Shown: in pieces, positions 1 through 64,000 of the stretch
Position numbering within the stretch: the stretch's first letter is position 1
Layout of the letters: each line of letters opens with the position of its first letter
DNA from: Solibacteraceae bacterium
GTDB lineage: Bacteria; Acidobacteriota; Terriglobia; Bryobacterales; Bryobacteraceae
DNA: 64,000 bases
Direction: 5' to 3'
Assembly: GCA_026984795.1 (NCBI GenBank)
Contig: JALSRK010000051.1
Location: 62,001 to 126,000, forward strand
Translations under genes and position numbers: made by a program
The notes under the pieces: generated by a model
Seen by the model: the letters and a program-made list of their open reading frames with translations, nothing else
Databases searched by the model: none
Told to the model about the DNA's origin: nothing

Positions 1-260
1 ATGACGGCGGCGGTGATCGAGGCCGGGTCGATGTCGAGCCTCCTCAGATTGCGCATAAAAACGTCCGGGTCCGCCCCGGAATCGAACAGGATCTTCGAGC
101 CGCCGGAGGAAACGACCGCTGAGAAGCCCCAATCTTCGATGAATCCCGGCTCGGCGGCGGTATTGTCGTATACGATGAAGATCTCAATCTGAGCAGCAGC
201 GCCGATGGCCACCGCCGCAAACGTGGCGAGGATGCGCGTCAACCGCGCCATTGCCTGCAT
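1..260 (-). CDS. MBL-fold metallo-hydrolase, N-terminal part (cut by window start)
   Basis: Reading the minus strand from an ATG at 260 gives an open frame that runs off the window. The first ~20 residues (MQAMARLTRILATFAAVAIG) form a signal-peptide-like hydrophobic start ending near Ala-Ala-Gln. It is followed by a stretch with a DNTAAEPGF segment, WGFSAVV and ILFDSGADPDVFMRN, which resembles the beginning of metallo-beta-lactamase-fold hydrolases of the dihydropterin/RFA-P-synthase-like group, where the substrate-side strand 'D-N-...-DWGFS-...-LFDTG' is typical. The metal-binding HxHxDH motif would lie beyond the window, so catalytic competence cannot be judged. A second in-frame ATG at 251 is possible. 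The downstream YIP1 gene is divergent. Confidence 0.7.
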   Translation of the reverse strand, partial: MQAMARLTRILATFAAVAIGAAAQIEIFIVYDNTAAEPGFIEDWGFSAVVSSGGSKILFDSGADPDVFMRNLRRLDIDPASITAAV

Positions 261-353
261 TCTAATTCCCCGCCGGGGCCGCAGGCCAGCGGAAAGGTTG
301 GGGCCGGCTGGTTCGTAGTACACTTGGAGCCGCTCTTAGTGGAGGGAAGAGTC

Positions 354-1100
354 ATGAGTACATCAAACGGCGTTGCCGAAGCCGAACAGCCGCACGCAAT
401 GAGCGAATGGGGGCGCTTGTTTGGAATCTTTTGGGAGCCGGGCGCGGTATTCAAAGATCTGGCCGTACGGCCGCGGTGGCTGGCGCCTTTCGCGCTACTG
501 ATCGCGATGGGACTGATCTACACGTATGCATTCTCTCAGATCGTCGGCTGGCAAGCCTTCCTCGAGCGGGAGTTCGCCCGGAATCCGCGACTGCAACAAA
601 TGTCGACTGAGATGCAGCGGCAGATCATCCAGCAGCAGAAGGGCATCGTTGAAGTGATGAGCTATGTCGGGACGCTGGCGGGTACGGCGGTGGCGCTGCT
701 GGCGGTGGCCGGCGTCATGCTGCTGGCGTTCCGGATGGCGGGCTCGACCGAGACGACTTTCCGGCAGTTCTTCGGCGCCACGTGTTACGCATGGCTGCCG
801 TTTGCTCTCTATCAGGGGCTTTCGCTGGTCGTGATGACGTACGGGCGCCCGGAGGATTTCGACCTGAAGAATCCACTGCCATTCAACCCTGGGTGGTTTC
901 TCGACACCACCTCTCCGGCATGGCTGGTGAGCCTGGCGAGTTCGCTGGACCTGTTCAGCTTCTGGGTGATCGGACTGCTGGCTCTCGGCTACTCGACGGT
1001 GGCTGCAAAGGTCAAGTTCGGCAGGGCGGTGGCGGTAGTGGCCGGAACCTGGGCGTTGTTCGTGCTGGCGAAGACGGGCTGGGCGGCGATCTTCGGCTGA
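354..1100 (+). CDS. YIP1 family multi-pass membrane protein
   Basis: A 248-residue protein with a short polar N-terminus, the 'WGRLFGIFWEPGAVFKDLAVRPRW' type opening typical of bacterial YIP1 proteins (preceding the first membrane helix), and about five hydrophobic segments (about residues 46-66, 110-135, 150-170, 205-225, 230-245). The ATG at 354 is preferred to an upstream ATG at 324 because GGAGGG sits just upstream (341-346). YIP1-domain proteins are membrane proteins of unclear bacterial function, sometimes near secretion or stress genes. Here it stands alone, divergent from the metallo-hydrolase and convergent with the glycosyltransferase, so context says little about its role. Confidence 0.8.
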   Translation: MSTSNGVAEAEQPHAMSEWGRLFGIFWEPGAVFKDLAVRPRWLAPFALLIAMGLIYTYAFSQIVGWQAFLEREFARNPRLQQMSTEMQRQIIQQQKGIVEVMSYVGTLAGTAVALLAVAGVMLLAFRMAGSTETTFRQFFGATCYAWLPFALYQGLSLVVMTYGRPEDFDLKNPLPFNPGWFLDTTSPAWLVSLASSLDLFSFWVIGLLALGYSTVAAKVKFGRAVAVVAGTWALFVLAKTGWAAIFG

Positions 1101-1113
1101 TGCCGGGGCGGTG

Positions 1114-3078
1114 TCAGGGTTCGCGAAAGCCCACGCGGGAGAGGATGACCCCGAGTTCCCGGTCGTCGCCCCGGGGCAGGAAAGTGTGGTCCACGAGGAT
1201 TTCCACCGTGACTGGATCGGCCTGTGGGGCCAACGGCTTGGGCGTACGGAGCGTGTAACTGCCGGGGCCGGGCAGGTCGATTCGGGCGGCGGGGCGCCCG
1301 TTGACGAGCAGCGTGACACGCCGGGCGGGAGCGGCGTCAGGCACATAGAGAGAGGCCTCCAGAAAGGCCGCGGTGGGGGGAGCCTTCAGCAGCAGGACCG
1401 CTCGGCCGCTGGTCCATCGCCAGGCGTTCTTTTCCAGTTGATAAATCCCGCTGACGATCTGGGTAGCCGCTTCCGGAGCATTCATCGGCAGATCCGAGAG
1501 GGAGGGCTTCCGCTCGAGAACTGCTTCGGCTTGGACGCGATCAAGAGGCCCGAAGACGATGTCGAACGGGCGGTAGCCGAGAGTGACGGTAGAGTACGCC
1601 GAGTGCGCCCCAAGGCCGATAATGCGGAGCGGCAGCGCCGGGCGGACTTCCGTCTTGGCGACGGGCGTCGCCACGCCGCCGCCGGTAGTGAACTCGATCG
1701 GATATGAGATCTCGCTGGTGAGCACCATATCGCCCGGCCGCACGGGCTGGCCTTGTTCAAGAGGCAAGCCCCCTTCGGCCTCGGCGTAGAAACGCAGGCC
1801 CCATTCGGCGTTGACCCAGACCCGGTGCTGGGCGAATTCGTCGTGGAGACTGGCGACGAACCGACGGTAGGCGTCCCAATGCTGGTAGTTCATCCAGGCG
1901 AGTCCCAGCGCCAGGCCAGCCTGGAAGACCACGCCGGTGGCGAGCCACCGGGGCCGTTCCGCGAGGGAACGCGTCACCAGCAGGCACAGTGGCGCGGCCA
2001 GGGGCAGCAAGTAGCGGGCGGAACCGGCGAAGAAAAGCGCCAAGGCCGCGACGAAGAACAAGATGAGCCAGGCGGACAGGAAGAAGCGGTCTTCGTCTCT
2101 GGAACCCCGAAGGGCTACGGCCGAGGCCAGGGCGACGAAGACGCCGGTTCCAAAGGTGAACCAGAAGAGCGGATGAGGATCGAGGCCGACGGCGCCGGCC
2201 AGAGCTGCTGCCGTGGCGGCCGCCCAGACCCACTTCGGCGAACGCCGGAAGGCCGCGAGCGCCACCGGGGGAAAGACGATCCAACCCAGGTGGACCGTGA
2301 GCGCTACGGCGTTCTCAAACTTCGTGCCGAGCGCCTGAAACCCGTAGCTCTCGAAATACCCCGCCAGCACCCCCGCAGGCATGGCGCCGCCGGTGATCCG
2401 CTCGAAGAGCTGCCAGGCGGCCAACACAGCGGCGGGGGTGGCCAGCGCAGCCCAGGCGGGGGCCCAACGCCTCCGGTGGAACCACAGATAGAGCGCTCCG
2501 ATCGGAAGGAAGACAAGGGACTGGTACGCCGCCAGAGCGGCGGGAATCCAGGCCGCTGCGGCTCCGGTGAGCAGCCGCAGGGAACCCCGGTCCACGGCGG
2601 CGATGAACAGCGCCGCCGAGGCCATCCAGAAGGCGAGGAAGGGGATGTCGGACTCGAGCGAGTTGCCGTTCACCACGAACGGGGGAACGGCGAGGAACAG
2701 GAGCACCGCCCAGAGCGGCCGGGGCGAGAAACGGCGGGCGAGGCTCAGCATGGCCCAGGCGGCGACGAGCGAGAACAGGACGTAGGCGGCGTGGAATGGG
2801 ACTTCCTTGACGTCGCCGACCAATGCCAGGAGGCCGGCCAGGACCCACATGTTGAGGGGAGGATGGGGATGGCCGCGCATGTCCACGGTCTTGCCGGCGA
2901 AGACATAGGCGCCGTGGGTCGGATGCCATGGATCGATCTGGGCGTGCATCGCCCCGGTGAGATAGTAAGAATCGTCTCCCTGGATCGCCTGGTTCAGGAA
3001 GGGCAGCCGCAGCAACAGGACCAGCGCGGTAACGAGGAGGAAAGCCCCGAGGCCTCGATTGGGGATCGCCGGTTCCAA
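1114..3078 (-). CDS. Membrane glycosyltransferase, GT39/ArnT-like (GT-C fold)
   Basis: A 654-residue integral membrane protein. After a first helix (about residues 10-28) comes GDDSYYL, the acidic motif in the first periplasmic loop typical of GT-C polyprenyl-phosphate-sugar-dependent transferases. About ten further helices follow up to residue ~400, then a soluble C-terminal region of about 240 residues. Such enzymes move a sugar from a lipid carrier to a protein, lipid A or another acceptor outside the inner membrane; the acceptor here is unknown. The start codon is TTG at 3078. A TAGAAT hexamer at 3086-3091 ends 7 nt before it, so the gene may have its own leaderless promoter although it lies only 27 bp after glmM in the same direction. 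Confidence 0.8.
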   Translation of the reverse strand: MEPAIPNRGLGAFLLVTALVLLLRLPFLNQAIQGDDSYYLTGAMHAQIDPWHPTHGAYVFAGKTVDMRGHPHPPLNMWVLAGLLALVGDVKEVPFHAAYVLFSLVAAWAMLSLARRFSPRPLWAVLLFLAVPPFVVNGNSLESDIPFLAFWMASAALFIAAVDRGSLRLLTGAAAAWIPAALAAYQSLVFLPIGALYLWFHRRRWAPAWAALATPAAVLAAWQLFERITGGAMPAGVLAGYFESYGFQALGTKFENAVALTVHLGWIVFPPVALAAFRRSPKWVWAAATAAALAGAVGLDPHPLFWFTFGTGVFVALASAVALRGSRDEDRFFLSAWLILFFVAALALFFAGSARYLLPLAAPLCLLVTRSLAERPRWLATGVVFQAGLALGLAWMNYQHWDAYRRFVASLHDEFAQHRVWVNAEWGLRFYAEAEGGLPLEQGQPVRPGDMVLTSEISYPIEFTTGGGVATPVAKTEVRPALPLRIIGLGAHSAYSTVTLGYRPFDIVFGPLDRVQAEAVLERKPSLSDLPMNAPEAATQIVSGIYQLEKNAWRWTSGRAVLLLKAPPTAAFLEASLYVPDAAPARRVTLLVNGRPAARIDLPGPGSYTLRTPKPLAPQADPVTVEILVDHTFLPRGDDRELGVILSRVGFREP

Positions 3079-3105
3079 ACTGTCGATTCTAACCCGGGAG
3101 CGGCG

Positions 3106-4449
3106 TCACGCTCCCAGCTCGCTGTGGATCACCGCCGCAATCCGGGCTGATTCGCGTTCCACCAGCTCTTCAGACGCGGCCTCCACCATCACGCGGGCGA
3201 GAGGCTCCGTGCCCGAATAGCGCACCAGCACCCGGCCGGAATCGCCGAAAGACTGTTCCGCCTGCCGGATGGCCTTCTGGACTGCGCCCAGTTGTTCGAG
3301 TGGCACCTTTCTCCTGACTCGAACGTTGATGATTCTCTGGGGATAGATCTTCAGGTCAGCGGTGAGCGCGTCCAAGTCGAGTCCCGACTCGCAGATGGCC
3401 GCCAGAACCCGCAGCGCCGTGAGCAATCCGTCGCCGGTGGTGGCGACGTCGCGGAAAATGATGTGCCCGGACTGTTCGCCGCCCAAGACGGCGCCGCAAC
3501 GGAGCATTTCTTCGAGGACATACTTGTCGCCGACGGGGGTGCGGACCATCCGGATTCCGTCGGCGGCCAGAGCGCGTTCCAAACCGAGGTTCGACATCAC
3601 GGTGGCGACCACCACCGGGGCGCCGTCGCCGGCCAACTTCCCCGCAGCGAGGAGTGACCGGGCGCAGAGCAACATTACGCCGTCGCCGTTGACGACCCGG
3701 CCTGACGGGGCGACAAAGATGGCGCGGTCGGCGTCCCCGTCGAAAGCCACGCCGAGGTCCGCCCGGATCTCCAGTACCTGTCTGCGGAGCGTCTCGGGAT
3801 GCAGCGCCCCGCAGGCGAGGTTGATATTACGTCCGTCGGGAGAGCAGTGGAGCGCGATGACTCGGGCGCCAAGGCGGCGGAGCAACGCCGGGGCGAGCTG
3901 CGAAGCCGCTCCATTGCCGCAATCCACCACGACACTGAGGCCGTCCAGCGCCGGCGCCGAGGAGGCCAGAAAGTCGATGTAGGCTTCGGTCAGGCCGGAT
4001 TCCACGGGGAGTTCCCGCTCCCCACACCCGCCTTGCTCGCGAAGACGGAAGATGTCAGCCTCGAGTCGCTCCTCGTCGGGGTCGGGAAGCTTCAGGCCGG
4101 AGTGATCGAAAACCTTGAGGCCGTTGTCGGCGAACGGGTTGTGCGAGGCGGAGATCACCACGCCAGCGACGAAATCGCGGCTGCGGGTGAGGAAGGCGAC
4201 CCCCGGAGTGGTGATGACGCCGGCGAAACGAGGTCTTGCTCCGGCATGCATCAAGCCGGCGGCTACGCAGCGGGCGAGCCAGGGGCTCGATTCCCGGGTG
4301 TCCATTCCGATCAAGACGCTCGGCTCGGGGCGGTGAGCGACAGCCCACGTTCCGAGCGCGTGGCCGAAGGCGAAGACGGTCCGGCGGTCGAGGGGGAATT
4401 CACCGGCCACGCCCCGGATGCCGTCGGTACCGAACAGTGTCCGCTTCAT
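3106..4449 (-). CDS. glmM: Phosphoglucosamine mutase
   Basis: A 447-residue cytoplasmic enzyme converting glucosamine-6-phosphate to glucosamine-1-phosphate for UDP-GlcNAc and cell-wall synthesis. The opening FGTDGIRG, the phosphoserine loop ISASHNP (Ser near residue 101), the metal loop DGDADR (near residue 240) and the C-terminal phosphate loop RYSGTEP are all intact. The open frame extends upstream to 4545, but the ATG at 4449 gives the family-typical N-terminus and avoids running into ybbR, which ends at 4457. It is the third gene of the cdaA-ybbR-glmM cluster. This arrangement is known from Firmicutes, where CdaR and GlmM modulate the diadenylate cyclase, so the same link is inferred here. 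Confidence 0.96.
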   Translation of the reverse strand: MKRTLFGTDGIRGVAGEFPLDRRTVFAFGHALGTWAVAHRPEPSVLIGMDTRESSPWLARCVAAGLMHAGARPRFAGVITTPGVAFLTRSRDFVAGVVISASHNPFADNGLKVFDHSGLKLPDPDEERLEADIFRLREQGGCGERELPVESGLTEAYIDFLASSAPALDGLSVVVDCGNGAASQLAPALLRRLGARVIALHCSPDGRNINLACGALHPETLRRQVLEIRADLGVAFDGDADRAIFVAPSGRVVNGDGVMLLCARSLLAAGKLAGDGAPVVVATVMSNLGLERALAADGIRMVRTPVGDKYVLEEMLRCGAVLGGEQSGHIIFRDVATTGDGLLTALRVLAAICESGLDLDALTADLKIYPQRIINVRVRRKVPLEQLGAVQKAIRQAEQSFGDSGRVLVRYSGTEPLARVMVEAASEELVERESARIAAVIHSELGA

Positions 4450-4456
4450 ACCAGGC

Positions 4457-5110
4457 TTACTGCGTTTCCACCCTTTCGACAACGATGGTGACGACGACTT
4501 TCGGCGGGCCTTCGAAACGCACCTGGGGGTCATCGACAAAGACATTCACTGGAATGCGGACGGTGCCGTACACGTCGCTGAGGTCGATGGAGTCGGTATC
4601 GACGAACGAAACCTGTTCGACGTTGCTCTGGGGTCCCACGATGGAGAGCGATTCCGGCTCCGCCCGCTGGCTTACGATGCGGTAGCCGTCAGGCGGGGGG
4701 TTGGAAATGCGAACGCGCACCGGCACGAGCCGTGAGATTCGCCGCTCGAAGTGCAAGCGGATCTGAGCCGGCATCGCCCGGGAAAACGTCACGCCGATGG
4801 GCAGCGAGACGTTCGAGGACTGAATCGTGTACGTTCGGTCCCCCGGATGGTCGATCGCACCCAGGTCGAGGATCACGGCCGCGTCGGAGAGCTTTTCCGG
4901 CGTCAGGAGGCTGGCAGGGCCCCGTACTTCCAGGCGGACACGGTCTACCAGTTCACCGCTCAACTCCAGGTCGCTCGGCATGCCGCGGTAGAGGACGGGA
5001 ACCGCGACCGTGGTGGCCAGTTCGGGGTCGCGCACCAAAGCGACCCACAGCAAGGATGCCAGCGCGAGGGAAAGGAGCTTCCAGCCGAGGTTCTTGGTAA
5101 GAAAGCTCAT
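4457..5110 (-). CDS. cdaR: YbbR-domain protein (CdaR-like regulator of diadenylate cyclase)
   Basis: A 217-residue protein with one N-terminal membrane helix (about residues 10-26) and an extracytoplasmic part built of YbbR-type beta domains, for example the repeated 'P-V-...-Y-R-G-M-P' and 'V-P-V-R-V-R-I-S-N-P-P' strands. The ATG at 5110 overlaps the cdaA stop codon (TGATG), showing translational coupling; a GTG one codon upstream is also possible. In Firmicutes CdaR binds and tunes CdaA. That role is inferred here from the domain and the gene order only. The protein is shorter than Firmicute CdaR, which usually has four YbbR domains. Confidence 0.85.
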   Translation of the reverse strand: MSFLTKNLGWKLLSLALASLLWVALVRDPELATTVAVPVLYRGMPSDLELSGELVDRVRLEVRGPASLLTPEKLSDAAVILDLGAIDHPGDRTYTIQSSNVSLPIGVTFSRAMPAQIRLHFERRISRLVPVRVRISNPPPDGYRIVSQRAEPESLSIVGPQSNVEQVSFVDTDSIDLSDVYGTVRIPVNVFVDDPQVRFEGPPKVVVTIVVERVETQ

Positions 5111-5964
5111 CACGGCCGCCGCGCCTCCTTCAAGCCGGCGTCTCCGGCGCTGAGGGCTGTCACCGCGGCGCCCGCGGTGGCGTCCGATTCCTTGGTCAGG
5201 CCGAAGTGATTGGCAATTCTACGCTCGACCTCTTCGGGGGAAAGGTTGAGCTGGATCTCTCCAAACGCAGCCACGGAGATGCGGCCCGTCTCCTCGGAGA
5301 CGACGATGGAAAGACAGTCGGTCTCTTCGGTGATCCCAATGGCCGCCCGGTGGCGCGTGCCCAGTGTACTCATGAGCCGGGGATTCGTGCTGAGGGGGAG
5401 GAAGCAGGCCGCGGCAGCCACCCGATTCCCTTGAATGATCACCGCGCCGTCGTGCAGCGCCGTGCCGGGATGGAAGATGGAGAGTAGCAGGTCCCGTGAA
5501 AGGACCCCGTCGATCATGACCCCGCTTTCGACGAAAGTGCGCAAACCGATGTCCCGCTCGATGACGATCAGAGCCCCGGTGCGATTCCGTGACAAGGTCT
5601 CCAGGGCCAGGGTGATTTCCTGGACGGCCTCGCGGCGGTCGAAGGTAGGGCCGGTAAGGAACCGCCGCCGGCCCATTCTGGCGAGGAGACGCCGGATGTC
5701 GGACTGGAACAGCACGATGAGGGCGAAGACGGAGTAAGGGGCCACGGTCTCGAGGATCGTCCGGAGCAGGCCCATCCCGGCGACGACGGCGAACACGTAA
5801 ATCCCGACCAGCATCAGGACGCCGGTGATGATGGCAAATGCGCGGCGCCCACGGATGATCAAGAAGAACTGGTAGAAAAGGAAAGCGACGGCAAGGATGT
5901 CGAGGACCGCAACGGGGGTGAGCTCGGGAATGCTTCGAAAAAAGGGCCAGTGAAGGAACGGCAT
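5110..5964 (-). CDS. cdaA: Diadenylate cyclase CdaA (c-di-AMP synthase)
   Basis: A 284-residue membrane enzyme making cyclic di-AMP from two ATP. Three hydrophobic helices span about residues 17-90, followed by a DAC domain with both signature motifs: DGA (near residue 172, in ALHDGAVII) and RHR (near residue 203, in GTRHRAAIG). Length matches CdaA from Firmicutes (about 270-285). First gene of the cdaA-ybbR-glmM operon. A TAAAAT hexamer lies about 30 bp upstream of the start and may belong to its promoter. c-di-AMP controls potassium and osmolyte balance in many bacteria; no obvious c-di-AMP receptor or phosphodiesterase is in the window. Confidence 0.95.
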   Translation of the reverse strand: MPFLHWPFFRSIPELTPVAVLDILAVAFLFYQFFLIIRGRRAFAIITGVLMLVGIYVFAVVAGMGLLRTILETVAPYSVFALIVLFQSDIRRLLARMGRRRFLTGPTFDRREAVQEITLALETLSRNRTGALIVIERDIGLRTFVESGVMIDGVLSRDLLLSIFHPGTALHDGAVIIQGNRVAAAACFLPLSTNPRLMSTLGTRHRAAIGITEETDCLSIVVSEETGRISVAAFGEIQLNLSPEEVERRIANHFGLTKESDATAGAAVTALSAGDAGLKEARRP

Positions 5965-6117
5965 TTCGAGTCTCAGCGGCGGCCGGCTCTTCTATTTTAA
6001 CCGATCACGGGTCCTGGAAGCGGCCAACATGTTGATTTCGCCCTAGTTGGCGGCTCTCTCCACCCAAGCCCGGGCGGCAGCGCCGGCGGCGGAAGACGGC
6101 GCCGGCCACGCGGCTCC

Positions 6118-6149
6118 AACGTCAGGTGATGAAAACGTCAGGTGATGAA
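6118..6149. repeat. 16-bp direct tandem duplication at the end of the DUF362 gene
   Basis: The unit AACGTCAGGTGATGAA occurs twice head to tail (6118-6133 and 6134-6149). The gene-proximal copy contains the stop codon and last residues of the DUF362 gene, so the other copy carries a duplicate of the gene tail just downstream. This looks like a simple slippage or recombination duplication without coding effect. Confidence 0.85.
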
Positions 6150-7268
6150 TGGGAAGCGAGCCGCCTCGATCGGTACGCCCCGGACGTCGATGCGTTCCAG
6201 GTCGGCTGAACCCACGCCCAGCTTTTCGGCGAGAAACAGGGTGTTGTCGCAGCGGGGGAAGGTGATCGAGCCGCGGGAAGCACGAGGATCGAGGCCCATG
6301 AGCGCCGTAGCTACGGCGTCGGTCGAAACGGGGTTCAGGCCGGCGATCAGGAGACCGGGTTTGACGGGCCGGACGCCGGGAATCCACGGTCCTTCGCCGC
6401 CGGCGATCGTTTCAACCCCATCGATCACCGCGAGGTGGACTGGGCGGGCGGCGCAGACCTCGGCGATGATGCGAGGCACCCGGTAGCCGGGGTCGCGGGG
6501 CGAGGCCGGATCCAGCTCTTGGGGAGCCGAGAGCGACGGCGGCCGCTTGCCGAAGTGGCAGACCTGGCCGCGGCCCGAGCCGGGAGTCTCGTTCGGTTCC
6601 TCGCGGCCGGCGTCGTCGCCGTAGATGGAGGCGGGTAGATTGCCGAAACAGTTCTTGAGCGACAGCGTAACGCCGCAGGTCTGGTGCTGTTTCAGCTTGG
6701 CGAGGGAGACGAAGACGTCGGTGTCGGCGTAGGAATGATTCAGGTCGTAAGCCGGGAAGATCCATGCCCGGCCAGGGACGGTAAGCCGTGCGTACTGCTT
6801 CGCTCTGCCCAGCGCGTTGGTGTTCTCGAACTCGACGCCCTCGGCGGCGCGCTGGAGTGTACGGACGCGCCAGCCGGAGTCCAACATGTACTCCTCCAGC
6901 GGGGCGGCCGTCTGAAAGGCGCTTTCCACCAAGCGGATCCGGCGGGCCCCGGCGCGGCCGAGGTGATGGATCAGCGCGGCGACCACTTTCGGGTGGCAAT
7001 AGTGGGTGACTGCCGGGGGGCGTCCGGCGACCCGCAGGGCCGGATCACCGGTCATGTTCAGCTTCACCGTGACCGTCTTGTTCCTGACGAGACGGCCAAG
7101 GCCTCCCAGTCGGTCGAACAGCGTTCCCAGGACCGCGGCGATGTCTTCTCGGTAGGAACGGCAGCGAGCGATGGCTACCGGGGCGGCCGGAGGAGCGGAT
7201 GCGATCAAGGGCGCCGCCCCAGCCAGCGCCAGCAATTCCCTGCGCGTCATTGACTGGTGCATACCCAT
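6138..7268 (-). CDS. DUF362 domain protein with Tat-like signal
   Basis: A 376-residue protein. Residues ~9-30 (TRRELLALAGAAPLIAS) look like a Tat export signal with twin Arg. The body matches DUF362: KLNMTG, the 'V-T-H-...-P-...-V-V-A-A-L' region, then DVFVSLAKLKQHQTCGVTLSLKNCFG and a late NPVSTDAVATALMG. DUF362 proteins are common secreted or cytoplasmic proteins of unknown reaction, sometimes fused to ferredoxin domains; no Cys cluster is present here. The start could be at 7268, 7262 or 7250. None has a clear ribosome binding site, and the last leaves the twin-Arg closest to the N-terminus. No operon partner. Confidence 0.85.
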   Translation of the reverse strand: MGMHQSMTRRELLALAGAAPLIASAPPAAPVAIARCRSYREDIAAVLGTLFDRLGGLGRLVRNKTVTVKLNMTGDPALRVAGRPPAVTHYCHPKVVAALIHHLGRAGARRIRLVESAFQTAAPLEEYMLDSGWRVRTLQRAAEGVEFENTNALGRAKQYARLTVPGRAWIFPAYDLNHSYADTDVFVSLAKLKQHQTCGVTLSLKNCFGNLPASIYGDDAGREEPNETPGSGRGQVCHFGKRPPSLSAPQELDPASPRDPGYRVPRIIAEVCAARPVHLAVIDGVETIAGGEGPWIPGVRPVKPGLLIAGLNPVSTDAVATALMGLDPRASRGSITFPRCDNTLFLAEKLGVGSADLERIDVRGVPIEAARFPFIT

Positions 7269-7435
7269 TTGCTTTCAGGATGCCACGACCGAGCGCTGCG
7301 GTGCGATGACGGCGAACGGGGCGGGCGCCTCGCAGGCAGCTCGAAGGGCATGACCGTTCGGGAGGCGCCACCCCGAAGATGGCGCCGGGCCGGCGGTGAG
7401 CGCAGGCGTTGATCGTAAGATAAGGATCGGAGGCT

Positions 7436-9223
7436 GTGCTCTTGGACCCACGCGCCGAGTACACGAAACGCTGGAAGCACCGGTCAGAAGTCGCCCGCCG
7501 CTATCGTCTGTGGGACGCACGTTATGGGTATGCCCGGCTGTCGCTGGCCGTGCTGTGCGTGGCTATGGGATGGTTCGTGTTCGGAGCCCACTCGGCTCCG
7601 CTCTGGTGGTTGGCGGTCCCGGTGGCAGGCTTCATCGCTCTGGTGGCGATCCACGACAAAGCCCAGCGGCTGATGGAACGCGCCGAACGGGCCAGCGCTT
7701 TCTACCGCCGCGGTCTCGACCGGTTGGAGGGAAAGTGGCAGGGGCGGGGGGAGTGCGGCGACCGCTACTTGAACGACAAGCATCCCTATGCCGGCGACCT
7801 GGACCTGTTCGGGCGCGGGAGCCTCTTCGAGCTGCTGTGCACGGCGCGCACGCTCGCAGGGCGACGGACGCTGGCGTGGTGGCTCTTGCATCCGGCGGAT
7901 CCGGCGGAAGTGCGGGCCCGGCAGGAAGCGGTCGAAGAGCTTCGGGACCGCCTTGACCTCCGGGAGGACCTGGCTCTGATGGGGGAGGCGGTCCGCCGGG
8001 GGGTGCACGCGGGGGCCCTGCCGCGGTGGGGGGAAGCCGAACCAATCCTGGATTCCCCACTCGCCCGGGGGGCCGTCTTTCTGGTCTCGGCGGCCGTCGC
8101 CGCCGGTTTCGTGGCGGTGCTCATTCATGCGGCTCCGTTGGCGACGCTGGTCGCGCCGCTGGCCGCCGCGGCGGGACTGGGGCTGTTCTGGCGCTCGCGG
8201 GTCTTGCGGGTAGCGGCCGAGGTGGAGCAGCCGAGCCACGATCTCGACATTCTGGCCGAACTGCTCCGCCGCCTGGAGCAGGAAAGGTTCCAGTGCCGGA
8301 AGCTTCGGGAACTGAGAGAAAAGCTCTCGGCGGAGGGCCAGCCGCCGTCGAAACGCATTGCCAAACTCGGGCGGCTGGTTGAGTTGCTCGATTCCCGTGA
8401 GCACTTGCTGATGCAGATTGTCGGTCCTCTTCTACTTTGGACGACCCAACTGGCCTTTGCGATAGAAGCGTGGCGGAAGAAGACAGGGCCGCACTTGCGT
8501 GAGTGGCTGCGCGCGGTGGGGCAGTTCGAGGCACTCTGCGCGCTCGCGGGATACGCGTTCGAACATCCCAACGACCCGTTTCCGGAGTTCACGCCAGAAT
8601 GCTCTTGTTTCGACGGTCGCGGGCTCGGACATCCGCTGATCCCCGAGGATCGGTGCGTGCGTAACGACGTCCGGCTCAACCAGCAGACGCAGGTCTTGCT
8701 GGTGAGCGGCTCGAACATGTCGGGCAAGAGCACGCTGCTGCGCACGGTGGGGGTGAATGCGGTGCTGGCGATGACGGGAGCGCCGGTGCGGGCCGAGTCG
8801 CTGAGGCTATCGCCGCTCAAGATCGGCGCTTCGATCCGGGTCACCGACTCTCTTCGGGCGGGGATGTCGCGCTTCTACGCGGAGATCAAACGGATCCGGC
8901 AGATCATGGACATGGCTGCTGAGGACGGCACGGTACTGTTCCTGCTCGATGAATTGCTGCACGGAACGAATTCGCATGACCGCCGTATCGGGGCCGAGGC
9001 GATCGTGAAGAAGCTCGTTGAATGCGGCGGCATCGGGCTGGTGACCACCCACGATCTGGCCATTGCGCACATCGAGGACGAGATGGGACCGCGAGTGCGC
9101 AACGTCCACTTTCAGGACCGGATGGAGAACGGCCGGATGAGCTTCGACTACAAATTGCGCCCGGGCGTGGTGGAGCACTCGAACGCGATCGAGCTGATGC
9201 GCAGCGTCGGGCTCGAGGTGTGA
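7436..9223 (+). CDS. Membrane-anchored MutS-family ATPase
   Basis: A 595-residue protein starting at GTG after GGATCGGAGG. Two hydrophobic pairs (about residues 33-72 and 203-250) predict membrane attachment, unlike true MutS. The C-terminal ~200 residues are a MutS-type ABC ATPase: Walker A GSNMSGKST (about 424-432), Walker B LFLLDELLHGT (about 501-511) and the TTHD switch. There is no mismatch-recognition domain and no Smr nuclease, so it is neither MutS1 nor MutS2. Similar membrane-linked MutS-like proteins are annotated in several phyla, but their job is unknown. It stands alone between a divergent DUF362 gene and a convergent ABC exporter. Confidence 0.85.
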   Translation: MLLDPRAEYTKRWKHRSEVARRYRLWDARYGYARLSLAVLCVAMGWFVFGAHSAPLWWLAVPVAGFIALVAIHDKAQRLMERAERASAFYRRGLDRLEGKWQGRGECGDRYLNDKHPYAGDLDLFGRGSLFELLCTARTLAGRRTLAWWLLHPADPAEVRARQEAVEELRDRLDLREDLALMGEAVRRGVHAGALPRWGEAEPILDSPLARGAVFLVSAAVAAGFVAVLIHAAPLATLVAPLAAAAGLGLFWRSRVLRVAAEVEQPSHDLDILAELLRRLEQERFQCRKLRELREKLSAEGQPPSKRIAKLGRLVELLDSREHLLMQIVGPLLLWTTQLAFAIEAWRKKTGPHLREWLRAVGQFEALCALAGYAFEHPNDPFPEFTPECSCFDGRGLGHPLIPEDRCVRNDVRLNQQTQVLLVSGSNMSGKSTLLRTVGVNAVLAMTGAPVRAESLRLSPLKIGASIRVTDSLRAGMSRFYAEIKRIRQIMDMAAEDGTVLFLLDELLHGTNSHDRRIGAEAIVKKLVECGGIGLVTTHDLAIAHIEDEMGPRVRNVHFQDRMENGRMSFDYKLRPGVVEHSNAIELMRSVGLEV

Positions 9224-9240
9224 GGGCGGCGCCAGACCGT

Positions 9241-10038
9241 TCAGGCGCCGGTTTCCGTGAGGACGCGCTCGTCGAGGGTTCCCCAGGGAGTGAAAGCCGC
9301 CCGCCGGGCGAGCCACAGGGCGAGCCAGAGCGTCAGGGCAGTGCCGGAAAGGATCGCCAACATGATCACCATCTGGTACTCGATGGCGCTCAAGGGATCG
9401 GCGCCGGCGAGGATGACCCCGGTCATCATACCCGGCAGCGAAACCAGCCCGATCGTGGCGATCGTGGCGATGGTGGGTTCCAGGGCGGCGCGGAACGCCG
9501 TCTGCAGGTAAGGGCGGAGCGCTTCGCCGAGGCTGGCGCCTTGGGAGAGCGCGAGCAAGAAAGGCTTTTCCTGGTCCCGCAGGGCGTGGAAGAAGCGGCT
9601 GAGGCCGATGATGTCGGCGCGCAGGCAATTGCCCAGAACCATGCCGCCGAGGGGGATGGCGTACTGGGGTTTGAGGACGGCGGGAAGGCTGAGCACGATG
9701 CCGGTGAAGTAGAGAAGGGGCGCCAGGGTGCCGGCCGCCAGGGCGAGGAAGAGGGGGGCGCCCATGCGCCGCCAGTTCAATCCGCTGCCGCGGAGCACGG
9801 AGAGATCGGCCACCAGGATCATGGCGCCCAGCCAGGCCAAGGTCAGCCAGGCCCGGTTCAGCTCGAAGACGACGCTCAAATAGAGGCCGACGAAGAGCAA
9901 TTGCACTGCCATGCGGACGAGCGCGATCACCGTACGGCGCACCAGGCCCACGCCGTACCAAAGGAAGATGGCGAGGGGTACGAGGGCCATCAGGTACGCG
10001 GCCGCCAGGCGGGATGGGCTGATCTCAGCGAGTTCCAT
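9241..10038 (-). CDS. fetB: FetB-type ABC transporter permease (iron export/YbbM family)
   Basis: A 265-residue inner-membrane permease of the UPF0014/FetB family, with about seven hydrophobic segments. Family-typical stretches are 'RMAVQLLFVGLYL', 'PLGGMVLGNCLRADI' and 'SLPGMMTGVILAGADPLSAIEYQ'. The E. coli counterpart FetAB exports iron and protects against oxidative stress; the metal specificity here is inferred. Its start lies inside the 3' end of the ATPase gene (14 bp overlap), indicating one translationally coupled operon. Confidence 0.88.
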   Translation of the reverse strand: MELAEISPSRLAAAYLMALVPLAIFLWYGVGLVRRTVIALVRMAVQLLFVGLYLSVVFELNRAWLTLAWLGAMILVADLSVLRGSGLNWRRMGAPLFLALAAGTLAPLLYFTGIVLSLPAVLKPQYAIPLGGMVLGNCLRADIIGLSRFFHALRDQEKPFLLALSQGASLGEALRPYLQTAFRAALEPTIATIATIGLVSLPGMMTGVILAGADPLSAIEYQMVIMLAILSGTALTLWLALWLARRAAFTPWGTLDERVLTETGA

Positions 10039-10675
10039 CTGGCTGTCTCGTTACCGGGAGTTCGACGACCCGGCCGCCGAGGGGGAAGCGGTCCGGGTCG
10101 TGAGCGACGGAGACGATGGCGGTTTTTTCGAGGGAACGCAAGTGTGCCGCCACCACCGCCCGGCTGTCGGGATCGAGCGCCGAAGAGGCCTCGTCGAGGA
10201 GCAGCAGCGGCCGGTCCAGGACCAGCGCGGCGATCAGGGCGACCCGTTGTTTCTCACCCCCGGAGAGTTTCGTCACCGGAGTGCCGAGGACGTCTTCGGG
10301 GAGGCCGAAGTGGGCGGCCAGTTCGCGGATCCGCCGTCCGCGGGCGCCGAGCCCCCGATTGGCTCGGTACCGCAAGGGGCGGATGATGGCTTCAAGGGCG
10401 GTGCCGTTTCCGAGCTCCGGTTCCTGGGGGACCCAGGCCATCTTCCGGCGCAGCGGCCAAACCGTGCGGGGGCTCAGCGGCGCGCCGAAAATCCGGATCT
10501 CGCCGGCAGCGGGCTCGGTGAAGCCGAGGATGCATCGCAGCAGCGTGCTCTTGCCGGAGCCCGAGGGCCCGGTGAGTGTGCAGCGGGCGCCCCGTTCCAG
10601 GGTGAGCGAGAAGCCGTCGAGCAACACGCGGCCGCGGGCGGTGAGCCGGATGTGGTGGAGCTCAAGGATTTGCAT
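10025..10675 (-). CDS. fetA: FetA-type ABC transporter ATPase
   Basis: A 216-residue ABC ATP-binding protein with Walker A GPSGSGKST (about residues 36-44), signature LSGGEKQR, Walker B LLLLDEASSALD and the switch His in VAHD. Small single-domain size and the adjacent FetB-family permease identify it as the FetA/YbbL partner. It is the first gene of the fetAB operon and is divergent from the dCMP deaminase gene. Confidence 0.88.
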   Translation of the reverse strand: MQILELHHIRLTARGRVLLDGFSLTLERGARCTLTGPSGSGKSTLLRCILGFTEPAAGEIRIFGAPLSPRTVWPLRRKMAWVPQEPELGNGTALEAIIRPLRYRANRGLGARGRRIRELAAHFGLPEDVLGTPVTKLSGGEKQRVALIAALVLDRPLLLLDEASSALDPDSRAVVAAHLRSLEKTAIVSVAHDPDRFPLGGRVVELPVTRQPDGTR

Positions 10676-10788
10676 GACTGCGGGTTTGGTGTCAGACTAC
10701 TTAATTCCCCATGCCGGTGCAATGCTTCAGGCAAGCGTCCCGCGGTTGGGGGCGGGGCAGTGCCGGTGTTGGAGGCTCCAGGAGCACG

Positions 10789-11286
10789 ATGAACGCAAAC
10801 GAAGTTCCTCCAAAGCGCGAAGTGCTGAGCTGGGATGCCTATTATCTCAACCTTTGCCGGCACATCGCCGCCCGGAGCAAGGATCCCAACACGCAGATCG
10901 GTTGCGTGATCGTGGGGCCGGCGCACGAAATCCGCTCCACCGGGTACAACTCCTTTCCCCGGGGCATCCGCGACGACGTGCCGGAACGGCGGACGCGCCC
11001 GCAGAAGTACCTGTGGATGGAGCACGCCGAAAGGAACGCCATTTACAACGCGGCCCGGGCGGGGACCTCGACTGAGGGGTGCAGCATCTACGTGGACATC
11101 ATGCCTTGCATGGACTGCGCGCGGGCCATCGTGCAGGCGGGAATCCGCGAGGTGGTCATCTCCCGCGAACGCATGGAGAGGTATTCGAGCGTGCAGTACG
11201 ACGAGCATTTTCAGCAAGTGGAGACGCTCTTCGAGGAGGCCGGCGTGCGGATCCGCCAGGTGCCGATGGACGAGAAGGAGGATTAG
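10789..11286 (+). CDS. dCMP deaminase (ComEB-like cytidylate deaminase)
   Basis: A 165-residue zinc enzyme that deaminates dCMP to dUMP, feeding dTMP synthesis. The zinc site is complete: HAE at residues 79-81 and PCMDC with Cys 107 and Cys 110. The ATG at 10789 follows AGGAGC; an open frame upstream to 10711 lacks similarity to the family. It lacks the long N-terminal competence-protein extensions. It is followed in the same direction, after 89 bp, by an amidohydrolase with its own strong ribosome binding site. Confidence 0.92.
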   Translation: MNANEVPPKREVLSWDAYYLNLCRHIAARSKDPNTQIGCVIVGPAHEIRSTGYNSFPRGIRDDVPERRTRPQKYLWMEHAERNAIYNAARAGTSTEGCSIYVDIMPCMDCARAIVQAGIREVVISRERMERYSSVQYDEHFQQVETLFEEAGVRIRQVPMDEKED

Positions 11287-11375
11287 CGGCTGATCGCCGG
11301 CGCCCCGGCCGTGGCCTCTCCCGATCCGATAGACTGACGGCGGAAGATTCTATCGAAAGGAGGTGCTGCGCCGCC

Positions 11376-12176
11376 ATGCAGGTCAGCCGACGCAGTCTGC
11401 TGGCAGGAGCCGCCCTGGCCGGACCGGCCGCGGGCGCTCCAGAGAAAACGCTCATCATCGACGCTCATTGTCATGCCGGCCTCGGTGAAAGGATGTCGGC
11501 GCCGTGGGAAACCAAGGCCGATGTCGAAGTCACGCTGCGACACATGGAAGAGGCCGGCATTGACCGGACGATTGTCTTTCCGATCAACAATCCGACTTAC
11601 GAAAAAGCCAACGAGGCCATTGCCGAGCTCTGCGACCGGCATCCCGACAAGTTCATCGGTTTCGCCAAACACGACCCCGAGACCGAAGGCAAGCGGATCC
11701 CGGCCATGCTCCGCCGGGAGGTGGAAAAGCTGGGGCTCAAGGGACTGAAGCTGCACGTGCTGCCGCCGCGTTACGTGCTGGACACGGTAGCGGAGCTGGG
11801 CATCCCGGTCCTGTATCATCCGGAGCAGGTCTGGCGGTACCACATGATCGCGGAAGAATACCCCCAGATATCGTTCATCATGGCGCATCTCGGGAGCTGG
11901 GGCTCCCGGGTGTGGACCGAGCACATCGCCGCGATCGACGTCGCGAAGCGTTACCCGAACGTATACGTGGACACTTCCGGGGTTCTGATCTTTCGCTACC
12001 TGGAGATGGCGGTTCGGGAACTGGGGCCGGACAAGGTGATCTTCGGCAGCGACGGCCCGGAGGTGGACTCGCGGGTGGAGCTGTACAAGATCCGGCTGCT
12101 CAAGCTGCCGCCGCAGGACGAGGCGAAGATCCTGGGCGGGAACGTCCGGCGCCTGCTGCCGCCGGGGACGGTGTGA
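11376..12176 (+). CDS. Secreted amidohydrolase (Amidohydro_2 family)
   Basis: A 266-residue protein starting at ATG 11376 behind a near-perfect AAAGGAGGTG. Residues 4-20 (SRRSLLAGAALAGPAAG) form a short Tat-like signal. The metal motif DAHCH is at about residues 28-32, later metal His sits in 'LHVLPP' and 'MAHLGSWG', and the metal Asp in GSDGP near residue 225. This is the TIM-barrel Amidohydro_2 layout of decarboxylases and lactonases. The substrate cannot be told from sequence. Confidence 0.88.
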   Translation: MQVSRRSLLAGAALAGPAAGAPEKTLIIDAHCHAGLGERMSAPWETKADVEVTLRHMEEAGIDRTIVFPINNPTYEKANEAIAELCDRHPDKFIGFAKHDPETEGKRIPAMLRREVEKLGLKGLKLHVLPPRYVLDTVAELGIPVLYHPEQVWRYHMIAEEYPQISFIMAHLGSWGSRVWTEHIAAIDVAKRYPNVYVDTSGVLIFRYLEMAVRELGPDKVIFGSDGPEVDSRVELYKIRLLKLPPQDEAKILGGNVRRLLPPGTV

Positions 12177-12274
12177 GCGGAACGTGCCGGCAGAACCGCG
12201 GGCTCAAATCAAAGGCCAAAAACGGTTGAATCCAGGTGGGGTTTGTGGTAGGTGTTCATTGGACAGGAGGCACC

Positions 12275-13129
12275 ATGCACGCCAAGAAGAGTTTCCGCTC
12301 TGTCCTTCTTTTCGGGCTCATACTATTCCCGTTCCTGTTCCTCTCCTGCACTACCGGCCCCAGCGGCCCGGCGGAAGGGACCCCTGGTTGGTATTGGCAG
12401 AACGCCCTCACCACGTGGGAGGCGGGGGATTATCAGAAGACTTCGGATAACCTCGAGCAGCTCATCGAGCCGGGTTCGGAGTTTGCCGACCGCGCCCAGC
12501 CCTGGCGCCTGATCTTGACGGCGGGCATGGCCAAGGGCTACATGGACGTCGCCAAAGCCTTCGAGGGCGGGGCGCGGGCGAACCAGGCTGCGTCCTCCCA
12601 GTTCCGGATGCACCGGAACAACTACCGCACGATGGTCAACAAACAAGTCTCGGCGTTCTGGAAGACGTTCATCGCCTACAAGAAATCGAACCCGGAGGGC
12701 GACATCGTCCTGGCGTTCAGTTATCCTCAGGGCAGCGCCGTGCCGGTGGCCGCTCTATCCCGCGTCGGGGAAGGCATAAAGTTGTCGGAAGCCGAACTGC
12801 CGGCGGCGGAGCGGCAGGCGATCAAACGGGCCGTGTTGCTGACCACGTGCCGGTTCGTCGGGGCGGAGAAAGATACAGCGAAGACGCAGCAAATCTTCTC
12901 CACGGGCGAAGTCAAAGTGCCGAAGGAGACGTTCAACTTCGCCTTGGCCAAGACCATCAACGAGATTGCCTGGTTTTACTCGGCGTATGAGATGGACCAG
13001 CCGGACCGCCTGAAGATGCTCGACGAGCAGGCGCTCGAAATCGCCAAGGGGCTGCCGAAGAACGACGATACGAAAGAGCTGATCCGTCAGATCGAGAGTC
13101 ATCTCAAGGAAGCCGAGAAGAGGCGATAA
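12275..13129 (+). CDS. Hypothetical lipoprotein
   Basis: A 284-residue protein with a strong ribosome binding site (ACAGGAGG) before ATG 12275. The signal ends in a lipobox LFLSC, with Cys near residue 22, so it is a predicted lipoprotein. The mature part is helical and repeat-like, beginning WYWQNALTTWEAGDYQKTSDNLEQL, similar in style to TPR helices, and ends in a charged helix. No enzymatic motif is visible. It may be a periplasmic or outer-membrane scaffold. No operon partner; it converges on the MFS gene. Confidence 0.8.
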   Translation: MHAKKSFRSVLLFGLILFPFLFLSCTTGPSGPAEGTPGWYWQNALTTWEAGDYQKTSDNLEQLIEPGSEFADRAQPWRLILTAGMAKGYMDVAKAFEGGARANQAASSQFRMHRNNYRTMVNKQVSAFWKTFIAYKKSNPEGDIVLAFSYPQGSAVPVAALSRVGEGIKLSEAELPAAERQAIKRAVLLTTCRFVGAEKDTAKTQQIFSTGEVKVPKETFNFALAKTINEIAWFYSAYEMDQPDRLKMLDEQALEIAKGLPKNDDTKELIRQIESHLKEAEKRR

Positions 13130-13176
13130 CGGTCTGGACGTCCGCCTGGGGACGGCCGGTGAGGCGGAGGAGTCCG

Positions 13177-13207
13177 CCCCGGGGCCGGGCCGCCGCCCGG
13201 CTCGGGG
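13177..13207. terminator. Long GC-rich hairpin between convergent genes
   Basis: CCCCG pairs with CGGGG and GCCGGGC pairs with GCCCGGC around a 4-nt loop, with a one-base bulge. It lies between convergent stop codons at 13129 and 13225. No T-tract follows on either strand, so it is only a candidate bidirectional terminator. Confidence 0.4.
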
Positions 13208-13224
13208 AAACGTAACCCGGCGGT

Positions 13225-14514
13225 TCAGGCGGCCGTTGCCGGCGCGTAGCGGCGGCGTACCAAGACCGCGTACGAAGCAATCCCCACTACGAGCCAGAAG
13301 CCGATCAGCTTGATCGGCATATCGAAACTGCCGGTGGTGTCGATGAGCCAGCCGGTGACCCATGGCGACGTTATGCCGGCCACGTTGGCGGCGGTGTTCT
13401 GGATGCCCACGACCATGGCGATGCTGCCGCCGGGAATGAGCGTTTGGGTAAGAGCCCAGTAGTTGGCCGTCGCCAGGCCCAGCCCGCAGAGGGAGAAGAC
13501 CGCGAAGAAAAGCATCACGCCCGGCGAGCGCGAGAAGGCGCCGACGGTCTGGGTGGCGGCGAGGAAGAAGCCGGCGATCGTGAACCAGCGGCGCACGGAA
13601 ACGGCGTCGAAGCCGCGTCCGATGAACCAGTCGGCGGCCCAGCCGGCGAGAGCGGCCACCGCCGCCATGCCGCCGAAAGCCACGCCGCCATACCAGCCCA
13701 TCTCTTTGATGGACATGCCATGCACTTTCTTGAAGTAAGAGGGCATCCACGTCATGCAGTAGTAAACGAAGTACATGTAGCAATAAGTCCCAAGGATGAC
13801 GCCCCACATCATTGGACTCTTTAGGATGCGTCCGGCGGGCACTCGCCGCACGCTTTCACCGGCGCCCGGCTGTCCCGCCGGCGGTGGGATCGCGGCGATG
13901 TCATCCTTTTTCACCCAGGCCAACCACGGCCCCAGCCAGATGAAACTCACCAGGCCAATGATCAAGAACATCCAGCGCCAGCCCAAGGCGGCGACCAGGT
14001 AAGCGCAGAGGGGCAACCCGATGGCGGGGCCGATCTTGGTTCCGGTCATGTAGAGGCCAACGGCGAGTCCCCGCTCGCGTTCGGCGAAGTGGAGCCGGAT
14101 GTAGCGCATGCTGGCCGGGGTGACGACGCTTTCGCCGAGCCCGACGAGCAGGCGGAGCAGACACAGCGTCAACAGGGTACTGGTCAGCGCCGTGGTGGCC
14201 GAGGCTATGCTCCACAGGAGGAATCCGAGCAGATAGGGCAGCCGCACGCCGAAGCGATCGACCAGGATGCCCGAGGGGATCTGGAACGCCGTGTAAGTCC
14301 AAAAGATCGCCGACATGGCCAGCCCCTGCTGGGTTTCCGTCCAGCCAAACTCGCCGGCGATGCCGGGAAGCGCGACGCTGAGGTTCACCCGGTCGAAGTA
14401 GGCGATGATCATCCCGAAGCTGAGCAGGATCACCACCGGCCAGCGCATGCGAGCGGCAGGCTCGGTTACGCCGGGCAAGCCGGAGGATCTGTCGTCGGAT
14501 CCGCGTTCGGCCAT
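13225..14514 (-). CDS. MFS transporter, ACS (anion:cation symporter) type
   Basis: A 429-residue, 12-helix major facilitator. 'YFDRVNLSVALPGIAGEFGWTETQQGL' near the start and 'DRFGVRLPY' (loop 2-3 motif) match the ACS family that carries hexuronates, galactarate, glucarate and phthalate-type acids. The first ATG is at 14514; an upstream TTG at 14529 is also in frame. A TATGAT hexamer at 14521-14526 ends 6 nt before the ATG and no Shine-Dalgarno is visible, suggesting a leaderless mRNA starting at this ATG. A second ACS-type carrier is encoded at 58966. Confidence 0.88.
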   Translation of the reverse strand: MAERGSDDRSSGLPGVTEPAARMRWPVVILLSFGMIIAYFDRVNLSVALPGIAGEFGWTETQQGLAMSAIFWTYTAFQIPSGILVDRFGVRLPYLLGFLLWSIASATTALTSTLLTLCLLRLLVGLGESVVTPASMRYIRLHFAERERGLAVGLYMTGTKIGPAIGLPLCAYLVAALGWRWMFLIIGLVSFIWLGPWLAWVKKDDIAAIPPPAGQPGAGESVRRVPAGRILKSPMMWGVILGTYCYMYFVYYCMTWMPSYFKKVHGMSIKEMGWYGGVAFGGMAAVAALAGWAADWFIGRGFDAVSVRRWFTIAGFFLAATQTVGAFSRSPGVMLFFAVFSLCGLGLATANYWALTQTLIPGGSIAMVVGIQNTAANVAGITSPWVTGWLIDTTGSFDMPIKLIGFWLVVGIASYAVLVRRRYAPATAA

Positions 14515-14763
14515 AAGCGCATCATACAACCCGCCTTGGACCAGGGTTAGGGAAAACCGGGCCGGCGGCGGAACGGCCGTAACTTCTTTTTCGCGTGAGC
14601 CGAATGTGCGGATAGGCGAGACGAAGATGATTTAGTTTATAGCCCGGCGGTGCGGACGAGACGGCGAAGAGGCGATCCGATGGAAGCTACGGCTCCGGAG
14701 CGAGCTGCAGCCTCTGTGGGCGCAGCCAGCCGAAAGAGGCCGGCCGGCGGTGAAGCGACTAGA

Positions 14764-15372
14764 ATGGGACTCATGGGGTCCGAAGGGGATCGACGCCGGG
14801 GCCGGGGCAGGCGTTCGCTCGACGAAGAAGCGCTCCGTGAGCTGATGGTGCGCTATCAGCGAGCCGATCCTGAGGCGGCGGACGAGCTGGTGCGGCGGCT
14901 CACGCCGCTGCTTTTTGGATTCTTGTCCGGCCCCACTCATTCGCGGGCCGACACCGAGGATCTGGTTCAAGAGTGTTGGCTGCGGATTCACAAATCCCGG
15001 CATACATACCGCGCCACGGAGCCGGTGCTGCCGTGGATCTTTGCGATCGCCAGACACACCGGATTGGACGGCTACCGGCGGAGGAGCCGCGTGGATTCCC
15101 GCGAGGTCAAGACCGAGAGGCTCCCGGAGCGCACCGAGATGCCGGAGCTGCCCGGGATGAGCTTGAAGGACGAATTGGGGAGGTACCTGGACCAGCTTCC
15201 CGAGTCGCAGAAGGAAGTGATCCTGATGCTCAAAGTTACGGGTATGAGCCTCGAGGAGGTGGCCCGGGCGACGTCCTCGACGGTCGGCGCCGTGAAGCAG
15301 AAGGCGCACCGGGCGTACGAGAAGCTACGCCGGCTGTTGGGTGAGAGTGATGGCTACCGACGCAAGAGCTAA
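14764..15372 (+). CDS. ECF-family RNA polymerase sigma factor
   Basis: About 200 residues with sigma-70 region 2 (LLFGFLSG to TEDLVQECWLRIHKS to VLPWIFAIARHTGLDGYRRR) and region 4 (LDQLPESQKEVILM, SLEEVARATSSTVGAVKQKAHRAYEKLRR). The frame is open to 14650, but similarity starts after residue ~20 of this version. ATGs at 14764 and 14773 are both plausible. A TAGAAT hexamer at 14760-14765 would place transcription start at the second one. The 3' end overlaps the next gene by 32 bp, which encodes its likely anti-sigma factor. Confidence 0.9.
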   Translation: MGLMGSEGDRRRGRGRRSLDEEALRELMVRYQRADPEAADELVRRLTPLLFGFLSGPTHSRADTEDLVQECWLRIHKSRHTYRATEPVLPWIFAIARHTGLDGYRRRSRVDSREVKTERLPERTEMPELPGMSLKDELGRYLDQLPESQKEVILMLKVTGMSLEEVARATSSTVGAVKQKAHRAYEKLRRLLGESDGYRRKS

Positions 15373-16177
15373 GTTGCACTGTTCCGAGGCGGACAAAGCC
15401 GTGGACCGGTTCCTCGACCGCCCGCGCGGAGAACCTCCAGCAGGACTGGTCGAGCACGTGACGTCCTGCGCCCGGTGCCGGCAGTTGTACAGTTGGCTGC
15501 TGGGGCCTGAAGAGCCGGCGGAGTTGCCGAACGGCGTGCAAGAACTGGTCAGCCGCAAGCTGAGGGCGTCATTGCGGCCGGTGAAGCCGTTGCCGTCCAC
15601 CGGGCGGCTGGCCGCCCGCTTCGTAGCGATCTTCGGACTGTTCGCGGCCTTGTTGGTGGCGTATTTCGGTCCCGGCGGCGCGGCACAGATGAACGCGACC
15701 CAGTTGGTGGTGGTGACGGTGGTGCTGCTGGCGGCGGCGGCGTTGGTGGCTGTGTCGTTGAGCCGGCAAATGGTGCCCGGGAGCGTGCGACGTATCCCGC
15801 TTTCGTGGCTGGTGGGAGCGTTCGCCGCCGGTTTCGCGCTGGTCGTGGCGGTATTGTTCCCCTGGGAGCGACTGCCGGAAATGCTCGCGGGGGGCTGGGC
15901 GTGTACGTACCACGGGATACTCATCGCCGTGCCGCCAGGCGCGGTGATGCTCTATTTTGCCGCCCGCGGGGCTCCTCTCTCCTACCGGAGCCTGGGCGCG
16001 ACCGTCGGGGCCGCCGCCGGTCTGCTGTCGCTGACCGTGCTCCAATTCAGTTGCGAGAACCAGCACGCCGGACACCTGTTGCTCTGGCATGGGGGTGTTG
16101 TGGTATTGAGCGTGGCGGCAGGTTACGTGGCGGGCTGGGCCGCGGAACAGGTGGCTTTGCGGCGCCGACAGCCGTAG
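15341..16177 (+). CDS. Membrane anti-sigma factor, NrsF/DUF1109-like
   Basis: A 278-residue protein beginning at GTG 15341 (ATG at 15350 also possible) inside the sigma gene. The N-terminal ~50 residues are cytoplasmic and contain a putative zinc-finger-like HVTSCARC segment. About six membrane helices follow between residues 90 and 270, the size and layout of the NrsF group of ECF anti-sigma factors. The overlap with the sigma gene strongly supports a cognate pair: the sigma factor would be held at the membrane until a signal releases it. The signal is unknown. Confidence 0.8.
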   Translation: MRVMATDARAKLHCSEADKAVDRFLDRPRGEPPAGLVEHVTSCARCRQLYSWLLGPEEPAELPNGVQELVSRKLRASLRPVKPLPSTGRLAARFVAIFGLFAALLVAYFGPGGAAQMNATQLVVVTVVLLAAAALVAVSLSRQMVPGSVRRIPLSWLVGAFAAGFALVVAVLFPWERLPEMLAGGWACTYHGILIAVPPGAVMLYFAARGAPLSYRSLGATVGAAAGLLSLTVLQFSCENQHAGHLLLWHGGVVVLSVAAGYVAGWAAEQVALRRRQP

Positions 16178-16299
16178 CGGGGAGTTCCAGTCTTCCAGTT
16201 CGGCCTCGCGCCGCTCGTGACCCTCGGAGCCAGCGGCAGGGTTGTCGGCAGCCGAGTCCGGATTGACGAGATTTGGGGGAACCCGCGGCTGTAGCGGCT

Positions 16300-17550
16300 T
16301 CAGTTGAGGCGCCGGACCACCAGCGCCGAATTCTTACTGCCGAAGGCGATGCAGTTGGCCACGGCATGTTCAATGGAGAGCTTCCGGGCGCGGTGAGGGA
16401 TGTAATCGAGGTCACATTCCGGGTCCGGGACATCCACATTGAGAGTCGGTGGCGCGACCCCGTCGCGCATGGCCAACAGAGTGGCGGCCAGACCGGCGGC
16501 TCCGCAAGCGCCTTGGGGATGGCCGATCAGGCTCTTCAGCGACGAGCCAGGAACCTTGTAGGCATGCTTGCCGAAGGCGATCTTCATCGCCCTGGTCTCG
16601 ATGCGGTCGTTCAACTCCGTCGAGGTGCCATGGTAGTTGACGTAGTCCACATCGCCCGGTCCGATGCCCGCTTCCTTCATGGCCAACTTCATGGCGCGGG
16701 CGGGTTCCTCGCCGCACTCCTCCAGGCGAACCCTATGGAAGGCCTCGCAGGTGGAGCCGTAGCCGGCGATCTCGCCGTAGATCTTGGCGCCGCGGGCTTT
16801 GGCCTTTTGGTAATCTTCGAGCACGAGGAACCAGGCGCCCTCGCCGATCACGAAGCCGTCGCGGTCCCGGGAGAACGGCCGCGAGCCCCGGGCGGGCTCC
16901 TCGTTCCAGGAGCGGGTGAGGATGCGCATCAGCAAGAAGCCGCGGATGATGAGGGGGGCGATAGGAGCGTCGACGCCGCCGGCGACGATCGTGTCGATCA
17001 CCCCTGCCTGGATATGGCGGTACGCATATCCGATTGCGTCGGTCGAGGAGGTGCAGCCGGTAGAGACGACGTGGCTGAGCCCGCGGAAGCCGAAGCGCAT
17101 GGAGACTTCGCTGGCCAAAGTGCCGATGGTGGACGTCGGGATGACGTAGACGCTGCACTTCTTCTGCTCGCCGGCGTAATAGAGCCGGTACTGTTCCTCG
17201 GTGAACTCCTGGCTGCCGCCGCCGCTGCCCACTAGAACTCCGACGCCCCGCAACTCGTCCCGGCCAGCCGTCTCCGGGTCGAGGCCGGCATCCTCCAAAG
17301 CTTCTCCGGCGGCGGCGATGGCGAGTGGGGCGACGCGGGAGACGTGAGGGCGATCCTTGGGCGAGACATAGCGGCTCTCTTGGAAATCTTTGACCTCGCC
17401 GGCGATTTGGACGGGGTACTTGGAGGCGTCGAAGCGGCTGATCCGCCCAACGCCGCTGATACCCTTCCGGGTGGCTTCCCAAAACCGCTCCCGGCCGATC
17501 CCGTTGGGGCTGACCGCCCCGATCCCTGTTATGACAACTTTGTGCGCCAT
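16300..17550 (-). CDS. Beta-ketoacyl-ACP synthase family protein (KAS II-like)
   Basis: A 416-residue thiolase-fold condensing enzyme. The catalytic triad is intact: Cys166 in STGCTSS, His307 in YHGTST and His344 in GHPQGACG, spaced as in FabF. Start chosen at ATG 17550, giving the family opening 'MAHKVVITGIGAVSPNGIG'; the frame is open further upstream to 17583. The active-site context STGCTSSTDAIGYA differs from housekeeping FabF (usually ACATG), so it may act in a specialised lipid or polyketide pathway instead of bulk fatty-acid synthesis. No ACP, ketoreductase or other partner is adjacent, so its pathway is open. Confidence 0.9.
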   Translation of the reverse strand: MAHKVVITGIGAVSPNGIGRERFWEATRKGISGVGRISRFDASKYPVQIAGEVKDFQESRYVSPKDRPHVSRVAPLAIAAAGEALEDAGLDPETAGRDELRGVGVLVGSGGGSQEFTEEQYRLYYAGEQKKCSVYVIPTSTIGTLASEVSMRFGFRGLSHVVSTGCTSSTDAIGYAYRHIQAGVIDTIVAGGVDAPIAPLIIRGFLLMRILTRSWNEEPARGSRPFSRDRDGFVIGEGAWFLVLEDYQKAKARGAKIYGEIAGYGSTCEAFHRVRLEECGEEPARAMKLAMKEAGIGPGDVDYVNYHGTSTELNDRIETRAMKIAFGKHAYKVPGSSLKSLIGHPQGACGAAGLAATLLAMRDGVAPPTLNVDVPDPECDLDYIPHRARKLSIEHAVANCIAFGSKNSALVVRRLN

Positions 17551-17895
17551 ACTGCTGTCTGCTTTCTGCTCCCGTGTCGACACAACCGCCGCCGCTTCCG
17601 CCGGGCGGGCTCCGTCCGGCGTCCTTCGGCCATCCCGTCACCCTGGTCCGCCATGCGGGGGCTCCGGCCCGTAGCGAGGGATCACCTTGTGCTAGTATAA
17701 GCTGTTTCATAGGAACCGGTAGGTCAGTCGAACTCGCTCCCGCCCGTGCTACCCAACGACCTTGTCCAGTGGGCCGGGAGGTCGGGTTTGGGTAAAATGT
17801 GGAGTTCGATCCCGCACAGCACGCGATCGTGCGAAACCCTGTTTTTCAGAAGTACGTCTACTAGGGGGCGCGGTCTGGAAAGGAATGCGTTCTTG
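17551..17895. other. Intergenic region between divergent ketoacyl synthase and bamA
   Basis: This 345-bp stretch has no supported gene. The bamA frame is open through part of it, but the residues are not BamA-like. -10-like hexamers for the plus strand are TATAAG (17696-17701) and TAAAAT (17793-17798), neither with a convincing -35 partner. Confidence 0.5.
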
Positions 17896-20800
17896 ATGAG
17901 GTTGGCCAGGCGGCTTCGCCTGAAAGCCCGTGTCGAACTGTGCCTGATCCCGCTTTTGTGTCTGTTGCCGGTGCGGCCCGGCTGGGGGCAGACGGGGTCT
18001 GCGGCCTCGCCGCGGCAGCAGCAGGCGCCGCCCGCGCCGCAGCGCCAGGCGCCGCCCTCGCGGCAGCAGACGGCGCCCTCGAAACAGCCGGCGCCACCCC
18101 CTTCGCAAAGTCCTTTCGAAGCGGTTCCGGAGGCCCCGGCCGAGCAGCCCGCTAAACCGCAGCAGCAGGCTCCGTCACCGTTCGAAGCGCCCAAAGAGGT
18201 CAAGCCGCCTGAAAAGCCGGAGGTCGAAGACGTCATCGAAGCCATCGAATTCCGGGGCGCCCGCAGGATTCCGGCAGCGACTTTGCGGACGATGATCTTT
18301 TCGAAAAAGGGTGACCGGCTGGACATGGAGGCGCTGCACCGGGATTTCATGGCCCTTTGGAACACGGGCCGCTTCGATGACATCACCCTCGAGCGTGAGC
18401 GCGGCAAATACGGCTGGATCATCCGGTTCCGGCTCGTCGAGCGCCGCGTCGTGCGGTCCATCAAGTACGAGGGCATCAAATCGATCCAGATCTCCGATAT
18501 CCTGCAGCGCTTCAAAGAGCGTCGGGTGGGGCTGTCTGTCCAGACCCAGTACGACCCGAACAAAGTCCAGTACGCGGTGAACGTACTCAAAGAGTTCCTG
18601 GCGGAGCGCGGCCGGCAGTTCGCGACGGTGGAACCGCAGATCCGCCAGATTCCGCCGTCCTCGCTGGAGATCACGTTCAAGGTCAACGAGGGCCCGAAGG
18701 TCAAGGTCGGCAAGATCAATATTGAAGGGAACAAGGCTTTCAGCGATCGGGCCGTCATCCGCGCGATGGCCAATCTGAAACCGATCGGGATCCCGCACTC
18801 GATCCTGTTTGAGAACCTCTTCTCGAAAGCGTTCGATTCGACGAAGCTCGAAGAGGACAAGGAACGCATTCGCAACTTCTACCAGGAGCGGGGCTACTTC
18901 ACCGCCCGGACGCTGGACCACTCGATCAACATCCGCGACACCGGCGGCGGCTGGTTCAAGATCCCTCTCTTTTACCCGAACAAGCCCGGCAAGAAGGCGG
19001 ACATCACGATCAATGTCGAGGAGGGCCGGCAGTACCACCTCCGCAATATCCGGTTCGAGGGAGTGAAGCTGTTCCGGACTCCGCAAACGCTGATGCGGCC
19101 CCTGTTCAAGATGGACAAGGGCGACGTCTTCTCGACCAAGAAGCTGCGGGAGGGTTTGGACAACCTGCGCAAGCTCTACGGCGAGTTCGGCTACATCGAC
19201 ATGGTTCCCGAACCATATTTCGATCCGATCCCCGGCACCGACCAGATCGATTTCACCTTGTCGATCGACGAGGGTGATCAGTTCTTCGTCCGGCGGATCG
19301 AGTTCACCGGCAACACGACCACCCGCGACAAAGTGATCCGCCGCGAGCTCCTCATCGACGAGGGCGACATGTTCAACAAGCGGCTGTGGGAGGTAAGCCT
19401 GCTGCGCCTGAACCAGCTCGGCTACTTCGAAACCTTGAAAGAGGAGGAATCGGTCGATATCCGCCGGGATCCGAAAACGAAGACGGTGGACATCATCTTG
19501 CATGTGAAGGAGCGGGGCAAGAACTCCGTCAGCATGACCGGCGGGGTGTCCGGCATCGCCGGCACCTTCCTGGGATTCGGATACGCGACGAACAATTTCC
19601 TCGGGCTGGGCGAGACGCTTTCCATCGACGCCCAGCTCGGTACGCGGCTGCGGAGCGTGACTTTCGGATTCACGGAACCCTATCTGTTCGATCGTCCGAT
19701 CCAAGCGGGATTCACCGTCTTCACCAGCCACTTCGACTTCGACCAAGGGAGGGAACTGTCGCTGCTGACGGGGCGAAACCTGATTCCCCTTTTCAACGCG
19801 CTGGGCCAGCAGAATCTGCTGAACTACACCACCCAGGGATATGGGTTCACCACTTTCGTCAGTTACCCGCTGCGGCGGTCCTTCGCCCGGGTAAGCTTGA
19901 CCTATGGCTATGACCGTCAGGACATCGAACCGCTCACTGACGCCGCCCGGGTGTATTTCGAGTTCCTGAATTTCCAAGGTCTCAGCGGTCCGAATTCGCT
20001 GGCGGGGATCCGAACGAGCCGCATCGTGCCAGCTTACATCTACAACACGATCGATCACCCGATCACGCCCACGCGGGGCAAGTCGCTGTTTGTTTCCCTT
20101 TCGTTCGCGGGTCTCGGCGGCAATGTGAAACTGATCGCGCCGACGATCAACTTCAAACACTTCCGCAAGGCGCTCAAGCCTTCGCACGTGCTCGGATTCA
20201 ACCTGATGGCCCGAATGGTGACCGGTTACGCGGGCCTCGCGCCGCCACCCTTCAACCGTTTCTACATGGGCGGGGAGAACGACATTCGGGGGTTCCAGAT
20301 CTGGGGAATCAGCCCACAGGCCTGGATTCCCAGCGTGGCGACGGTGCCGGTGCTGAATGCCGACGGCTCGGCTCGTCGGCAGAAGACGGTGGACGATCAG
20401 GGCAATGAGGTCTTCGTCAACGTGACCCAACAGATCCCCATCTATCAGATGATCTGGCCGGGTGGCGATCTCTCCACTGTCGGCAACGTGGAGTACCGCA
20501 TTCCGCTGTTCGGTCCGGTGACGCTCGCCTTCTTCGCCGATGCGGGGATCAACCGCATCATCTTCCCGAGCCAGTTACGGTTGAACTCCGGGCGGCTGTC
20601 CGAGCTCAACGGCTTGTTTCCCCAGGCCGGTTTCGACGGCAGGGCGATCGTCGATTCCGACACCGAGAAGCTGCGCATGTCGACGGGGGTGGAGTTTCAG
20701 ATCATGATGCCGGTGGTCAACGCCCCGTTCCGGTTTTACTGGGCGTACAATCCATTCATCTTGCGCAAGCTTCTCGTGCCTCCGATCGTGGCCGACCGTT

Positions 20801-20913
20801 CGCTTTTCCCGAACCAGACGACCTTCATCAACGCCGTGACGCGTTTCGGCCGCGTGTTGCCCTTCCGGGAAGACAGGTCCACCTTCCGGTTCACCATCAG
20901 CCGGACGTTCTGA
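17896..20913 (+). CDS. bamA: Outer membrane protein assembly factor BamA
   Basis: A 1005-residue outer-membrane protein that folds and inserts beta-barrel proteins. A signal peptide (about residues 1-32, ending WGQ) precedes a Pro/Gln-rich low-complexity linker (about 35-105), then five POTRA domains (about 110-500) and a 16-strand barrel (about 520-1005) with the IRGF motif at 797-800 and C-terminal Phe. The linker and long barrel loops make it larger than E. coli BamA (810). ATG 17896 is chosen because it directly precedes the signal peptide; AAAGGA lies 12 nt upstream. The next gene encodes an OmpH/Skp chaperone, the classic bamA-skp pairing. Confidence 0.95.
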   Translation: MRLARRLRLKARVELCLIPLLCLLPVRPGWGQTGSAASPRQQQAPPAPQRQAPPSRQQTAPSKQPAPPPSQSPFEAVPEAPAEQPAKPQQQAPSPFEAPKEVKPPEKPEVEDVIEAIEFRGARRIPAATLRTMIFSKKGDRLDMEALHRDFMALWNTGRFDDITLERERGKYGWIIRFRLVERRVVRSIKYEGIKSIQISDILQRFKERRVGLSVQTQYDPNKVQYAVNVLKEFLAERGRQFATVEPQIRQIPPSSLEITFKVNEGPKVKVGKINIEGNKAFSDRAVIRAMANLKPIGIPHSILFENLFSKAFDSTKLEEDKERIRNFYQERGYFTARTLDHSINIRDTGGGWFKIPLFYPNKPGKKADITINVEEGRQYHLRNIRFEGVKLFRTPQTLMRPLFKMDKGDVFSTKKLREGLDNLRKLYGEFGYIDMVPEPYFDPIPGTDQIDFTLSIDEGDQFFVRRIEFTGNTTTRDKVIRRELLIDEGDMFNKRLWEVSLLRLNQLGYFETLKEEESVDIRRDPKTKTVDIILHVKERGKNSVSMTGGVSGIAGTFLGFGYATNNFLGLGETLSIDAQLGTRLRSVTFGFTEPYLFDRPIQAGFTVFTSHFDFDQGRELSLLTGRNLIPLFNALGQQNLLNYTTQGYGFTTFVSYPLRRSFARVSLTYGYDRQDIEPLTDAARVYFEFLNFQGLSGPNSLAGIRTSRIVPAYIYNTIDHPITPTRGKSLFVSLSFAGLGGNVKLIAPTINFKHFRKALKPSHVLGFNLMARMVTGYAGLAPPPFNRFYMGGENDIRGFQIWGISPQAWIPSVATVPVLNADGSARRQKTVDDQGNEVFVNVTQQIPIYQMIWPGGDLSTVGNVEYRIPLFGPVTLAFFADAGINRIIFPSQLRLNSGRLSELNGLFPQAGFDGRAIVDSDTEKLRMSTGVEFQIMMPVVNAPFRFYWAYNPFILRKLLVPPIVADRSLFPNQTTFINAVTRFGRVLPFREDRSTFRFTISRTF

Positions 20914-20973
20914 AACGGCTGAGCCCTGGCGGCAGTATGTTAAAATCGATCTAGCCTCAGGAGTTTACACAGC

Positions 20974-21582
20974 GTGATCAGAAAGATACTGTTCATCGCC
21001 GCGGCGATTGCGTGCCCGCTGGTCGCACAGAGCGAAGGCCCGCCGACGAAAGTGGGGATCATCCACATCCAGAACGCTCTTCTCGGCACCAAAGAGGGAC
21101 AGAAGGCGGCTCAGGACCTCCAAGCGAAATTCGAGCCCACGAGCAAGAAGCTCCAGAGCATGCGGGACGAGATCAACCGCCTGCAGGCCGAGCTGAGCAA
21201 GGGATCGAACACGATGGGCGAAGAGCGGCGGCGCGAGTTGGCCCGCCAGATCGATCAGAAGACGCGCGAGCTGAATCGGGCCACCGAGGACGCCCAGGAC
21301 GCCTTCCAGCAGGAGCAGCAAAAGATCCTCCAGCGGCTGGGGCAGAAGATGATGGCGGTGATCGGCAAGTACTCCCGGGAGCACGGTTACGCGGTCATTC
21401 TGGATGTGAGCAACCCGCAATCGCCCGTCCTGTACGCCGCCAACGGCGTGGACATCACGCAAGACATCATCAAGCTCTACGATGAAGAAGCCGAGAAGGC
21501 TGCGGTGAGTTCCGCCTCTCCCAGCTCGACCGGCTCCGGGACGTCTGGGCAGGGGACGACTGCAGCCGCCGCGAAACCTTGA
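20974..21582 (+). CDS. OmpH/Skp family periplasmic chaperone
   Basis: A 202-residue secreted protein with GTG start at 20974 behind CAGGAG. A signal peptide (about residues 1-19) is followed by the Skp-like 'VGIIHIQNALLGTKEGQKAA' region and a long coiled-coil (about residues 45-125, EINRLQAELSKG...). The C-terminus ends in a low-complexity Ser/Gly/Thr tail. Skp proteins hold unfolded outer-membrane proteins in the periplasm and hand them to BamA. A TGTTAAAAT extended -10 at 20937-20945 may give it its own promoter. Confidence 0.9.
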   Translation: MIRKILFIAAAIACPLVAQSEGPPTKVGIIHIQNALLGTKEGQKAAQDLQAKFEPTSKKLQSMRDEINRLQAELSKGSNTMGEERRRELARQIDQKTRELNRATEDAQDAFQQEQQKILQRLGQKMMAVIGKYSREHGYAVILDVSNPQSPVLYAANGVDITQDIIKLYDEEAEKAAVSSASPSSTGSGTSGQGTTAAAAKP

Positions 21583-21610
21583 GATTCGCATCCTGGTAAG
21601 GGATTTCGTT

Positions 21611-21637
21611 GCCGCCGGCGTTGCGTGGCGGCTTTTT
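21611..21637 (+). terminator. Rho-independent terminator after ompH
   Basis: GCCGCC and GGCGGC form a 6-bp GC stem around a 10-nt loop, followed immediately by five T residues (21633-21637). It lies 28 bp after the ompH stop codon and would end the bamA-ompH transcript. Confidence 0.75.
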
Positions 21638-21754
21638 CGACCGCTTCCGGGTCAGTCCACGTCCCGGTGGACGCGAGGCGCCGCCGGCCCCAACGGGAAA
21701 GAGTAGGCGCGGGCCGGTGGCCGTTACGGGTGGGCCGAGGGGTCCGGGAAGCGG

Positions 21755-22189
21755 TTACCGGGCTTCGCGAAGTTCCAGCTCGGTTTCCCGCTGGCAGCAC
21801 ATGCAGATGCCCGGTGTATAGGTCCGGATGGAGCAGGTGCTGCACCAGTAGCTCACGTAGAGTTTCTTACCGTGTTCGAGCACCCAGAACGCCTTCCTGT
21901 GGAACGGCGCCACGCGGAAGCGGTCTTTCGCGACGAAATGCCCCTGCAACCCCATCCGGCGGCCCGCCAGACGTTTGTCGCTGAGGACCGCGACGGTCTC
22001 GCGGTCGCCTTCCAAGCCGACAAGCCGGCCGTGGTCGGTCTTGAGTACGGGGCTCCCGTCCCGGAGCCCTTCCAGCTTACCGCGGATTACCTGGCCGGCT
22101 GCATGCTCATCCGTGTGGCCGGTCTGCGCCGGCGTCCAGCCAGCGACCAGAAGCAAGATTCCCAGCAGGTGGACAACCCCTCTCATCAT
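21755..22189 (-). CDS. Secreted hypothetical protein with C-terminal Cys cluster
   Basis: A 144-residue protein not assigned to a named family. The start at 22189 (or 22186) yields a clear signal peptide (MRGVVHLLGILLLVAGWTPAQ). The middle is beta-rich and contains a run resembling an S1/copper-handling-like small barrel (GKLEGLRDGSPVLKTDHGRLVGL). The C-terminus carries WCSTCSIR and ICMCCQRE, a four-to-five Cys cluster suited to bind a metal. It is divergent from lutA, and the promoters of the two genes must overlap. Confidence 0.7.
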   Translation of the reverse strand: MMRGVVHLLGILLLVAGWTPAQTGHTDEHAAGQVIRGKLEGLRDGSPVLKTDHGRLVGLEGDRETVAVLSDKRLAGRRMGLQGHFVAKDRFRVAPFHRKAFWVLEHGKKLYVSYWCSTCSIRTYTPGICMCCQRETELELREAR

Positions 22190-22224
22190 TGGGATTGGAT
22201 GCAGCGGCGGCGCCGGAGGAAGCT

Positions 22225-22234
22225 GGTACAATTG
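22225..22234 (+). promoter_or_regulatory. Extended -10 element of lutABC
   Basis: TGGTACAAT (22224-22232) is a TGn extended -10. It ends 9 nt before the lutA ATG at 22242, and no Shine-Dalgarno sits in between, so the lut mRNA may start at or next to the start codon. No -35 is recognisable, as is common with extended -10 promoters. Confidence 0.5.
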
Positions 22235-22241
22235 ATGATTC

Positions 22242-22967
22242 ATGGCTGGCCGCGTCTCTTTATTCGTTACCTGTATCGTTGACCAGCTCTTCCCGCGCGT
22301 GGGCCTGGCCATGGCCGACGTACTGGAGCGCGTCGGCTGGGAGGTGGAGTTCCGCCGGGACCAGACCTGCTGCGGCCAGCCGGCGTTCAACAGCGGCTAC
22401 TGGGACGAGGCCCGGCAGGTGGCGCGGCACTTCCTCCAGGTGTTCGCGGATGCCGACTACATCGTGGTGCCCTCGGGCTCCTGCACCTCGATGATCACGC
22501 ATCACTTCGAGGAGTTGTTTGCCAGCGACCCGGCGGCGCTGGAGGAGGTCCGGTCCCTGCGTTCCCGCGTATGGGAATTCTCGCAGTTCCTTCTGGAAGT
22601 GGCCGGCGTGGAGGACGTTGGGGCGCGCTTTGAGAGGGTGGTCACCTATCACGACAGTTGCCACGCGCTGCGGGAGCTGAAGATCAAGGAAGGCCCGCGC
22701 CGGCTGTTGCGCCGCGTCCGTGGCCTGGAGCTCCGGGAGATGGAGATCGCCGAAGAGTGTTGCGGGTTCGGCGGTACCTTCTCGGTGAAATTCGCCGACG
22801 TCTCCGGCGCGATGGCGGAGACGAAGATCGACTCGATCCTACGGACGGGGGCCGAGGGAGTGGTCTCGATCGATTCGAGTTGCTTGATGCAGATCCGCGG
22901 AGCGCTCGAGCGCCGGGCGCCGGGGGTGGAAACGTGGCACCTGGCGGAGGTGCTGGCCAGCCAGTGA
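22242..22967 (+). CDS. lutA: Lactate utilization protein A (CCG-domain Fe-S protein)
   Basis: A 241-residue cytoplasmic protein of the LutA/YkgE family with two CCG domains: TCCGQPAFNSGYW (about residues 42-54) and ECCGFGGTFSVK (about 166-177), plus SGSCTSM. These bind Fe-S clusters, as in heterodisulfide reductase and GlpC. With lutB and lutC it forms the L-lactate oxidation complex described in Bacillus. First gene of the operon; lutB begins 13 bp after its stop. Confidence 0.95.
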   Translation: MAGRVSLFVTCIVDQLFPRVGLAMADVLERVGWEVEFRRDQTCCGQPAFNSGYWDEARQVARHFLQVFADADYIVVPSGSCTSMITHHFEELFASDPAALEEVRSLRSRVWEFSQFLLEVAGVEDVGARFERVVTYHDSCHALRELKIKEGPRRLLRRVRGLELREMEIAEECCGFGGTFSVKFADVSGAMAETKIDSILRTGAEGVVSIDSSCLMQIRGALERRAPGVETWHLAEVLASQ

Positions 22968-22980
22968 GGCCGGGACGACC

Positions 22981-24420
22981 ATGAGACCGATTCCAGTAGA
23001 GAGCCTGCGGGCAACGCTGTCCAACCAGCCGCTGGAGGAGGCGATCTACGCTTCCACCCGGCGGCTGATGGAGAAACGGGCGGCTTCCATTCCCGAGCAT
23101 CTCAGAGAGGATTTCCAAAAGTGGCGCGAACAGGCGCACCGGATCAAACGCCACACGCTGGAGAACCTCGACTACTATCTGGAACTGCTGGAGGACCGGC
23201 TGCGGGCGCGCGGGGGCAAGCTCGTCTACGCCCGCGACGGCGCCGAGGTGGCCCGGTTCATCACTGAGGTGGCCAAGGAGAGGGGGGTGCGGCTGGTCGT
23301 CAAGTCGAAGTCGATGACGACCGAGGAGATCCACCTGAACGAATGGCTCGAGCGCGAGGGCATCGAGACGGTCGAGACGGACCTCGGCGAGTACATCATC
23401 CAGCTCGCCGGGGAGCGGCCTTCGCACATCGTGGCCCCGGCCCTGCACAAGACGCGATACCAGATCGCCGATCTGTTTCACGAGAAGCTCCGGGTCGAGC
23501 GCGAGGAGGAGCCGGAGAAGCAGACGCTGATCGCCAGGCGGGTGCTGAGGGAGAAGTTCCTTTCGGCGGGTCTTGGAGTGACTGGGGCGAATTTCGTGGT
23601 GGCCGAATCCGGCTCGATCGCTATCATCGAGAACGAGGGCAACGCGCGGCTGTGCAGTTCGCTTCCCCCGATTCATATCGCCGTGGCCGGGATCGAGAAG
23701 CTGGTGCCCCGGGCGCGGGATCTGGCGGTGTTCTTCAAATTGTTGGGGCGCAGCGGCACGGGCCAGCCGCTGACGGTCTATACCTCGCTGCTCACCGGTC
23801 CGCGGCGGGAAGGGGAGATCGACGGCCCGGAAGAGTTCTACCTCGTGCTGCTCGACAGCGGCCGCACGAAGGTGCTGGCGGAGCCGCGGCGCCGGGAGTC
23901 ACTCTACTGTATCCGGTGCGGGGCCTGTTTGAACCATTGTCCGGTGTACCGAAAGATCGGCGGCCACAACTATCCGTGGGTCTACTCCGGCCCTATAGGA
24001 GCGATCATTACGCCGCAGTTCCACGGCATGGAGAAGGACTGGTGGCTGCCGTTCGCTTCGAGCCTGTGCGGGGCCTGCGGGGAGGTCTGTCCGGTGAAGA
24101 TCGATATCCCGCGGATCCTGCTGGATCTGCGCGCCGAGGCGGTGCGCGAGAAGATCCGCTCCGGGGAAGCGAGGCTGGAGCGGCTGGCGTTCCGGCTCTG
24201 GGCTTGGGTCATGACGCACCCGAAGGTTTACGAGGCCGCCGGGCTGTTCAATTTGGCCCTTCGGGACGACGAATCTGGGTGGAAGGACACCGTTCCCGGC
24301 GTCTTCCACGCCGGCCCTTTGAAGGAGTGGTTGCGTTTTCGGAAACTGCCTGCTCCTCCGGCGAAGACGTTCCGCGACCTGTGGGCGGCGCGGCGGCAGA
24401 AGGAAGCCTTGGAGGAGTAG
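22981..24420 (+). CDS. lutB: Lactate utilization protein B (LUD domain plus ferredoxin domain)
   Basis: A 479-residue iron-sulfur oxidoreductase of the LutB/YkgF family. The N-terminal LUD domain (about residues 65-290, with VVAESGSIAIIENEGNARL) is followed by two [4Fe-4S] motifs, CIRCGACLNHCP (from Cys310) and CGACGEVCP (from Cys363), and a C-terminal helical tail. It carries electrons during lactate oxidation. Both Cys motifs are complete. It ends TAG, 5 bp before the lutC start. Confidence 0.95.
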   Translation: MRPIPVESLRATLSNQPLEEAIYASTRRLMEKRAASIPEHLREDFQKWREQAHRIKRHTLENLDYYLELLEDRLRARGGKLVYARDGAEVARFITEVAKERGVRLVVKSKSMTTEEIHLNEWLEREGIETVETDLGEYIIQLAGERPSHIVAPALHKTRYQIADLFHEKLRVEREEEPEKQTLIARRVLREKFLSAGLGVTGANFVVAESGSIAIIENEGNARLCSSLPPIHIAVAGIEKLVPRARDLAVFFKLLGRSGTGQPLTVYTSLLTGPRREGEIDGPEEFYLVLLDSGRTKVLAEPRRRESLYCIRCGACLNHCPVYRKIGGHNYPWVYSGPIGAIITPQFHGMEKDWWLPFASSLCGACGEVCPVKIDIPRILLDLRAEAVREKIRSGEARLERLAFRLWAWVMTHPKVYEAAGLFNLALRDDESGWKDTVPGVFHAGPLKEWLRFRKLPAPPAKTFRDLWAARRQKEALEE

Positions 24421-24425
24421 CGCTG

Positions 24426-25070
24426 GTGAGTGCCGACGACGTGCGCGAGGAGATTCTGGCAAAAGTCAGGTCCGCCATCGGCAGGGAGCGGGGGCGCCCG
24501 GCGCCGGAGCCGCCCGAGCCCTTATTGGAAGTGCCGGAGATGCTGCTCCAGCAGCGCGTCGAGCAGTTTTCCGCAGCGCTGGAAAAGCTGTCCGGAAAAG
24601 CTCACGTGGCCGAGACCGCAGAGGCGGCGCGGGCGCTGGTGGAGGAGCTGATCAGCCAGCGGAGCGCCATCGCCTCCAACAGCCCGCTGCTGCGGGAGTA
24701 TGGAATCGCCAGCTTGCCGGGCGTCTTCACCGGGTACACAGACGCGGCGGAGCTGAAGGAGGCCTGCGCTTCCGCCGACGTCGGCATCACCGGAGCCGAC
24801 TACGCCCTCGCCGATACGGGCAGCCTGGTGACGCTGTCGGCTCCCGGCGAGGCGCGGATCATCTCCCTGCTGCCGCCCGTACACGTCGCGCTGGTGCCGA
24901 GGGATCGCCTGCTCACCGGGTTGGACGAGCTGTTTACCGTCCTGCCGGACCCGGCTGAGCAGACCAGTTCCATGGTCATCATTACCGGACCCAGCCGCAC
25001 CGCCGACATCGAGCAGATCCTGGTGAAGGGTGTGCACGGGCCACGCATGCTGCACGCGATTCTGGTCTGA
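24426..25070 (+). CDS. lutC: Lactate utilization protein C (LUD domain)
   Basis: A 214-residue LUD-domain protein. The frame is open far upstream inside lutB, but LutC similarity begins at GTG 24426 (VSADDVREEILAKVRSA). Family-typical ITGADYALADTGSLV and ITGPSRTADIEQILVKGVHGP motifs are present. Third gene of the lut operon, whose product set oxidises lactate in the cytoplasm. No lactate permease is adjacent, although several organic-acid carriers occur elsewhere in the window. Confidence 0.93.
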   Translation: MSADDVREEILAKVRSAIGRERGRPAPEPPEPLLEVPEMLLQQRVEQFSAALEKLSGKAHVAETAEAARALVEELISQRSAIASNSPLLREYGIASLPGVFTGYTDAAELKEACASADVGITGADYALADTGSLVTLSAPGEARIISLLPPVHVALVPRDRLLTGLDELFTVLPDPAEQTSSMVIITGPSRTADIEQILVKGVHGPRMLHAILV

Positions 25071-25136
25071 AGCTTCCCGGGGGTGGGCAACAGGCGTTCC
25101 TCCCGGGCCATCCAGCGCCGCCGGCCGTGGGTTTTC

Positions 25137-27131
25137 TCATGCGCGGCGTGACGGAATGCGCACCAGAGCCCAGGCGATGGCCGCGAAGCCGATGAGGGAG
25201 AGCCAGCCACCCCACTGCCGGTAAAACGACGGTTCAGCGGTTCCAATGAGCATCTGCGCCAGCGACGGGATGCCGGCGACGAAGACGACGGCCAGCAGAA
25301 TGCCCATGATGGCCTCCCCGGCGATCAGTCCGCTGGCCAGGAGGGTGCCCGTTTCGTCCGCGTCCCGCTTCTGCTCGTCGCCGAACTTCGCCGTCAGCCG
25401 GTCGGTCACCCATTTGAGCACTCCACCCACGAAGATTGCCGAGGTGGTGTCGAACGGGAGGTACATGCCCACCGCGATGAGCATCGGCGCCCGGGCGCGG
25501 CACAGGATGAGCCCGAGGCCGAAGGCGGCTCCGATGCCCAGCAGCCCCCAGGCCATCTGGCCGCCGACGATCCCTTTGGCGAGCTGGGCCATCAGGCCGG
25601 CCTGGGGCGCGGGAAGGGCGCGGCCGCCGATGCCCCCGGTGGCGAGGTTGGCCTCGTGCAGGGCGATGATAGGGCCCATCAGGAAGAAGGCGAGCAGCAC
25701 TACCGAGAGAATCTCGACTACCTGCATCTTCCAGGGCGTGCCCTCGAGCAGGTGCCCGGCTTTGAGGTCCTGGATCAGGGACCCCGAGACGCAGCAGGCG
25801 CAGCAGACCACCGCGGCCACGCCGAGCACCGCCGCCACGCCTGCCGGCCCTGACACGCCGAAGGTGAGCAGCACCAAGGCAGCGATCACCAGCGCCGCCA
25901 GCGTCAGGCCCGAGACCGGCTGGTTTGAGGAGCCGACAAGGCCGACAAGGTAGGCCCCCACGGCGGAGAGCAGGAAACCGGCCACGGTCATCACCAGCGC
26001 CGAGAGCAGCGCCGCCTTCCACCAGCCGGTGAAGTGGTAGTAGATCACCGTGATCGGAACCAGCAAGCCCACGGTTCCCAGGGCGACCCACTTCAGTGGA
26101 ATGTCCCGTTCCGTACGGTCTCGCCGCTTCTCGACGGGAACGGCCGCCTTGGTGAACAAGCCCGCTTTGCGGATGGATTCGCCGATGGAGTGCCGGAGCG
26201 AGAACAGGGTGTCGGCCGCCGCCACCAGCATGGCCCCTACCGCGACGGGGCGCACGATGTTGTACCAGACGGTGTAGGCCAGCACGTCCGGAGACGCCGG
26301 AGCCGCGCCGCCCAGGCGCCGCGGCAGGTCGGGATCGAAGAACAGCAACAACGGGATGAAGACCCACCAGGCGAGCACACCGCCGGAAACGCTGATCGAA
26401 GCGTACTTGGGGCCGATGATGTAGCCGATGCCGATGAGGGCGGGCGAAAGCGCCGGGGTGGACCAGGGGATGCCGCCCCGGTGGACGACCTCGCCGATCG
26501 GCTTCTTGGCGAAGTCGAAGTGTTGGACGACCGACCGCGGGAAAGCCAGAAAGCCCTCGGTGTATTCGCGGAAAATCGGGAACCCCTTGTCGCTTTTCAG
26601 GATCTGCATCAGGGCCCCAAATCCCATGGCCCCGAAGATCTGCTTGGCCGCCCGGCCAGCCTTTTCCCCGGCACGGATGATTTCGACGCTGGCGATCGAT
26701 TCCGGCCACGGGAGCTTGGCATCCACACACAGCGGCCGCCGGAGCACGATGATGAAAAAGATGCCTGCCAGGCCGCCGGTGAGCAGGATGAAAGTCGCTT
26801 CCCAGTAATGTTGCCGCAGGTTGTCCCACAGGCGGTGGCCGCCAATCTCGACCATTACGAAAGCGGGGATGGTGAAGATGGCTCCGGCCACCAGGGCTTC
26901 GCCCACCGAGGCCGCCGTCCGGGCGATGTTCTGCTCCTGGATGGTTCCGTGGAAGGCCCGGGTGCGGAACAGCGCCATGGCGATGACGGCGGCCGGAATG
27001 GTGGCGGCGATGGTCTGGCCGGCGCGCATGCCGAGGTAGGCGTTGGCGGCCCCGAAGATCAGAGACAGGAAAAGCCCTAACGCCACTGCCTTGAGGGTCA
27101 TCTCGGCCGGCGCACGGTTGTCCGAAGGCAT
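25137..27131 (-). CDS. OPT family oligopeptide transporter
   Basis: A 664-residue inner-membrane carrier with about 14-16 hydrophobic segments. The opening FGAANAYLGMRAGQTIAATIPAAV is the OPT family signature. OPT proteins import small peptides or metal-siderophore compounds by proton symport; the substrate here is unknown. ATG 27131 is preceded by TGTTAGGAT (27140-27148), an extended -10 only 8 nt upstream and without Shine-Dalgarno, pointing to a leaderless transcript. It converges with lutC. Confidence 0.92.
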   Translation of the reverse strand: MPSDNRAPAEMTLKAVALGLFLSLIFGAANAYLGMRAGQTIAATIPAAVIAMALFRTRAFHGTIQEQNIARTAASVGEALVAGAIFTIPAFVMVEIGGHRLWDNLRQHYWEATFILLTGGLAGIFFIIVLRRPLCVDAKLPWPESIASVEIIRAGEKAGRAAKQIFGAMGFGALMQILKSDKGFPIFREYTEGFLAFPRSVVQHFDFAKKPIGEVVHRGGIPWSTPALSPALIGIGYIIGPKYASISVSGGVLAWWVFIPLLLFFDPDLPRRLGGAAPASPDVLAYTVWYNIVRPVAVGAMLVAAADTLFSLRHSIGESIRKAGLFTKAAVPVEKRRDRTERDIPLKWVALGTVGLLVPITVIYYHFTGWWKAALLSALVMTVAGFLLSAVGAYLVGLVGSSNQPVSGLTLAALVIAALVLLTFGVSGPAGVAAVLGVAAVVCCACCVSGSLIQDLKAGHLLEGTPWKMQVVEILSVVLLAFFLMGPIIALHEANLATGGIGGRALPAPQAGLMAQLAKGIVGGQMAWGLLGIGAAFGLGLILCRARAPMLIAVGMYLPFDTTSAIFVGGVLKWVTDRLTAKFGDEQKRDADETGTLLASGLIAGEAIMGILLAVVFVAGIPSLAQMLIGTAEPSFYRQWGGWLSLIGFAAIAWALVRIPSRRA

Positions 27132-27254
27132 AGAGTTTGATCCTAACACCCTGGAACATAAGGGTGTTCGTGCCGTAAGCAACGGTTTGACGCTGTCTTA
27201 CGAGCTCCCGGAACGGCGGACCGCCGGGAGTAGCGGACGCCCGGGGCTAGGGGA

Positions 27255-28097
27255 TCATGAGCCCGTGGAGGAATAGTTCCGCACGCCGCGGTTCCAGATC
27301 GTGACCGCCAGGCTCATGAAGGCGAGCGTCACCACTGGCAGCAGCCAGCCGTAGACGCGGTAGTCGCCGCTCTTGAGCACGGTGGCCGTGGGATAGAAGG
27401 TCGCAAAGCCGAACGGCACGATCCAAGTGAGGATGAACTTCACGGCGGCCGAATAGATGTCCAGCGGGTAGCGGCCGAAGGTGAGCATGTTATAGACCGG
27501 CGGGATGACGCCGACGCGGTCTTCCATCCAGAAGGAGACGCAGGTGAGCATCAGGAAGACCGCCAGGTAAATCACGCAGCCGCAGATCGCTGCGAACGCC
27601 AGGAAGATCCACGAAGCGGCGCTGAGCTCGATCTCGAGCCGCCGGGCGCAGGTGACCATCAGGAAAACGCCCAGTACGGCGTCGCCCAGCGACTCCAGGC
27701 GGAACTGCTCGAACAGGACCTGGAAGAGTGAGTGGACGGGGCGCAACAGGATCCGGTCGAACCGGCCTTCGACGATGTACTGCTGGCCGAAGTAGTAAAG
27801 ATTGATCGAGAGCGTGTTGAACAGCGCCATCGGCAGCAGGGCGAAGCCGTAGAGGAACAGGATTTCGTCGAACGTCCAGCCGAGCAGGTTCGGCACCCGG
27901 TGGAAGATGAGCCACACGACGGCGATGCCGAACACCGTAGCCAGGACGGTGGTGACGACGGAGATGAGAAAGTCGCCCCGGTAGGCCAATCGAACTTTGG
28001 AGTATTGGAGGAAATACTGAACCAGCAACGCCAGGTGGCGTTTCAGGGAGAACCGTCTGTTCGCCGCCGGAACAAAGCGGCGCGCTCCCGCTCTCAT
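27255..28097 (-). CDS. ABC-2 type transporter permease (COG3694-like)
   Basis: A 280-residue membrane protein with six helices. ATG 28097 follows GGAAAGGTG; the open frame extends to 28193 but lacks sense. 'FLQYSKVRLAYRGDFLISV' at the N-terminus and 'FDRILLRPVHSLFQVL' in the middle are typical of the ABC-2 permease group usually encoded with a second permease and an ATPase for antibiotic or lipid export. Neither partner is adjacent: the neighbours are OPT and PhoD-like genes. The subunits may be encoded elsewhere. Confidence 0.82.
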   Translation of the reverse strand: MRAGARRFVPAANRRFSLKRHLALLVQYFLQYSKVRLAYRGDFLISVVTTVLATVFGIAVVWLIFHRVPNLLGWTFDEILFLYGFALLPMALFNTLSINLYYFGQQYIVEGRFDRILLRPVHSLFQVLFEQFRLESLGDAVLGVFLMVTCARRLEIELSAASWIFLAFAAICGCVIYLAVFLMLTCVSFWMEDRVGVIPPVYNMLTFGRYPLDIYSAAVKFILTWIVPFGFATFYPTATVLKSGDYRVYGWLLPVVTLAFMSLAVTIWNRGVRNYSSTGS

Positions 28098-28191
28098 CAC
28101 CTTTCCAGCATAATCCTGAGCCGTCGGCCGTCGCCGGGGCGGGTTCCGGTGCCTGCGTGCAGTCCGGTGTTCACATACAATTACTGGTGTC

Positions 28192-30843
28192 ATGGGTCAT
28201 CGATCATTCCTACTCCCTGGTGTTGTCGTTTTGGCGTTGATGAATTCCTGTGCCTCGCGGCACGAGTTCCGCTCCGAGTGGTCCGCGGAGATCGAGCGGT
28301 TCTGGGTGGGGCCCGATTACTGGGCCAACCCCTTGCAGGACTGGCGGGTGCGCAACGGCCGCTTGGAGAACCATGTCGCCGGCGGCGACCGCAACGTCTT
28401 TTTGCTGACGCGGGAGATCGCTCCGGACAAGGGCGATTTGGAGATGAGCGTCCACCTGGGCCGCATGGAAGAAGACACCGAAGAGATGAACGCGGGCTTC
28501 GTGGGATTCCGCGTGGGCATCAAGGGGGCCTTCAACGACTACCGCGACAGCGCGGTGCGCGGCTACGGACTGAACGCGGGCATCTCGACCGACGGCCGGC
28601 TGTTCATCGGTAAGCTGGCGGACTCGACGGCGCGGATTCAAGGGGATTTGCGCGACGTCCAGCTTTCCCTTGACGCGCAGCCCGTGGGTAACGCGTACCG
28701 GTTGCGGCTGCGCGCCCGTGCCGGCGAGGCGGAGGCCGAATATGTGCGGGAGGGGGTGCCGCCTGAGTGGCTGACCGGCGGTCTCGCCCTGGTGGTGCAC
28801 AACGGTCCCGTACCCGATACGCCACCCGGCAAGATCGAAGTCAAAGAGACGGGATGGGCCGGCAAGCCCGGGACGAAGCGGGGCGGCAACGTGCGGTTCT
28901 GGTTCCGGGATTGGCGAGTCTCCGGCAGCAAGCTCCGCGCCTACCCGGAGCGCGCTTTCGGCCCCATCCTGTTCACGATGCACACGCTGAGCCGCGGAAC
29001 GCTGAAACTCACGGCGCAGATGGCGCCGGTGGGGAACGCTCCGAAGCGTGTCCGTTTGGAGATCGAGAAGAACGGCTCGTGGACGCCTGCGGCCGAAACC
29101 GAGATGGACCCCGACGCTCGGACGGCGACGTTCAAAGTGGAGAACTGGGACGACACGCGGGACAGTCGTTACCGCGTCGTCTACAACATGCCTGATTACC
29201 GCGGTAGGTCTCGAGAGTATACGTACGAGGGCACGATCCGCAAGGATCCCAGGGACAAGCCGAAGATCGTGGTGGCCGCCTTCACCGGCAACAACGACCT
29301 TGGCTTCCCCCACGCCGACATTGTCCGCAACGTCTCTCATTTCCAGCCGGACCTGCTCGTCTTCACCGGCGACAACATCTACGAGCGGGTGGGTGAGTAC
29401 GGCATCCAGCGCGGGCCGGTAGAGACAGCGATCCTCGATTACTTGCGCAAATGGTACCTGTTCGGCTGGGAGTACCGTGAGCTGACGAAACAGATTCCTA
29501 CAGTGGCGATCCCCGATGACCACGACGTCTATCACGGCAACCTCTGGGGCGCCGGCGGGCGCCACGCCGAAGGCTTCGGCTACGAAGGCCAGGACAAGGG
29601 CGGCTACACGATGCCCGCGCGCTTCGTCAATGTGGTGCAGCGCACACAGACATCGAACCTGCCGGATCCCTACGATCCGACGCCGGTGGAGCAGGGCATC
29701 ACCGTCTATTACACCGACATGCTCTACGGCGGCATCAGCTTCGCCATCATCGAGGACCGCAAGTGGAAGTCGGCTCCGAAGCAGATGCTGCCCTTTGCCA
29801 AGATCGTCAACGGGTGGGCGCAGAACCCGCGTTACGACGCCGCCAAACAGGGCGACGTGCCCGGGGCGCAGCTACTGGGCCCGCGCCAGGAGAAGTTCCT
29901 CGAGGAGTGGGCGGTCGACTGGAGCGGCGGCGCGTGGATGAAAGTCGTCATCTCCCAGACAATCTTCGCCAACCTGGCGACGCTGCCCCGGGGTACCCGG
30001 ACCGACGCGGTGACTCCCAAGCTCCGGGTGAACAAGCCCGGCGAGTACCCGGAGAACGAGGCCCCGGTGCAGGACCACGACTCCAACGGCTGGCCGCAAA
30101 CGCCGCGGAACCGGGCGCTGCGGGCCATGCGGAAGGGCTTCGCTTTCCACATCGCCGGCGATCAGCACCTGGGTTCCACCATCCAGTACGGCATCGACGA
30201 ATGGAACGACGCTTCCTGGGCGGTGTGCGTGCCCTCGGTGGCCAACGTCTGGCCGCGGCGGTGGTTCCCGCCGAAGCCGGGTAGGCATCACAAGAAAGGC
30301 ATGCCCCGCTATACCGGCGAGTATCTGGACGGCTTCGGCAACAAGATGACCGTCTGGGCGGTATCGAACCCCGAAGCGAACGGCATCGAGCCGGTGGCGT
30401 TGAACGAGCGGGCGCCCGGTTACGGGATCATCGAGTTCGACCGGGAGAAGCGCACGATCACCATCGCCAACTGGCCGCGCTGGGTGGACGTGACCGCTCC
30501 GGACGCTAAACCGTACCCGGGATGGCCGATCACCATCTCACAGCTCGACAATGGTTTCCCGAAGAACGGCCTTGTACTCAAAGAGATTGTTTCGGAAACC
30601 GATGATCCCGTCATACAGGTGATCGATGAGTCCAATGGAGAAATTGTGTACGCTCTGCGGATACGGGGCCGCAGATTTACCCCGCGGGTGCGCAAACCGG
30701 GCCGCTACACGGTGAAGATCATCGAAGAGGGGCGGCCGCCGCGGACGATCGAGAACATCCGCGCCCGGCGGGCGTCGCCGGGTGAAGCCTACGTGCGCCG
30801 GCCGGCTTCTATCGGGAGAGAGGCGGCTCGAGCGCCGGCCTGA
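28192..30843 (+). CDS. PhoD-like alkaline phosphatase/phosphodiesterase, probable lipoprotein
   Basis: An 883-residue exported protein. The N-terminal signal ends at NSCAS (Cys near residue 20), a plausible lipobox. A beta-rich N-terminal part of ~340 residues is followed by a metallophosphatase domain: FTGNNDLGFPHAD, DLLVFTGDNIYE, IPDDHDVYHGN and HIAGDQHLG supply the Asp, Asn and His ligands expected for PhoD enzymes. A C-terminal beta domain follows. It likely releases phosphate from organic esters outside the cytoplasm. TACAAT (28176-28181) lies 10 nt before the ATG with no ribosome binding site. Divergent from the ABC-2 permease. Confidence 0.85.
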   Translation: MGHRSFLLPGVVVLALMNSCASRHEFRSEWSAEIERFWVGPDYWANPLQDWRVRNGRLENHVAGGDRNVFLLTREIAPDKGDLEMSVHLGRMEEDTEEMNAGFVGFRVGIKGAFNDYRDSAVRGYGLNAGISTDGRLFIGKLADSTARIQGDLRDVQLSLDAQPVGNAYRLRLRARAGEAEAEYVREGVPPEWLTGGLALVVHNGPVPDTPPGKIEVKETGWAGKPGTKRGGNVRFWFRDWRVSGSKLRAYPERAFGPILFTMHTLSRGTLKLTAQMAPVGNAPKRVRLEIEKNGSWTPAAETEMDPDARTATFKVENWDDTRDSRYRVVYNMPDYRGRSREYTYEGTIRKDPRDKPKIVVAAFTGNNDLGFPHADIVRNVSHFQPDLLVFTGDNIYERVGEYGIQRGPVETAILDYLRKWYLFGWEYRELTKQIPTVAIPDDHDVYHGNLWGAGGRHAEGFGYEGQDKGGYTMPARFVNVVQRTQTSNLPDPYDPTPVEQGITVYYTDMLYGGISFAIIEDRKWKSAPKQMLPFAKIVNGWAQNPRYDAAKQGDVPGAQLLGPRQEKFLEEWAVDWSGGAWMKVVISQTIFANLATLPRGTRTDAVTPKLRVNKPGEYPENEAPVQDHDSNGWPQTPRNRALRAMRKGFAFHIAGDQHLGSTIQYGIDEWNDASWAVCVPSVANVWPRRWFPPKPGRHHKKGMPRYTGEYLDGFGNKMTVWAVSNPEANGIEPVALNERAPGYGIIEFDREKRTITIANWPRWVDVTAPDAKPYPGWPITISQLDNGFPKNGLVLKEIVSETDDPVIQVIDESNGEIVYALRIRGRRFTPRVRKPGRYTVKIIEEGRPPRTIENIRARRASPGEAYVRRPASIGREAARAPA

Positions 30844-30910
30844 GGGCGCGACTTCGGTGCGGCTGCGCGGCCCAGGTGCGCCCCAGCCTGCCCGGCCGCG
30901 CCGCCCGCCG

Positions 30911-30940
30911 TTGCGGGGCGCGGAGGCCGTCGGCTATCTT
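30911..30940 (+). promoter_or_regulatory. Promoter of tRNA-Ser
   Basis: TTGCGG (30911-30916) and TATCTT (30935-30940) are separated by 18 bp. The expected transcription start (about 30947) lies a few bases before the mature tRNA-Ser 5' end at 30953. Confidence 0.6.
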
Positions 30941-30952
30941 GAAATCGGAAGC

Positions 30953-31042
30953 GGAGGGATGGCCGAGCGGTTGAAGGCAGCGGTCTTGAAAACCGCCAAC
31001 GGGGCAACCCGTTCGTGGGTTCGAATCCCACTCCCTCCGCCA
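30953..31042 (+). tRNA. tRNA-Ser (anticodon TGA)
   Basis: Acceptor stem GGAGGGA pairs with TCCCTCC (31032-31038). The D-arm GCCGAGCGGTTGAAGGC, the anticodon loop CTTGAAA (anticodon TGA), a long class II variable arm and the T-loop TTCGAAT are all present. The 3' CCA is encoded (31040-31042). Total 90 nt, normal for tRNA-Ser. Confidence 0.97.
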
Positions 31043-31339
31043 GTGGCCAAAACCCCCGCCTCCGGAGCCTGATCCTCCATCTGCTCGAGGAGTCGCCTGC
31101 GCCGCATCGCGAATGATGTCAAAGGGTTGGCGGTAGTCGGCGTGCAAACGCCGTCCTTGCCTACCTGGTTTACGCCTGCGAAGCCGAGCACTTCTGGTGT
31201 CGCGCCTCCGGCGCTACCCGGGTTAGAGGCGGCGGATTCCGGGATCTGCAGACCTACCGGATGGGCATAAAGGCTTCGTGGACTGGAATGGATTGACACT
31301 CAGCCCCTGCCACCATTTCTGACGAAGACCCCAAAGAAG
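31043..31339. other. Non-coding spacer between tRNA-Ser and tRNA-Lys
   Basis: About 300 bp between two convergent tRNA genes. No open frame here resembles a known protein, and no integrase, direct repeat of a tRNA 3' end or terminator is recognisable. GC content and texture differ slightly from the flanking genes, which fits a degraded or non-coding stretch. Confidence 0.5.
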
Positions 31340-31415
31340 TGGTGAGCCGGCTGGGACTCGAACCCAGGACCCTCTGCTTAAAAGGCAGATGCTCTACCTG
31401 CTGAGCTACCGGCTC
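31340..31415 (-). tRNA. tRNA-Lys (anticodon TTT)
   Basis: On the minus strand the acceptor stem GAGCCGG pairs with CCGGCTC. The D-arm is GCTCAGCAGGTAGAGC, the anticodon loop CTTTTAA contains anticodon TTT, and the T-arm is CTGGGTTCGAGTCCCAG. CCA is encoded at the 3' end (31340-31342). Total 76 nt. Confidence 0.97.
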
Positions 31416-31758
31416 TCAAAGGCCAGCGGCCGGGGCGCCTGCCCTCCGGGGAACCCGGCGGGCGCGGCGCATCTCCCATCGTGCCTGCCGCCATTTTACC
31501 ATCCCGGCTGGAAGTCCTTCCTGACAGGGTTCTCGGTCGCCCAGGGTGTCGGCGTCCGGAAAGGGGTCCAGTATGGCTGGAGAGGCCGGCGGCCAACTGC
31601 CGGGCTTCCGTTGGCCGGTACGCCCGCTGCTGCGACTGCCTTGGGCACGGCGGCGGGATCCAGCGGGGTACGGTCCAGCGCCGACCGGTTCGGCCGCAGA
31701 CCGGGGCGCTGAGGCACGACGGCAAGCGCTGAGGGTGCGGCGGGCTCTCCACGTGCCC
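31416..31758. other. Intergenic region between tRNA-Lys and the cytochrome gene
   Basis: About 340 bp without a supported gene. Open frames exist on both strands (for example the minus frame from 31795) but are low-complexity Pro/Arg/Ala-rich and match nothing I recognise. A TAAAAT hexamer on the minus strand near 31494-31499 could be a -10 for tRNA-Lys with a ~75-nt leader. Confidence 0.4.
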
Positions 31759-32967
31759 TCAATTGCCTACCCGCCAGGGAGAGAAGTTCTTCCATTTACG
31801 AAGCTGTACTGCCGCCCACCGGTTCGTCTTGTCTGTGTGGCAGAGGAGACAAGGGTTAGGCACGCCGTAGGCCTCCGTCATGGCCGGGGTGATGAAGCGG
31901 AACGTGTGGCTGCGAACGTACACGTCGGCGATCGTCCTGGCGATCTTGGGCATATGGCACTCGACGCACCGGCTGCCGGGGCTGTCAGCAGGGTGGTGGG
32001 TATGCTCTTCGAGGGAGCCACGCGGGCCGTTCGGCGATCGGGGGCCGTGACATTGGAGGCAGAGTGCGTTGCCCGGACGGATCGTCTCCGCATTGTAAGG
32101 GGTGCCATGGACGTCGTGGCAATGTGAGCATTTCACGCCGCGAGTGTACATGACGCTGGTCACGTAATCGTTCCCTTGCATCCGGTTCTTGTGTGCGGAA
32201 CCCTCGGGCCAGTGGGTGAAGGTCTCTTGACCCAGGCGGTGTTTCTCGAGCTCCCAATAGGTGCTTAGCCGTCGGCCGGGCTGATAGCCGACCGGCCAGT
32301 CATAGTAGCGACCCCGAATCGGGTTGCTGCGTGGCCGTCCTTGGGAATGGCACTGGATGCAGACGTCGGCCGCGCGAACATAATCCAGCCGTCCGGGATT
32401 CACGATGTTCGCGGGCGAGGGCTGAGCGACGTGTGCCCCTCCTGGGCCGTGACACTTCTCACAACCGACATTCCATTCGGTGACACTGCCGGTGGCGACG
32501 TCGTAGTTGGTCGAGTGACACCCGTCGCATAGCGGGCCGGTCGGGCGCTTCATCTGGTCGGCGGGGTAATGTACCACCCACCAGTCGGCGCCTTCGCGAA
32601 CGTAGTAGCGCCGCCACGTGCGGTTCCGCACGTCCCACTGGGCCGGAAAAACGAAGTAGTCACGGCCGATCTTGGTGAAGTATCGCTGCTTCCACTTACT
32701 TCCGTACGTAAAAACGATGTCTTCCTTACGGAACGTTACCAGCGGGTTCGGCTCGGAGAAATCGCCCAAGACCACTTCGGGTTTGGCGCGGGCGTCCTGC
32801 AGAATATTAGCCATCAAGGTCTCTCGCCACCTCGCGTAGATGGCGGCGTGGCACGGGGCGCACGCCTTCGAGCCGGTGAATCTTCTTTGTTTTGCAGGTT
32901 GCTGCGCCGCTGCACTCCACAGCGTCAGCAGAAGCAAGAAGGCGCGACGGCGGCGTACACTGTTCAT
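31759..32967 (-). CDS. Octaheme c-type cytochrome, secreted
   Basis: A 402-residue periplasmic protein. ATG 32967 follows GAGGGGTG and starts a signal peptide (about residues 1-21, ending AAAQ). Eight CxxCH heme-binding motifs are present: CAPCH, CDGCH, CEKCH, CIQCH, CSHCH, CLQCH, CVECH and CLLCH, with extra His residues available as distal ligands. It therefore likely shuttles electrons or reduces a nitrogen or sulfur compound in the periplasm, though no NrfA-type CxxCK catalytic heme is present. Related proteins often continue into HEAT or TPR repeats after the last heme; this one stops about 25 residues after it. No cytochrome maturation or quinol-oxidising partner lies beside it. Confidence 0.88.
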   Translation of the reverse strand: MNSVRRRRAFLLLLTLWSAAAQQPAKQRRFTGSKACAPCHAAIYARWRETLMANILQDARAKPEVVLGDFSEPNPLVTFRKEDIVFTYGSKWKQRYFTKIGRDYFVFPAQWDVRNRTWRRYYVREGADWWVVHYPADQMKRPTGPLCDGCHSTNYDVATGSVTEWNVGCEKCHGPGGAHVAQPSPANIVNPGRLDYVRAADVCIQCHSQGRPRSNPIRGRYYDWPVGYQPGRRLSTYWELEKHRLGQETFTHWPEGSAHKNRMQGNDYVTSVMYTRGVKCSHCHDVHGTPYNAETIRPGNALCLQCHGPRSPNGPRGSLEEHTHHPADSPGSRCVECHMPKIARTIADVYVRSHTFRFITPAMTEAYGVPNPCLLCHTDKTNRWAAVQLRKWKNFSPWRVGN

Positions 32968-33242
32968 CTTCACCCCTCTGATGCAGGCGAGGCGCGTCGC
33001 AGTCAGAGCGCGATCCACGTCGCGCCCGAAGCCCAGCCGTTCCCACAATATACACCACACGACGGACAGGCCCGACCACCATGGGCGCTAGCCGCAATGG
33101 AAAAACGACGCCGGACAGCGACGTCTCCCCGAGGGACCGCACGGCAGGGGACAGTCGCGGGTTGACGGTGGGAAACGACTCGACAGCGAACCGGCAGAGC
33201 GCGGATTCCCGCCCCAAACGGCGGGGGTATAGAGTGTTAAGC

Positions 33243-34967
33243 ATGACGAAGGCCATCGCCGCCCTGCTATTGACCCTTCTCGCACAAGGGGCGTTCCCGG
33301 CCCAGCCCGAGGGGGCGGCCAAGACCTATCCTCTGAGGTGGGTTTACGCCTCGCGCAGCTTGCGCCAGGACTCCCACGTAGAGGACCTCCGCCAGATCGT
33401 GGAGACGGCGGCGGCACACGGGCTGAACGGGCTGGTGCTGGCTGCCGGCTTCGACCGGCTCGACCTCCAGCCCCCGGACTACTTCCGCCGGCTCGAGCAA
33501 GTGAAACGGATCTGCGAGCGCAACCGGGTCGAGCTCATCCCCATGATGTTCTCGGCGGGGTATGGACCCGGAATCCTAGCGCACAATCCCAATCTCGCTG
33601 CCGGGCTCCCGGTGAAGGACGCGCTGTTCGTCGTGCGCAACGGCCGGGCGACGCTTCAGCCGGACCCGCCGCTGAACATCGTCAACGGCGGGTTCGAGGA
33701 GTACGAGAACGGTCGAGCCAAAGGCTTCAGCCGGCCAAAGGAGTGGGGGACGGTAATCCGACGGGACACGGAGACCGTCAAGGAGGGCCGCAGCTCCCTA
33801 CGCTTCGAAAACTTCGGCGGGTACCCGGCCGAGGCGGCGCAATTGGGCCAGGTGATCCGCGTCCGCCCGCATCGCTCCTACCGGCTGAGCTGCTGGGTGA
33901 AGACCGAGGGGCTGGACCCCTACGGTCCGTTCGGCTCGAGCCGCTTCCGCTTGGAAGTGATCGCGAGAAAGGACAATCGACGGTTGCAGCTCCTCGATCC
34001 GCGGCTACCGACGACGGCGGACTGGCGCAAGGTCGTCGTCGGGTTCAACAGTTGGGGCTATGACGAGGTCGTGGTCTCGCCCCGCACTGTCGGAGGCGAA
34101 CACGGCAAGCTGTGGCTCGACGACCTCCGGATCGAAGAGGTAGCCCTGGTGAATCTGCTGCGCCGGCCGGGAACTCCGCTGGTCGTCAAGAGCGAGACAA
34201 GCGGAACCGTCTACCAAGAGGGCCGGGACTTCGAGCCGGTGAGGGACGAGAAACTCGACTTTCTGTGGGACCACGACCCACCGTCGATCGTCCTCACTCC
34301 GAACAGCCGCATCCGGGACGGCGAGCGGTTGCGGGTGAGCTTCTATCACGGCATTTCAGTGAACCGCCGCCAGGTCTCGGTCTGCATGAGCGAGCCGGAG
34401 GTTTACCAGATCTGGCGCAAACAGGTGGAGCTGCTGCAGAAGCATCTGGCGCCGGAGCGGTACTTCCTAAGCATGGACGAGATCCGGGCAGGTGGCTCTT
34501 GCAGGGCGTGCAAGGACCGCGGGTTGACGATGGGGCAAATCCTCGCCGACTGTCTCACCCGGCAGTTCGAGATGATCCGGGCCGCGCGCCCGGACGCCGA
34601 GGTGTTCGTGTGGAGCGATATGCTCGATCCAAACCACAACGCCGGCATGCGCACCGGGAAGTACTACTACATGGTGGACGGCTCTTTCTACGGCTCTTGG
34701 AACTTCATTCCGAAGGAGCTGATCATCGCCTGCTGGTGGTATCGGGGACGGGACCCTTGTCTGGCCCACTTCAGCCGGCTGGGCTTCAAGACCTTCGGCG
34801 CGGCTTACTACGACGCCGACGATCTGGAGAATCCGAAAGGCTGGCTGCGGTCGCTGGACGCCACGCCGGGGGCGGTGGGGATCATGTACACCACGTGGCG
34901 GAACAAGTACAAACTACTGGGCGCATTCGGCGACCTGGTCTCGCAGCGGAAGGGGCAGGGCGAGTGA
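33243..34967 (+). CDS. Secreted hydrolase-like protein with carbohydrate-binding-like domain
   Basis: A 574-residue protein with a signal peptide (about residues 1-20). Residues ~30-130 look like the start of a TIM-barrel glycosidase (RWVYASRSLRQDSHVEDLRQIVETAAAHG). An inserted beta-sandwich of the CBM4/9 type follows (about 145-300, NGGFEEYENGRAKGF to KLWLDDLRIEEV), then the barrel resumes (SMDEIRAGGSCRACKDRG, EVFVWSDMLDPNHN). The layout recalls GH20-like or uncharacterised glycoside hydrolases, but I cannot name the family. TAGAGT (33230-33235) lies 7 nt before the ATG, so a leaderless start is possible. Divergent from the cytochrome gene. Confidence 0.72.
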   Translation: MTKAIAALLLTLLAQGAFPAQPEGAAKTYPLRWVYASRSLRQDSHVEDLRQIVETAAAHGLNGLVLAAGFDRLDLQPPDYFRRLEQVKRICERNRVELIPMMFSAGYGPGILAHNPNLAAGLPVKDALFVVRNGRATLQPDPPLNIVNGGFEEYENGRAKGFSRPKEWGTVIRRDTETVKEGRSSLRFENFGGYPAEAAQLGQVIRVRPHRSYRLSCWVKTEGLDPYGPFGSSRFRLEVIARKDNRRLQLLDPRLPTTADWRKVVVGFNSWGYDEVVVSPRTVGGEHGKLWLDDLRIEEVALVNLLRRPGTPLVVKSETSGTVYQEGRDFEPVRDEKLDFLWDHDPPSIVLTPNSRIRDGERLRVSFYHGISVNRRQVSVCMSEPEVYQIWRKQVELLQKHLAPERYFLSMDEIRAGGSCRACKDRGLTMGQILADCLTRQFEMIRAARPDAEVFVWSDMLDPNHNAGMRTGKYYYMVDGSFYGSWNFIPKELIIACWWYRGRDPCLAHFSRLGFKTFGAAYYDADDLENPKGWLRSLDATPGAVGIMYTTWRNKYKLLGAFGDLVSQRKGQGE

Positions 34968-35158
34968 GAACGGCGGATTGGAGGTGGTGGACCGTCTGGT
35001 AGTCTGAAGCTTTCACTGCCGAATGGCCAGGTAATGGCCATGTCTTGCCGCCACGGACAACCGCTGGCCCGAGCGGGATCCGGGTGGGAGCACGAAAGTA
35101 ACCACCACCGTGTAATCCGGGAACGAGACCGGCCGAGGATGCGGGAAGGGATCTGGGT

Positions 35159-36598
35159 GTGACACACGAGAAGCACAACGCACCGCCAGGTGCGGAAGCG
35201 GGAAAGCCGGAGGGCGGGCCGGCGGTTGACATGCCGCTGAAACGTGATTTGGGGGCCTGGAGCACCCTGGCGGTCGTGGTGGGCTCGGTGATCGGGAGCG
35301 GAATCTTTCTGGTGCCTTCGGCGATGACGGCGAGTGTAGGGGATCCGGGCGTCGTTTTTGCGGTCTGGGTCTTTGCGGGGCTGCTCTCGCTCGCCGGAGC
35401 ATTGAGTTTTGCCGAGATGGCGGCGGCAATGCCCGAGGCGGGCGGCGGTTACGTCTATCTTCGGGAAGCCTACGGCCCGCTGTGGGGCTTCGTCTACTCA
35501 TGGACGATGACCTGGGTGGGCAAGAGCGGAGGGGCGGCGACACTGGCGACGGCCTTCTTTTACTATCTGGCGTATTTCTTCCCCGGCCTGGAGACGGCGC
35601 TAGCGCGGATCGATCTGCCCATTGGCCCCGGCGGTGCACCTCTGGAGATCACGACCGGCCAGCTCGTCGCCATGGCGCTGATCCTGATCCTGGCAGTGGT
35701 GAACTACTTCGGAGTGCGGCTCGGGGGCCTCGTCCAGGTGGTCTCGACAGCCGCCAAGGTGGCGTTGATCGGGGGGATTGTGGTGGCCGCCGTTGCGTGG
35801 GGCGAAGGCAGCAGCGCCCATTTCCGCGAGACGATCTCGGCTCCGGGTGGCGTGGGCGGTTTCTTTGCCGCCCTGGTGGCGGCGCTGTGGGCCTACGAGG
35901 GCTGGGCCGACGTGAGCTATGTGGCTTCTGAGGTCAAAGAACCGCAACGCTGCCTGCCGCGGGCTCTGGGGGCCGGCGTGCTGGTCATCATCACCGTTTA
36001 TCTGCTGGCCAACCTTGCCTATTTCTACATCCTGAGTCCTGCCGAAGTGGCGGGCAGTAACCGTGTGGCGGCGACGATGATGGAGAAAGTCGGCGGCTCG
36101 ACCGGCGCTGGGTTGGTGAGCCTGGCGGCAATGATCTCGATTTTCGCCGCGCTGAACGGCACGCTGCTATCGACGGCGCGGGTACCGTACGCCGCAGCTT
36201 GCGACGGGCTGTTTTTCGGGGCCGCCCGGCGGGTGCATCCCAAGTACCGGACGCCTTCGGTGGCGATCTTCATCGTGGGCGTTTGGTCGGCCCTGCTGGT
36301 CCTCAGCGGCCGCTACGAGCAACTGTTCACTTACGTGATCTTTGCCACCTGGCTGCTCTACGGCATGAGCGCCGCGGCGGTGATCGTGCTGCGGCATAGG
36401 AGGCCGCAGTTGCCGCGGCCGTATTTGACGCCCGGCTATCCGTTCGTGCCGGCGGCCTTCGTAGCGGTGGCCGCGGGCATGCTCACGGCGACGCTGGTCA
36501 ACTCGCCAAGGGAGACACTGATGGGACTGGCGATCATCCTCGGTGGGCTGCCATTTTACTATCACTGGCGCCGCGCTACGGATTCTGCGTTAAAATAA
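35159..36598 (+). CDS. APC superfamily amino acid permease
   Basis: A 479-residue, 12-helix permease. VVGSVIGSGIFLVPSAM in helix 1 is the APC substrate/ion-binding signature. The later ALWAYEGWADVSYVASEVKEPQRCLPRAL is typical of amino acid/polyamine antiporters and LAT-like carriers. GTG 35159 is used; an in-frame ATG at 35231 is an alternative and better fits the point where family similarity begins (LKRDLGAWSTLAVV). It imports or exchanges amino acids across the inner membrane. purA follows 138 bp downstream. Confidence 0.9.
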   Translation: MTHEKHNAPPGAEAGKPEGGPAVDMPLKRDLGAWSTLAVVVGSVIGSGIFLVPSAMTASVGDPGVVFAVWVFAGLLSLAGALSFAEMAAAMPEAGGGYVYLREAYGPLWGFVYSWTMTWVGKSGGAATLATAFFYYLAYFFPGLETALARIDLPIGPGGAPLEITTGQLVAMALILILAVVNYFGVRLGGLVQVVSTAAKVALIGGIVVAAVAWGEGSSAHFRETISAPGGVGGFFAALVAALWAYEGWADVSYVASEVKEPQRCLPRALGAGVLVIITVYLLANLAYFYILSPAEVAGSNRVAATMMEKVGGSTGAGLVSLAAMISIFAALNGTLLSTARVPYAAACDGLFFGAARRVHPKYRTPSVAIFIVGVWSALLVLSGRYEQLFTYVIFATWLLYGMSAAAVIVLRHRRPQLPRPYLTPGYPFVPAAFVAVAAGMLTATLVNSPRETLMGLAIILGGLPFYYHWRRATDSALK

Positions 36599-36736
36599 AA
36601 GGCTTTGCGGGCCGGGCCGCCGGCCATTGGCCATCGGGCGGCTGCGCCGCACCTCTGTGCCGGAGTTCCCCGTTGGACAATCCGCTCTGCATCACCGCCC
36701 TGGGCGAGCGCTGCGTGCCCGGCCGAAAGGAAACCT

Positions 36737-38050
36737 ATGAGCAACGTCGTGATTCTCGGCGCCCAGTGGGGTGACGAGGGCAAGGGAAAAATGGTCGATC
36801 TGCTCGCCGAACGGTTCGACGTCGTCGTCCGTTACCAGGGCGGTCACAACGCCGGCCATACCGTTTTCGTGGGCGAGCAGAAGTATATTCTGACGCTGGT
36901 GCCCAGCGGCATCTTGCGCGGCAAGCTGGCGATCATCGGCAACGGGCTGGTCATCAACCCTGAGGAGCTGATTCGCCAGATCGAGATGTTGGAGGCGGCC
37001 GGGGTGGATGTCGCCGGGCACCTGGCGGTGAGCAACCGGGCGCACGTGATCTTCCCGTTCCACCGCATGGTGGAGAAGATGTCGGAAGGCCGGAAGGGCC
37101 GCACGGCAATCGGCACCACCTCCCGGGGCATCGGACCCTGTTACGAGGACAAGGTCGCCCGGCGGGGCATCCGGATGGCCGACCTCGTCGATGAAAACGC
37201 TCTCCCTGAGCTGTTCCGTTCGTTGGCCGAGGACAAGGCGATCCTGGCGCGGGCTTTCGGGATCGAAGAGAAGCTGAACTTCGACGCGATCCTGGAGGAG
37301 TACATCGGCTACGGCCGGCGGCTGAAACCGCTCGTCTGCGACACGACGCACCTGCTGGCCAAGCTGCGGCGCGAGGGCAAGCGGATCCTGTTCGAGGGCG
37401 CCCAGGGGACGATGCTCGACATCGATCACGGCACCTACCCGTTCGTCACCTCGTCGAACGCCACCGCCGGCGGTGTTTGCACGGGAGCGGGCTTTCCACC
37501 AACGGCGATCGATGGTGTGATCGGAGTCTCCAAGGCCTACAGCACGCGGGTGGGCGCCGGACCATTCCCTTCGGAAGCTCCGGAACAGGAGGCCGACCGC
37601 ATCCGCAACGCCGGCGGCGAGTTCGGTACCGTAACCGGACGGCCTCGGCGCTGCGGCTGGTTCGACGTGCCGCTGATCCGTTACACTGCGGCGATCAATG
37701 GTTTCGACAGCCTGGCGATCACGAAACTCGACGTGCTCGACCATCTCGAGGAGATCAAGGTCTGTACCGGCTACCGGCTGGGCGGGCGGGTGATCGAGGA
37801 GATGCCCGCTACTTGCCGGGAGATGGAGGATATCGAACCGGTGTACGAAGTGCTGCCCGGCTGGCAGACCTCCACGGCAGGGGCGCGTGCTTGGAGCGAT
37901 CTGCCTGAGAAGGCCCGATCTTATTTGAGGTTCCTCGAAAACCGGACCGGCGTCGAGATCGGCTCGGTGAGCGTCGGAGCGGAAAGGAACCAAACGATTC
38001 TGGTCGAAGGTTCGAGACTCACCGAGTTGATCGGCGGCACGAGACTCTGA
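36737..38050 (+). CDS. purA: Adenylosuccinate synthetase
   Basis: A 437-residue enzyme that joins IMP and aspartate using GTP in AMP synthesis. The N-terminal GAQWGDEGKGK loop with the catalytic Asp, the GHNAGHT motif, TTSRGIGPCYEDK and the ADSS signatures QGTMLDIDHGTYPFVTSSN and GPFPSE are all intact. ATG 36737 follows AAAGGAAACCT; the upstream open frame from 36605 is not coding-like. It runs convergent to the sulfatase gene. Confidence 0.97.
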   Translation: MSNVVILGAQWGDEGKGKMVDLLAERFDVVVRYQGGHNAGHTVFVGEQKYILTLVPSGILRGKLAIIGNGLVINPEELIRQIEMLEAAGVDVAGHLAVSNRAHVIFPFHRMVEKMSEGRKGRTAIGTTSRGIGPCYEDKVARRGIRMADLVDENALPELFRSLAEDKAILARAFGIEEKLNFDAILEEYIGYGRRLKPLVCDTTHLLAKLRREGKRILFEGAQGTMLDIDHGTYPFVTSSNATAGGVCTGAGFPPTAIDGVIGVSKAYSTRVGAGPFPSEAPEQEADRIRNAGGEFGTVTGRPRRCGWFDVPLIRYTAAINGFDSLAITKLDVLDHLEEIKVCTGYRLGGRVIEEMPATCREMEDIEPVYEVLPGWQTSTAGARAWSDLPEKARSYLRFLENRTGVEIGSVSVGAERNQTILVEGSRLTELIGGTRL

Positions 38051-38067
38051 CCAGCAGCGGGGCGGTT

Positions 38068-39480
38068 TCAGCTCTGTTTGTCCCAGCGCGCCTTCGGCCA
38101 GCGCTTTTCTTTGGCTCTTGCCGGGTCGTAATCCGGATTGGCCGCAGGCATCACGGCGCCGACCGACTTTCGCCACTCGACAAGCTTCCGGTGCAGAGCT
38201 CCTGTGCGCTTCGGCAGCCGGCGCGAGAGGTTTCGGCGCTCACCTGGGTCACGCGCCAGATTGTAGAGTTCCAGCCGTCCGTCTTCGAAAAACTCGATGA
38301 GTTTCCAGTCGCCCATCCGGATGGCTCCACACGGCGGGCTCCCGGCGTTCGAGTAATGCGGATAGTGCCAATAGAGGGCGTCGCGGGCGAGGCCGCCCTC
38401 CTGGCGCAATAGAGGAACCAGGCTCTCGCCGTCGGGCGTATGGCCGGGCGCGTCGGCGAGGCCAGTCATCTCGAGAATCGTGGGGTAGAAATCGACACTC
38501 GAGACGGGGGTGTCGCACACCGAGCCAGGCTGAGTCACACCGGGCCATTTCACGATCAGCGGTTCGCGAATGCCACCCTCGTAAAGCCAGCCCTTGCCCC
38601 GGCGCAGGCCCCCGTTGAAGGCCCGGCCTTCGACGCCACCATTGTCGGAGAAAAAGAACACCACGGTACGGTCTTCGAGTCCAAGCTCCCCGAGTCTCCG
38701 CATCAGGCGGCCGACGCATTCGTCCACCCCCTCCACCATGGCCGCGTAAGCTGCGTTGTTTCGCCCAGACGGGTCCCAACGCTTCTGATAGTGGGCCATG
38801 ACTTCCTTCTTGGCCTCGATAGGGCTGTGGACCGCATACAGCGGCAGGTAGAGGAAAAACGGGCGGTCGCGGTTTGCGTCGATGAATTTCAGGCTTTCCA
38901 CCGTCAGGCGGTCCGTTAGATACTCACCGACGGGGGCCGCCAGCGGCGGCTTGCCGTAGGGAGCGAACATGTGTGAGTGGTGTCCCCACCAGCCGCCTCC
39001 AAAGTTCAGATCGAAACCGCGGTGCTCAGGCAAGTATTCTCCCCCGCCAAGGTGCCACTTGCCGATGCTGGCGGTGGCATAGCCGCCGGCTTTCAATGGT
39101 TGTGCGAGCACTGTCTCGCTCAGAGGCAGTCCGTCCGGGAGTTCAGCTTGCCGGAGTTTTGCGTAGGGCAAGAGGTTTCCCGGCAAGTACTGCGTGATGC
39201 GGACGCGGGCCGGCCACTTTCCGGTAAGGATGCTGGCGCGGGTGGGCGAGCAGTTCGGTGCGGCGGCATAGGCGTTGAGGAATCGCATGCCTTGGGCCGC
39301 CAGGCGGTCGATGTTCGGTGTCCGGTGATACGGGTTCCCATACGCTCCCACGTCGGCATAGCCCATGTCGTCAACGAGAATGAAGATCACGTTGGGCTTT
39401 TCCGCCGATTGGGCCGCCACGGGATGGCCCACGACCGCTGCAGCGGCCAGCATGAGGACGAACGAGGCCGAACTTTTCAT
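38068..39480 (-). CDS. Secreted sulfatase (arylsulfatase A-like)
   Basis: A 470-residue periplasmic or secreted sulfatase. A signal peptide (about residues 1-23, ending VAAQ) is followed by the metal motif VDDMGYADVG. Cys77 in NCSPTRASILTG is the CxPxR site modified to formylglycine, and FFSDNGG holds further ligands. It probably removes sulfate from polysaccharides or aryl esters. A maturing enzyme (FGE or anSME) is not in the window. A TAGGAGAC ribosome binding site precedes ATG 39480. Confidence 0.94.
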   Translation of the reverse strand: MKSSASFVLMLAAAAVVGHPVAAQSAEKPNVIFILVDDMGYADVGAYGNPYHRTPNIDRLAAQGMRFLNAYAAAPNCSPTRASILTGKWPARVRITQYLPGNLLPYAKLRQAELPDGLPLSETVLAQPLKAGGYATASIGKWHLGGGEYLPEHRGFDLNFGGGWWGHHSHMFAPYGKPPLAAPVGEYLTDRLTVESLKFIDANRDRPFFLYLPLYAVHSPIEAKKEVMAHYQKRWDPSGRNNAAYAAMVEGVDECVGRLMRRLGELGLEDRTVVFFFSDNGGVEGRAFNGGLRRGKGWLYEGGIREPLIVKWPGVTQPGSVCDTPVSSVDFYPTILEMTGLADAPGHTPDGESLVPLLRQEGGLARDALYWHYPHYSNAGSPPCGAIRMGDWKLIEFFEDGRLELYNLARDPGERRNLSRRLPKRTGALHRKLVEWRKSVGAVMPAANPDYDPARAKEKRWPKARWDKQS

Positions 39481-39610
39481 CGATGTGCGTCTCCTATCAA
39501 GCCAGGCAGTCTATCCCCCCTGCAACGCCGATCGCAAACGGGCGGCGGCTTTCCCGTGTGTTCGGCGGATGCCTCTCGGGGCCGGTTACGACCAAGTGGG
39601 GGCGACGGTC

Positions 39611-40888
39611 TCAATTGTCGACTTTCGGCGGGAAGTGCAGTTCGCCCTCGGTCCGGGCGATAAACGCCGCGCAGGTCAGATCACCAGTGACGTTGACGAC
39701 CGTGCGCGACATGTCGAGAATCCGGTCCACCCCGAGGATGAGGGCGATTCCAGACTCGACCTCGGCGCCCAAGCCGACAGACTGCAGCACGATGATCAGC
39801 ATGATGATTCCCGCGCTGGGGACGCCGGCAGTGCCTATAGAGGCGAGCGTGGCGGTGAGGACCACCATGAGCTGCCCACCCATGTCGAGTGGGATCCCGT
39901 AGATCTGGGCGATGAACATCACCGCGACAGCTTGGTACAAGGCCGTGCCATCCATGTTGATCGTCGCTCCGAGGGGCAGGACGAAACTGGAGATGCTTTT
40001 CGAGATACCCAGTTTCTGTTCGGCGGTCTCCATGGTCACGGGGAGGGTGGCGTTCGACGATGACGTCGAAAAGCCGAACAATTGGACGGCGGCAATCCGG
40101 CGAAAGAATTCGGGAGGACTGAGGCCGGCGGCGAAGCGGACCATGAAAGCCAAAGTGACGAACATGTGAGTTGCGAGGCCCAGCAGGACCACGGCCGCAT
40201 AGACCAAGAGGCTCCTGAGCAGATCGAGCCCGAAGCGGGCGATGACGGCGGCGATCAAGGCGAAAACGGCGTATGGTGCGATGCGCATGATCCAGTGGAT
40301 GACGGTCATGCAGGCTTCATTGATGCCGCCGAAAAAGTTGAGGACGGTGGTTTTCTGCTCACCTTGGAGAACGCTGATGGCGGCCCCGAACACGACGGAG
40401 AAAAAGATGAGGGGAAGGAGGTCGAAATCCGCCGCCGCCTCGACCGGGTTGCGCGGGATGATGTCGAGCAGGACGTCTTTCACCGAAGGCCGTTCCTCGG
40501 CCATCTTGACGCGGGCCGAGGCCTCGGCGGAGAATTGCGTGGCCAGACTGTCGCGCGTGGCCGCATCGATCCTGCTGCCGGGACGGATGAGGTCGGAGAG
40601 GAGCAGTCCGATGGTGACCGCGACGGCGGTCGTGAGAATGTAGTAAACGATGGTCTTGCCGCCGATGCGGCCGAGCTTTGTGAGATCGCCCAGCGAGGCG
40701 GCCCCAAGAATGATACTGGCCACGATGAGGGGGATCACGATCATGGTGATCAGCCGGATGAATGCCGTGCCGACAGGTTCAAGGGCTACCAGCGCAGTTG
40801 TGAACCACTCGAGCTGAGCGAGATTGGCGGCCATGCCGGCGACGACACCCGCCACAAGGCCGATGAGGATCTTAGTGTGCAGCGGCAT
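39611..40888 (-). CDS. Dicarboxylate/amino acid:cation symporter (DAACS family)
   Basis: A 425-residue inner-membrane carrier with eight helices and two hairpins. The serine-rich hairpin GFSTSSSNATLP and the ATINMDGTALYQ motif are diagnostic for GltP/DctA transporters of C4-dicarboxylates, glutamate and aspartate. TACAAT (40900-40905) lies 11 nt upstream of the ATG with only a weak GAAAGA between, another possible leaderless start. It follows the DUF1326 gene in the same direction with a large hairpin (40976-41004) between them. Confidence 0.93.
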   Translation of the reverse strand: MPLHTKILIGLVAGVVAGMAANLAQLEWFTTALVALEPVGTAFIRLITMIVIPLIVASIILGAASLGDLTKLGRIGGKTIVYYILTTAVAVTIGLLLSDLIRPGSRIDAATRDSLATQFSAEASARVKMAEERPSVKDVLLDIIPRNPVEAAADFDLLPLIFFSVVFGAAISVLQGEQKTTVLNFFGGINEACMTVIHWIMRIAPYAVFALIAAVIARFGLDLLRSLLVYAAVVLLGLATHMFVTLAFMVRFAAGLSPPEFFRRIAAVQLFGFSTSSSNATLPVTMETAEQKLGISKSISSFVLPLGATINMDGTALYQAVAVMFIAQIYGIPLDMGGQLMVVLTATLASIGTAGVPSAGIIMLIIVLQSVGLGAEVESGIALILGVDRILDMSRTVVNVTGDLTCAAFIARTEGELHFPPKVDN

Positions 40889-40975
40889 GGAAGTCTTTCA
40901 TTGTATGCAGGCACAGAAGCGCGCCGCTGCCGCTTTCGCGAGACAAGGGAGACAAACGGAGTAGAGACGAAGCCA

Positions 40976-41004
40976 GGCCGGGAGCCCCGAGGCGACTCCC
41001 GGCC
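40976..41004. terminator. Perfect 9-bp inverted repeat between DUF1326 and symporter genes
   Basis: GGCCGGGAG and CTCCCGGCC pair perfectly around an 11-nt loop, 27 bp downstream of the DUF1326 stop codon on the minus strand. There is no T-tract, so it could be a Rho-type or stability hairpin and not a classic terminator. Confidence 0.5.
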
Positions 41005-41030
41005 TCCAACAGTTGCGTTGCGAGCGAAGT

Positions 41031-41720
41031 TCAGTCCTCGATGTGGAACCTACCCACGAAGGCGCTGCGCTCACCGGGCAAACTCCACCGCGTGCCCAGC
41101 CCCCTTCCCTGGAAGCTATGGGCGAGGGTGTAAGCCGGCATGGCATGATCGAGCGAGCTGAGCGGCCGGTACCAGACTTCCTCGTTGGTGCAGATGCGAT
41201 CGCCGTCGTTGAGAGCCCGGGTTTCGATCCGAGCCAGCTCTCCCGCCAGAAGCCTAGCCCGCGCGGCGTGTACAGTGTCTCCTTCGATCTCCAGACGCAC
41301 CGGAGCATACTCGACACGGACGACGTTGCTGAGCAGGTCACCCGCCATCCTCTGGGCGAAAGCCTTCAAGGCCAACCGTTGCTCTGCGTCGGCCCGCCTG
41401 TCGATGATCAATATGCTCCGCACCGGGTACGGGTTGCCTAGCACGTAACCCAGCGTGTCGCTGGCCAGAACGACGCCGGCTACGGCAAGCCCGTCGAGCT
41501 TCACCCCCTGCCACGAGCCCTTCTCGATCTTCCAACCGAGCACAGCGCGCTTGCCGACGATGCCCGCCTCACCGTTGGCGAAACACGGACCGGTGTAGAC
41601 GTCGGTGCTTCGGGCTTCTACGTAGGTTCCCTTGATGGACGTCGGCGCCAGTGAGCCGGCAAAGGCAGCCGGCGCCAGAATCGAAGACACGAATAGAGTA
41701 TAGGAAAGGAAAGGTCGCAT
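41031..41720 (-). CDS. DUF1326 domain protein, secreted
   Basis: A 229-residue protein with a signal peptide (about residues 1-21). 'GTYVEARSTDVYTGPCFANGEAGIVGKRAVLGWKIEKGSW' is the DUF1326 opening, though the first Cys of the usual EACSCDVYTGPCF is replaced by Arg, Ser and Thr, leaving a single Cys. The family has no known reaction. GAGGAGGTACTGGG gives a clear ribosome binding site. It lies downstream of the paoABC operon but is separated from it by a strong terminator. Confidence 0.82.
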   Translation of the reverse strand: MRPFLSYTLFVSSILAPAAFAGSLAPTSIKGTYVEARSTDVYTGPCFANGEAGIVGKRAVLGWKIEKGSWQGVKLDGLAVAGVVLASDTLGYVLGNPYPVRSILIIDRRADAEQRLALKAFAQRMAGDLLSNVVRVEYAPVRLEIEGDTVHAARARLLAGELARIETRALNDGDRICTNEEVWYRPLSSLDHAMPAYTLAHSFQGRGLGTRWSLPGERSAFVGRFHIED

Positions 41721-41764
41721 CCCAGTACCTCCTCTGAGTCCTTGCCTACGAGTATATCACCGAG

Positions 41765-41810
41765 AAAAAAGCCCCTCCGCCGGGACTCGTAACATTCCCG
41801 GGGGAAGGGC
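41765..41810 (-). terminator. Strong Rho-independent terminator of the aldehyde oxidoreductase operon
   Basis: On the minus strand GCCCTTCCCCCGGG pairs with CCCGGCGGAGGGGC (one mismatch, one G-T pair) around a 12-nt loop, followed by six T residues (A-run at 41765-41770 on the plus strand). It lies 31 bp beyond the stop of the small Cys-rich gene. Confidence 0.88.
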
Positions 41811-41840
41811 CTTTCCCCGATCCCGCCGTCTGGGTCCCTG

Positions 41841-42053
41841 CTACAGAGGCTTGTAACAGTTCCGCTCGGGATTGCACTCGTAATCGTCGGCGATCTTGCC
41901 GTCGGGACCCAAGCAATTCTGGGTCTTCTGGCACCAGAAGAGTCGGTCACCGGCCGAGAGGTTGGGATCGTGGTCGGTATCGACGAACATACCCTTCCAG
42001 CGCAGGAATTCGCAGCGGTCGTCGTCCAGGATGTTGAATCCGGCGTATTCCAT
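41841..42053 (-). CDS. Small cysteine-rich protein coupled to paoABC
   Basis: A 70-residue acidic protein with five Cys (residues 14, 41, 47, 60, 66), no signal peptide and no family I can name. The Cys spacing C-x5-C, C-x5-C and the aromatic, Asp-rich sequence suggest a compact metal- or cluster-binding fold. Support for a real gene: AGGAGGTGCGAT before the ATG, a ribosome binding site that overlaps the stop codon of the upstream FAD-subunit gene, and a strong terminator directly after its stop. It may be an assembly or electron-transfer partner of the oxidoreductase; that is inference from the operon. Confidence 0.75.
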   Translation of the reverse strand: MEYAGFNILDDDRCEFLRWKGMFVDTDHDPNLSAGDRLFWCQKTQNCLGPDGKIADDYECNPERNCYKPL

Positions 42054-42064
42054 ATCGCACCTCC

Positions 42065-43032
<968 letters not shown>

Positions 43033-43033
<1 letters not shown>

Positions 43034-45183
43034 TACGCTCTCCTCCTCTCCAGGGCCGCCAACACCCTGTCGGGTGTCAAAGGCACCCTCGGAACCCGTA
43101 CGCCAATCGCGTTGGCGACGGCGTTGGCAATGGCCGCGATGCCGGGGATCACCGGCGGTTCGCCGAGCCCGACGACGCCGCGGGCGTCATGTTCGGGCGT
43201 CATATCCAGATGGACTTCAATCTGTCCGACATCCTTGATGCCGGCGAGCTTGTAGAAATCGAACTCGGCATTCAGGAAGCGGCCTGTCGCGGCATCCAGG
43301 ATCCGCTCCTCATAGAGTGCACCGCAGATGGCCATGATCGCTGCGCCGTAGCACTGGCTTGCAGCTGTCTTCGGGTTGATGATCATGCCGCAGTCCTGGA
43401 CTACGGCGAGTTTCTTCAAGGTGACAATGCCCGTCTCGGTATCGACCTCCACCTCGGCCATCTGGGCCCCGCCGACGCCGCCGGCGATGAGTCCACCCGG
43501 GCTCCGCCGGTTGTTGGAGCCCGTGGCCTCGATCGGCGTCACGCCGAGCTTGGCGCAGGCGGCTCTCCAGGTGAGTGATTTCGACGAATCGCCTTTCACC
43601 ATGATCTTGCCGTCCCGGGCGACGAGCTGGTCCGGCTGCGCACCGAGGCTCGGGGCCACAGCTTCGAACAACTTCTCCAACGCGTTCAGAGTGGCCTTGC
43701 GCGTGGCGGCGGAGGTTCCGCCCACCGTTGTCGAACCGCCGGAAGCGCCAGCCCGGGGATAGCGGTTGTCGCCGATCCTCAACGTGATGTCCTTCATCGG
43801 CAGGCCCAGACTCTCTGCGGCCGTCTGAGTAATGATCGTTCGTGTGCCCGTGCCGAGATCCTGAGAACCGATTTCCAGAACGACGCTGCCGTCAGGGTGA
43901 ATCGTCACCCGCTCAGTAGCGTTGTGGCCCATGCCACCCCAAGTACCGATGCCGATACCGAGTCCAGTTTTCACCGGGCCACGTCCGGACTGGCCGCGGG
44001 GGTGCCACTTGCTCTTCCAACCGATCATCTCTGCGGCTTTGAGCAACTGCGCTCGGTAAACCTCGGGGCGCTGCGTATAGTGGAGGTTCTTCAAGAAGAC
44101 CTCCAGCGGATCCATCTTCAGCTTCGCCGCGAGGTCCTCGATGGCCGAGCAAGTTAAGAACGAAACCTGCGGGTGGTTGGGAGCCCGCCACGCGCGGGCG
44201 CCGCCGGCGTTGATCGAGACTGCGGAATGGTTGAACCGTCGGTTCGGCACATCCCGAAAGACATACGGCAGCAGGTTGGCGTTCAGGCCGCCGCCGCCGA
44301 AGCCGCCGGTGGCCCAGGTCTTCGACTCCCAAGCGATGATCGTACCGTCCTTCTTCGCCCCGACCTTGAACCGCCCATAAATGGCGGGCCGGCAGCCCGC
44401 GATCTCGAGTTCGGTCCTGCGGTCGTGGTGATAGCGGATCGGTTTGCCGCCGACCTTTTTCGACAGCTTCGCTGTTTCCACGCCCCATCGGTCCGAAGCG
44501 AACTTGCTGCCGAAACCGCCGCCAATATGGTCCTGATGTACGTGGACGTTGGCTGCGGGAATCTCGAGACCTTTGGCTAGGTCGCCGCCGACGCCGGAGA
44601 CGTTTTGCGTCGAAGGCCGGTACTCGACCTTCTCGCCGTCGAACGCAACCACCTGGCCGTGACTTTCCAAGCAACAGTGGGTGATCGGTGGAATTCCGTA
44701 TTCGCCTTCGCTGATGACGTCAGCGTCCTTGAATGCCTGGTCGGGATCGCCGGTGACCGCCTCGCCTGAGGGCTTGGCCCGACCGAGTTTTTGGGCGGTG
44801 GCCAGGTCGGCTTCCTTGACAAAGTGGTCGTTGAAGACTTCGTACTTGACCTTGATTTTGCGGACGCCATCGCGGGCGTGTTCCTCAGTGTCGGCCGCCA
44901 CCAAAGCGATTTCCGTGCCGGCCCACTGAATCTCGGTACCGGGTTCGGAGATGATCTGAATTCCCTTCACCCCGGGTGACTTCTCCGCCTGGCTCGTGTC
45001 GATATCAGTGACCTTGGCGTGGGCATAAGGAGAAGTCAGCAGGGCGGCGTACAGCATGCCGGGGAGCCTGACGTCCTGGCTGAACCTGGCCCTCCCGCTC
45101 GCTTTAGCGGGACCGTCTACGCGGTTCACCGGCTTGCCGATGATCCGGCGCTGATCCTTTGGTGGCCACTTGTAATCAGGCAT
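43033..45183 (-). CDS. paoC: Aldehyde oxidoreductase molybdopterin-binding subunit (PaoC/YagR-like)
   Basis: A 716-residue large subunit of the xanthine oxidase family. It binds a molybdenum cofactor and oxidises aldehydes. Recognisable are KPVNRVDGPAKASGRARF at the N-terminus, the GGGFGSKF loop contacting the cofactor, and a late GLGEPPVIPG whose Glu is the conserved active-site base. Length matches E. coli PaoC (732). It overlaps the small-subunit gene by 8 bp and the FAD-subunit gene by 1 bp. No XdhC-type cofactor-insertion gene is adjacent. Confidence 0.93.
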
Positions 45184-45817
45184 TTCTCCCTCCCATGGCC
45201 TTGGCCGCTTCCACGACGGCCTTGCGGATCCCTATGTAGGTGCCGCAGCGGCACAGATTTCCGCCGAGGCCGTTCATGACGTCTTCCTCAGTAGGATTCG
45301 GGTGCTCGTCGATGAAGGCCTTCGCCGCCACGACAAAGCCTGGCGTGCAGAAGCCGCACTGCTGGGCGTCGTTGTTGACGAAGGCTTTCATCACCGGATG
45401 CAGCTCCGAACCCCGGGTCATTCCTTCGATGGTCTGGATGTTCTTGCCTTGCGCGTCGATGGCCAGAGTGGTGCAGGCGTAGACCGCCTTGCCTTCCACC
45501 AGCACCGTGCAGGCGCCGCAGGTGCCGCGGTCACAAACGCGCTTGGCGCCTGTCAAGCCCAACCGGTCGCGCAAGGCATCGAGCAGAGTCACCCGCGGCT
45601 CGACCCGGAGCTCGTGCTCCTTGCCGTTAACCCACAAGGTGATCGAAACCTCCCCGGGACCGACCACGCCGCTCTGAGCCGCCTCCGCCGGGCGCTCCAA
45701 AACGGCTGCCCCGAGAGCCCCTCCGCCCAGGCTCACGCCTTGTAGAAAACCGCGGCGCGAGACACCGGATTCGGGCAGCTTGCGAACTTGAGACTCCTTA
45801 GGTGACCTCACTTGCAC
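45176..45817 (-). CDS. paoA: Aldehyde oxidoreductase 2Fe-2S subunit with Tat signal (PaoA/YagT-like)
   Basis: A 213-residue small subunit. GTG 45817 follows GGAAAGGAC; the frame is open upstream to 46066 but is not protein-like. A Tat signal (SRRGFLQGVSLGGGALG, about residues 20-36) implies that the folded heterotrimer is exported to the periplasm, as for E. coli PaoABC. Two 2Fe-2S sites: CDRGTCGACTVL with its later Cys, and CGFCTPGF ... LCRCGTY. First gene of the operon, with a well-formed promoter upstream. Confidence 0.93.
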   Translation of the reverse strand: MQVRSPKESQVRKLPESGVSRRGFLQGVSLGGGALGAAVLERPAEAAQSGVVGPGEVSITLWVNGKEHELRVEPRVTLLDALRDRLGLTGAKRVCDRGTCGACTVLVEGKAVYACTTLAIDAQGKNIQTIEGMTRGSELHPVMKAFVNNDAQQCGFCTPGFVVAAKAFIDEHPNPTEEDVMNGLGGNLCRCGTYIGIRKAVVEAAKAMGGRNA

Positions 45818-45982
45818 ACCGTCCTTTCCCTCTCTCGCGATCCTGGTACGGCCTTGTGCGTACTCCACGGCCCCGGGCAGTGTTCGAGCCGTAGCCGCAT
45901 ACCAAGGACCCCCCGAGAGGATTACACGTTCCAATCGCTGCAAACCATCGTTTCTCGTCGCACGGCGATGGTTACGCGATTG

Positions 45983-46011
45983 ACTATACCAAAAGGCGGG
46001 GGCAGCCACAA
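45983..46011 (-). promoter_or_regulatory. Sigma-70-type promoter of paoABC
   Basis: On the minus strand TTGTGG (46006-46011) and TATAGT (45983-45988) are spaced by exactly 17 bp. Transcription would begin near 45976, giving a leader of about 160 nt before the paoA GTG. The rest of the 45818-46128 spacer shows no gene. Confidence 0.6.
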
Positions 46012-46128
46012 GGTATCGACAACTGCGTCCCCCGTGCCGGAGGGCTCGGGCCGGCCGCCCCGCCAAAGGTTCGGTCGGCGTAAGCGCCGGCCGTGGACGC
46101 CGCTGGGTGCGTTCGCTACACTGCCACC

Positions 46129-47646
46129 ATGTGGGGACGAGCAGGGAGCGAGGGGCCTGGCTGGCACTGGGGCCGGCTTTGGGCCGCGGTGCTCTTGATG
46201 GCCGTTGCGTTGGTACCGGCGACGGAGGCAGTCCAGGCCGGCGAGCGGGCGGCGCCGCGCCTGATGGTGAACGAGGACGGCCGGCGCCTGGTGAGGAAAG
46301 ACGGCCGGGAGTTTTTCTGGCTGGCCGATACGGCGTGGCCGCTGTTTACCTGCTCCAGCCGGGAAGAGCGCGAGGACCAGCCGGCGGTCGATTGGTATTT
46401 CCAAACGCGCCAGCGGTAGGAGTTCACCGTCATCCAGACGCACTTGCTGACCAACCCGGCGCGGGGGCCCATCGACGCCCCGAACCTCTACGGCCACGCG
46501 CCTTTCATCGACGGGGACTTCACCCGGCCGCTCGTCCGCCCCGGCCCGGACAACGATTACTGGGACTACGCAGACTACCTGATCCGCCGGGCCCGGGAGC
46601 ACGGCCTCTACATGGCGATCGTGGCGGTGTGGGGCAACAGTCTCGGTGAAGACGACTCGCATCCACTGGTAGCCGAACCGGAAACGGCCTATGCGTACGG
46701 GTGGTTTCTCGGCGACCGGTACCGCGACGAGCCCCACATCATCTGGCTGCTGGGCGGCGATACCTTCGGCCCGCGCCGCGACCGGCGGACTTAGACCCCG
46801 GCCAGGCGGGACATGACCCGGGCGCTGGCCGAGTGCATCGCCGACGGGATCGCCGGCATGCGGAGCTTCGACGGCGAGGCCGATTACCGCCACGTGCTGA
46901 TGAGCTATCACCCGCCGGGCGGCGGCCAGCCGTCGTCGAAATACTTCCACGAGGAGCCGTGGCTCGACTTCAACATGATCCAGACGACGACCCGTTTTCG
47001 TTTCTTCAATTACAAACAGGTACTGGCCGACTACCTCAAAGAGCCGGCGAAGCCGGTGCTGGACGGCGAGGTCGCCTATGAGTACTCGTACTCGCTCAAT
47101 CGCAGGGAGCGGGAGCGTTTCCCGGGGCGCCGCATCTCGGCGTGGGACGTGCGCCGGGGCGCCTACTGGAACGTCTTTTCCGGGGGGTTCGGCCATACCT
47201 ACGGTCACCGCAGCTTCATCGGCTGGGTGCGGACCGGCGAGCCGTCCCTGCGCTGGGGCGCCGACAAGCCGTGGTTCGAGGCCCTCGACGCCGAGGGGGC
47301 TACCCAAATGAAGTGGCTGCGGCGGCTGGCCGAATCGCGCCCGATGGAAGGCCGTGCGCCCGACCAGTGAGTCATCCTGGACAAGCAGGAGGACGGCAAC
47401 GACTACGCCTGCGTCCTGCGGGGCAAAGAGGGGCGCTACTTGATGGTGTACCTGCCCACCGGCAAGCCGCTGAGCATCCGGATGAGCGCCGTCCGGGCGG
47501 ACCGTGCGGTCGTATGGTGGTTCAACCCGCGCACCGGCGAAGCCCGCCACCTTCCGGGCTCCCGCCAGCGGTCCGGGCGAGGACTGGGTGCTGGTTCTGG
47601 ACGCCGCTTCGGAGAACTACCCGCCGCCGGCCGCCGTCACCCGCTG
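46129..47646 (+). pseudogene. Decayed secreted glycoside hydrolase (DUF4038 plus collagen-binding-like C-domain)
   Basis: One continuous reading frame encodes a signal peptide, a DUF4038 (apiosidase-like) barrel and the small C-terminal domain usually attached to it, but is broken by in-frame TAG (46417-46419), TAG (46792-46794) and TGA (47368-47370). Near 47555-47570 a frameshift moves the reading to another frame, which then gives GEDWVLVLDAASENYPPP and the natural stop TGA at 47644-47646. Family landmarks between the stops are intact: FFWLADTAWPLF, EFTVIQTHLL, PNLYGHAPFIDGDFTRP, EPHIIWLLGGD, YLMVYLPTGKP and WWFNPRTGEA. The protein context is still sharp, so inactivation looks recent. Short open pieces remain at 46129-46419, 46444-46794 and 46813-47370. 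Confidence 0.88.
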
Positions 47647-47715
47647 AAAACTCCCGGCCGACCTTATGTGCGCACCAGGGCGCTCATCCCGGCTCTCAAC
47701 TACAATGAACATCTT

Positions 47716-48582
47716 ATGGCCGAAATGAAACGGATCCTCGTTATTGGCGCCGGCAACATCGGCGGCGCATTGATCGGCGGCATGTTGAGTTCCGGAGTCG
47801 CCGACCGGGAGCACTTGAGGGCCTGCGAAGCGAGTGAAGAGCGTGCGCAGGAGATTCGTGAGAAATGGGGCATCGAGGTGGTTACCACCGGCAACCGCGA
47901 CCCCGTTTCGCAGGCTGAAGTCATCATCCTGTCGGTTAAGCCACAGACGCTGCCTTACGTGCTCAAGGACATCCGGGACGTGCTCCGGGAAGACCAGCTC
48001 CTGATTTCCGTCGCCGCCGCGTTTCCAATCAGCGTGATCGAGAAGATCGTTCAGAAGAAGATGCCGGTATTCCGCGTCATGCCGAACATACCCGTGGTAG
48101 TTGACGAGGGAGCTACGGGGCTCTCCACGAACGCTGCCGTGACGCGCGAGCAGCGGCGCTTCGTGGAAAACATCTTTCGATCGGTGGGCGTGGTCTGCGT
48201 CATCGACGAGGAGATGATGGACGCCGTTACGGCACTGTCCGGGAGCGGGCCGGCCTATATCTATATGGTGATCGAGGCGCTGATCGCCGGTGGATTGAAG
48301 ATGGGGCTGACGCACCAGGTCGCCACGCGCCTCGCCGAACAGACCGTCCTCGGAGCCGCCAAGCTCGTGCGGGAGACGATGCTCCACCCGGCGATTCTGA
48401 AAGATCGTGTAATCACGCCGGGTGGGGTGACGATTTCGGCGATCCACGAGTTAGAACGCCACGGCCTGCGGGCGATGCTGATCTCGGCGGTCGAGACAGC
48501 GACCAAACGCTCCCGCCAGCTTACCGAGTCGCTCAAGGCGAAGGTCGAGGAGGAGTTTTGCTCGCCGAAGCAAACCCGCTGA
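47716..48582 (+). CDS. proC: Pyrroline-5-carboxylate reductase
   Basis: A 288-residue enzyme reducing pyrroline-5-carboxylate to proline with NAD(P)H. N-terminal Rossmann motif VIGAGNIGGALIGG, the middle VMPNIPVVVDEGATGL region and the family signature in the C-terminal helical domain (ALSGSGPAYIYMVIEAL, and LRETMLHPAILKDRVITPGGVTI-type run) are complete. Starts at ATG 47716 or 47725; neither has a ribosome binding site. TACAAT (47701-47706) ends 9 nt upstream, so the transcript may be leaderless. The peptidase gene overlaps its 3' end by 25 bp. Confidence 0.95.
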   Translation: MAEMKRILVIGAGNIGGALIGGMLSSGVADREHLRACEASEERAQEIREKWGIEVVTTGNRDPVSQAEVIILSVKPQTLPYVLKDIRDVLREDQLLISVAAAFPISVIEKIVQKKMPVFRVMPNIPVVVDEGATGLSTNAAVTREQRRFVENIFRSVGVVCVIDEEMMDAVTALSGSGPAYIYMVIEALIAGGLKMGLTHQVATRLAEQTVLGAAKLVRETMLHPAILKDRVITPGGVTISAIHELERHGLRAMLISAVETATKRSRQLTESLKAKVEEEFCSPKQTR

Positions 48583-50600
48583 TCGGCATCCGCTTCCACA
48601 TCCCCTTCGATCGCATCCGGGCCGAGCACGTCGAGCCGGCCATCGCCTACCTGCTGGAAAGGTCGCGCTCGGGGTTGGAAGCGCTCGCCGCCCAGCCGCC
48701 TCCTCGAACTTATGAGAACACGATGCAGCGGCTCGACCGGCTCACCGAGAATCTCGACTACGCGATGGAGGTGGTGCGGCACCTGGAGTCCGTGGCCACT
48801 TATCCCGAGCTCCGCCGCGCCTACAACGCCGTCCAACCGAAGGTGAGCGCCTTCTACACGAGCATTCCTCTCCACGCGGGCCTGTGGCGGGCCATCAAGG
48901 AATACGCCGGAACCGAAGACGCCCGGCGGCGGCAGGGTGTCTGGCGGCGGTATCTCGAGAAGACCATCGCCGAGTTCCGGCGTCATGGCGCCGATCTCGA
49001 TGCGGCCGGCAAGCGGCGGCTCGAAGAGCTGGATGTCGAGCTGGCTCGCCTGACGACGAAGTTCGCCCAGAACACCCTGGACGCCACCAACGCCTTCGAA
49101 CTCGTGCTGACGGACGAAGCCCGGCTCGCCGGGCTGCCAGAATCCGCCCGGGAAATGGCCCGCGAGGCCGCCAAGGCGAAGGGCAGGGAAGGCTGGCGGT
49201 TCACGCTGCAAGCGCCCAGCTACCTGGCGGTGATGATGTACTTGGACGACGCCGACATCCGCCGCCGGATGTGGCTCGCCTACAACACCCGGGCCGCCGG
49301 TGGGGAGTTCGACAACAGCGGGATCGTCGTCGAGATCCTGAAGCTGCGCCGGGCCAAGGCGGAGCTGCTGGGCTACCGGGACTTCGCGGACCTGGCGCTC
49401 GAAGACCGCATGGCGAAGACCGGAGACCGGGCCCAGCGGTTCCTGGAGGAGCTGCGCGGGAAGACCGAGCCGCACTTCCATCGCGAAAACGAGGAGCTGG
49501 CCGCGTTCCGGCGGGAGATCGAGGGTCCCGGCGCCCCGGCGATCGAGCCGTGGGACGTCGCCTACTACTCCGAGAAGCTGCGCAAGGCCCGATTCGACTT
49601 CAACGAGGAGGACCTGCGGCCGTATTTCCCGCTCGATCGGGTCATCGAGGGCCTCTTCGAGCTGGTGCGGCGGCTGTTCGGCATCCGCGTCGTCGAGGAG
49701 TCCGGCGTGCCGGCGTGGGATCCGGCCACGCGCTATTACAAAGTGCTCGACGAGGACGGCGCCTTTCTGGGGGCCTTTTACGCCGACTGGTTCCCCCGGG
49801 AGAACAAGCGCGGCGGCGCCTGGATGGACGCGCTGATCACCGGCAAGCCGAAGAACGGCGAGTTCGAGCCGCACCTGGGGCTGGTTTGCGGCAACCTGAA
49901 CCCGCCCAGCGGCGGCAAGCCGGCGCTGCTCACCCACCGCGACGTGGAGACGATCTTCCACGAGTTCGGGCACCTGCTGCACCACCTGCTGACGCGCGTG
50001 CCCATCCGCTCCCTGGCCGGCACTCACGTGCCGTGGGACTTCGTCGAGCTGCCTTCGCAGATCATGGAGAACTGGTGCTGGGAGAAGGAAGCGCTGGACC
50101 TGTTCGCCCGCCACTACGAGACCGGCGCGCCGATCCCGGACGAACTCTTCGCCAAGATGCGCCGGGCGCGGACCTTCCGGGCGGCCAACGCCCAGATGCG
50201 CCAACTCAGCTTCGGATTCCTGGACCTGGCGCTGCACCGCGAGTACGACCCCGCGCGCGACGGCGATTTGAAAGCGTACTGCCGCCGCCTGATGGCTCCG
50301 TTCGCGCCGGCCCCGCTGCCGCCCGAGTACGCGATGGTGACTTCGTTCTCTCACCTGTTTGCGAACCCGGTGGGTTACGCCGCCGGCTACTACTCCTACA
50401 AGTGGGCCGAGGTGCTGGACGCGGACGCCTTCACCCGTTTCCAGCGCGAGGGCATCTTCAACCGCGCCACCGGCGAAGATTTCCGGCGCAAGATCCTCGA
50501 GCGCGGCGACTCGGAAGATCCGGCGATTCTGTACCGTTCGTTCATGGGGCGCGACCCGGACATCACCGCGCTGCTGCGGCGGGTGGGGCTGCTCGGCTGA
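48558..50600 (+). CDS. M3 family metallopeptidase (oligopeptidase A-like)
   Basis: A 680-residue cytoplasmic zinc peptidase, the same length as E. coli oligopeptidase A. The HEFGH zinc motif is at residues 468-472 and the third-ligand region FVELPSQIMENW follows about 25 residues later. The C-terminal substrate loop YAAGYYSYKWAEVLDADAF is typical of the family. TTG 48558 is the likely start, behind GAGGAGGAG and inside the proC 3' end, so the two genes are coupled. It degrades short peptides, for example cleaved signal peptides. Confidence 0.93.
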   Translation: MLAEANPLIGIRFHIPFDRIRAEHVEPAIAYLLERSRSGLEALAAQPPPRTYENTMQRLDRLTENLDYAMEVVRHLESVATYPELRRAYNAVQPKVSAFYTSIPLHAGLWRAIKEYAGTEDARRRQGVWRRYLEKTIAEFRRHGADLDAAGKRRLEELDVELARLTTKFAQNTLDATNAFELVLTDEARLAGLPESAREMAREAAKAKGREGWRFTLQAPSYLAVMMYLDDADIRRRMWLAYNTRAAGGEFDNSGIVVEILKLRRAKAELLGYRDFADLALEDRMAKTGDRAQRFLEELRGKTEPHFHRENEELAAFRREIEGPGAPAIEPWDVAYYSEKLRKARFDFNEEDLRPYFPLDRVIEGLFELVRRLFGIRVVEESGVPAWDPATRYYKVLDEDGAFLGAFYADWFPRENKRGGAWMDALITGKPKNGEFEPHLGLVCGNLNPPSGGKPALLTHRDVETIFHEFGHLLHHLLTRVPIRSLAGTHVPWDFVELPSQIMENWCWEKEALDLFARHYETGAPIPDELFAKMRRARTFRAANAQMRQLSFGFLDLALHREYDPARDGDLKAYCRRLMAPFAPAPLPPEYAMVTSFSHLFANPVGYAAGYYSYKWAEVLDADAFTRFQREGIFNRATGEDFRRKILERGDSEDPAILYRSFMGRDPDITALLRRVGLLG

Positions 50601-50739
50601 GAGAGTCCTGCGGGCGAACGAGATATTGTGGAGACTCAAGCGGCTGAGAAGCGGGATCCCCGGTAGTCTTCGAACCTCCCGCTGAGCATTCAGCAGTAGA
50701 GGGCGATGATGGCGTTGGCGCGTGGGCAATCCAGAACCG

Positions 50740-51293
50740 GAGGGAGGCTTTCAGCCGGCCGGCGCAGGCACAGCGGACCTCGTCGGGCGCCACCTCGGAG
50801 CCCGACGGCAACCGGCCCGGGATCGCCGCCCCGGCCTAATGCATCGCCGCTCAGGCGGCCATCTCCACCACCTCCAGATGCGGCTCCCTCCGGCGGCGCT
50901 TCCCGCCGAAGATCACCGCCGGCAACCGGTTCACTTCCCGGCCGACTTCCTGCTGGATCGCCGCCGTGTCTTCTGCTCCGACAAGCTCTCCTCGACCGGC
51001 CGCCGTTGGCAGATCTCCGTGTTCACTTCGACGAACTCCCGGCTCAGTTGCTGCCAGCGGCGGAAGGCGGCAATCTCGCGCTCGGCCTTGCGCCTGGCCG
51101 CCTCGGTGGGAAACGACTCGGTGACGGTCTTGCCGCCCCGCTTGAAGGTCAGCCGGAAGTTCGGCCCGTGGCCGGGATCGCCCGGCTGGTGGCAGTGGCA
51201 GCGCGGATTGCCGCAACGGCCCCTGGTGGCGGTGATCGACCCGGGCCGGGCGTCGCCCAGGAAGCGGATCTCTTCGAGCAGGCCTCCTGCCAC
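50740..51293 (-). mobile_element. Insertion-sequence remnant (DUF6788 gene plus broken ISKra4-like transposase start)
   Basis: After the small DUF6788 gene, the same minus-strand region continues with 'EVGREVNRLPAVIFGGKRRR' and 'HLEVVEMAA', then stop TGA, 'AAMH', stop TAG, and 'AGAAIPGRLPSGSEVAPDEVRCACAG'. This resembles the N-terminal part of ISKra4-type transposases (an amphipathic helix followed by a C-x-C zinc-binding segment), with two in-frame stops, after which similarity ends near 50740. No terminal inverted repeats or target duplication are recognisable. The family name is from memory of sequence style and should be treated as provisional. Confidence 0.6.
50931..51293 (-). CDS. DUF6788-like transposon-associated small protein
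   Basis: A 120-residue basic protein starting at GTG 51293. 'EEIRFLGDARPGSITATRGRCGNPRCHCHQPGDPGHGPNF' with its C-x4-C-x-C metal-binding-like motif and the downstream helix 'RKAEREIAAFRRWQQLSREFVEVNTEICQ' match DUF6788 proteins, which accompany transposase genes in several IS groups. The following transposase is truncated and broken, so this gene is probably a leftover with no function. Confidence 0.65.
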   Translation of the reverse strand: MAGGLLEEIRFLGDARPGSITATRGRCGNPRCHCHQPGDPGHGPNFRLTFKRGGKTVTESFPTEAARRKAEREIAAFRRWQQLSREFVEVNTEICQRRPVEESLSEQKTRRRSSRKSAGK

Positions 51294-51489
51294 CGTTCCA
51301 AGCCCTCCGGGGATGCCGTGGATGGTTTCCTGAGGCCCTCTTGTGCGAGGGCATCACATACGCTCGGTTTAGCGCCACAGAAAAGAAGGCCCCTCCTACA
51401 CTTAATGTCGTGCACCCGCCCGAATCCGTCATCGCGCGGCGGGTCTGCGTTAGGATAGTCGTTTCGGTTCCAACTCCCTGACGCCTGCG

Positions 51490-52449
51490 ATGATTCCCTT
51501 CCGACTGCTCCTGCGCTGCTTGATCGGCGGCACACTCATGGGCCTGGCCAACCTGGTTCCCGGCATTTCCGGGGGCACAATGCTGTTGGCGGCGGGCGTC
51601 TACCCGTTGTTCGTGGACGGCGTTGCCGATCTGACGGCACTCCGGTTCCGCTGGCGGTCATTCCTCCCGCTGGTAACCATCGCCGCGGCAGCCTTCCTCT
51701 GCATCGTTCTGTTGGCGGGGCCGGTGAAGGGTCTGGTCGTGGACCACCGATGGGTCATGTATAGCCTGTTCATTGGACTCACTTTGGGCGGCGTACCGGT
51801 AGTGTGGCGCCTGTTGAAACCGCTGACGCTTCCGGCGGCGCTCGGCTGCGCGGCCGGACTGGCGGTGATGGCGCTGATGGTGTTGGTTGAACCGGCTGAG
51901 TCCGCCGGCGCCGGCACTTGGGCAATGCTGTTCCTCGCTGGCGCGGCGGGGGCTTCGGCGATGATTCTGCCAGGCATCTCCGGGGGCTATCTGTTGCTCA
52001 TTCTGGGACAGTACATTCCGATCCTGGGCGCCCTCGACTCGGCGAAGACGGCGGTTGAGACGGCGAGCCCGGACCTGCTGTTCGAGGCGGGCCGCGTGCT
52101 CGTACCGGTCGCGGCAGGGCTGGCCGTCGGGGTGGCCGGCGTCAGCAACTTGATCAAGTTCCTGCTCGAGAAGCGGCGCAAGGCGACGCTCGGCGTGTTG
52201 CTCGGTCTACTGTTGGGGGCTGTCCTCGGGCTGTGGCCGTTTCAGCAGGGAGTGCTCCCGAACCCGGGGGAGGTTGTCAAGGGAAGGGTGATGACGGAGG
52301 CGGCGATCGCGGCGCTCGATCCTGCGGATTATCCGGTGAGGCCATTTCGGCCCACGGCGGGACAGGTGGCTGCGTCGCTGGGCCTGGTGCTCGGGGGCTT
52401 GGCGGTGACGCTGGCCGTAGCGCGGCTGGGCGAGGGGGCGGAGGTCTAG
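51490..52449 (+). CDS. DUF368 membrane protein (undecaprenyl-phosphate translocase-type)
   Basis: A 319-residue protein with about eight to nine helices. The repeated motif GLANLVPGISGGTM (about residues 18-31) and ILPGISGGYLL (about 158-168) marks DUF368, an internal duplication family. A DUF368 member (PopT) was reported to recycle undecaprenyl phosphate across the inner membrane for cell-envelope synthesis; function here is inferred. TAGGAT about 32 bp upstream may be its -10. A CaCA antiporter gene follows after 9 bp, so they are probably cotranscribed. Confidence 0.9.
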   Translation: MIPFRLLLRCLIGGTLMGLANLVPGISGGTMLLAAGVYPLFVDGVADLTALRFRWRSFLPLVTIAAAAFLCIVLLAGPVKGLVVDHRWVMYSLFIGLTLGGVPVVWRLLKPLTLPAALGCAAGLAVMALMVLVEPAESAGAGTWAMLFLAGAAGASAMILPGISGGYLLLILGQYIPILGALDSAKTAVETASPDLLFEAGRVLVPVAAGLAVGVAGVSNLIKFLLEKRRKATLGVLLGLLLGAVLGLWPFQQGVLPNPGEVVKGRVMTEAAIAALDPADYPVRPFRPTAGQVAASLGLVLGGLAVTLAVARLGEGAEV

Positions 52450-52458
52450 CGGAAGCCG

Positions 52459-53517
52459 ATGGAACAGGCGCTCGAACAGTTCTTCGCGGGTTTGCACTGG
52501 GCGCTTCTCGGTCTGATGATCGTCGCGGCTCTGGCCGTGCTGGGCCGGGGGGCCGACTGGCTGGTGAACGAGGCGGTGGCTTTGAGCGAAAGGTCGGGAA
52601 TCCCCAAAGTCGTCATCGGCGCCACGGTGGTGAGCGTGGGCACGACTACGCCCGAGGCGGCCGTCTCGGTGCTGGCGGCGATGAGAGGCAGTCCGGGACT
52701 GGCTCTAGGGAACGCCGTGGGCTCGATCATCTGTGACACGGGCCTGATCCTCGGGCTGGCGTGCGTGATCGCGCCGCTGCGGCTGAATCGCCGGATCGTA
52801 AATCGGCAAGGATGGATCCAGTTCGGAGCCGGCGTCACGTTGGTGGCGGTGTCATTTCCCTGGGGTGCTCCGGCTACAGCGTTCAGCACCGGCGGTCATT
52901 TGCCGCAATTCATGGGGTTCGTCTTTCTGGCCTCCTTGGCGGCCTACCTGTGGCGGAGCGTCGTTTGGTCGCGGCGGGAACCCGAGCTGGCGGAGCTCGA
53001 GGAGCACACGGTGGCCACCCATGAGCAGGAACCCGCCGCCTCGAACCCGGTGATCCTGGCAAAGCTCGTCGCGGCGATTGCCGTGGTCGTTGGCTCCGCC
53101 AAAGTCCTGGTCCCTGCAGTCGAGGAGGCAGCCCGGCGGCTCGATGTACCTGAGGGGATCATCGCGGCGACGCTGGTCGCTTTCGGCACCTCGCTGCCTG
53201 AGCTGATCACGGCCGTGACGGCCGCCCGGCGCGGCCACGGAGACCTGGCTGTGGGCAACGTCGTTGGGGCGGACATCTTGAATGTGTTGTTCGTCGCCGG
53301 GGCGGCGGCCGCGGTGACGCCCGGAGGACTGGAAGCGGGCGGCCACTTCTTTCTGGTGCTCTTCCCCATCATGCTGTTTGTTCTGGCAGTCTTCCGCCTC
53401 GGAATCGTCTTTTCGCAGCAATACCTGCGGCGGCCCTTCGGTTTTGCTCTGTTGGCGGCTTACGGCTTCTACCTGGTGGTGAGCTACCTGCTGCCCGGGG
53501 GATTGCCCTTTCCCTAG
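52459..53517 (+). CDS. CaCA family cation antiporter (Na+/Ca2+ exchanger-like, YrbG type)
   Basis: A 352-residue, ten-helix exchanger built of two inverted repeats. Each repeat carries the alpha motif: GATVVSVGTTTPEAAVS with GNAVGS (about residues 54-90), and AATLVAFGTSLPELITA with GNVVGADILN (about 234-275). Pro-Glu acidic residues for ion binding are intact in both. It exchanges calcium or a related cation for Na+ or H+. It likely shares an operon with the DUF368 gene just upstream. Confidence 0.92.
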   Translation: MEQALEQFFAGLHWALLGLMIVAALAVLGRGADWLVNEAVALSERSGIPKVVIGATVVSVGTTTPEAAVSVLAAMRGSPGLALGNAVGSIICDTGLILGLACVIAPLRLNRRIVNRQGWIQFGAGVTLVAVSFPWGAPATAFSTGGHLPQFMGFVFLASLAAYLWRSVVWSRREPELAELEEHTVATHEQEPAASNPVILAKLVAAIAVVVGSAKVLVPAVEEAARRLDVPEGIIAATLVAFGTSLPELITAVTAARRGHGDLAVGNVVGADILNVLFVAGAAAAVTPGGLEAGGHFFLVLFPIMLFVLAVFRLGIVFSQQYLRRPFGFALLAAYGFYLVVSYLLPGGLPFP

Positions 53518-53550
53518 GGCGGCGTCACCGGGCGCCGACTGACAACTGGT

Positions 53551-53874
53551 CTAGGAGGAACGTGGGAATAAAGAGAACGATCGTGTGGGACGCCATAGCC
53601 GAGCCGGAACAGCCGGATCGAATCGGCGCCGGTTCCCGCTCCACCTGACGCCCCCGTCTCGCAGCCGGCGTTCCCAATCGTTGGGCGCATGGGAAGCGAC
53701 GAACGGGAAGACCGCGGTAACGACCAGGGCGGCTAGGGTGGCGGCTACGAGCCTCCGGAAACGCCGCCGCTGCTCAGACTGAACCCGGAACCGCGGCTGC
53801 TTCTCTCGCCAGTATTGCGGCGAATCCGGCCGAATCCGTTCAGGCACAACACAAGTGATTCTACGGTGCCGCAT
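53551..53874 (-). CDS. Hypothetical small single-pass membrane protein
   Basis: A 107-residue, strongly basic protein of unrecognised family. One hydrophobic segment (about residues 42-60) lies between Arg-rich flanks. CAGGAGCTGAGA before the ATG is a reasonable ribosome binding site, the main support for it being real. Codon composition is unremarkable. It could be a spurious frame. Confidence 0.45.
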   Translation of the reverse strand: MRHRRITCVVPERIRPDSPQYWREKQPRFRVQSEQRRRFRRLVAATLAALVVTAVFPFVASHAPNDWERRLRDGGVRWSGNRRRFDPAVPARLWRPTRSFSLFPRSS

Positions 53875-54012
53875 TCTCAGCTCCTGGGCGACGGATGGAT
53901 GGCGCGGAGCGAAGCCTGCGCAGTCTCTCCTCCGAACGCTCCCGAGAAAAAGCGGCCCCGGCGGCCTGTTTTCGTTCTCGGCTGCCCAGACAAATCAACG
54001 GCCAAAGAGCGC

Positions 54013-54954
54013 TCAAATGTGGAACTCGAGGATGTCCTCGTCTTCGACGACGTGGCCGCGGTCCACCATCATGCCCGGGTGGTCCCCGTCGGAGCGGTAG
54101 AGACGGGTGTATTTCATCTTCTCGGCGAAGTCTTTATGAACCTCGCGGGCGGCGTCGATTACCGTGGCGCCGCGCTTCAGCACGTAAGGCTTGCTCAGGT
54201 CTGGCGGTTTTCCCGGGGGCTTCGAGTAGAAGCGAACCACGTCGAGTAGTTCGAACACCCTCCTGGCGAGCCCGTCCAAGCCTTGGCCGGTGCTGGCGGA
54301 CACCGGAAGGTACTCGAAGCGGTCCCCATAGAGTTCCCGCAGCGCTTCGAGGTTGTCGGCAGCGCCGCTCGCATCCATCTTGTTGGCCACCAGGACCCGA
54401 GGCGGCGGAAGGCGGTGCCGGCCGAGGTACTCCAGGGTGAACTCGATTTCCTCAAGCACAGCGGGGTCGCTCAAGCCGACAACCAGCAGCCCGGCGTTGG
54501 CCATGCGGATGACCTGCGGCAGCCAGCGCTCAGTGAATTCCGGCGCTACCGGTGGCAGGTCTACGAGCTGGATGGGCACGTTCTCGTAGTGCATCATGCC
54601 CGGCGCCGGCGCCCGAGTGGTGAACGGGTAAGCGGCTACTTCCGGGTGTGCGTGGGTCAGCCGTGCCAGCAGTTGGGACTTGCCGGAGTTCGGCGGACCG
54701 ATCAACACCACCTGGCCGGCGCCTTCGCGTTTGACGACCCAGAATGGCGTATGCCTCGGACCGCCGCGCCGCGCCGACTCCTTCCGCATCCGCGAGATGC
54801 GGCGCTTAATGTCCGCCTGGAGCTTCTCGGTCCCCTTGTGTTTGGGGATCGTCGAGAGCATCTTCTCCAGGGCAGCGAGCTTCTGCTCGGGTGTTTGGGC
54901 TTCTTTGAACTCTTGTTCGGCGGCCAGGTACTCCGGTGTCAGGTTCGCCGGCAT
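54013..54954 (-). CDS. Obg/DRG-like GTP-binding protein with TGS domain
   Basis: A 313-residue GTPase. A helical N-terminus (about residues 1-65) is followed by G1 GPPNSGKSQLL (about 84-94), G3 VDLPPV (in place of DxPG) and G4 ANKMD, and a C-terminal TGS domain (about 235-313, ending VVEDEDILEFHI). It resembles archaeal/eukaryal DRG proteins more than bacterial ObgE, which has a glycine-rich Obg fold at the N-terminus. DRG-type GTPases act in translation or ribosome maturation; the bacterial version is little studied. Confidence 0.85.
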   Translation of the reverse strand: MPANLTPEYLAAEQEFKEAQTPEQKLAALEKMLSTIPKHKGTEKLQADIKRRISRMRKESARRGGPRHTPFWVVKREGAGQVVLIGPPNSGKSQLLARLTHAHPEVAAYPFTTRAPAPGMMHYENVPIQLVDLPPVAPEFTERWLPQVIRMANAGLLVVGLSDPAVLEEIEFTLEYLGRHRLPPPRVLVANKMDASGAADNLEALRELYGDRFEYLPVSASTGQGLDGLARRVFELLDVVRFYSKPPGKPPDLSKPYVLKRGATVIDAAREVHKDFAEKMKYTRLYRSDGDHPGMMVDRGHVVEDEDILEFHI

Positions 54955-55028
54955 CGCTCTGGAAAAAGATTATCACCGGCGTTCCTGTGGGGTCCTAGGA
55001 GGTGGAAACTAAGGGAAGGCTGGACGGA

Positions 55029-55556
55029 ATGGAGCAAAAGAGCTTGTTTCCCGATCCGGATTCTGAGTTGGCTGCACGCCTCGCCCGGGGTGAGCCGCCG
55101 CCGGGCGAGCGCCACATCTTCACCGTCGGGCACTCGACCCGGCCGGCGGAAGAGTTTGTGGCGCTGCTCGAGCGTTTCGGCATTCGCCGGGTGGTAGACA
55201 TCCGGCACTTTCCCAAGAGCCGCCACAACCCCCAGTTCGACCGGGAGGCACTCCAAAAGTTGCTGGCAGAGCGCGGTATCCAGTACCTCTGGTTGGAAGA
55301 ACTGGGCGGCTACCGCCGGGGCGGGTATCTCGCCTACATGGGGACCGGGGCGTTCCGGTGGGGCATTGATCGGCTGGAACGGCTCGCAGGAGAAGCGCGG
55401 ACCGCCTACATGTGCGCGGAACTGAAATGGTGGCGCTGCCATCGCCGGCGTGTCTCTGACGTGCTGGAGAGCCGAGGCTGGACGGTGATCCACATCATGG
55501 CGCCGGACCGGGTGGAACTGCACCGGCACAAAGAAAATAAGATCAAGTGTGACTGA
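55029..55556 (+). CDS. DUF488 domain protein
   Basis: A 175-residue protein of the DUF488 family: TVGHSTRPAEEFVALL, VVDIRHFPKSRHNPQF, YLWLEELGGYR and the Cys/Trp-rich MCAELKWWRCHRRRVSD are all typical. The reaction is unknown. ATG 55029 follows GGAAGG at a good distance; a GTG at 55002 is possible but its AGGAGG abuts the start. It lies divergent from the GTPase gene and is followed by an esterase with its own ribosome binding site. Confidence 0.85.
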   Translation: MEQKSLFPDPDSELAARLARGEPPPGERHIFTVGHSTRPAEEFVALLERFGIRRVVDIRHFPKSRHNPQFDREALQKLLAERGIQYLWLEELGGYRRGGYLAYMGTGAFRWGIDRLERLAGEARTAYMCAELKWWRCHRRRVSDVLESRGWTVIHIMAPDRVELHRHKENKIKCD

Positions 55557-55583
55557 CTCTCCCCAAGGAGGACCGATTCGAGG

Positions 55584-56504
55584 ATGACGAGCTGGAAATC
55601 GTGGTTGCGGGTGGGCGCTGTTCTCACCGTTGTGGCGGTCGGCGCATATGCCCAGCGAGGCTATCCGCCTAACCTGCCGGACGCGCGGGTGGAGACCTAC
55701 AAGCGGGTGGACGGTGTGGAACTCAAGATGTGGATCTACCAGCCCGAGAACCATCGGCCCGAAGACCGCCGCCCGGCGATCGTCTTCTTCTTCGGCGGCG
55801 GCTGGAGGGGCGGCACCCCGGCGCAGTTCGCTCCTCAGGCGCGCTACCTGGCCTCCCGCGGGATGGTCGCGTTCCTGGCCGACTATCGCGTGGCCTCGCG
55901 GCATGGGGCGAAGGTCACCGATTGTGTGGAGGACGCGAAGTCGGCAGTGCGATGGATCCGCGCGCACGCCGCGCGCCTGGGCATCGATCCGGACCGGATT
56001 GCGGCTGCGGGCGGCTCGGCCGGCGGACACCTGGCGGCGGCCACAGCCATCGTGCCGGACCTCGAAGCCAAGGGCGAAGACCAGCGCGTCAGCTCGGCCC
56101 CGAACGCCCTGGTGCTGTTCAATCCGGTCCTCGTCCTCGCCCCCGTCGAAGGGGGGCCGGAATGGCCAAAAGAGAAGGCCGAGATGCTGCGCGAGCGGGC
56201 CGGCGGCGATCCCACCCTCGTTTCGCCCTACCACCACCTGAGGAAAGGCCTGCCGCCGGCGATCATCTTTCACGGCAAAGCGGACAAGACCGTGCCTTAC
56301 GAGACCGCCGAGTTCTTCTGCCGGAAAATGAAGAGCCTGGGCAATCGCTGCGAGCTGGTGGGCTACAACGGCGCCGACCACGGCTTCTTCAACTACGGCC
56401 GGGGGGATGGAACGGCCTACTTCGACACCCTCCGCCGCACGGACCGGTTCTTGGCTTCCCTCGGCTGGCTGAAGGGCGAGCCTACCCTGCCCGAATCACC
56501 CTGA
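55584..56504 (+). CDS. Secreted alpha/beta hydrolase (acetyl esterase/BD-FAE-like)
   Basis: A 306-residue exported esterase. Signal peptide (about residues 1-24, ending AYAQ), oxyanion segment FFGGGWRGG, nucleophile Ser145 in GGSAGG, Asp234 in HGKADKTVP and His266 in GADHGFF form a complete catalytic set. The layout is that of secreted esterases that deacetylate plant polysaccharides or other esters. AAGGAGG is upstream of the ATG, though somewhat far (about 14 nt). Convergent with the GIY-YIG gene, with a 23-bp overlap. Confidence 0.9.
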   Translation: MTSWKSWLRVGAVLTVVAVGAYAQRGYPPNLPDARVETYKRVDGVELKMWIYQPENHRPEDRRPAIVFFFGGGWRGGTPAQFAPQARYLASRGMVAFLADYRVASRHGAKVTDCVEDAKSAVRWIRAHAARLGIDPDRIAAAGGSAGGHLAAATAIVPDLEAKGEDQRVSSAPNALVLFNPVLVLAPVEGGPEWPKEKAEMLRERAGGDPTLVSPYHHLRKGLPPAIIFHGKADKTVPYETAEFFCRKMKSLGNRCELVGYNGADHGFFNYGRGDGTAYFDTLRRTDRFLASLGWLKGEPTLPESP

Positions 56505-56946
56505 GCGGCGGGTGGCCCGGCGAAACGCGTCGGAGGCGCCTGAGGAGAGCGCGCGCCGCCGGCTTGCGCCGGAACCAGACGAGGTGCGCGGGGCACCGGC
56601 AGTCCGAGGAACCGAAACCCATTAGGGGAACGCAAGCGCCGCGCAACGCCGCGGCCGCCGCGGCCCACTCGCACTCGCTCCCGGCGCTGCCGGTTGCGAA
56701 CCACACTTCCACCACCTTGGCCGCGCCTCGCAGATAATCGACGTGCCAGCGGCGCGGACCCGTCCCGGCCCGGTGGCGCTCGAGCCGTGCCGCGAGGCCG
56801 CCGGGGCCGCGGGCGCTGCCGATGTAGAGGGCGTAGCCGGCGGGAGCCTCGAGCGTTCCGAGTCTGCCGATCCGGCGGCGGACGGGCCGCGGCGCGGCGA
56901 ACAAGACGGCGTAGGTTCCCGGCAGGGGCGGCGGTTCGGGCTTCAT
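56482..56946 (-). CDS. GIY-YIG nuclease family protein (DUF123 type)
   Basis: A 154-residue protein. GTYAVLF and YALYIGSARGPGGLAARLERH form the two halves of the GIY-YIG core; 'RRWHVDYLRGAAKVVEVWFATGSAGSECEWA' is the DUF123 pattern (Cys and Glu conserved), and SSDCRCPAHLV follows. Such proteins are related to DNA-cleaving GIY-YIG enzymes, but DUF123 stand-alone proteins are uncharacterised. Its start overlaps the tyrS stop by 4 bp (ATGA type), so it is cotranscribed with tyrS. Confidence 0.85.
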   Translation of the reverse strand: MKPEPPPLPGTYAVLFAAPRPVRRRIGRLGTLEAPAGYALYIGSARGPGGLAARLERHRAGTGPRRWHVDYLRGAAKVVEVWFATGSAGSECEWAAAAAALRGACVPLMGFGSSDCRCPAHLVWFRRKPAARALLRRLRRVSPGHPPLRVIRAG

Positions 56947-58223
56947 CCGGCGGCGACCCGGACCAGGAAGTAGTTCTTCTTGCCTGAGCGTAAGACGAGA
57001 ACGGACTCCGAGGCGAGGTCCTTGTCGCTCACCACCGCCCGCTCGTCGGCGACGCGCCGGTTGTTGACGTAGACGCCGCCACCCTTGATGGCCCGGTTGG
57101 CTTCCCCCTTCGAGCGGCAGGCGCCGGCGCGCACCAGCAGGTCCGTGAGGCGCATGCCCGCGGCGAGTTCGGTCTTGGGAATCTCCACCGAAGGGACGTC
57201 GGCGAAGATCTCCAGCAGATCACGGTCCGAGAGGCCGGTGATCTCTTTGCCGAAGAGCACCTCCGAAGCCCGGACGGCCGCTCGAAGCCCTTCGTCGCCG
57301 TGCACCAGCCGGGTCATCTCCTCGGCCAGGCGGCGGTGGGGAATACGGCGTTCCGGGGCCTGTTCGTGCTCGGCGGCCAGGGCTTCGATCTCATCGAGCG
57401 GCAGGAAGGAAAAGAGCTTGAGGTAGCGGATGACGTCCCGGTCGTCGGTCCGGATCCAGAACTGGTAGAACTGGTACGGACTGGTGCGGTCCGGGTCCAG
57501 CCAGACGGCGTTGCCGGCGCTCTTGCCGAACTTCTCGCCGCCGGCGGTGGTAAGCAGCGGGAAGGTGATGCCGAAGACCTCGGCGCCGTGGACTTTGCGC
57601 ACCAGATCGACGCCGGCCGTGATGTTTCCCCACTGATCGTTGCCCCCGCCTTGGATCCGGCAACCGTAGCGCTCGTAGAGCTGCAGGAAGTCCCAGGCCT
57701 GCAGCAGCATGTAGCTGAACTCGGTGTAGGAGATGCCGTGCTCGCGGTCGGCCAGCCGGCGCCGGACGCTCTCCTTGGCGATCATGTAGTTGACCGTGAA
57801 GTGCTTGCCGACGGTGCGGAGCCACTCCAGATAGCTGATGGAGGCGGTCCAGTCGGCGTTGTTGGTCATCAGGGCCGCGTTGTCGCCTTCGAAACTGACG
57901 AAGCGGGCGAGCTGGGCGCGGATGGCCTCGGCGTTGCGGGCGACGTCTTCGGGCGTGAGGAGCTGGCGTTCCGTGTCCTTGCCGCTGGGGTCGCCGATCA
58001 TGCCCGTGGCTCCGCCGATGACGATGATCGGGCGGTGGCCGGCCCGCTGGAATCGCGCCAGGGTGACGGCGGGCAGCAGGTGGCCGGCATGGAGGCTGTC
58101 GGCGGTGGGATCGAAGCCGATGTAGATGGACGCGCCGGCTTGTGAAAGGAGCCCCCGGAGGCCGGCCTCGTTGGTCAACTGTTCGATGACACCGCGGGCC
58201 GCGAGTTCGTCCAGTAAGTTCAT
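56943..58223 (-). CDS. tyrS: Tyrosyl-tRNA synthetase
   Basis: A 426-residue class I synthetase charging tRNA-Tyr. IGFDPTADSLHAGHL (the HIGH-type motif), the Tyr-binding loop GGATGMIGDPSGKD, YDFLQL-like AWDFLQLYERYGC, and KFGKS (KMSKS type, about residue 240) are present, with a C-terminal S4 RNA-binding domain (DLLVRAGACRSKGEANRAIKGG). ATG 58223 is chosen by family length and start; the open frame to 58547 is artefactual. A TAGAAT hexamer about 50 bp upstream may be its -10. First gene of a tyrS plus GIY-YIG operon. Confidence 0.97.
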   Translation of the reverse strand: MNLLDELAARGVIEQLTNEAGLRGLLSQAGASIYIGFDPTADSLHAGHLLPAVTLARFQRAGHRPIIVIGGATGMIGDPSGKDTERQLLTPEDVARNAEAIRAQLARFVSFEGDNAALMTNNADWTASISYLEWLRTVGKHFTVNYMIAKESVRRRLADREHGISYTEFSYMLLQAWDFLQLYERYGCRIQGGGNDQWGNITAGVDLVRKVHGAEVFGITFPLLTTAGGEKFGKSAGNAVWLDPDRTSPYQFYQFWIRTDDRDVIRYLKLFSFLPLDEIEALAAEHEQAPERRIPHRRLAEEMTRLVHGDEGLRAAVRASEVLFGKEITGLSDRDLLEIFADVPSVEIPKTELAAGMRLTDLLVRAGACRSKGEANRAIKGGGVYVNNRRVADERAVVSDKDLASESVLVLRSGKKNYFLVRVAAG

Positions 58224-58533
58224 AGTTTTCACTGTGGCGCCCGGCTGGGGAAAGCGAAGCGGGAGCATGTAACCCCTAATTCTAACTGACCGGGTGCGGC
58301 GTGCGGCGCCCGGGTCCTCGCCGCGCGGCGCTCGCGGACCGAGCTGCTTCCGCGAGTGCCTGATCGAGCGTCGCCGAACCCAACCGCCGGCTGCGGCACA
58401 CCGCCCCCCCCAACGGCTGGGACGGGCTCCGCTGCCGGGTCTGAAAGGGGCCCGGGCAAGCTTCGCCGGCCACGTGTTGGGCTTGGCGGGCGTGGGCGGG
58501 TAGGGTACAATACGTAGTGAGAGAGCACCACGG
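58224..58533. other. Intergenic region between tyrS and tRNA-Cys
   Basis: About 310 bp with no supported gene; open frames here are Arg/Pro-rich artefacts of high GC. It holds the tyrS 5' leader on one side and the tRNA-Cys promoter on the other. No T-box-like pairing to a specifier codon was recognised. Confidence 0.5.
58483..58511 (+). promoter_or_regulatory. Promoter of tRNA-Cys
   Basis: TTGGCG (58483-58488) and TACAAT (58506-58511) are separated by 17 bp. The predicted start, about 58518, lies some 16 nt before the mature tRNA 5' end. Confidence 0.65.
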
Positions 58534-58608
<75 letters not shown>

Positions 58609-58965
58609 ACCCAGCCTGAAGCCCGCTTCTCGCTGTGCCAGCGTAGAGTATCCGTAAGAGCGGTGTCTCCAAAACGTTCCGACGGGCCGCTGTTTGACCA
58701 CGTCTTGCGGCTTCCGGTGCGCCACCACTTACCGCATCTCCGACCTTGCCGCCCTATCCGAGTGGCAGGCCGGTGTCGCCGAAAAAACCACCGGTTCGGA
58801 AGTTGATTCTCACTCACCCGACTGACCGGCCTGAGTGCGGTTCACGGGTCCACCTTCGTGCGCTTCCTCATTCCTTGGAACTGCCTTCTCGGGCCGTGGA
58901 GCCCCGAGGGATCCCGCAGCGGTTCGGTATCGGGGGGACTGCGGTGATAGAATGCGGCAATCGCT
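58609..58965. other. Intergenic region between tRNA-Cys and an MFS gene
   Basis: About 360 bp without a recognisable gene, repeat or terminator. Only the extended -10 TGATAGAAT (58945-58953) just before the MFS start codon stands out. Confidence 0.5.
58945..58953 (+). promoter_or_regulatory. Extended -10 of the MFS gene at 58966
   Basis: TGATAGAAT fits the TGn extended -10 pattern and ends 12 nt before the ATG; the 12-nt gap GCGGCAATCGCT has no Shine-Dalgarno. Confidence 0.5.
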
Positions 58966-60249
58966 ATGGCTGCGGTGCGAAAGATCAAGAACCTGAAGTG
59001 GTGGATCTGTACCTTATTATTCCTGGCCACTCTGGTGAACTATCTCGATCGGCAGACCCTGGCTGTGGCCACCCCCGAGATTGCCCGCGAGTTCGCTCTG
59101 AACAACCAGGACGTGGCCCTGATCAACAACGCGTTCACCGCCGCGTATACGATCGGACAGCTCCTGATGGGCCGTTTCGTGGACATCCTGGGCACCAAAG
59201 TTGGTTTCGCTTTCATCATGGTTTTCTGGTCCGCGGCCGGCCTGCTGTGCTCGACATCGCGGGGGGCGCTGAGTCTCAGCGTCTACCGCTTTCTCCTTGG
59301 CCTGGGAGAAGCGGGGAACTGGCCGGTGAGCGTGAAAGCGGTGTCGGAATGGTTCCCTGCCAAGAGTCGCAGCATCGGCGTGGCGTATTTTTCCAGCGGC
59401 TCCGGCGTCGGGGCCATGTTAGCGCCGATTATCATCGCTCAGGTCATCATCTGGGGTGGCTGGCGGGTGTCGTTCATCGTGATCGGAACGCTGGGATTCC
59501 TGTGGTTGCCGTTGTGGTGGTGGTTTTACCGCTCTCCCGGCGAGCATCCGTGGATCAGCGACGAAGAGTTGCAGGAGATCGAAGCCGAGAAGGGCGCGGC
59601 TCCGACGAAGGGCGCGGTGGGTGTCACGGCGATGCTGCGGGAGTGGGCGGCACTGCTCAAGTACCGCCAGATTTGGGGCGTGTTCCTGATCCGCTTTTTT
59701 TCGGACTCGATTCTATGGTTTTACATTCAGTGGCTGCCGAAGTACTTCGCCGATGAACGTGGCTACTCGATGCAGGAGATCCGCGACAAGCTCTGGATCG
59801 TCTTCCTGCCGACGATCTTCGCGGTGATGCTGGGCGGGGCGGCGTCCAGTTGGCTGATCCGGCGCGGCTGGAGCGTGGACCGCAGCCGGAAGACGGTGAT
59901 GCTCGTCACCGGGCTGCTGATGCTGTCGTCGATGCCGGTGGGTGTGGTGGAGAGCGACCTCGTGGCGCTGCTACTGTCATCGACGGCGCTGTTGGCCTTC
60001 TACGCCTACTCGGTGAACACACTGACGCTGCCGGCCGATCTGGTGCCCTCGCGCCTGGTGGCGAGCGTGAGCGGACTGTCAGGCATGGGAGCGGGGATCG
60101 GCAGCGTCTGTTTTACGTTCGCCGTGGGCCGTATCGCCGACTCCTTCTCGTTCACGCCGGTATTCTTTCTCGTGGGACTTCTGCCGCTGCTATCGCTGGT
60201 GATGCTGTTCTTCGTCACGGGGCGGATTCACCGGGTGATCGAAGAGTGA
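58966..60249 (+). CDS. MFS transporter, ACS family (hexuronate transporter-like)
   Basis: A 427-residue, 12-helix carrier. 'VNYLDRQTLAVATPEIAREF' and the loop motif 'GRFVDILGTKVGF', then 'RFLLGLGEAGNWPVSVKAVSEWFPAKSRSIGVA', match the ExuT-like branch of ACS transporters for hexuronates and related sugar acids. No catabolic gene for uronic acids is adjacent. It converges with the kinase gene. The start seems to be leaderless or nearly so. Confidence 0.92.
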   Translation: MAAVRKIKNLKWWICTLLFLATLVNYLDRQTLAVATPEIAREFALNNQDVALINNAFTAAYTIGQLLMGRFVDILGTKVGFAFIMVFWSAAGLLCSTSRGALSLSVYRFLLGLGEAGNWPVSVKAVSEWFPAKSRSIGVAYFSSGSGVGAMLAPIIIAQVIIWGGWRVSFIVIGTLGFLWLPLWWWFYRSPGEHPWISDEELQEIEAEKGAAPTKGAVGVTAMLREWAALLKYRQIWGVFLIRFFSDSILWFYIQWLPKYFADERGYSMQEIRDKLWIVFLPTIFAVMLGGAASSWLIRRGWSVDRSRKTVMLVTGLLMLSSMPVGVVESDLVALLLSSTALLAFYAYSVNTLTLPADLVPSRLVASVSGLSGMGAGIGSVCFTFAVGRIADSFSFTPVFFLVGLLPLLSLVMLFFVTGRIHRVIEE

Positions 60250-60286
60250 AGGTCCAGTGCCGGCAGGCCCGAACCGGACTCTCTTC

Positions 60287-62539
60287 TCAGCGGAAGGCGC
60301 CCAAGAGGCGGCGGAAGAGGCCGCGTTTTTTTTGCTTGCTCGCTTGGGCCCGCGCTACGGCAACCCGTTTCCGGATCTCTTCCGGCTCTACTTTTTCGAG
60401 GACGGCGGCGAGGGCAGGCTGGTTCAGCCTCCAGACTGTGATGCCCCCTCTGGCATCGAGCGCCGCCACCCGGTGGGCGTCTTCGGAGATGGCGACCGCG
60501 ATGACTTCGGCGGGTACGGCCTGCAAGGCGATCTGGGCGCCGGAAAGCGGTTCCCAGACGCTGACGGTGCGGCCCGCCGCGGCCGCCGCGACGCAGCGGC
60601 CAGTGGGTGGGCAAGCGAGGTCATGAAACGTCGCTTTTGTTTCGACGGCCCCGACTGGGAGCCGCGCCGGGAGGAACCACAACCAGCAACCTTTATCCCC
60701 CGCCGCCGCCAGCAGTCCTCCTTGGGCACGGATCTCGACGGTTCCATTGTTTCCTGCGGGGAACAGCATCCTCAGCGGCTTGTTGCGCCGGGTTCCCCAG
60801 ACCAGCAACTGGCCCGGCGTGGCGGCGACCACGTGGCCGGAACGCGGTTCGTAGGCAATCGAGACGGCCGGTTTTCGCGGTGTCCTCCACTTGGCGCGGA
60901 GCAGACGGAAGCCGGAGGGTTCACGGCGCCACATCCGGATGCTGCGGTCGCGGAAAGCGGCGACGAGGGTTTTCCCCGCCGGGTCCAGATCCAGGGCCGT
61001 AACAGGCGAGGTCAGCGCGATCGTCGCAACTTCTCGCCGCTCCGGGAGGTTCCAGATACGGATCGCCCCGGCGAAGTCGCCGCTCACGAGCCACTTGCCG
61101 GTGGCGGCGAGGGCGACCGCCGTCACTGGAGCATTCGCCGCCCCGAGTTCGATCACCGCCCCGGGCTCACTCACTTGGAAGACGTGCACCAGGGGACCGC
61201 CGAAGACCGCGACCCGGCGGCCGCTGCGGTCCAACACCAGATGCTTCCCGTCCGGGGGAGCCGAAAGCGTCCGCTCCTCGATCAAGGCCGGGACGAGCGG
61301 GGGAGGGGGCGCCGGAGGTTCTACCGGTGGTTGGGGAGGCGGTTGGGGTGTCGCTACGGCGAGGACGGAATCACTGGGTTCCTTGGTGGGCGCCGCTTCC
61401 TCGGCCGGCTTGGGCTTCACCGAAGCCATTGCTTTCCTCTTCGGGCGCCGGCGCGCACGGGGCCTGGGCGGCTTCTCGGGCTCTGGCGGGGGTGGAGTCT
61501 TTTCGTAAGCGAAATCCGGGGGAGGGACATCGATCCGTACCAGTGGAGGCGGAGGAACCGGTGGGGCCTTGACCCCCGGCCAGCGCGATAGGCTAACCGT
61601 GGCGGTGGTTAGGATCCCCGCCAGGGTGGCGGCGATGGCCGTCCACACTTGCTTGCGGAGCCTTCTCCGGGTGACGGCGGGGGCCGATGCTTCCACACGC
61701 ACCTTTGCTGCTCGGCGCGGCACTTTTTCCAGCATGCGCCGGAATTCGCCGGCTGACTGAATGCGCTGTTCCGGGTTCTTGCGCAAGGCCGCCAGCACCA
61801 GGTCGTTCAGCATGGGCGGCAGATCCTCGACATATTGGGACGGCGGCTCCGGCATGTGCTCGACGTGGGCTTTCATCAGCTCGAAGTCGCTCTGGGCGGT
61901 GAAGGGCGGCTGCCCGGTGACCATCTCATAGATGACTGCCCCCAGCGAGTAGAGGTCGCTTTGAGGCCCGATGTCACTGCGGGCGAGCACCTGCTCCGGG
62001 GAGACATACCAGAGCGAGCCCAGGACCGCGGTCGTTCGTGTGCTCTGTCCGTGAGCCCCCACCAGCGTTTTGGCAAGGCCGAAGTCGGTCAGCTTGACGG
62101 TGCCGTCTTTCGTCACCAGGATGTTCTCTGGTTTGATGTCCCGGTGGATCATTCCTTGCTCGTGCGCATAAGCGAGCCCGTCGAGCGCCTGGTGTGCGAT
62201 CTCGAGGACCGTGTCGAGTTTCAGTGGGCCGGATTTCAGAATCTCCCGAAGGTTGCGCCCTTCGACGTACTCCATCGCCATTGCCAGGCGTTCGGAAACT
62301 CGAAAGGCGTTGTACACGGCGGCGATGTTGGGATGCTGGAGGCTGGCCTGCAGGCGGATCTCACGCAGGAACCGCTCTTCTTCTTCGGGAGAATAGGCTC
62401 GGCCTGGGTGCAGGATCTTGAGCGCTTCGACACGGCCTGTGAGGCGGTGCCGGACCTGATAGACTTCTCCGGCGGCGCCGGAACCGAGCAGCGCAATGAT
62501 CTCATAGTCGCCCAGACGCGCCCCTTTCGGCCAGGCCAT
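60287..62539 (-). CDS. Ser/Thr protein kinase fused to WD40 repeats
   Basis: A 750-residue membrane protein. The kinase domain (about residues 12-270) is complete: Gly-rich loop GSGAAGEVY (19-27), Lys41, HRDIKPEN catalytic loop and DFG. A single membrane helix (about 305-325) is followed by a Pro/Lys-rich linker (about 330-420) and WD40-type beta-propeller repeats (about 430-700). The kinase is therefore cytoplasmic and the propeller periplasmic, so the propeller may sense an outside ligand or partner. AAAGG precedes the ATG. No phosphatase or substrate gene is adjacent. Confidence 0.9.
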
Positions 62540-62571
62540 AACCTTTTGATCGGCCGGGAGATCGGTTTTGC

Positions 62572-63510
62572 TTAGGTGTTGCGGCCGGCGAGGCCGCCGG
62601 GCGGAGGCGCCGCCGGGGCGGCCAGGCTACGCACTTGCTCGATGAGTAAGTCCAGGAAAGCGCGGGTGGCGCGGCTCAACTGTTTCTTGCGGCGGTGGAT
62701 GATACCCAAAGGACGGTAGAGGCCCGGCGACTTCAGCGGGATTCCAACCAGCTTCTCCTGCGCCAGGTCTTCCTGGATGACCGGCTCAGGCAGCAGGCTC
62801 ACGCCCGAACCCAGGGCTACGGCCTCCTTGATCATCACGACGTTGTCAAAATGCATGACGGTCCGGGGTTCGACGCCGTGGCTGCGAAGGTACCGGCGGA
62901 TCTCCCGGGCGATGGGCAGGTCGTCATCGAAGGCGATGAACTCGCGGCCGTGCAGCTCCCGGGGGTCGAGAAACGTGTTGAACGCCAACGGGTCTTCCGG
63001 CCGCGTGACGACCAGCATGACCTCCTTTCGCCACGGAAGGACCTCCAGCTCGCGGCTCGCCTCCGGATAGCTGACGATGCCCAGATCGGCGGCGTCGGAA
63101 AGCACCGCTTCGTAGACCCGCTCGGGCCGCAGGTATTCGACGTCGAGCTGGACCTCGGGGTAGCGGTGCTGAAACTCCCGCGCCCACTTGGAAACTTCGG
63201 CCAATCCGACCGAGTAGATCGATGCAACCCGAACAATCCCTTCGATGCGGCTGCGAAGGCGCTCAATGGCCGTGTCGAACTCCTCTTTGCGGCGCAGCAC
63301 GTCGCGACAGAACTCAAAGTAGAGACGCCCGGCCGGTGTCAGTTCGATCGGGCGCCGGCTCCGGTCGATCAGCGGGACGCCGAAGAGCCGCTCGAGCTCC
63401 TGAATGTGCTGGCTCGCGGCCGACTGGCTGACCCGGTTCGCTCGGGCGCCTTGGGTGATGCTACGGCGGCTGGCGATGTCCCTGAAGAGTTTCAGGTGGG
63501 CGAGGTCCAC
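62572..63510 (-). CDS. LysR-type transcriptional regulator
   Basis: A 312-residue regulator with GTG start. The N-terminal winged helix-turn-helix (LKLFRDIASRRSITQGARANRVSQSAASQHIQELERLFG, about residues 5-45, shown only by region) is followed by a two-lobe effector domain (about 90-300). Divergent orientation to gltB recalls GltC/gltAB of Bacillus, so it may control glutamate synthase; the effector is unknown. Its promoter TGGTACACT ends 6 nt before the GTG, and a perfect dyad overlaps that promoter. Confidence 0.9.
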   Translation of the reverse strand: MDLAHLKLFRDIASRRSITQGARANRVSQSAASQHIQELERLFGVPLIDRSRRPIELTPAGRLYFEFCRDVLRRKEEFDTAIERLRSRIEGIVRVASIYSVGLAEVSKWAREFQHRYPEVQLDVEYLRPERVYEAVLSDAADLGIVSYPEASRELEVLPWRKEVMLVVTRPEDPLAFNTFLDPRELHGREFIAFDDDLPIAREIRRYLRSHGVEPRTVMHFDNVVMIKEAVALGSGVSLLPEPVIQEDLAQEKLVGIPLKSPGLYRPLGIIHRRKKQLSRATRAFLDLLIEQVRSLAAPAAPPPGGLAGRNT

Positions 63511-63516
63511 ACAGCC

Positions 63517-63525
63517 AGTGTACCA
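63517..63525 (-). promoter_or_regulatory. Extended -10 of the LysR regulator gene
   Basis: On the minus strand TGGTACACT (TGn plus TACACT) ends 6 nt before the GTG start, so transcription would begin at or within the start codon. No -35 resembles the consensus. Confidence 0.5.
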
Positions 63526-63540
63526 TAAGACTCTCTTATG
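63524..63540. promoter_or_regulatory. Perfect dyad, likely LysR-type operator
   Basis: CATAAGA-CTC-TCTTATG is a perfect 7-3-7 inverted repeat that contains the T-N11-A core typical of LysR-type recognition sites (T63526, A63538). It overlaps the extended -10 of the regulator gene and is centred about 66 bp before the predicted gltB transcription start. Confidence 0.75.
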
Positions 63541-63562
63541 CGGACGCCTCTGCCGTATTCTC

Positions 63563-63591
63563 TTGCGCTAATGTAAGGCGCGTGCTATACT
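63563..63591 (+). promoter_or_regulatory. gltB promoter
   Basis: TTGCGC (63563-63568) and TATACT (63586-63591) are separated by 17 bp, a well-formed sigma-70 promoter. Transcription would begin near 63598 and leave a GC-rich leader of about 178 nt with two perfect hairpins (63704-63724; and GGCCGGC/GCCGGCC near 63740-63756). Confidence 0.7.
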
Positions 63592-63775
63592 GCAGGGAGC
63601 CGCGGCGTTGTCGAGCGGTACGCTGCGGCTCGAGTGCGTGGCCGCCTGCGGCGTTTGCGGGAGTCGTTTCCCGGAGCGCACCCACCTGCCCCAGGGGCGG
63701 CCGCCCGGCCCGTTGCGGGCCGGGGGCTTCCAGCACGGAGGCCGGCGCAGCCGGCCGGACAGGACCATTGAGAAT

Positions 63776-64000
63776 ATGAAGAACGGACAAAGGAACGCAG
63801 TGTCGATCGGCTCCTTGTACGCAGCGCGTTATTGCTCCCTGCCGGAGAACCAGGGCCTATACCGGCGCGAACTCGAGAGGGACAACTGCGGGATTGGGTT
63901 CGTGGCGAACATCAAGGGCGAGAAGTCCCACGAGATCATCCGCAAAGGCATCCAGGTACTGATCAACCTGACGCACCGGGGCGCCTGCGGGTGCGATCCC
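63776..64000 (+). CDS. gltB: Glutamate synthase large subunit, N-terminus (cut by window end)
   Basis: The first 75 residues of the glutamate synthase alpha subunit, which makes glutamate from glutamine and 2-oxoglutarate. A 37-residue propeptide precedes the nucleophile Cys38 in DNCGIGFVANIKG, followed by LTHRGACGCDP, the class II glutaminase signature of GltB. The rest, including the synthase and Fe-S regions, is outside the window. The start at ATG 63776 lacks a clear ribosome binding site (GAGAAT), so a slightly different start is possible. Confidence 0.93.
   Translation, partial: MKNGQRNAVSIGSLYAARYCSLPENQGLYRRELERDNCGIGFVANIKGEKSHEIIRKGIQVLINLTHRGACGCDP

Follow-up and report, generated by a model that had tools for sequence, protein, structure and literature searches.

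A small protein with four conserved cysteines encoded directly behind paoB in Acidobacteriota, a candidate fourth subunit of a PaoABC-like molybdenum enzyme

The window considered here, i.e., the whole 64,000-nucleotide stretch of contig JALSRK010000051.1 from a Solibacteraceae bacterium, carries on its minus strand the genes for the three subunits of a molybdenum enzyme, followed by a small gene (here called C5), a hairpin and the gene of a DUF1326 protein. In the order in which they are read, the features are as follows.

45176..46066, minus strand: paoA-like subunit with two [2Fe-2S] clusters, given as the longest open reading frame; the real start is probably further in
45746..45760, minus strand: SRRGF twin-arginine motif of PaoA (TIGR01409, 24.5 bits; cut-off 16.7)
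43033..45183, minus strand: paoC-like molybdenum cofactor subunit, from a domain search (Ald_Xan_dh_C, MoCoBD_1, MoCoBD_2)
42065..43033, minus strand: paoB-like FAD subunit, from a domain search (FAD_binding_5, CO_deh_flav_C)
42542..42703, minus strand: inserted loop of PaoB, residues 111-164, with the first cysteine of the site (C120) kept and three others gone
42060..42066, minus strand: Shine-Dalgarno sequence GAGGAGG of C5, overlapping the paoB stop codon TGA (42065-42067)
41841..42053, minus strand (start at 42053): C5 gene, 70 amino acids, stop codon included in the coordinates; called from the open reading frame, homologues, invariant cysteines and codon-position bias
41759..41821 (about), minus strand: terminator-like hairpin, T-rich in its tail, lying behind C5 and ahead of the DUF1326 gene
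41031..41720, minus strand: DUF1326 protein with a signal-peptide-like N-terminus, downstream of the C5 terminator

The domain make-up of PaoA, PaoB and PaoC places the enzyme in the xanthine oxidase family; PaoC keeps the GGGFG and GLGE motifs, and all eight cluster cysteines of PaoA are readable in its sequence. It resembles E. coli PaoABC (YagTSR, PDB 5g5g) in having three subunits with matching domains and a Tat motif confined to the iron-sulfur subunit, and 5g5g_B is matched by the window PaoB both by sequence and by fold. It differs in its gene order (A-C-B), in the fourth small gene behind, in the lack of a PaoD gene in the operon, in the loss of three loop cysteines from PaoB, and in a PaoC that scores 347 bits against the NCBIfam PaoC equivalog, for which the cut-off is 1180. 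Because PaoC falls under this cut-off, the enzyme is named PaoABC-like and not PaoABC, with a predicted activity as an aldehyde oxidoreductase.

The original prediction for this locus, made from the letters of the sequence, had described C5 as a 70-residue protein with five cysteines and no known family, translated from a ribosome binding site overlapping the paoB stop codon and followed by a strong terminator, and all of this was borne out. The open reading frame places the cysteines at positions 14, 41, 47, 60 and 66, and the hairpin behind it folds at -43.3 kcal/mol (z -2.1), with 6 of 200 shuffled sequences folding equally well. In 210 pairs of C5 homologues with protein identity above 75%, the share of differing sites is 13.1% at codon position 1, 8.6% at position 2 and 40.9% at position 3, a bias which marks C5 as a coding gene under selection. 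The window protein gave no match in Pfam, NCBIfam or PHROGs, and 25 homologues scanned singly gave matches at chance level only (best E 0.027 in Pfam and 0.068 in NCBIfam), including one homologue that matched Fer4_2 at E 0.13. C5 is a genuine gene, and its product, which has no export signal of its own, belongs to an unnamed protein family without an entry in the libraries searched.

A search of 61 related genomes found C5 matches in 49 at E ≤ 1, of which 43 reached E ≤ 1e-10. With paoB counted at ≥50% identity and C5 at E ≤ 1e-10, the gene is present in 43 of the 46 paoB-positive genomes and in 0 of the 15 others, two of which (G008 and G030) have a diverged C5 adjoining a paoB of 42-43% identity. 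One of the three exceptions, G055, has a contig that stops less than 80 nt behind paoB. Genomes G010 and G019 (loci L140 and L141) encode a PaoB devoid of the loop pattern described below and have no C5, either at the locus or genome-wide at E ≤ 1, so C5 is not strictly required there; at L141, a hairpin and the DUF1326 gene come directly after paoB, from which it seems that C5 was deleted from the operon. As anticipated in the original prediction, C5 homologues lie beside operons of the xanthine dehydrogenase family, with paoB immediately upstream on the same strand in all of the first 30 loci, and in 91 of 110 loci the C5 start (as picked by script) is at -23 to +23 nt relative to the stop of paoB. 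The most constant same-strand families around C5 at 80 loci are paoA, paoC and paoB, and none other equals them. In G185 there are two pao operons (L168 and L169); both have a C5 of their own and a PaoB whose loop is intact. A second paoB in G033 and in G114 has an intact loop and stands without C5.

Across Acidobacteriota, C5 was found in 78 of 396 genomes at E ≤ 0.01 (76 at E ≤ 1e-6). A pattern scan of contigs from 84,980 species, which was the only cover of chromosomes outside Acidobacteriota and which a distant C5 in another phylum may escape, gave 98 relatives; the best 80 of these 98 were retained, and they are labelled as Acidobacteria lineages with the exception of one "Acidimicrobiia" MAG (L040). 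No C5 was found on plasmids at E ≤ 1, though 479 plasmid records carry PaoB-like FAD subunits, and none in viral contigs. C5 is, in sum, a widely conserved product tied to one subclade of Tat-exported molybdenum enzymes, and it very probably works with this enzyme. The original prediction had given it a role with the molybdenum enzyme, by way of cluster delivery, electron transfer or maturation; the linkage, together with four conserved cysteines, upholds the association, and with it part of the prediction.

The inserted loop of the window PaoB reads RCWYFRSGYGLLAMKDGKSLVANGENRYHAIFGRAPAYFV and retains one cysteine, so that the four-cysteine [4Fe-4S] loop is absent (the two central cysteines and the last are missing). 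Among solved structures, the window PaoB is closest in sequence or fold to the Methylobacillus sp. KY4400 aldehyde oxidase (5y6q) and 4-hydroxybenzoyl-CoA reductase (1rm6); the aligned loops of their FAD subunits, 5y6q_B and 1rm6_B, carry several cysteines, whereas the window PaoB keeps one of four. In such relatives the loop cysteines hold a [4Fe-4S] cluster, as they do in E. coli PaoB and, as ligands, in 1rm6. An additional [4Fe-4S] cluster in 1rm6 is named in the title of a paper. Neither the 5y6q nor the 1rm6 enzyme is known to have a C5-like chain.

PaoB sequences were classed by a three-cysteine loop pattern (n = 233, with L142 and L232 of the initial 235 dropped, as their contigs end less than 300 nt behind). 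The loop is present without C5 in 58 and with C5 in 31, 142 loop-less PaoB have C5, and 2 sequences have neither; these locus counts hold repeats of single genomes (e.g., L002/L040, L021/L156 and L013/L159), and a safer, non-redundant set of PaoB below 72% identity (n = 133, 81 with C5) gives 50, 24, 57 and 2 for the same four classes. C5 thus stands beside 142 of 144 loop-less PaoB (57 of 59 in the non-redundant set), and the loop is kept in 58 of the 60 PaoB without C5. The two central loop cysteines separate the groups by construction of the classes (89/89 vs 0/144), and the last loop cysteine, which lies outside the class definition, is found in 62 of 89 sequences with the loop vs 0 of 144 without it.

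When the PaoB tree is built from an alignment stripped of its loop columns, loss of the loop amounts to one change and C5 to five. The 59 loop-less rows, including the two genomes without C5, are all nested in one group (SH-aLRT 94, not starred) in which 76 of 78 rows have C5, and five further C5 rows with intact loops are weakly placed outside this main C5 clade. The loss of the loop cysteines occurred only inside the C5-bearing clade. Read most simply from these sequences, C5 would have come first and the loop cysteines would have been lost later, once; from a single event the cause cannot be proved, and an independent-pairs test of C5 against loop loss found 2 pairs only and hence has no power. 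The 31 loci at which C5 accompanies an intact loop imply that C5 did not originate as a replacement for the cluster, and the strict version of replacement, in which C5 exists for that purpose, is weakened by these loci and by the two loop-less genomes that lack it.

Within C5, the residues Cys41, Cys60, Cys66, Trp40, Gly49-Pro50-Asp51 and Arg64 are invariant in 177 loci; Cys14 is present in 176, the lone exception having a late start picked by script, and Cys47 in 120. In the non-redundant set (PaoB identity below 72%), cysteines 14, 41, 60 and 66 are found in 80, 81, 81 and 81 of 81 sequences. The five-cysteine pattern, which the original prediction expected to be conserved, is therefore conserved at four positions and not at Cys47, a clade feature, and "five-cysteine" is a misleading label for the family. 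Cys47 occurs in 116 of 142 C5 beside loop-less PaoB vs 0 of 31 beside intact loops (45/57 vs 0/24 in the non-redundant set), which makes the fifth cysteine a mark of the loop-less group, and Trp19 has a similar distribution (133/142 vs 0/31; non-redundant, 50/57 vs 0/24). Residue 67 is a cysteine in 15 of the 31 C5 beside intact loops vs 0 of 142 in the loop-less group, and the C-terminal end of the former (L152, L164, L168 and relatives) often reads RGCC or similar.

The claim that the enzyme is exported by the Tat system is supported by the twin-arginine signal of PaoA. Among loci whose contig covers the N-terminal region of PaoA, the RRx-hydrophobic motif precedes the ferredoxin domain at 76 of 76 with C5 and at 12 of 15 without. 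According to PMC4273604, PaoB and PaoC of E. coli lack signals of their own and leave in the company of PaoA. Since PaoA alone bears a twin-arginine motif here and the E. coli subunits ride on PaoA, co-export of C5 is plausible, and C5 could, by this analogy, be a further hitchhiker passenger of Tat export. Downstream, a DUF1326 gene lies within 800 nt 3′ of C5 on the same strand at 78 of the 163 C5 loci with room for it and at 2 of 56 paoB loci without C5, one of these being L141, from a genome that has lost C5; its product may work with this enzyme as a partner in the periplasm. No literature on DUF1326 was found. In 91 homologues of this protein, Cys46 is present in 91 and Cys177 in 87. The window also encodes, about 9 kb from C5 (31762-33060, minus strand), a protein resembling multihaem c-type cytochromes (Paired_CXXCH_1, Cytochrom_c3_2).

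An XdhC gene of the PaoD type lies on another contig of the genome that holds the window, and a search of 37 genomes found one in 36; G003, which has C5, gave no XdhC match. In G008 (the L153 region, G008:C1:5797091), unlike in the window, paoB is preceded by an XdhC gene at a distance of about 4 kb. The presence of such a gene at a separate site makes C5 a less than obvious substitute for PaoD, and delivery of the molybdenum cofactor or maturation by C5 is less needed. C5 was also considered as an XdhC/PaoD maturation factor in its own right, and neither C5 nor the homologues scanned contain the XdhC_CoxI domain of Pfam.

Structure prediction was of limited use for C5 itself. AlphaFold2 gave no usable model for C5 alone (81-row alignment; pLDDT 45.8, pTM 0.23). 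With L032 PaoB and C5 read through in frame as one chain (94 rows), most of the PaoB core scored above 90, against 54-73 for the remodelled loop and 49-71 for the C5 blocks; these predicted C5 scores are slightly above those of C5 alone and too low for placement. Foldseek on this model returned 5y6q_B, 5g5g_B and 1rm6_B, with flavoprotein subunits only among the matches listed. A C5 profile run against the PDB gave two matches to EnvC (E 1.4 and 1.5, over 23 residues), which were put down to chance. C5 shares its size and number of cysteines with small carriers such as ferredoxins, HiPIP and rubredoxin, but it has no match in either Pfam or NCBIfam, lacks a CxxC pair and has its cysteines spaced differently; the spacing of the four conserved cysteines (x26, x18, x5) matches no cluster motif known to us. 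For a relationship to the gamma subunit of quinohemoprotein amine dehydrogenase, neither C5 nor the homologues scanned gave a Pfam match. The literature searches, which took in passages of PMC3958847, PMC4273604, PMC7759655 and PMC10609526, found no text on a fourth small subunit of PaoABC-type enzymes.

These observations suggest a proposal which, taken whole, we consider evenly balanced between right and wrong: C5 would be a dedicated fourth subunit of the Acidobacteriota PaoABC-type enzyme, with a four-cysteine core, placed at the electron exit of PaoB and exported with the complex. C5 would be translated by coupling straight after PaoB and would fold onto it, beside the former [4Fe-4S] loop and near the FAD, and the complex including C5 would then be carried out by the PaoA signal. 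The four invariant cysteines would form the core of C5, more probably as a site for a metal or an iron-sulfur cluster, filled ahead of export, than as two disulfides, and C5 would serve as the electron exit to a periplasmic acceptor. In one clade, which includes the window, PaoB would have shed its cluster ligands as C5 gained Trp19 and usually the fifth cysteine. That C5 is a subunit of the mature enzyme seems slightly more probable than the contrary; a metal site in C5 together with a part in electron transfer is possible but somewhat unlikely. The most specific version, in which C5 is a new, small subunit with a cysteine-ligated metal (probably iron-sulfur), co-exported by Tat, which took over in trans the electron exit from the former cluster of PaoB, is quite unlikely as it stands.

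Instead of leaving the cytoplasm with the enzyme, C5 might act as a cytoplasmic assembly factor that binds PaoB or its loop before export, aids insertion of FAD or clusters or Tat proofreading, and remains inside. Its lack of an export signal and its translation right behind PaoB would suit such a factor, as would its occurrence with and without the PaoB cluster and its dispensability in two genomes, and in E. coli paoABCD likewise ends in a chaperone gene, PaoD (PMC3958847). On the other hand, C5 is unlike XdhC/PaoD, with no Pfam match and an XdhC gene present in its own genome and nearly all others searched; its persistence after the loss of the loop cysteines would be odd for a factor that inserts the PaoB cluster, and four strictly invariant cysteines with the WC and GPD motifs fit a built-in site better. 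This explanation is fairly unlikely. Slightly less likely still is a structural cap, exported and held by two periplasmic disulfides, which would shield the FAD face with neither metal nor electron transfer. The small size and richness in cysteine, the probable periplasmic destination and the invariant aromatic, proline, glycine and aspartate residues agree with a cap, and the small subunits of periplasmic quinoprotein dehydrogenases offer a parallel; however, Tat carries folded proteins, the disulfides would need to be made in the cytoplasm, and members with five cysteines leave one unpaired.

The link to the PaoB cluster can be doubted separately from the nature of C5. It is quite possible, if short of an even chance, that the two are unrelated, C5 being a trait of the clade, and the cluster having disappeared a single time through drift or in favour of another acceptor. 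The single change on the PaoB tree agrees with this, as do the C5 genes beside intact loops and the two cluster-less PaoB without C5. Against it, Trp19 and Cys47 are confined to the loop-less group, though this group is likewise one clade.

The electron acceptor of PaoABC-type enzymes has not been identified, according to PMC3958847, and C5, which has invariant cysteines and is linked both with a single subclade and with what became of the PaoB cluster, offers a concrete handle on the electron exit. It would add another passenger to the hitchhiker export of the Tat system, and it represents a family new to the libraries searched, from a phylum of abundant and poorly cultured soil bacteria. If the proposal is true, a prosthetic group would have moved between subunits, and the intermediates, i.e., C5 with the cluster and C5 without it, would persist in living Acidobacteriota.
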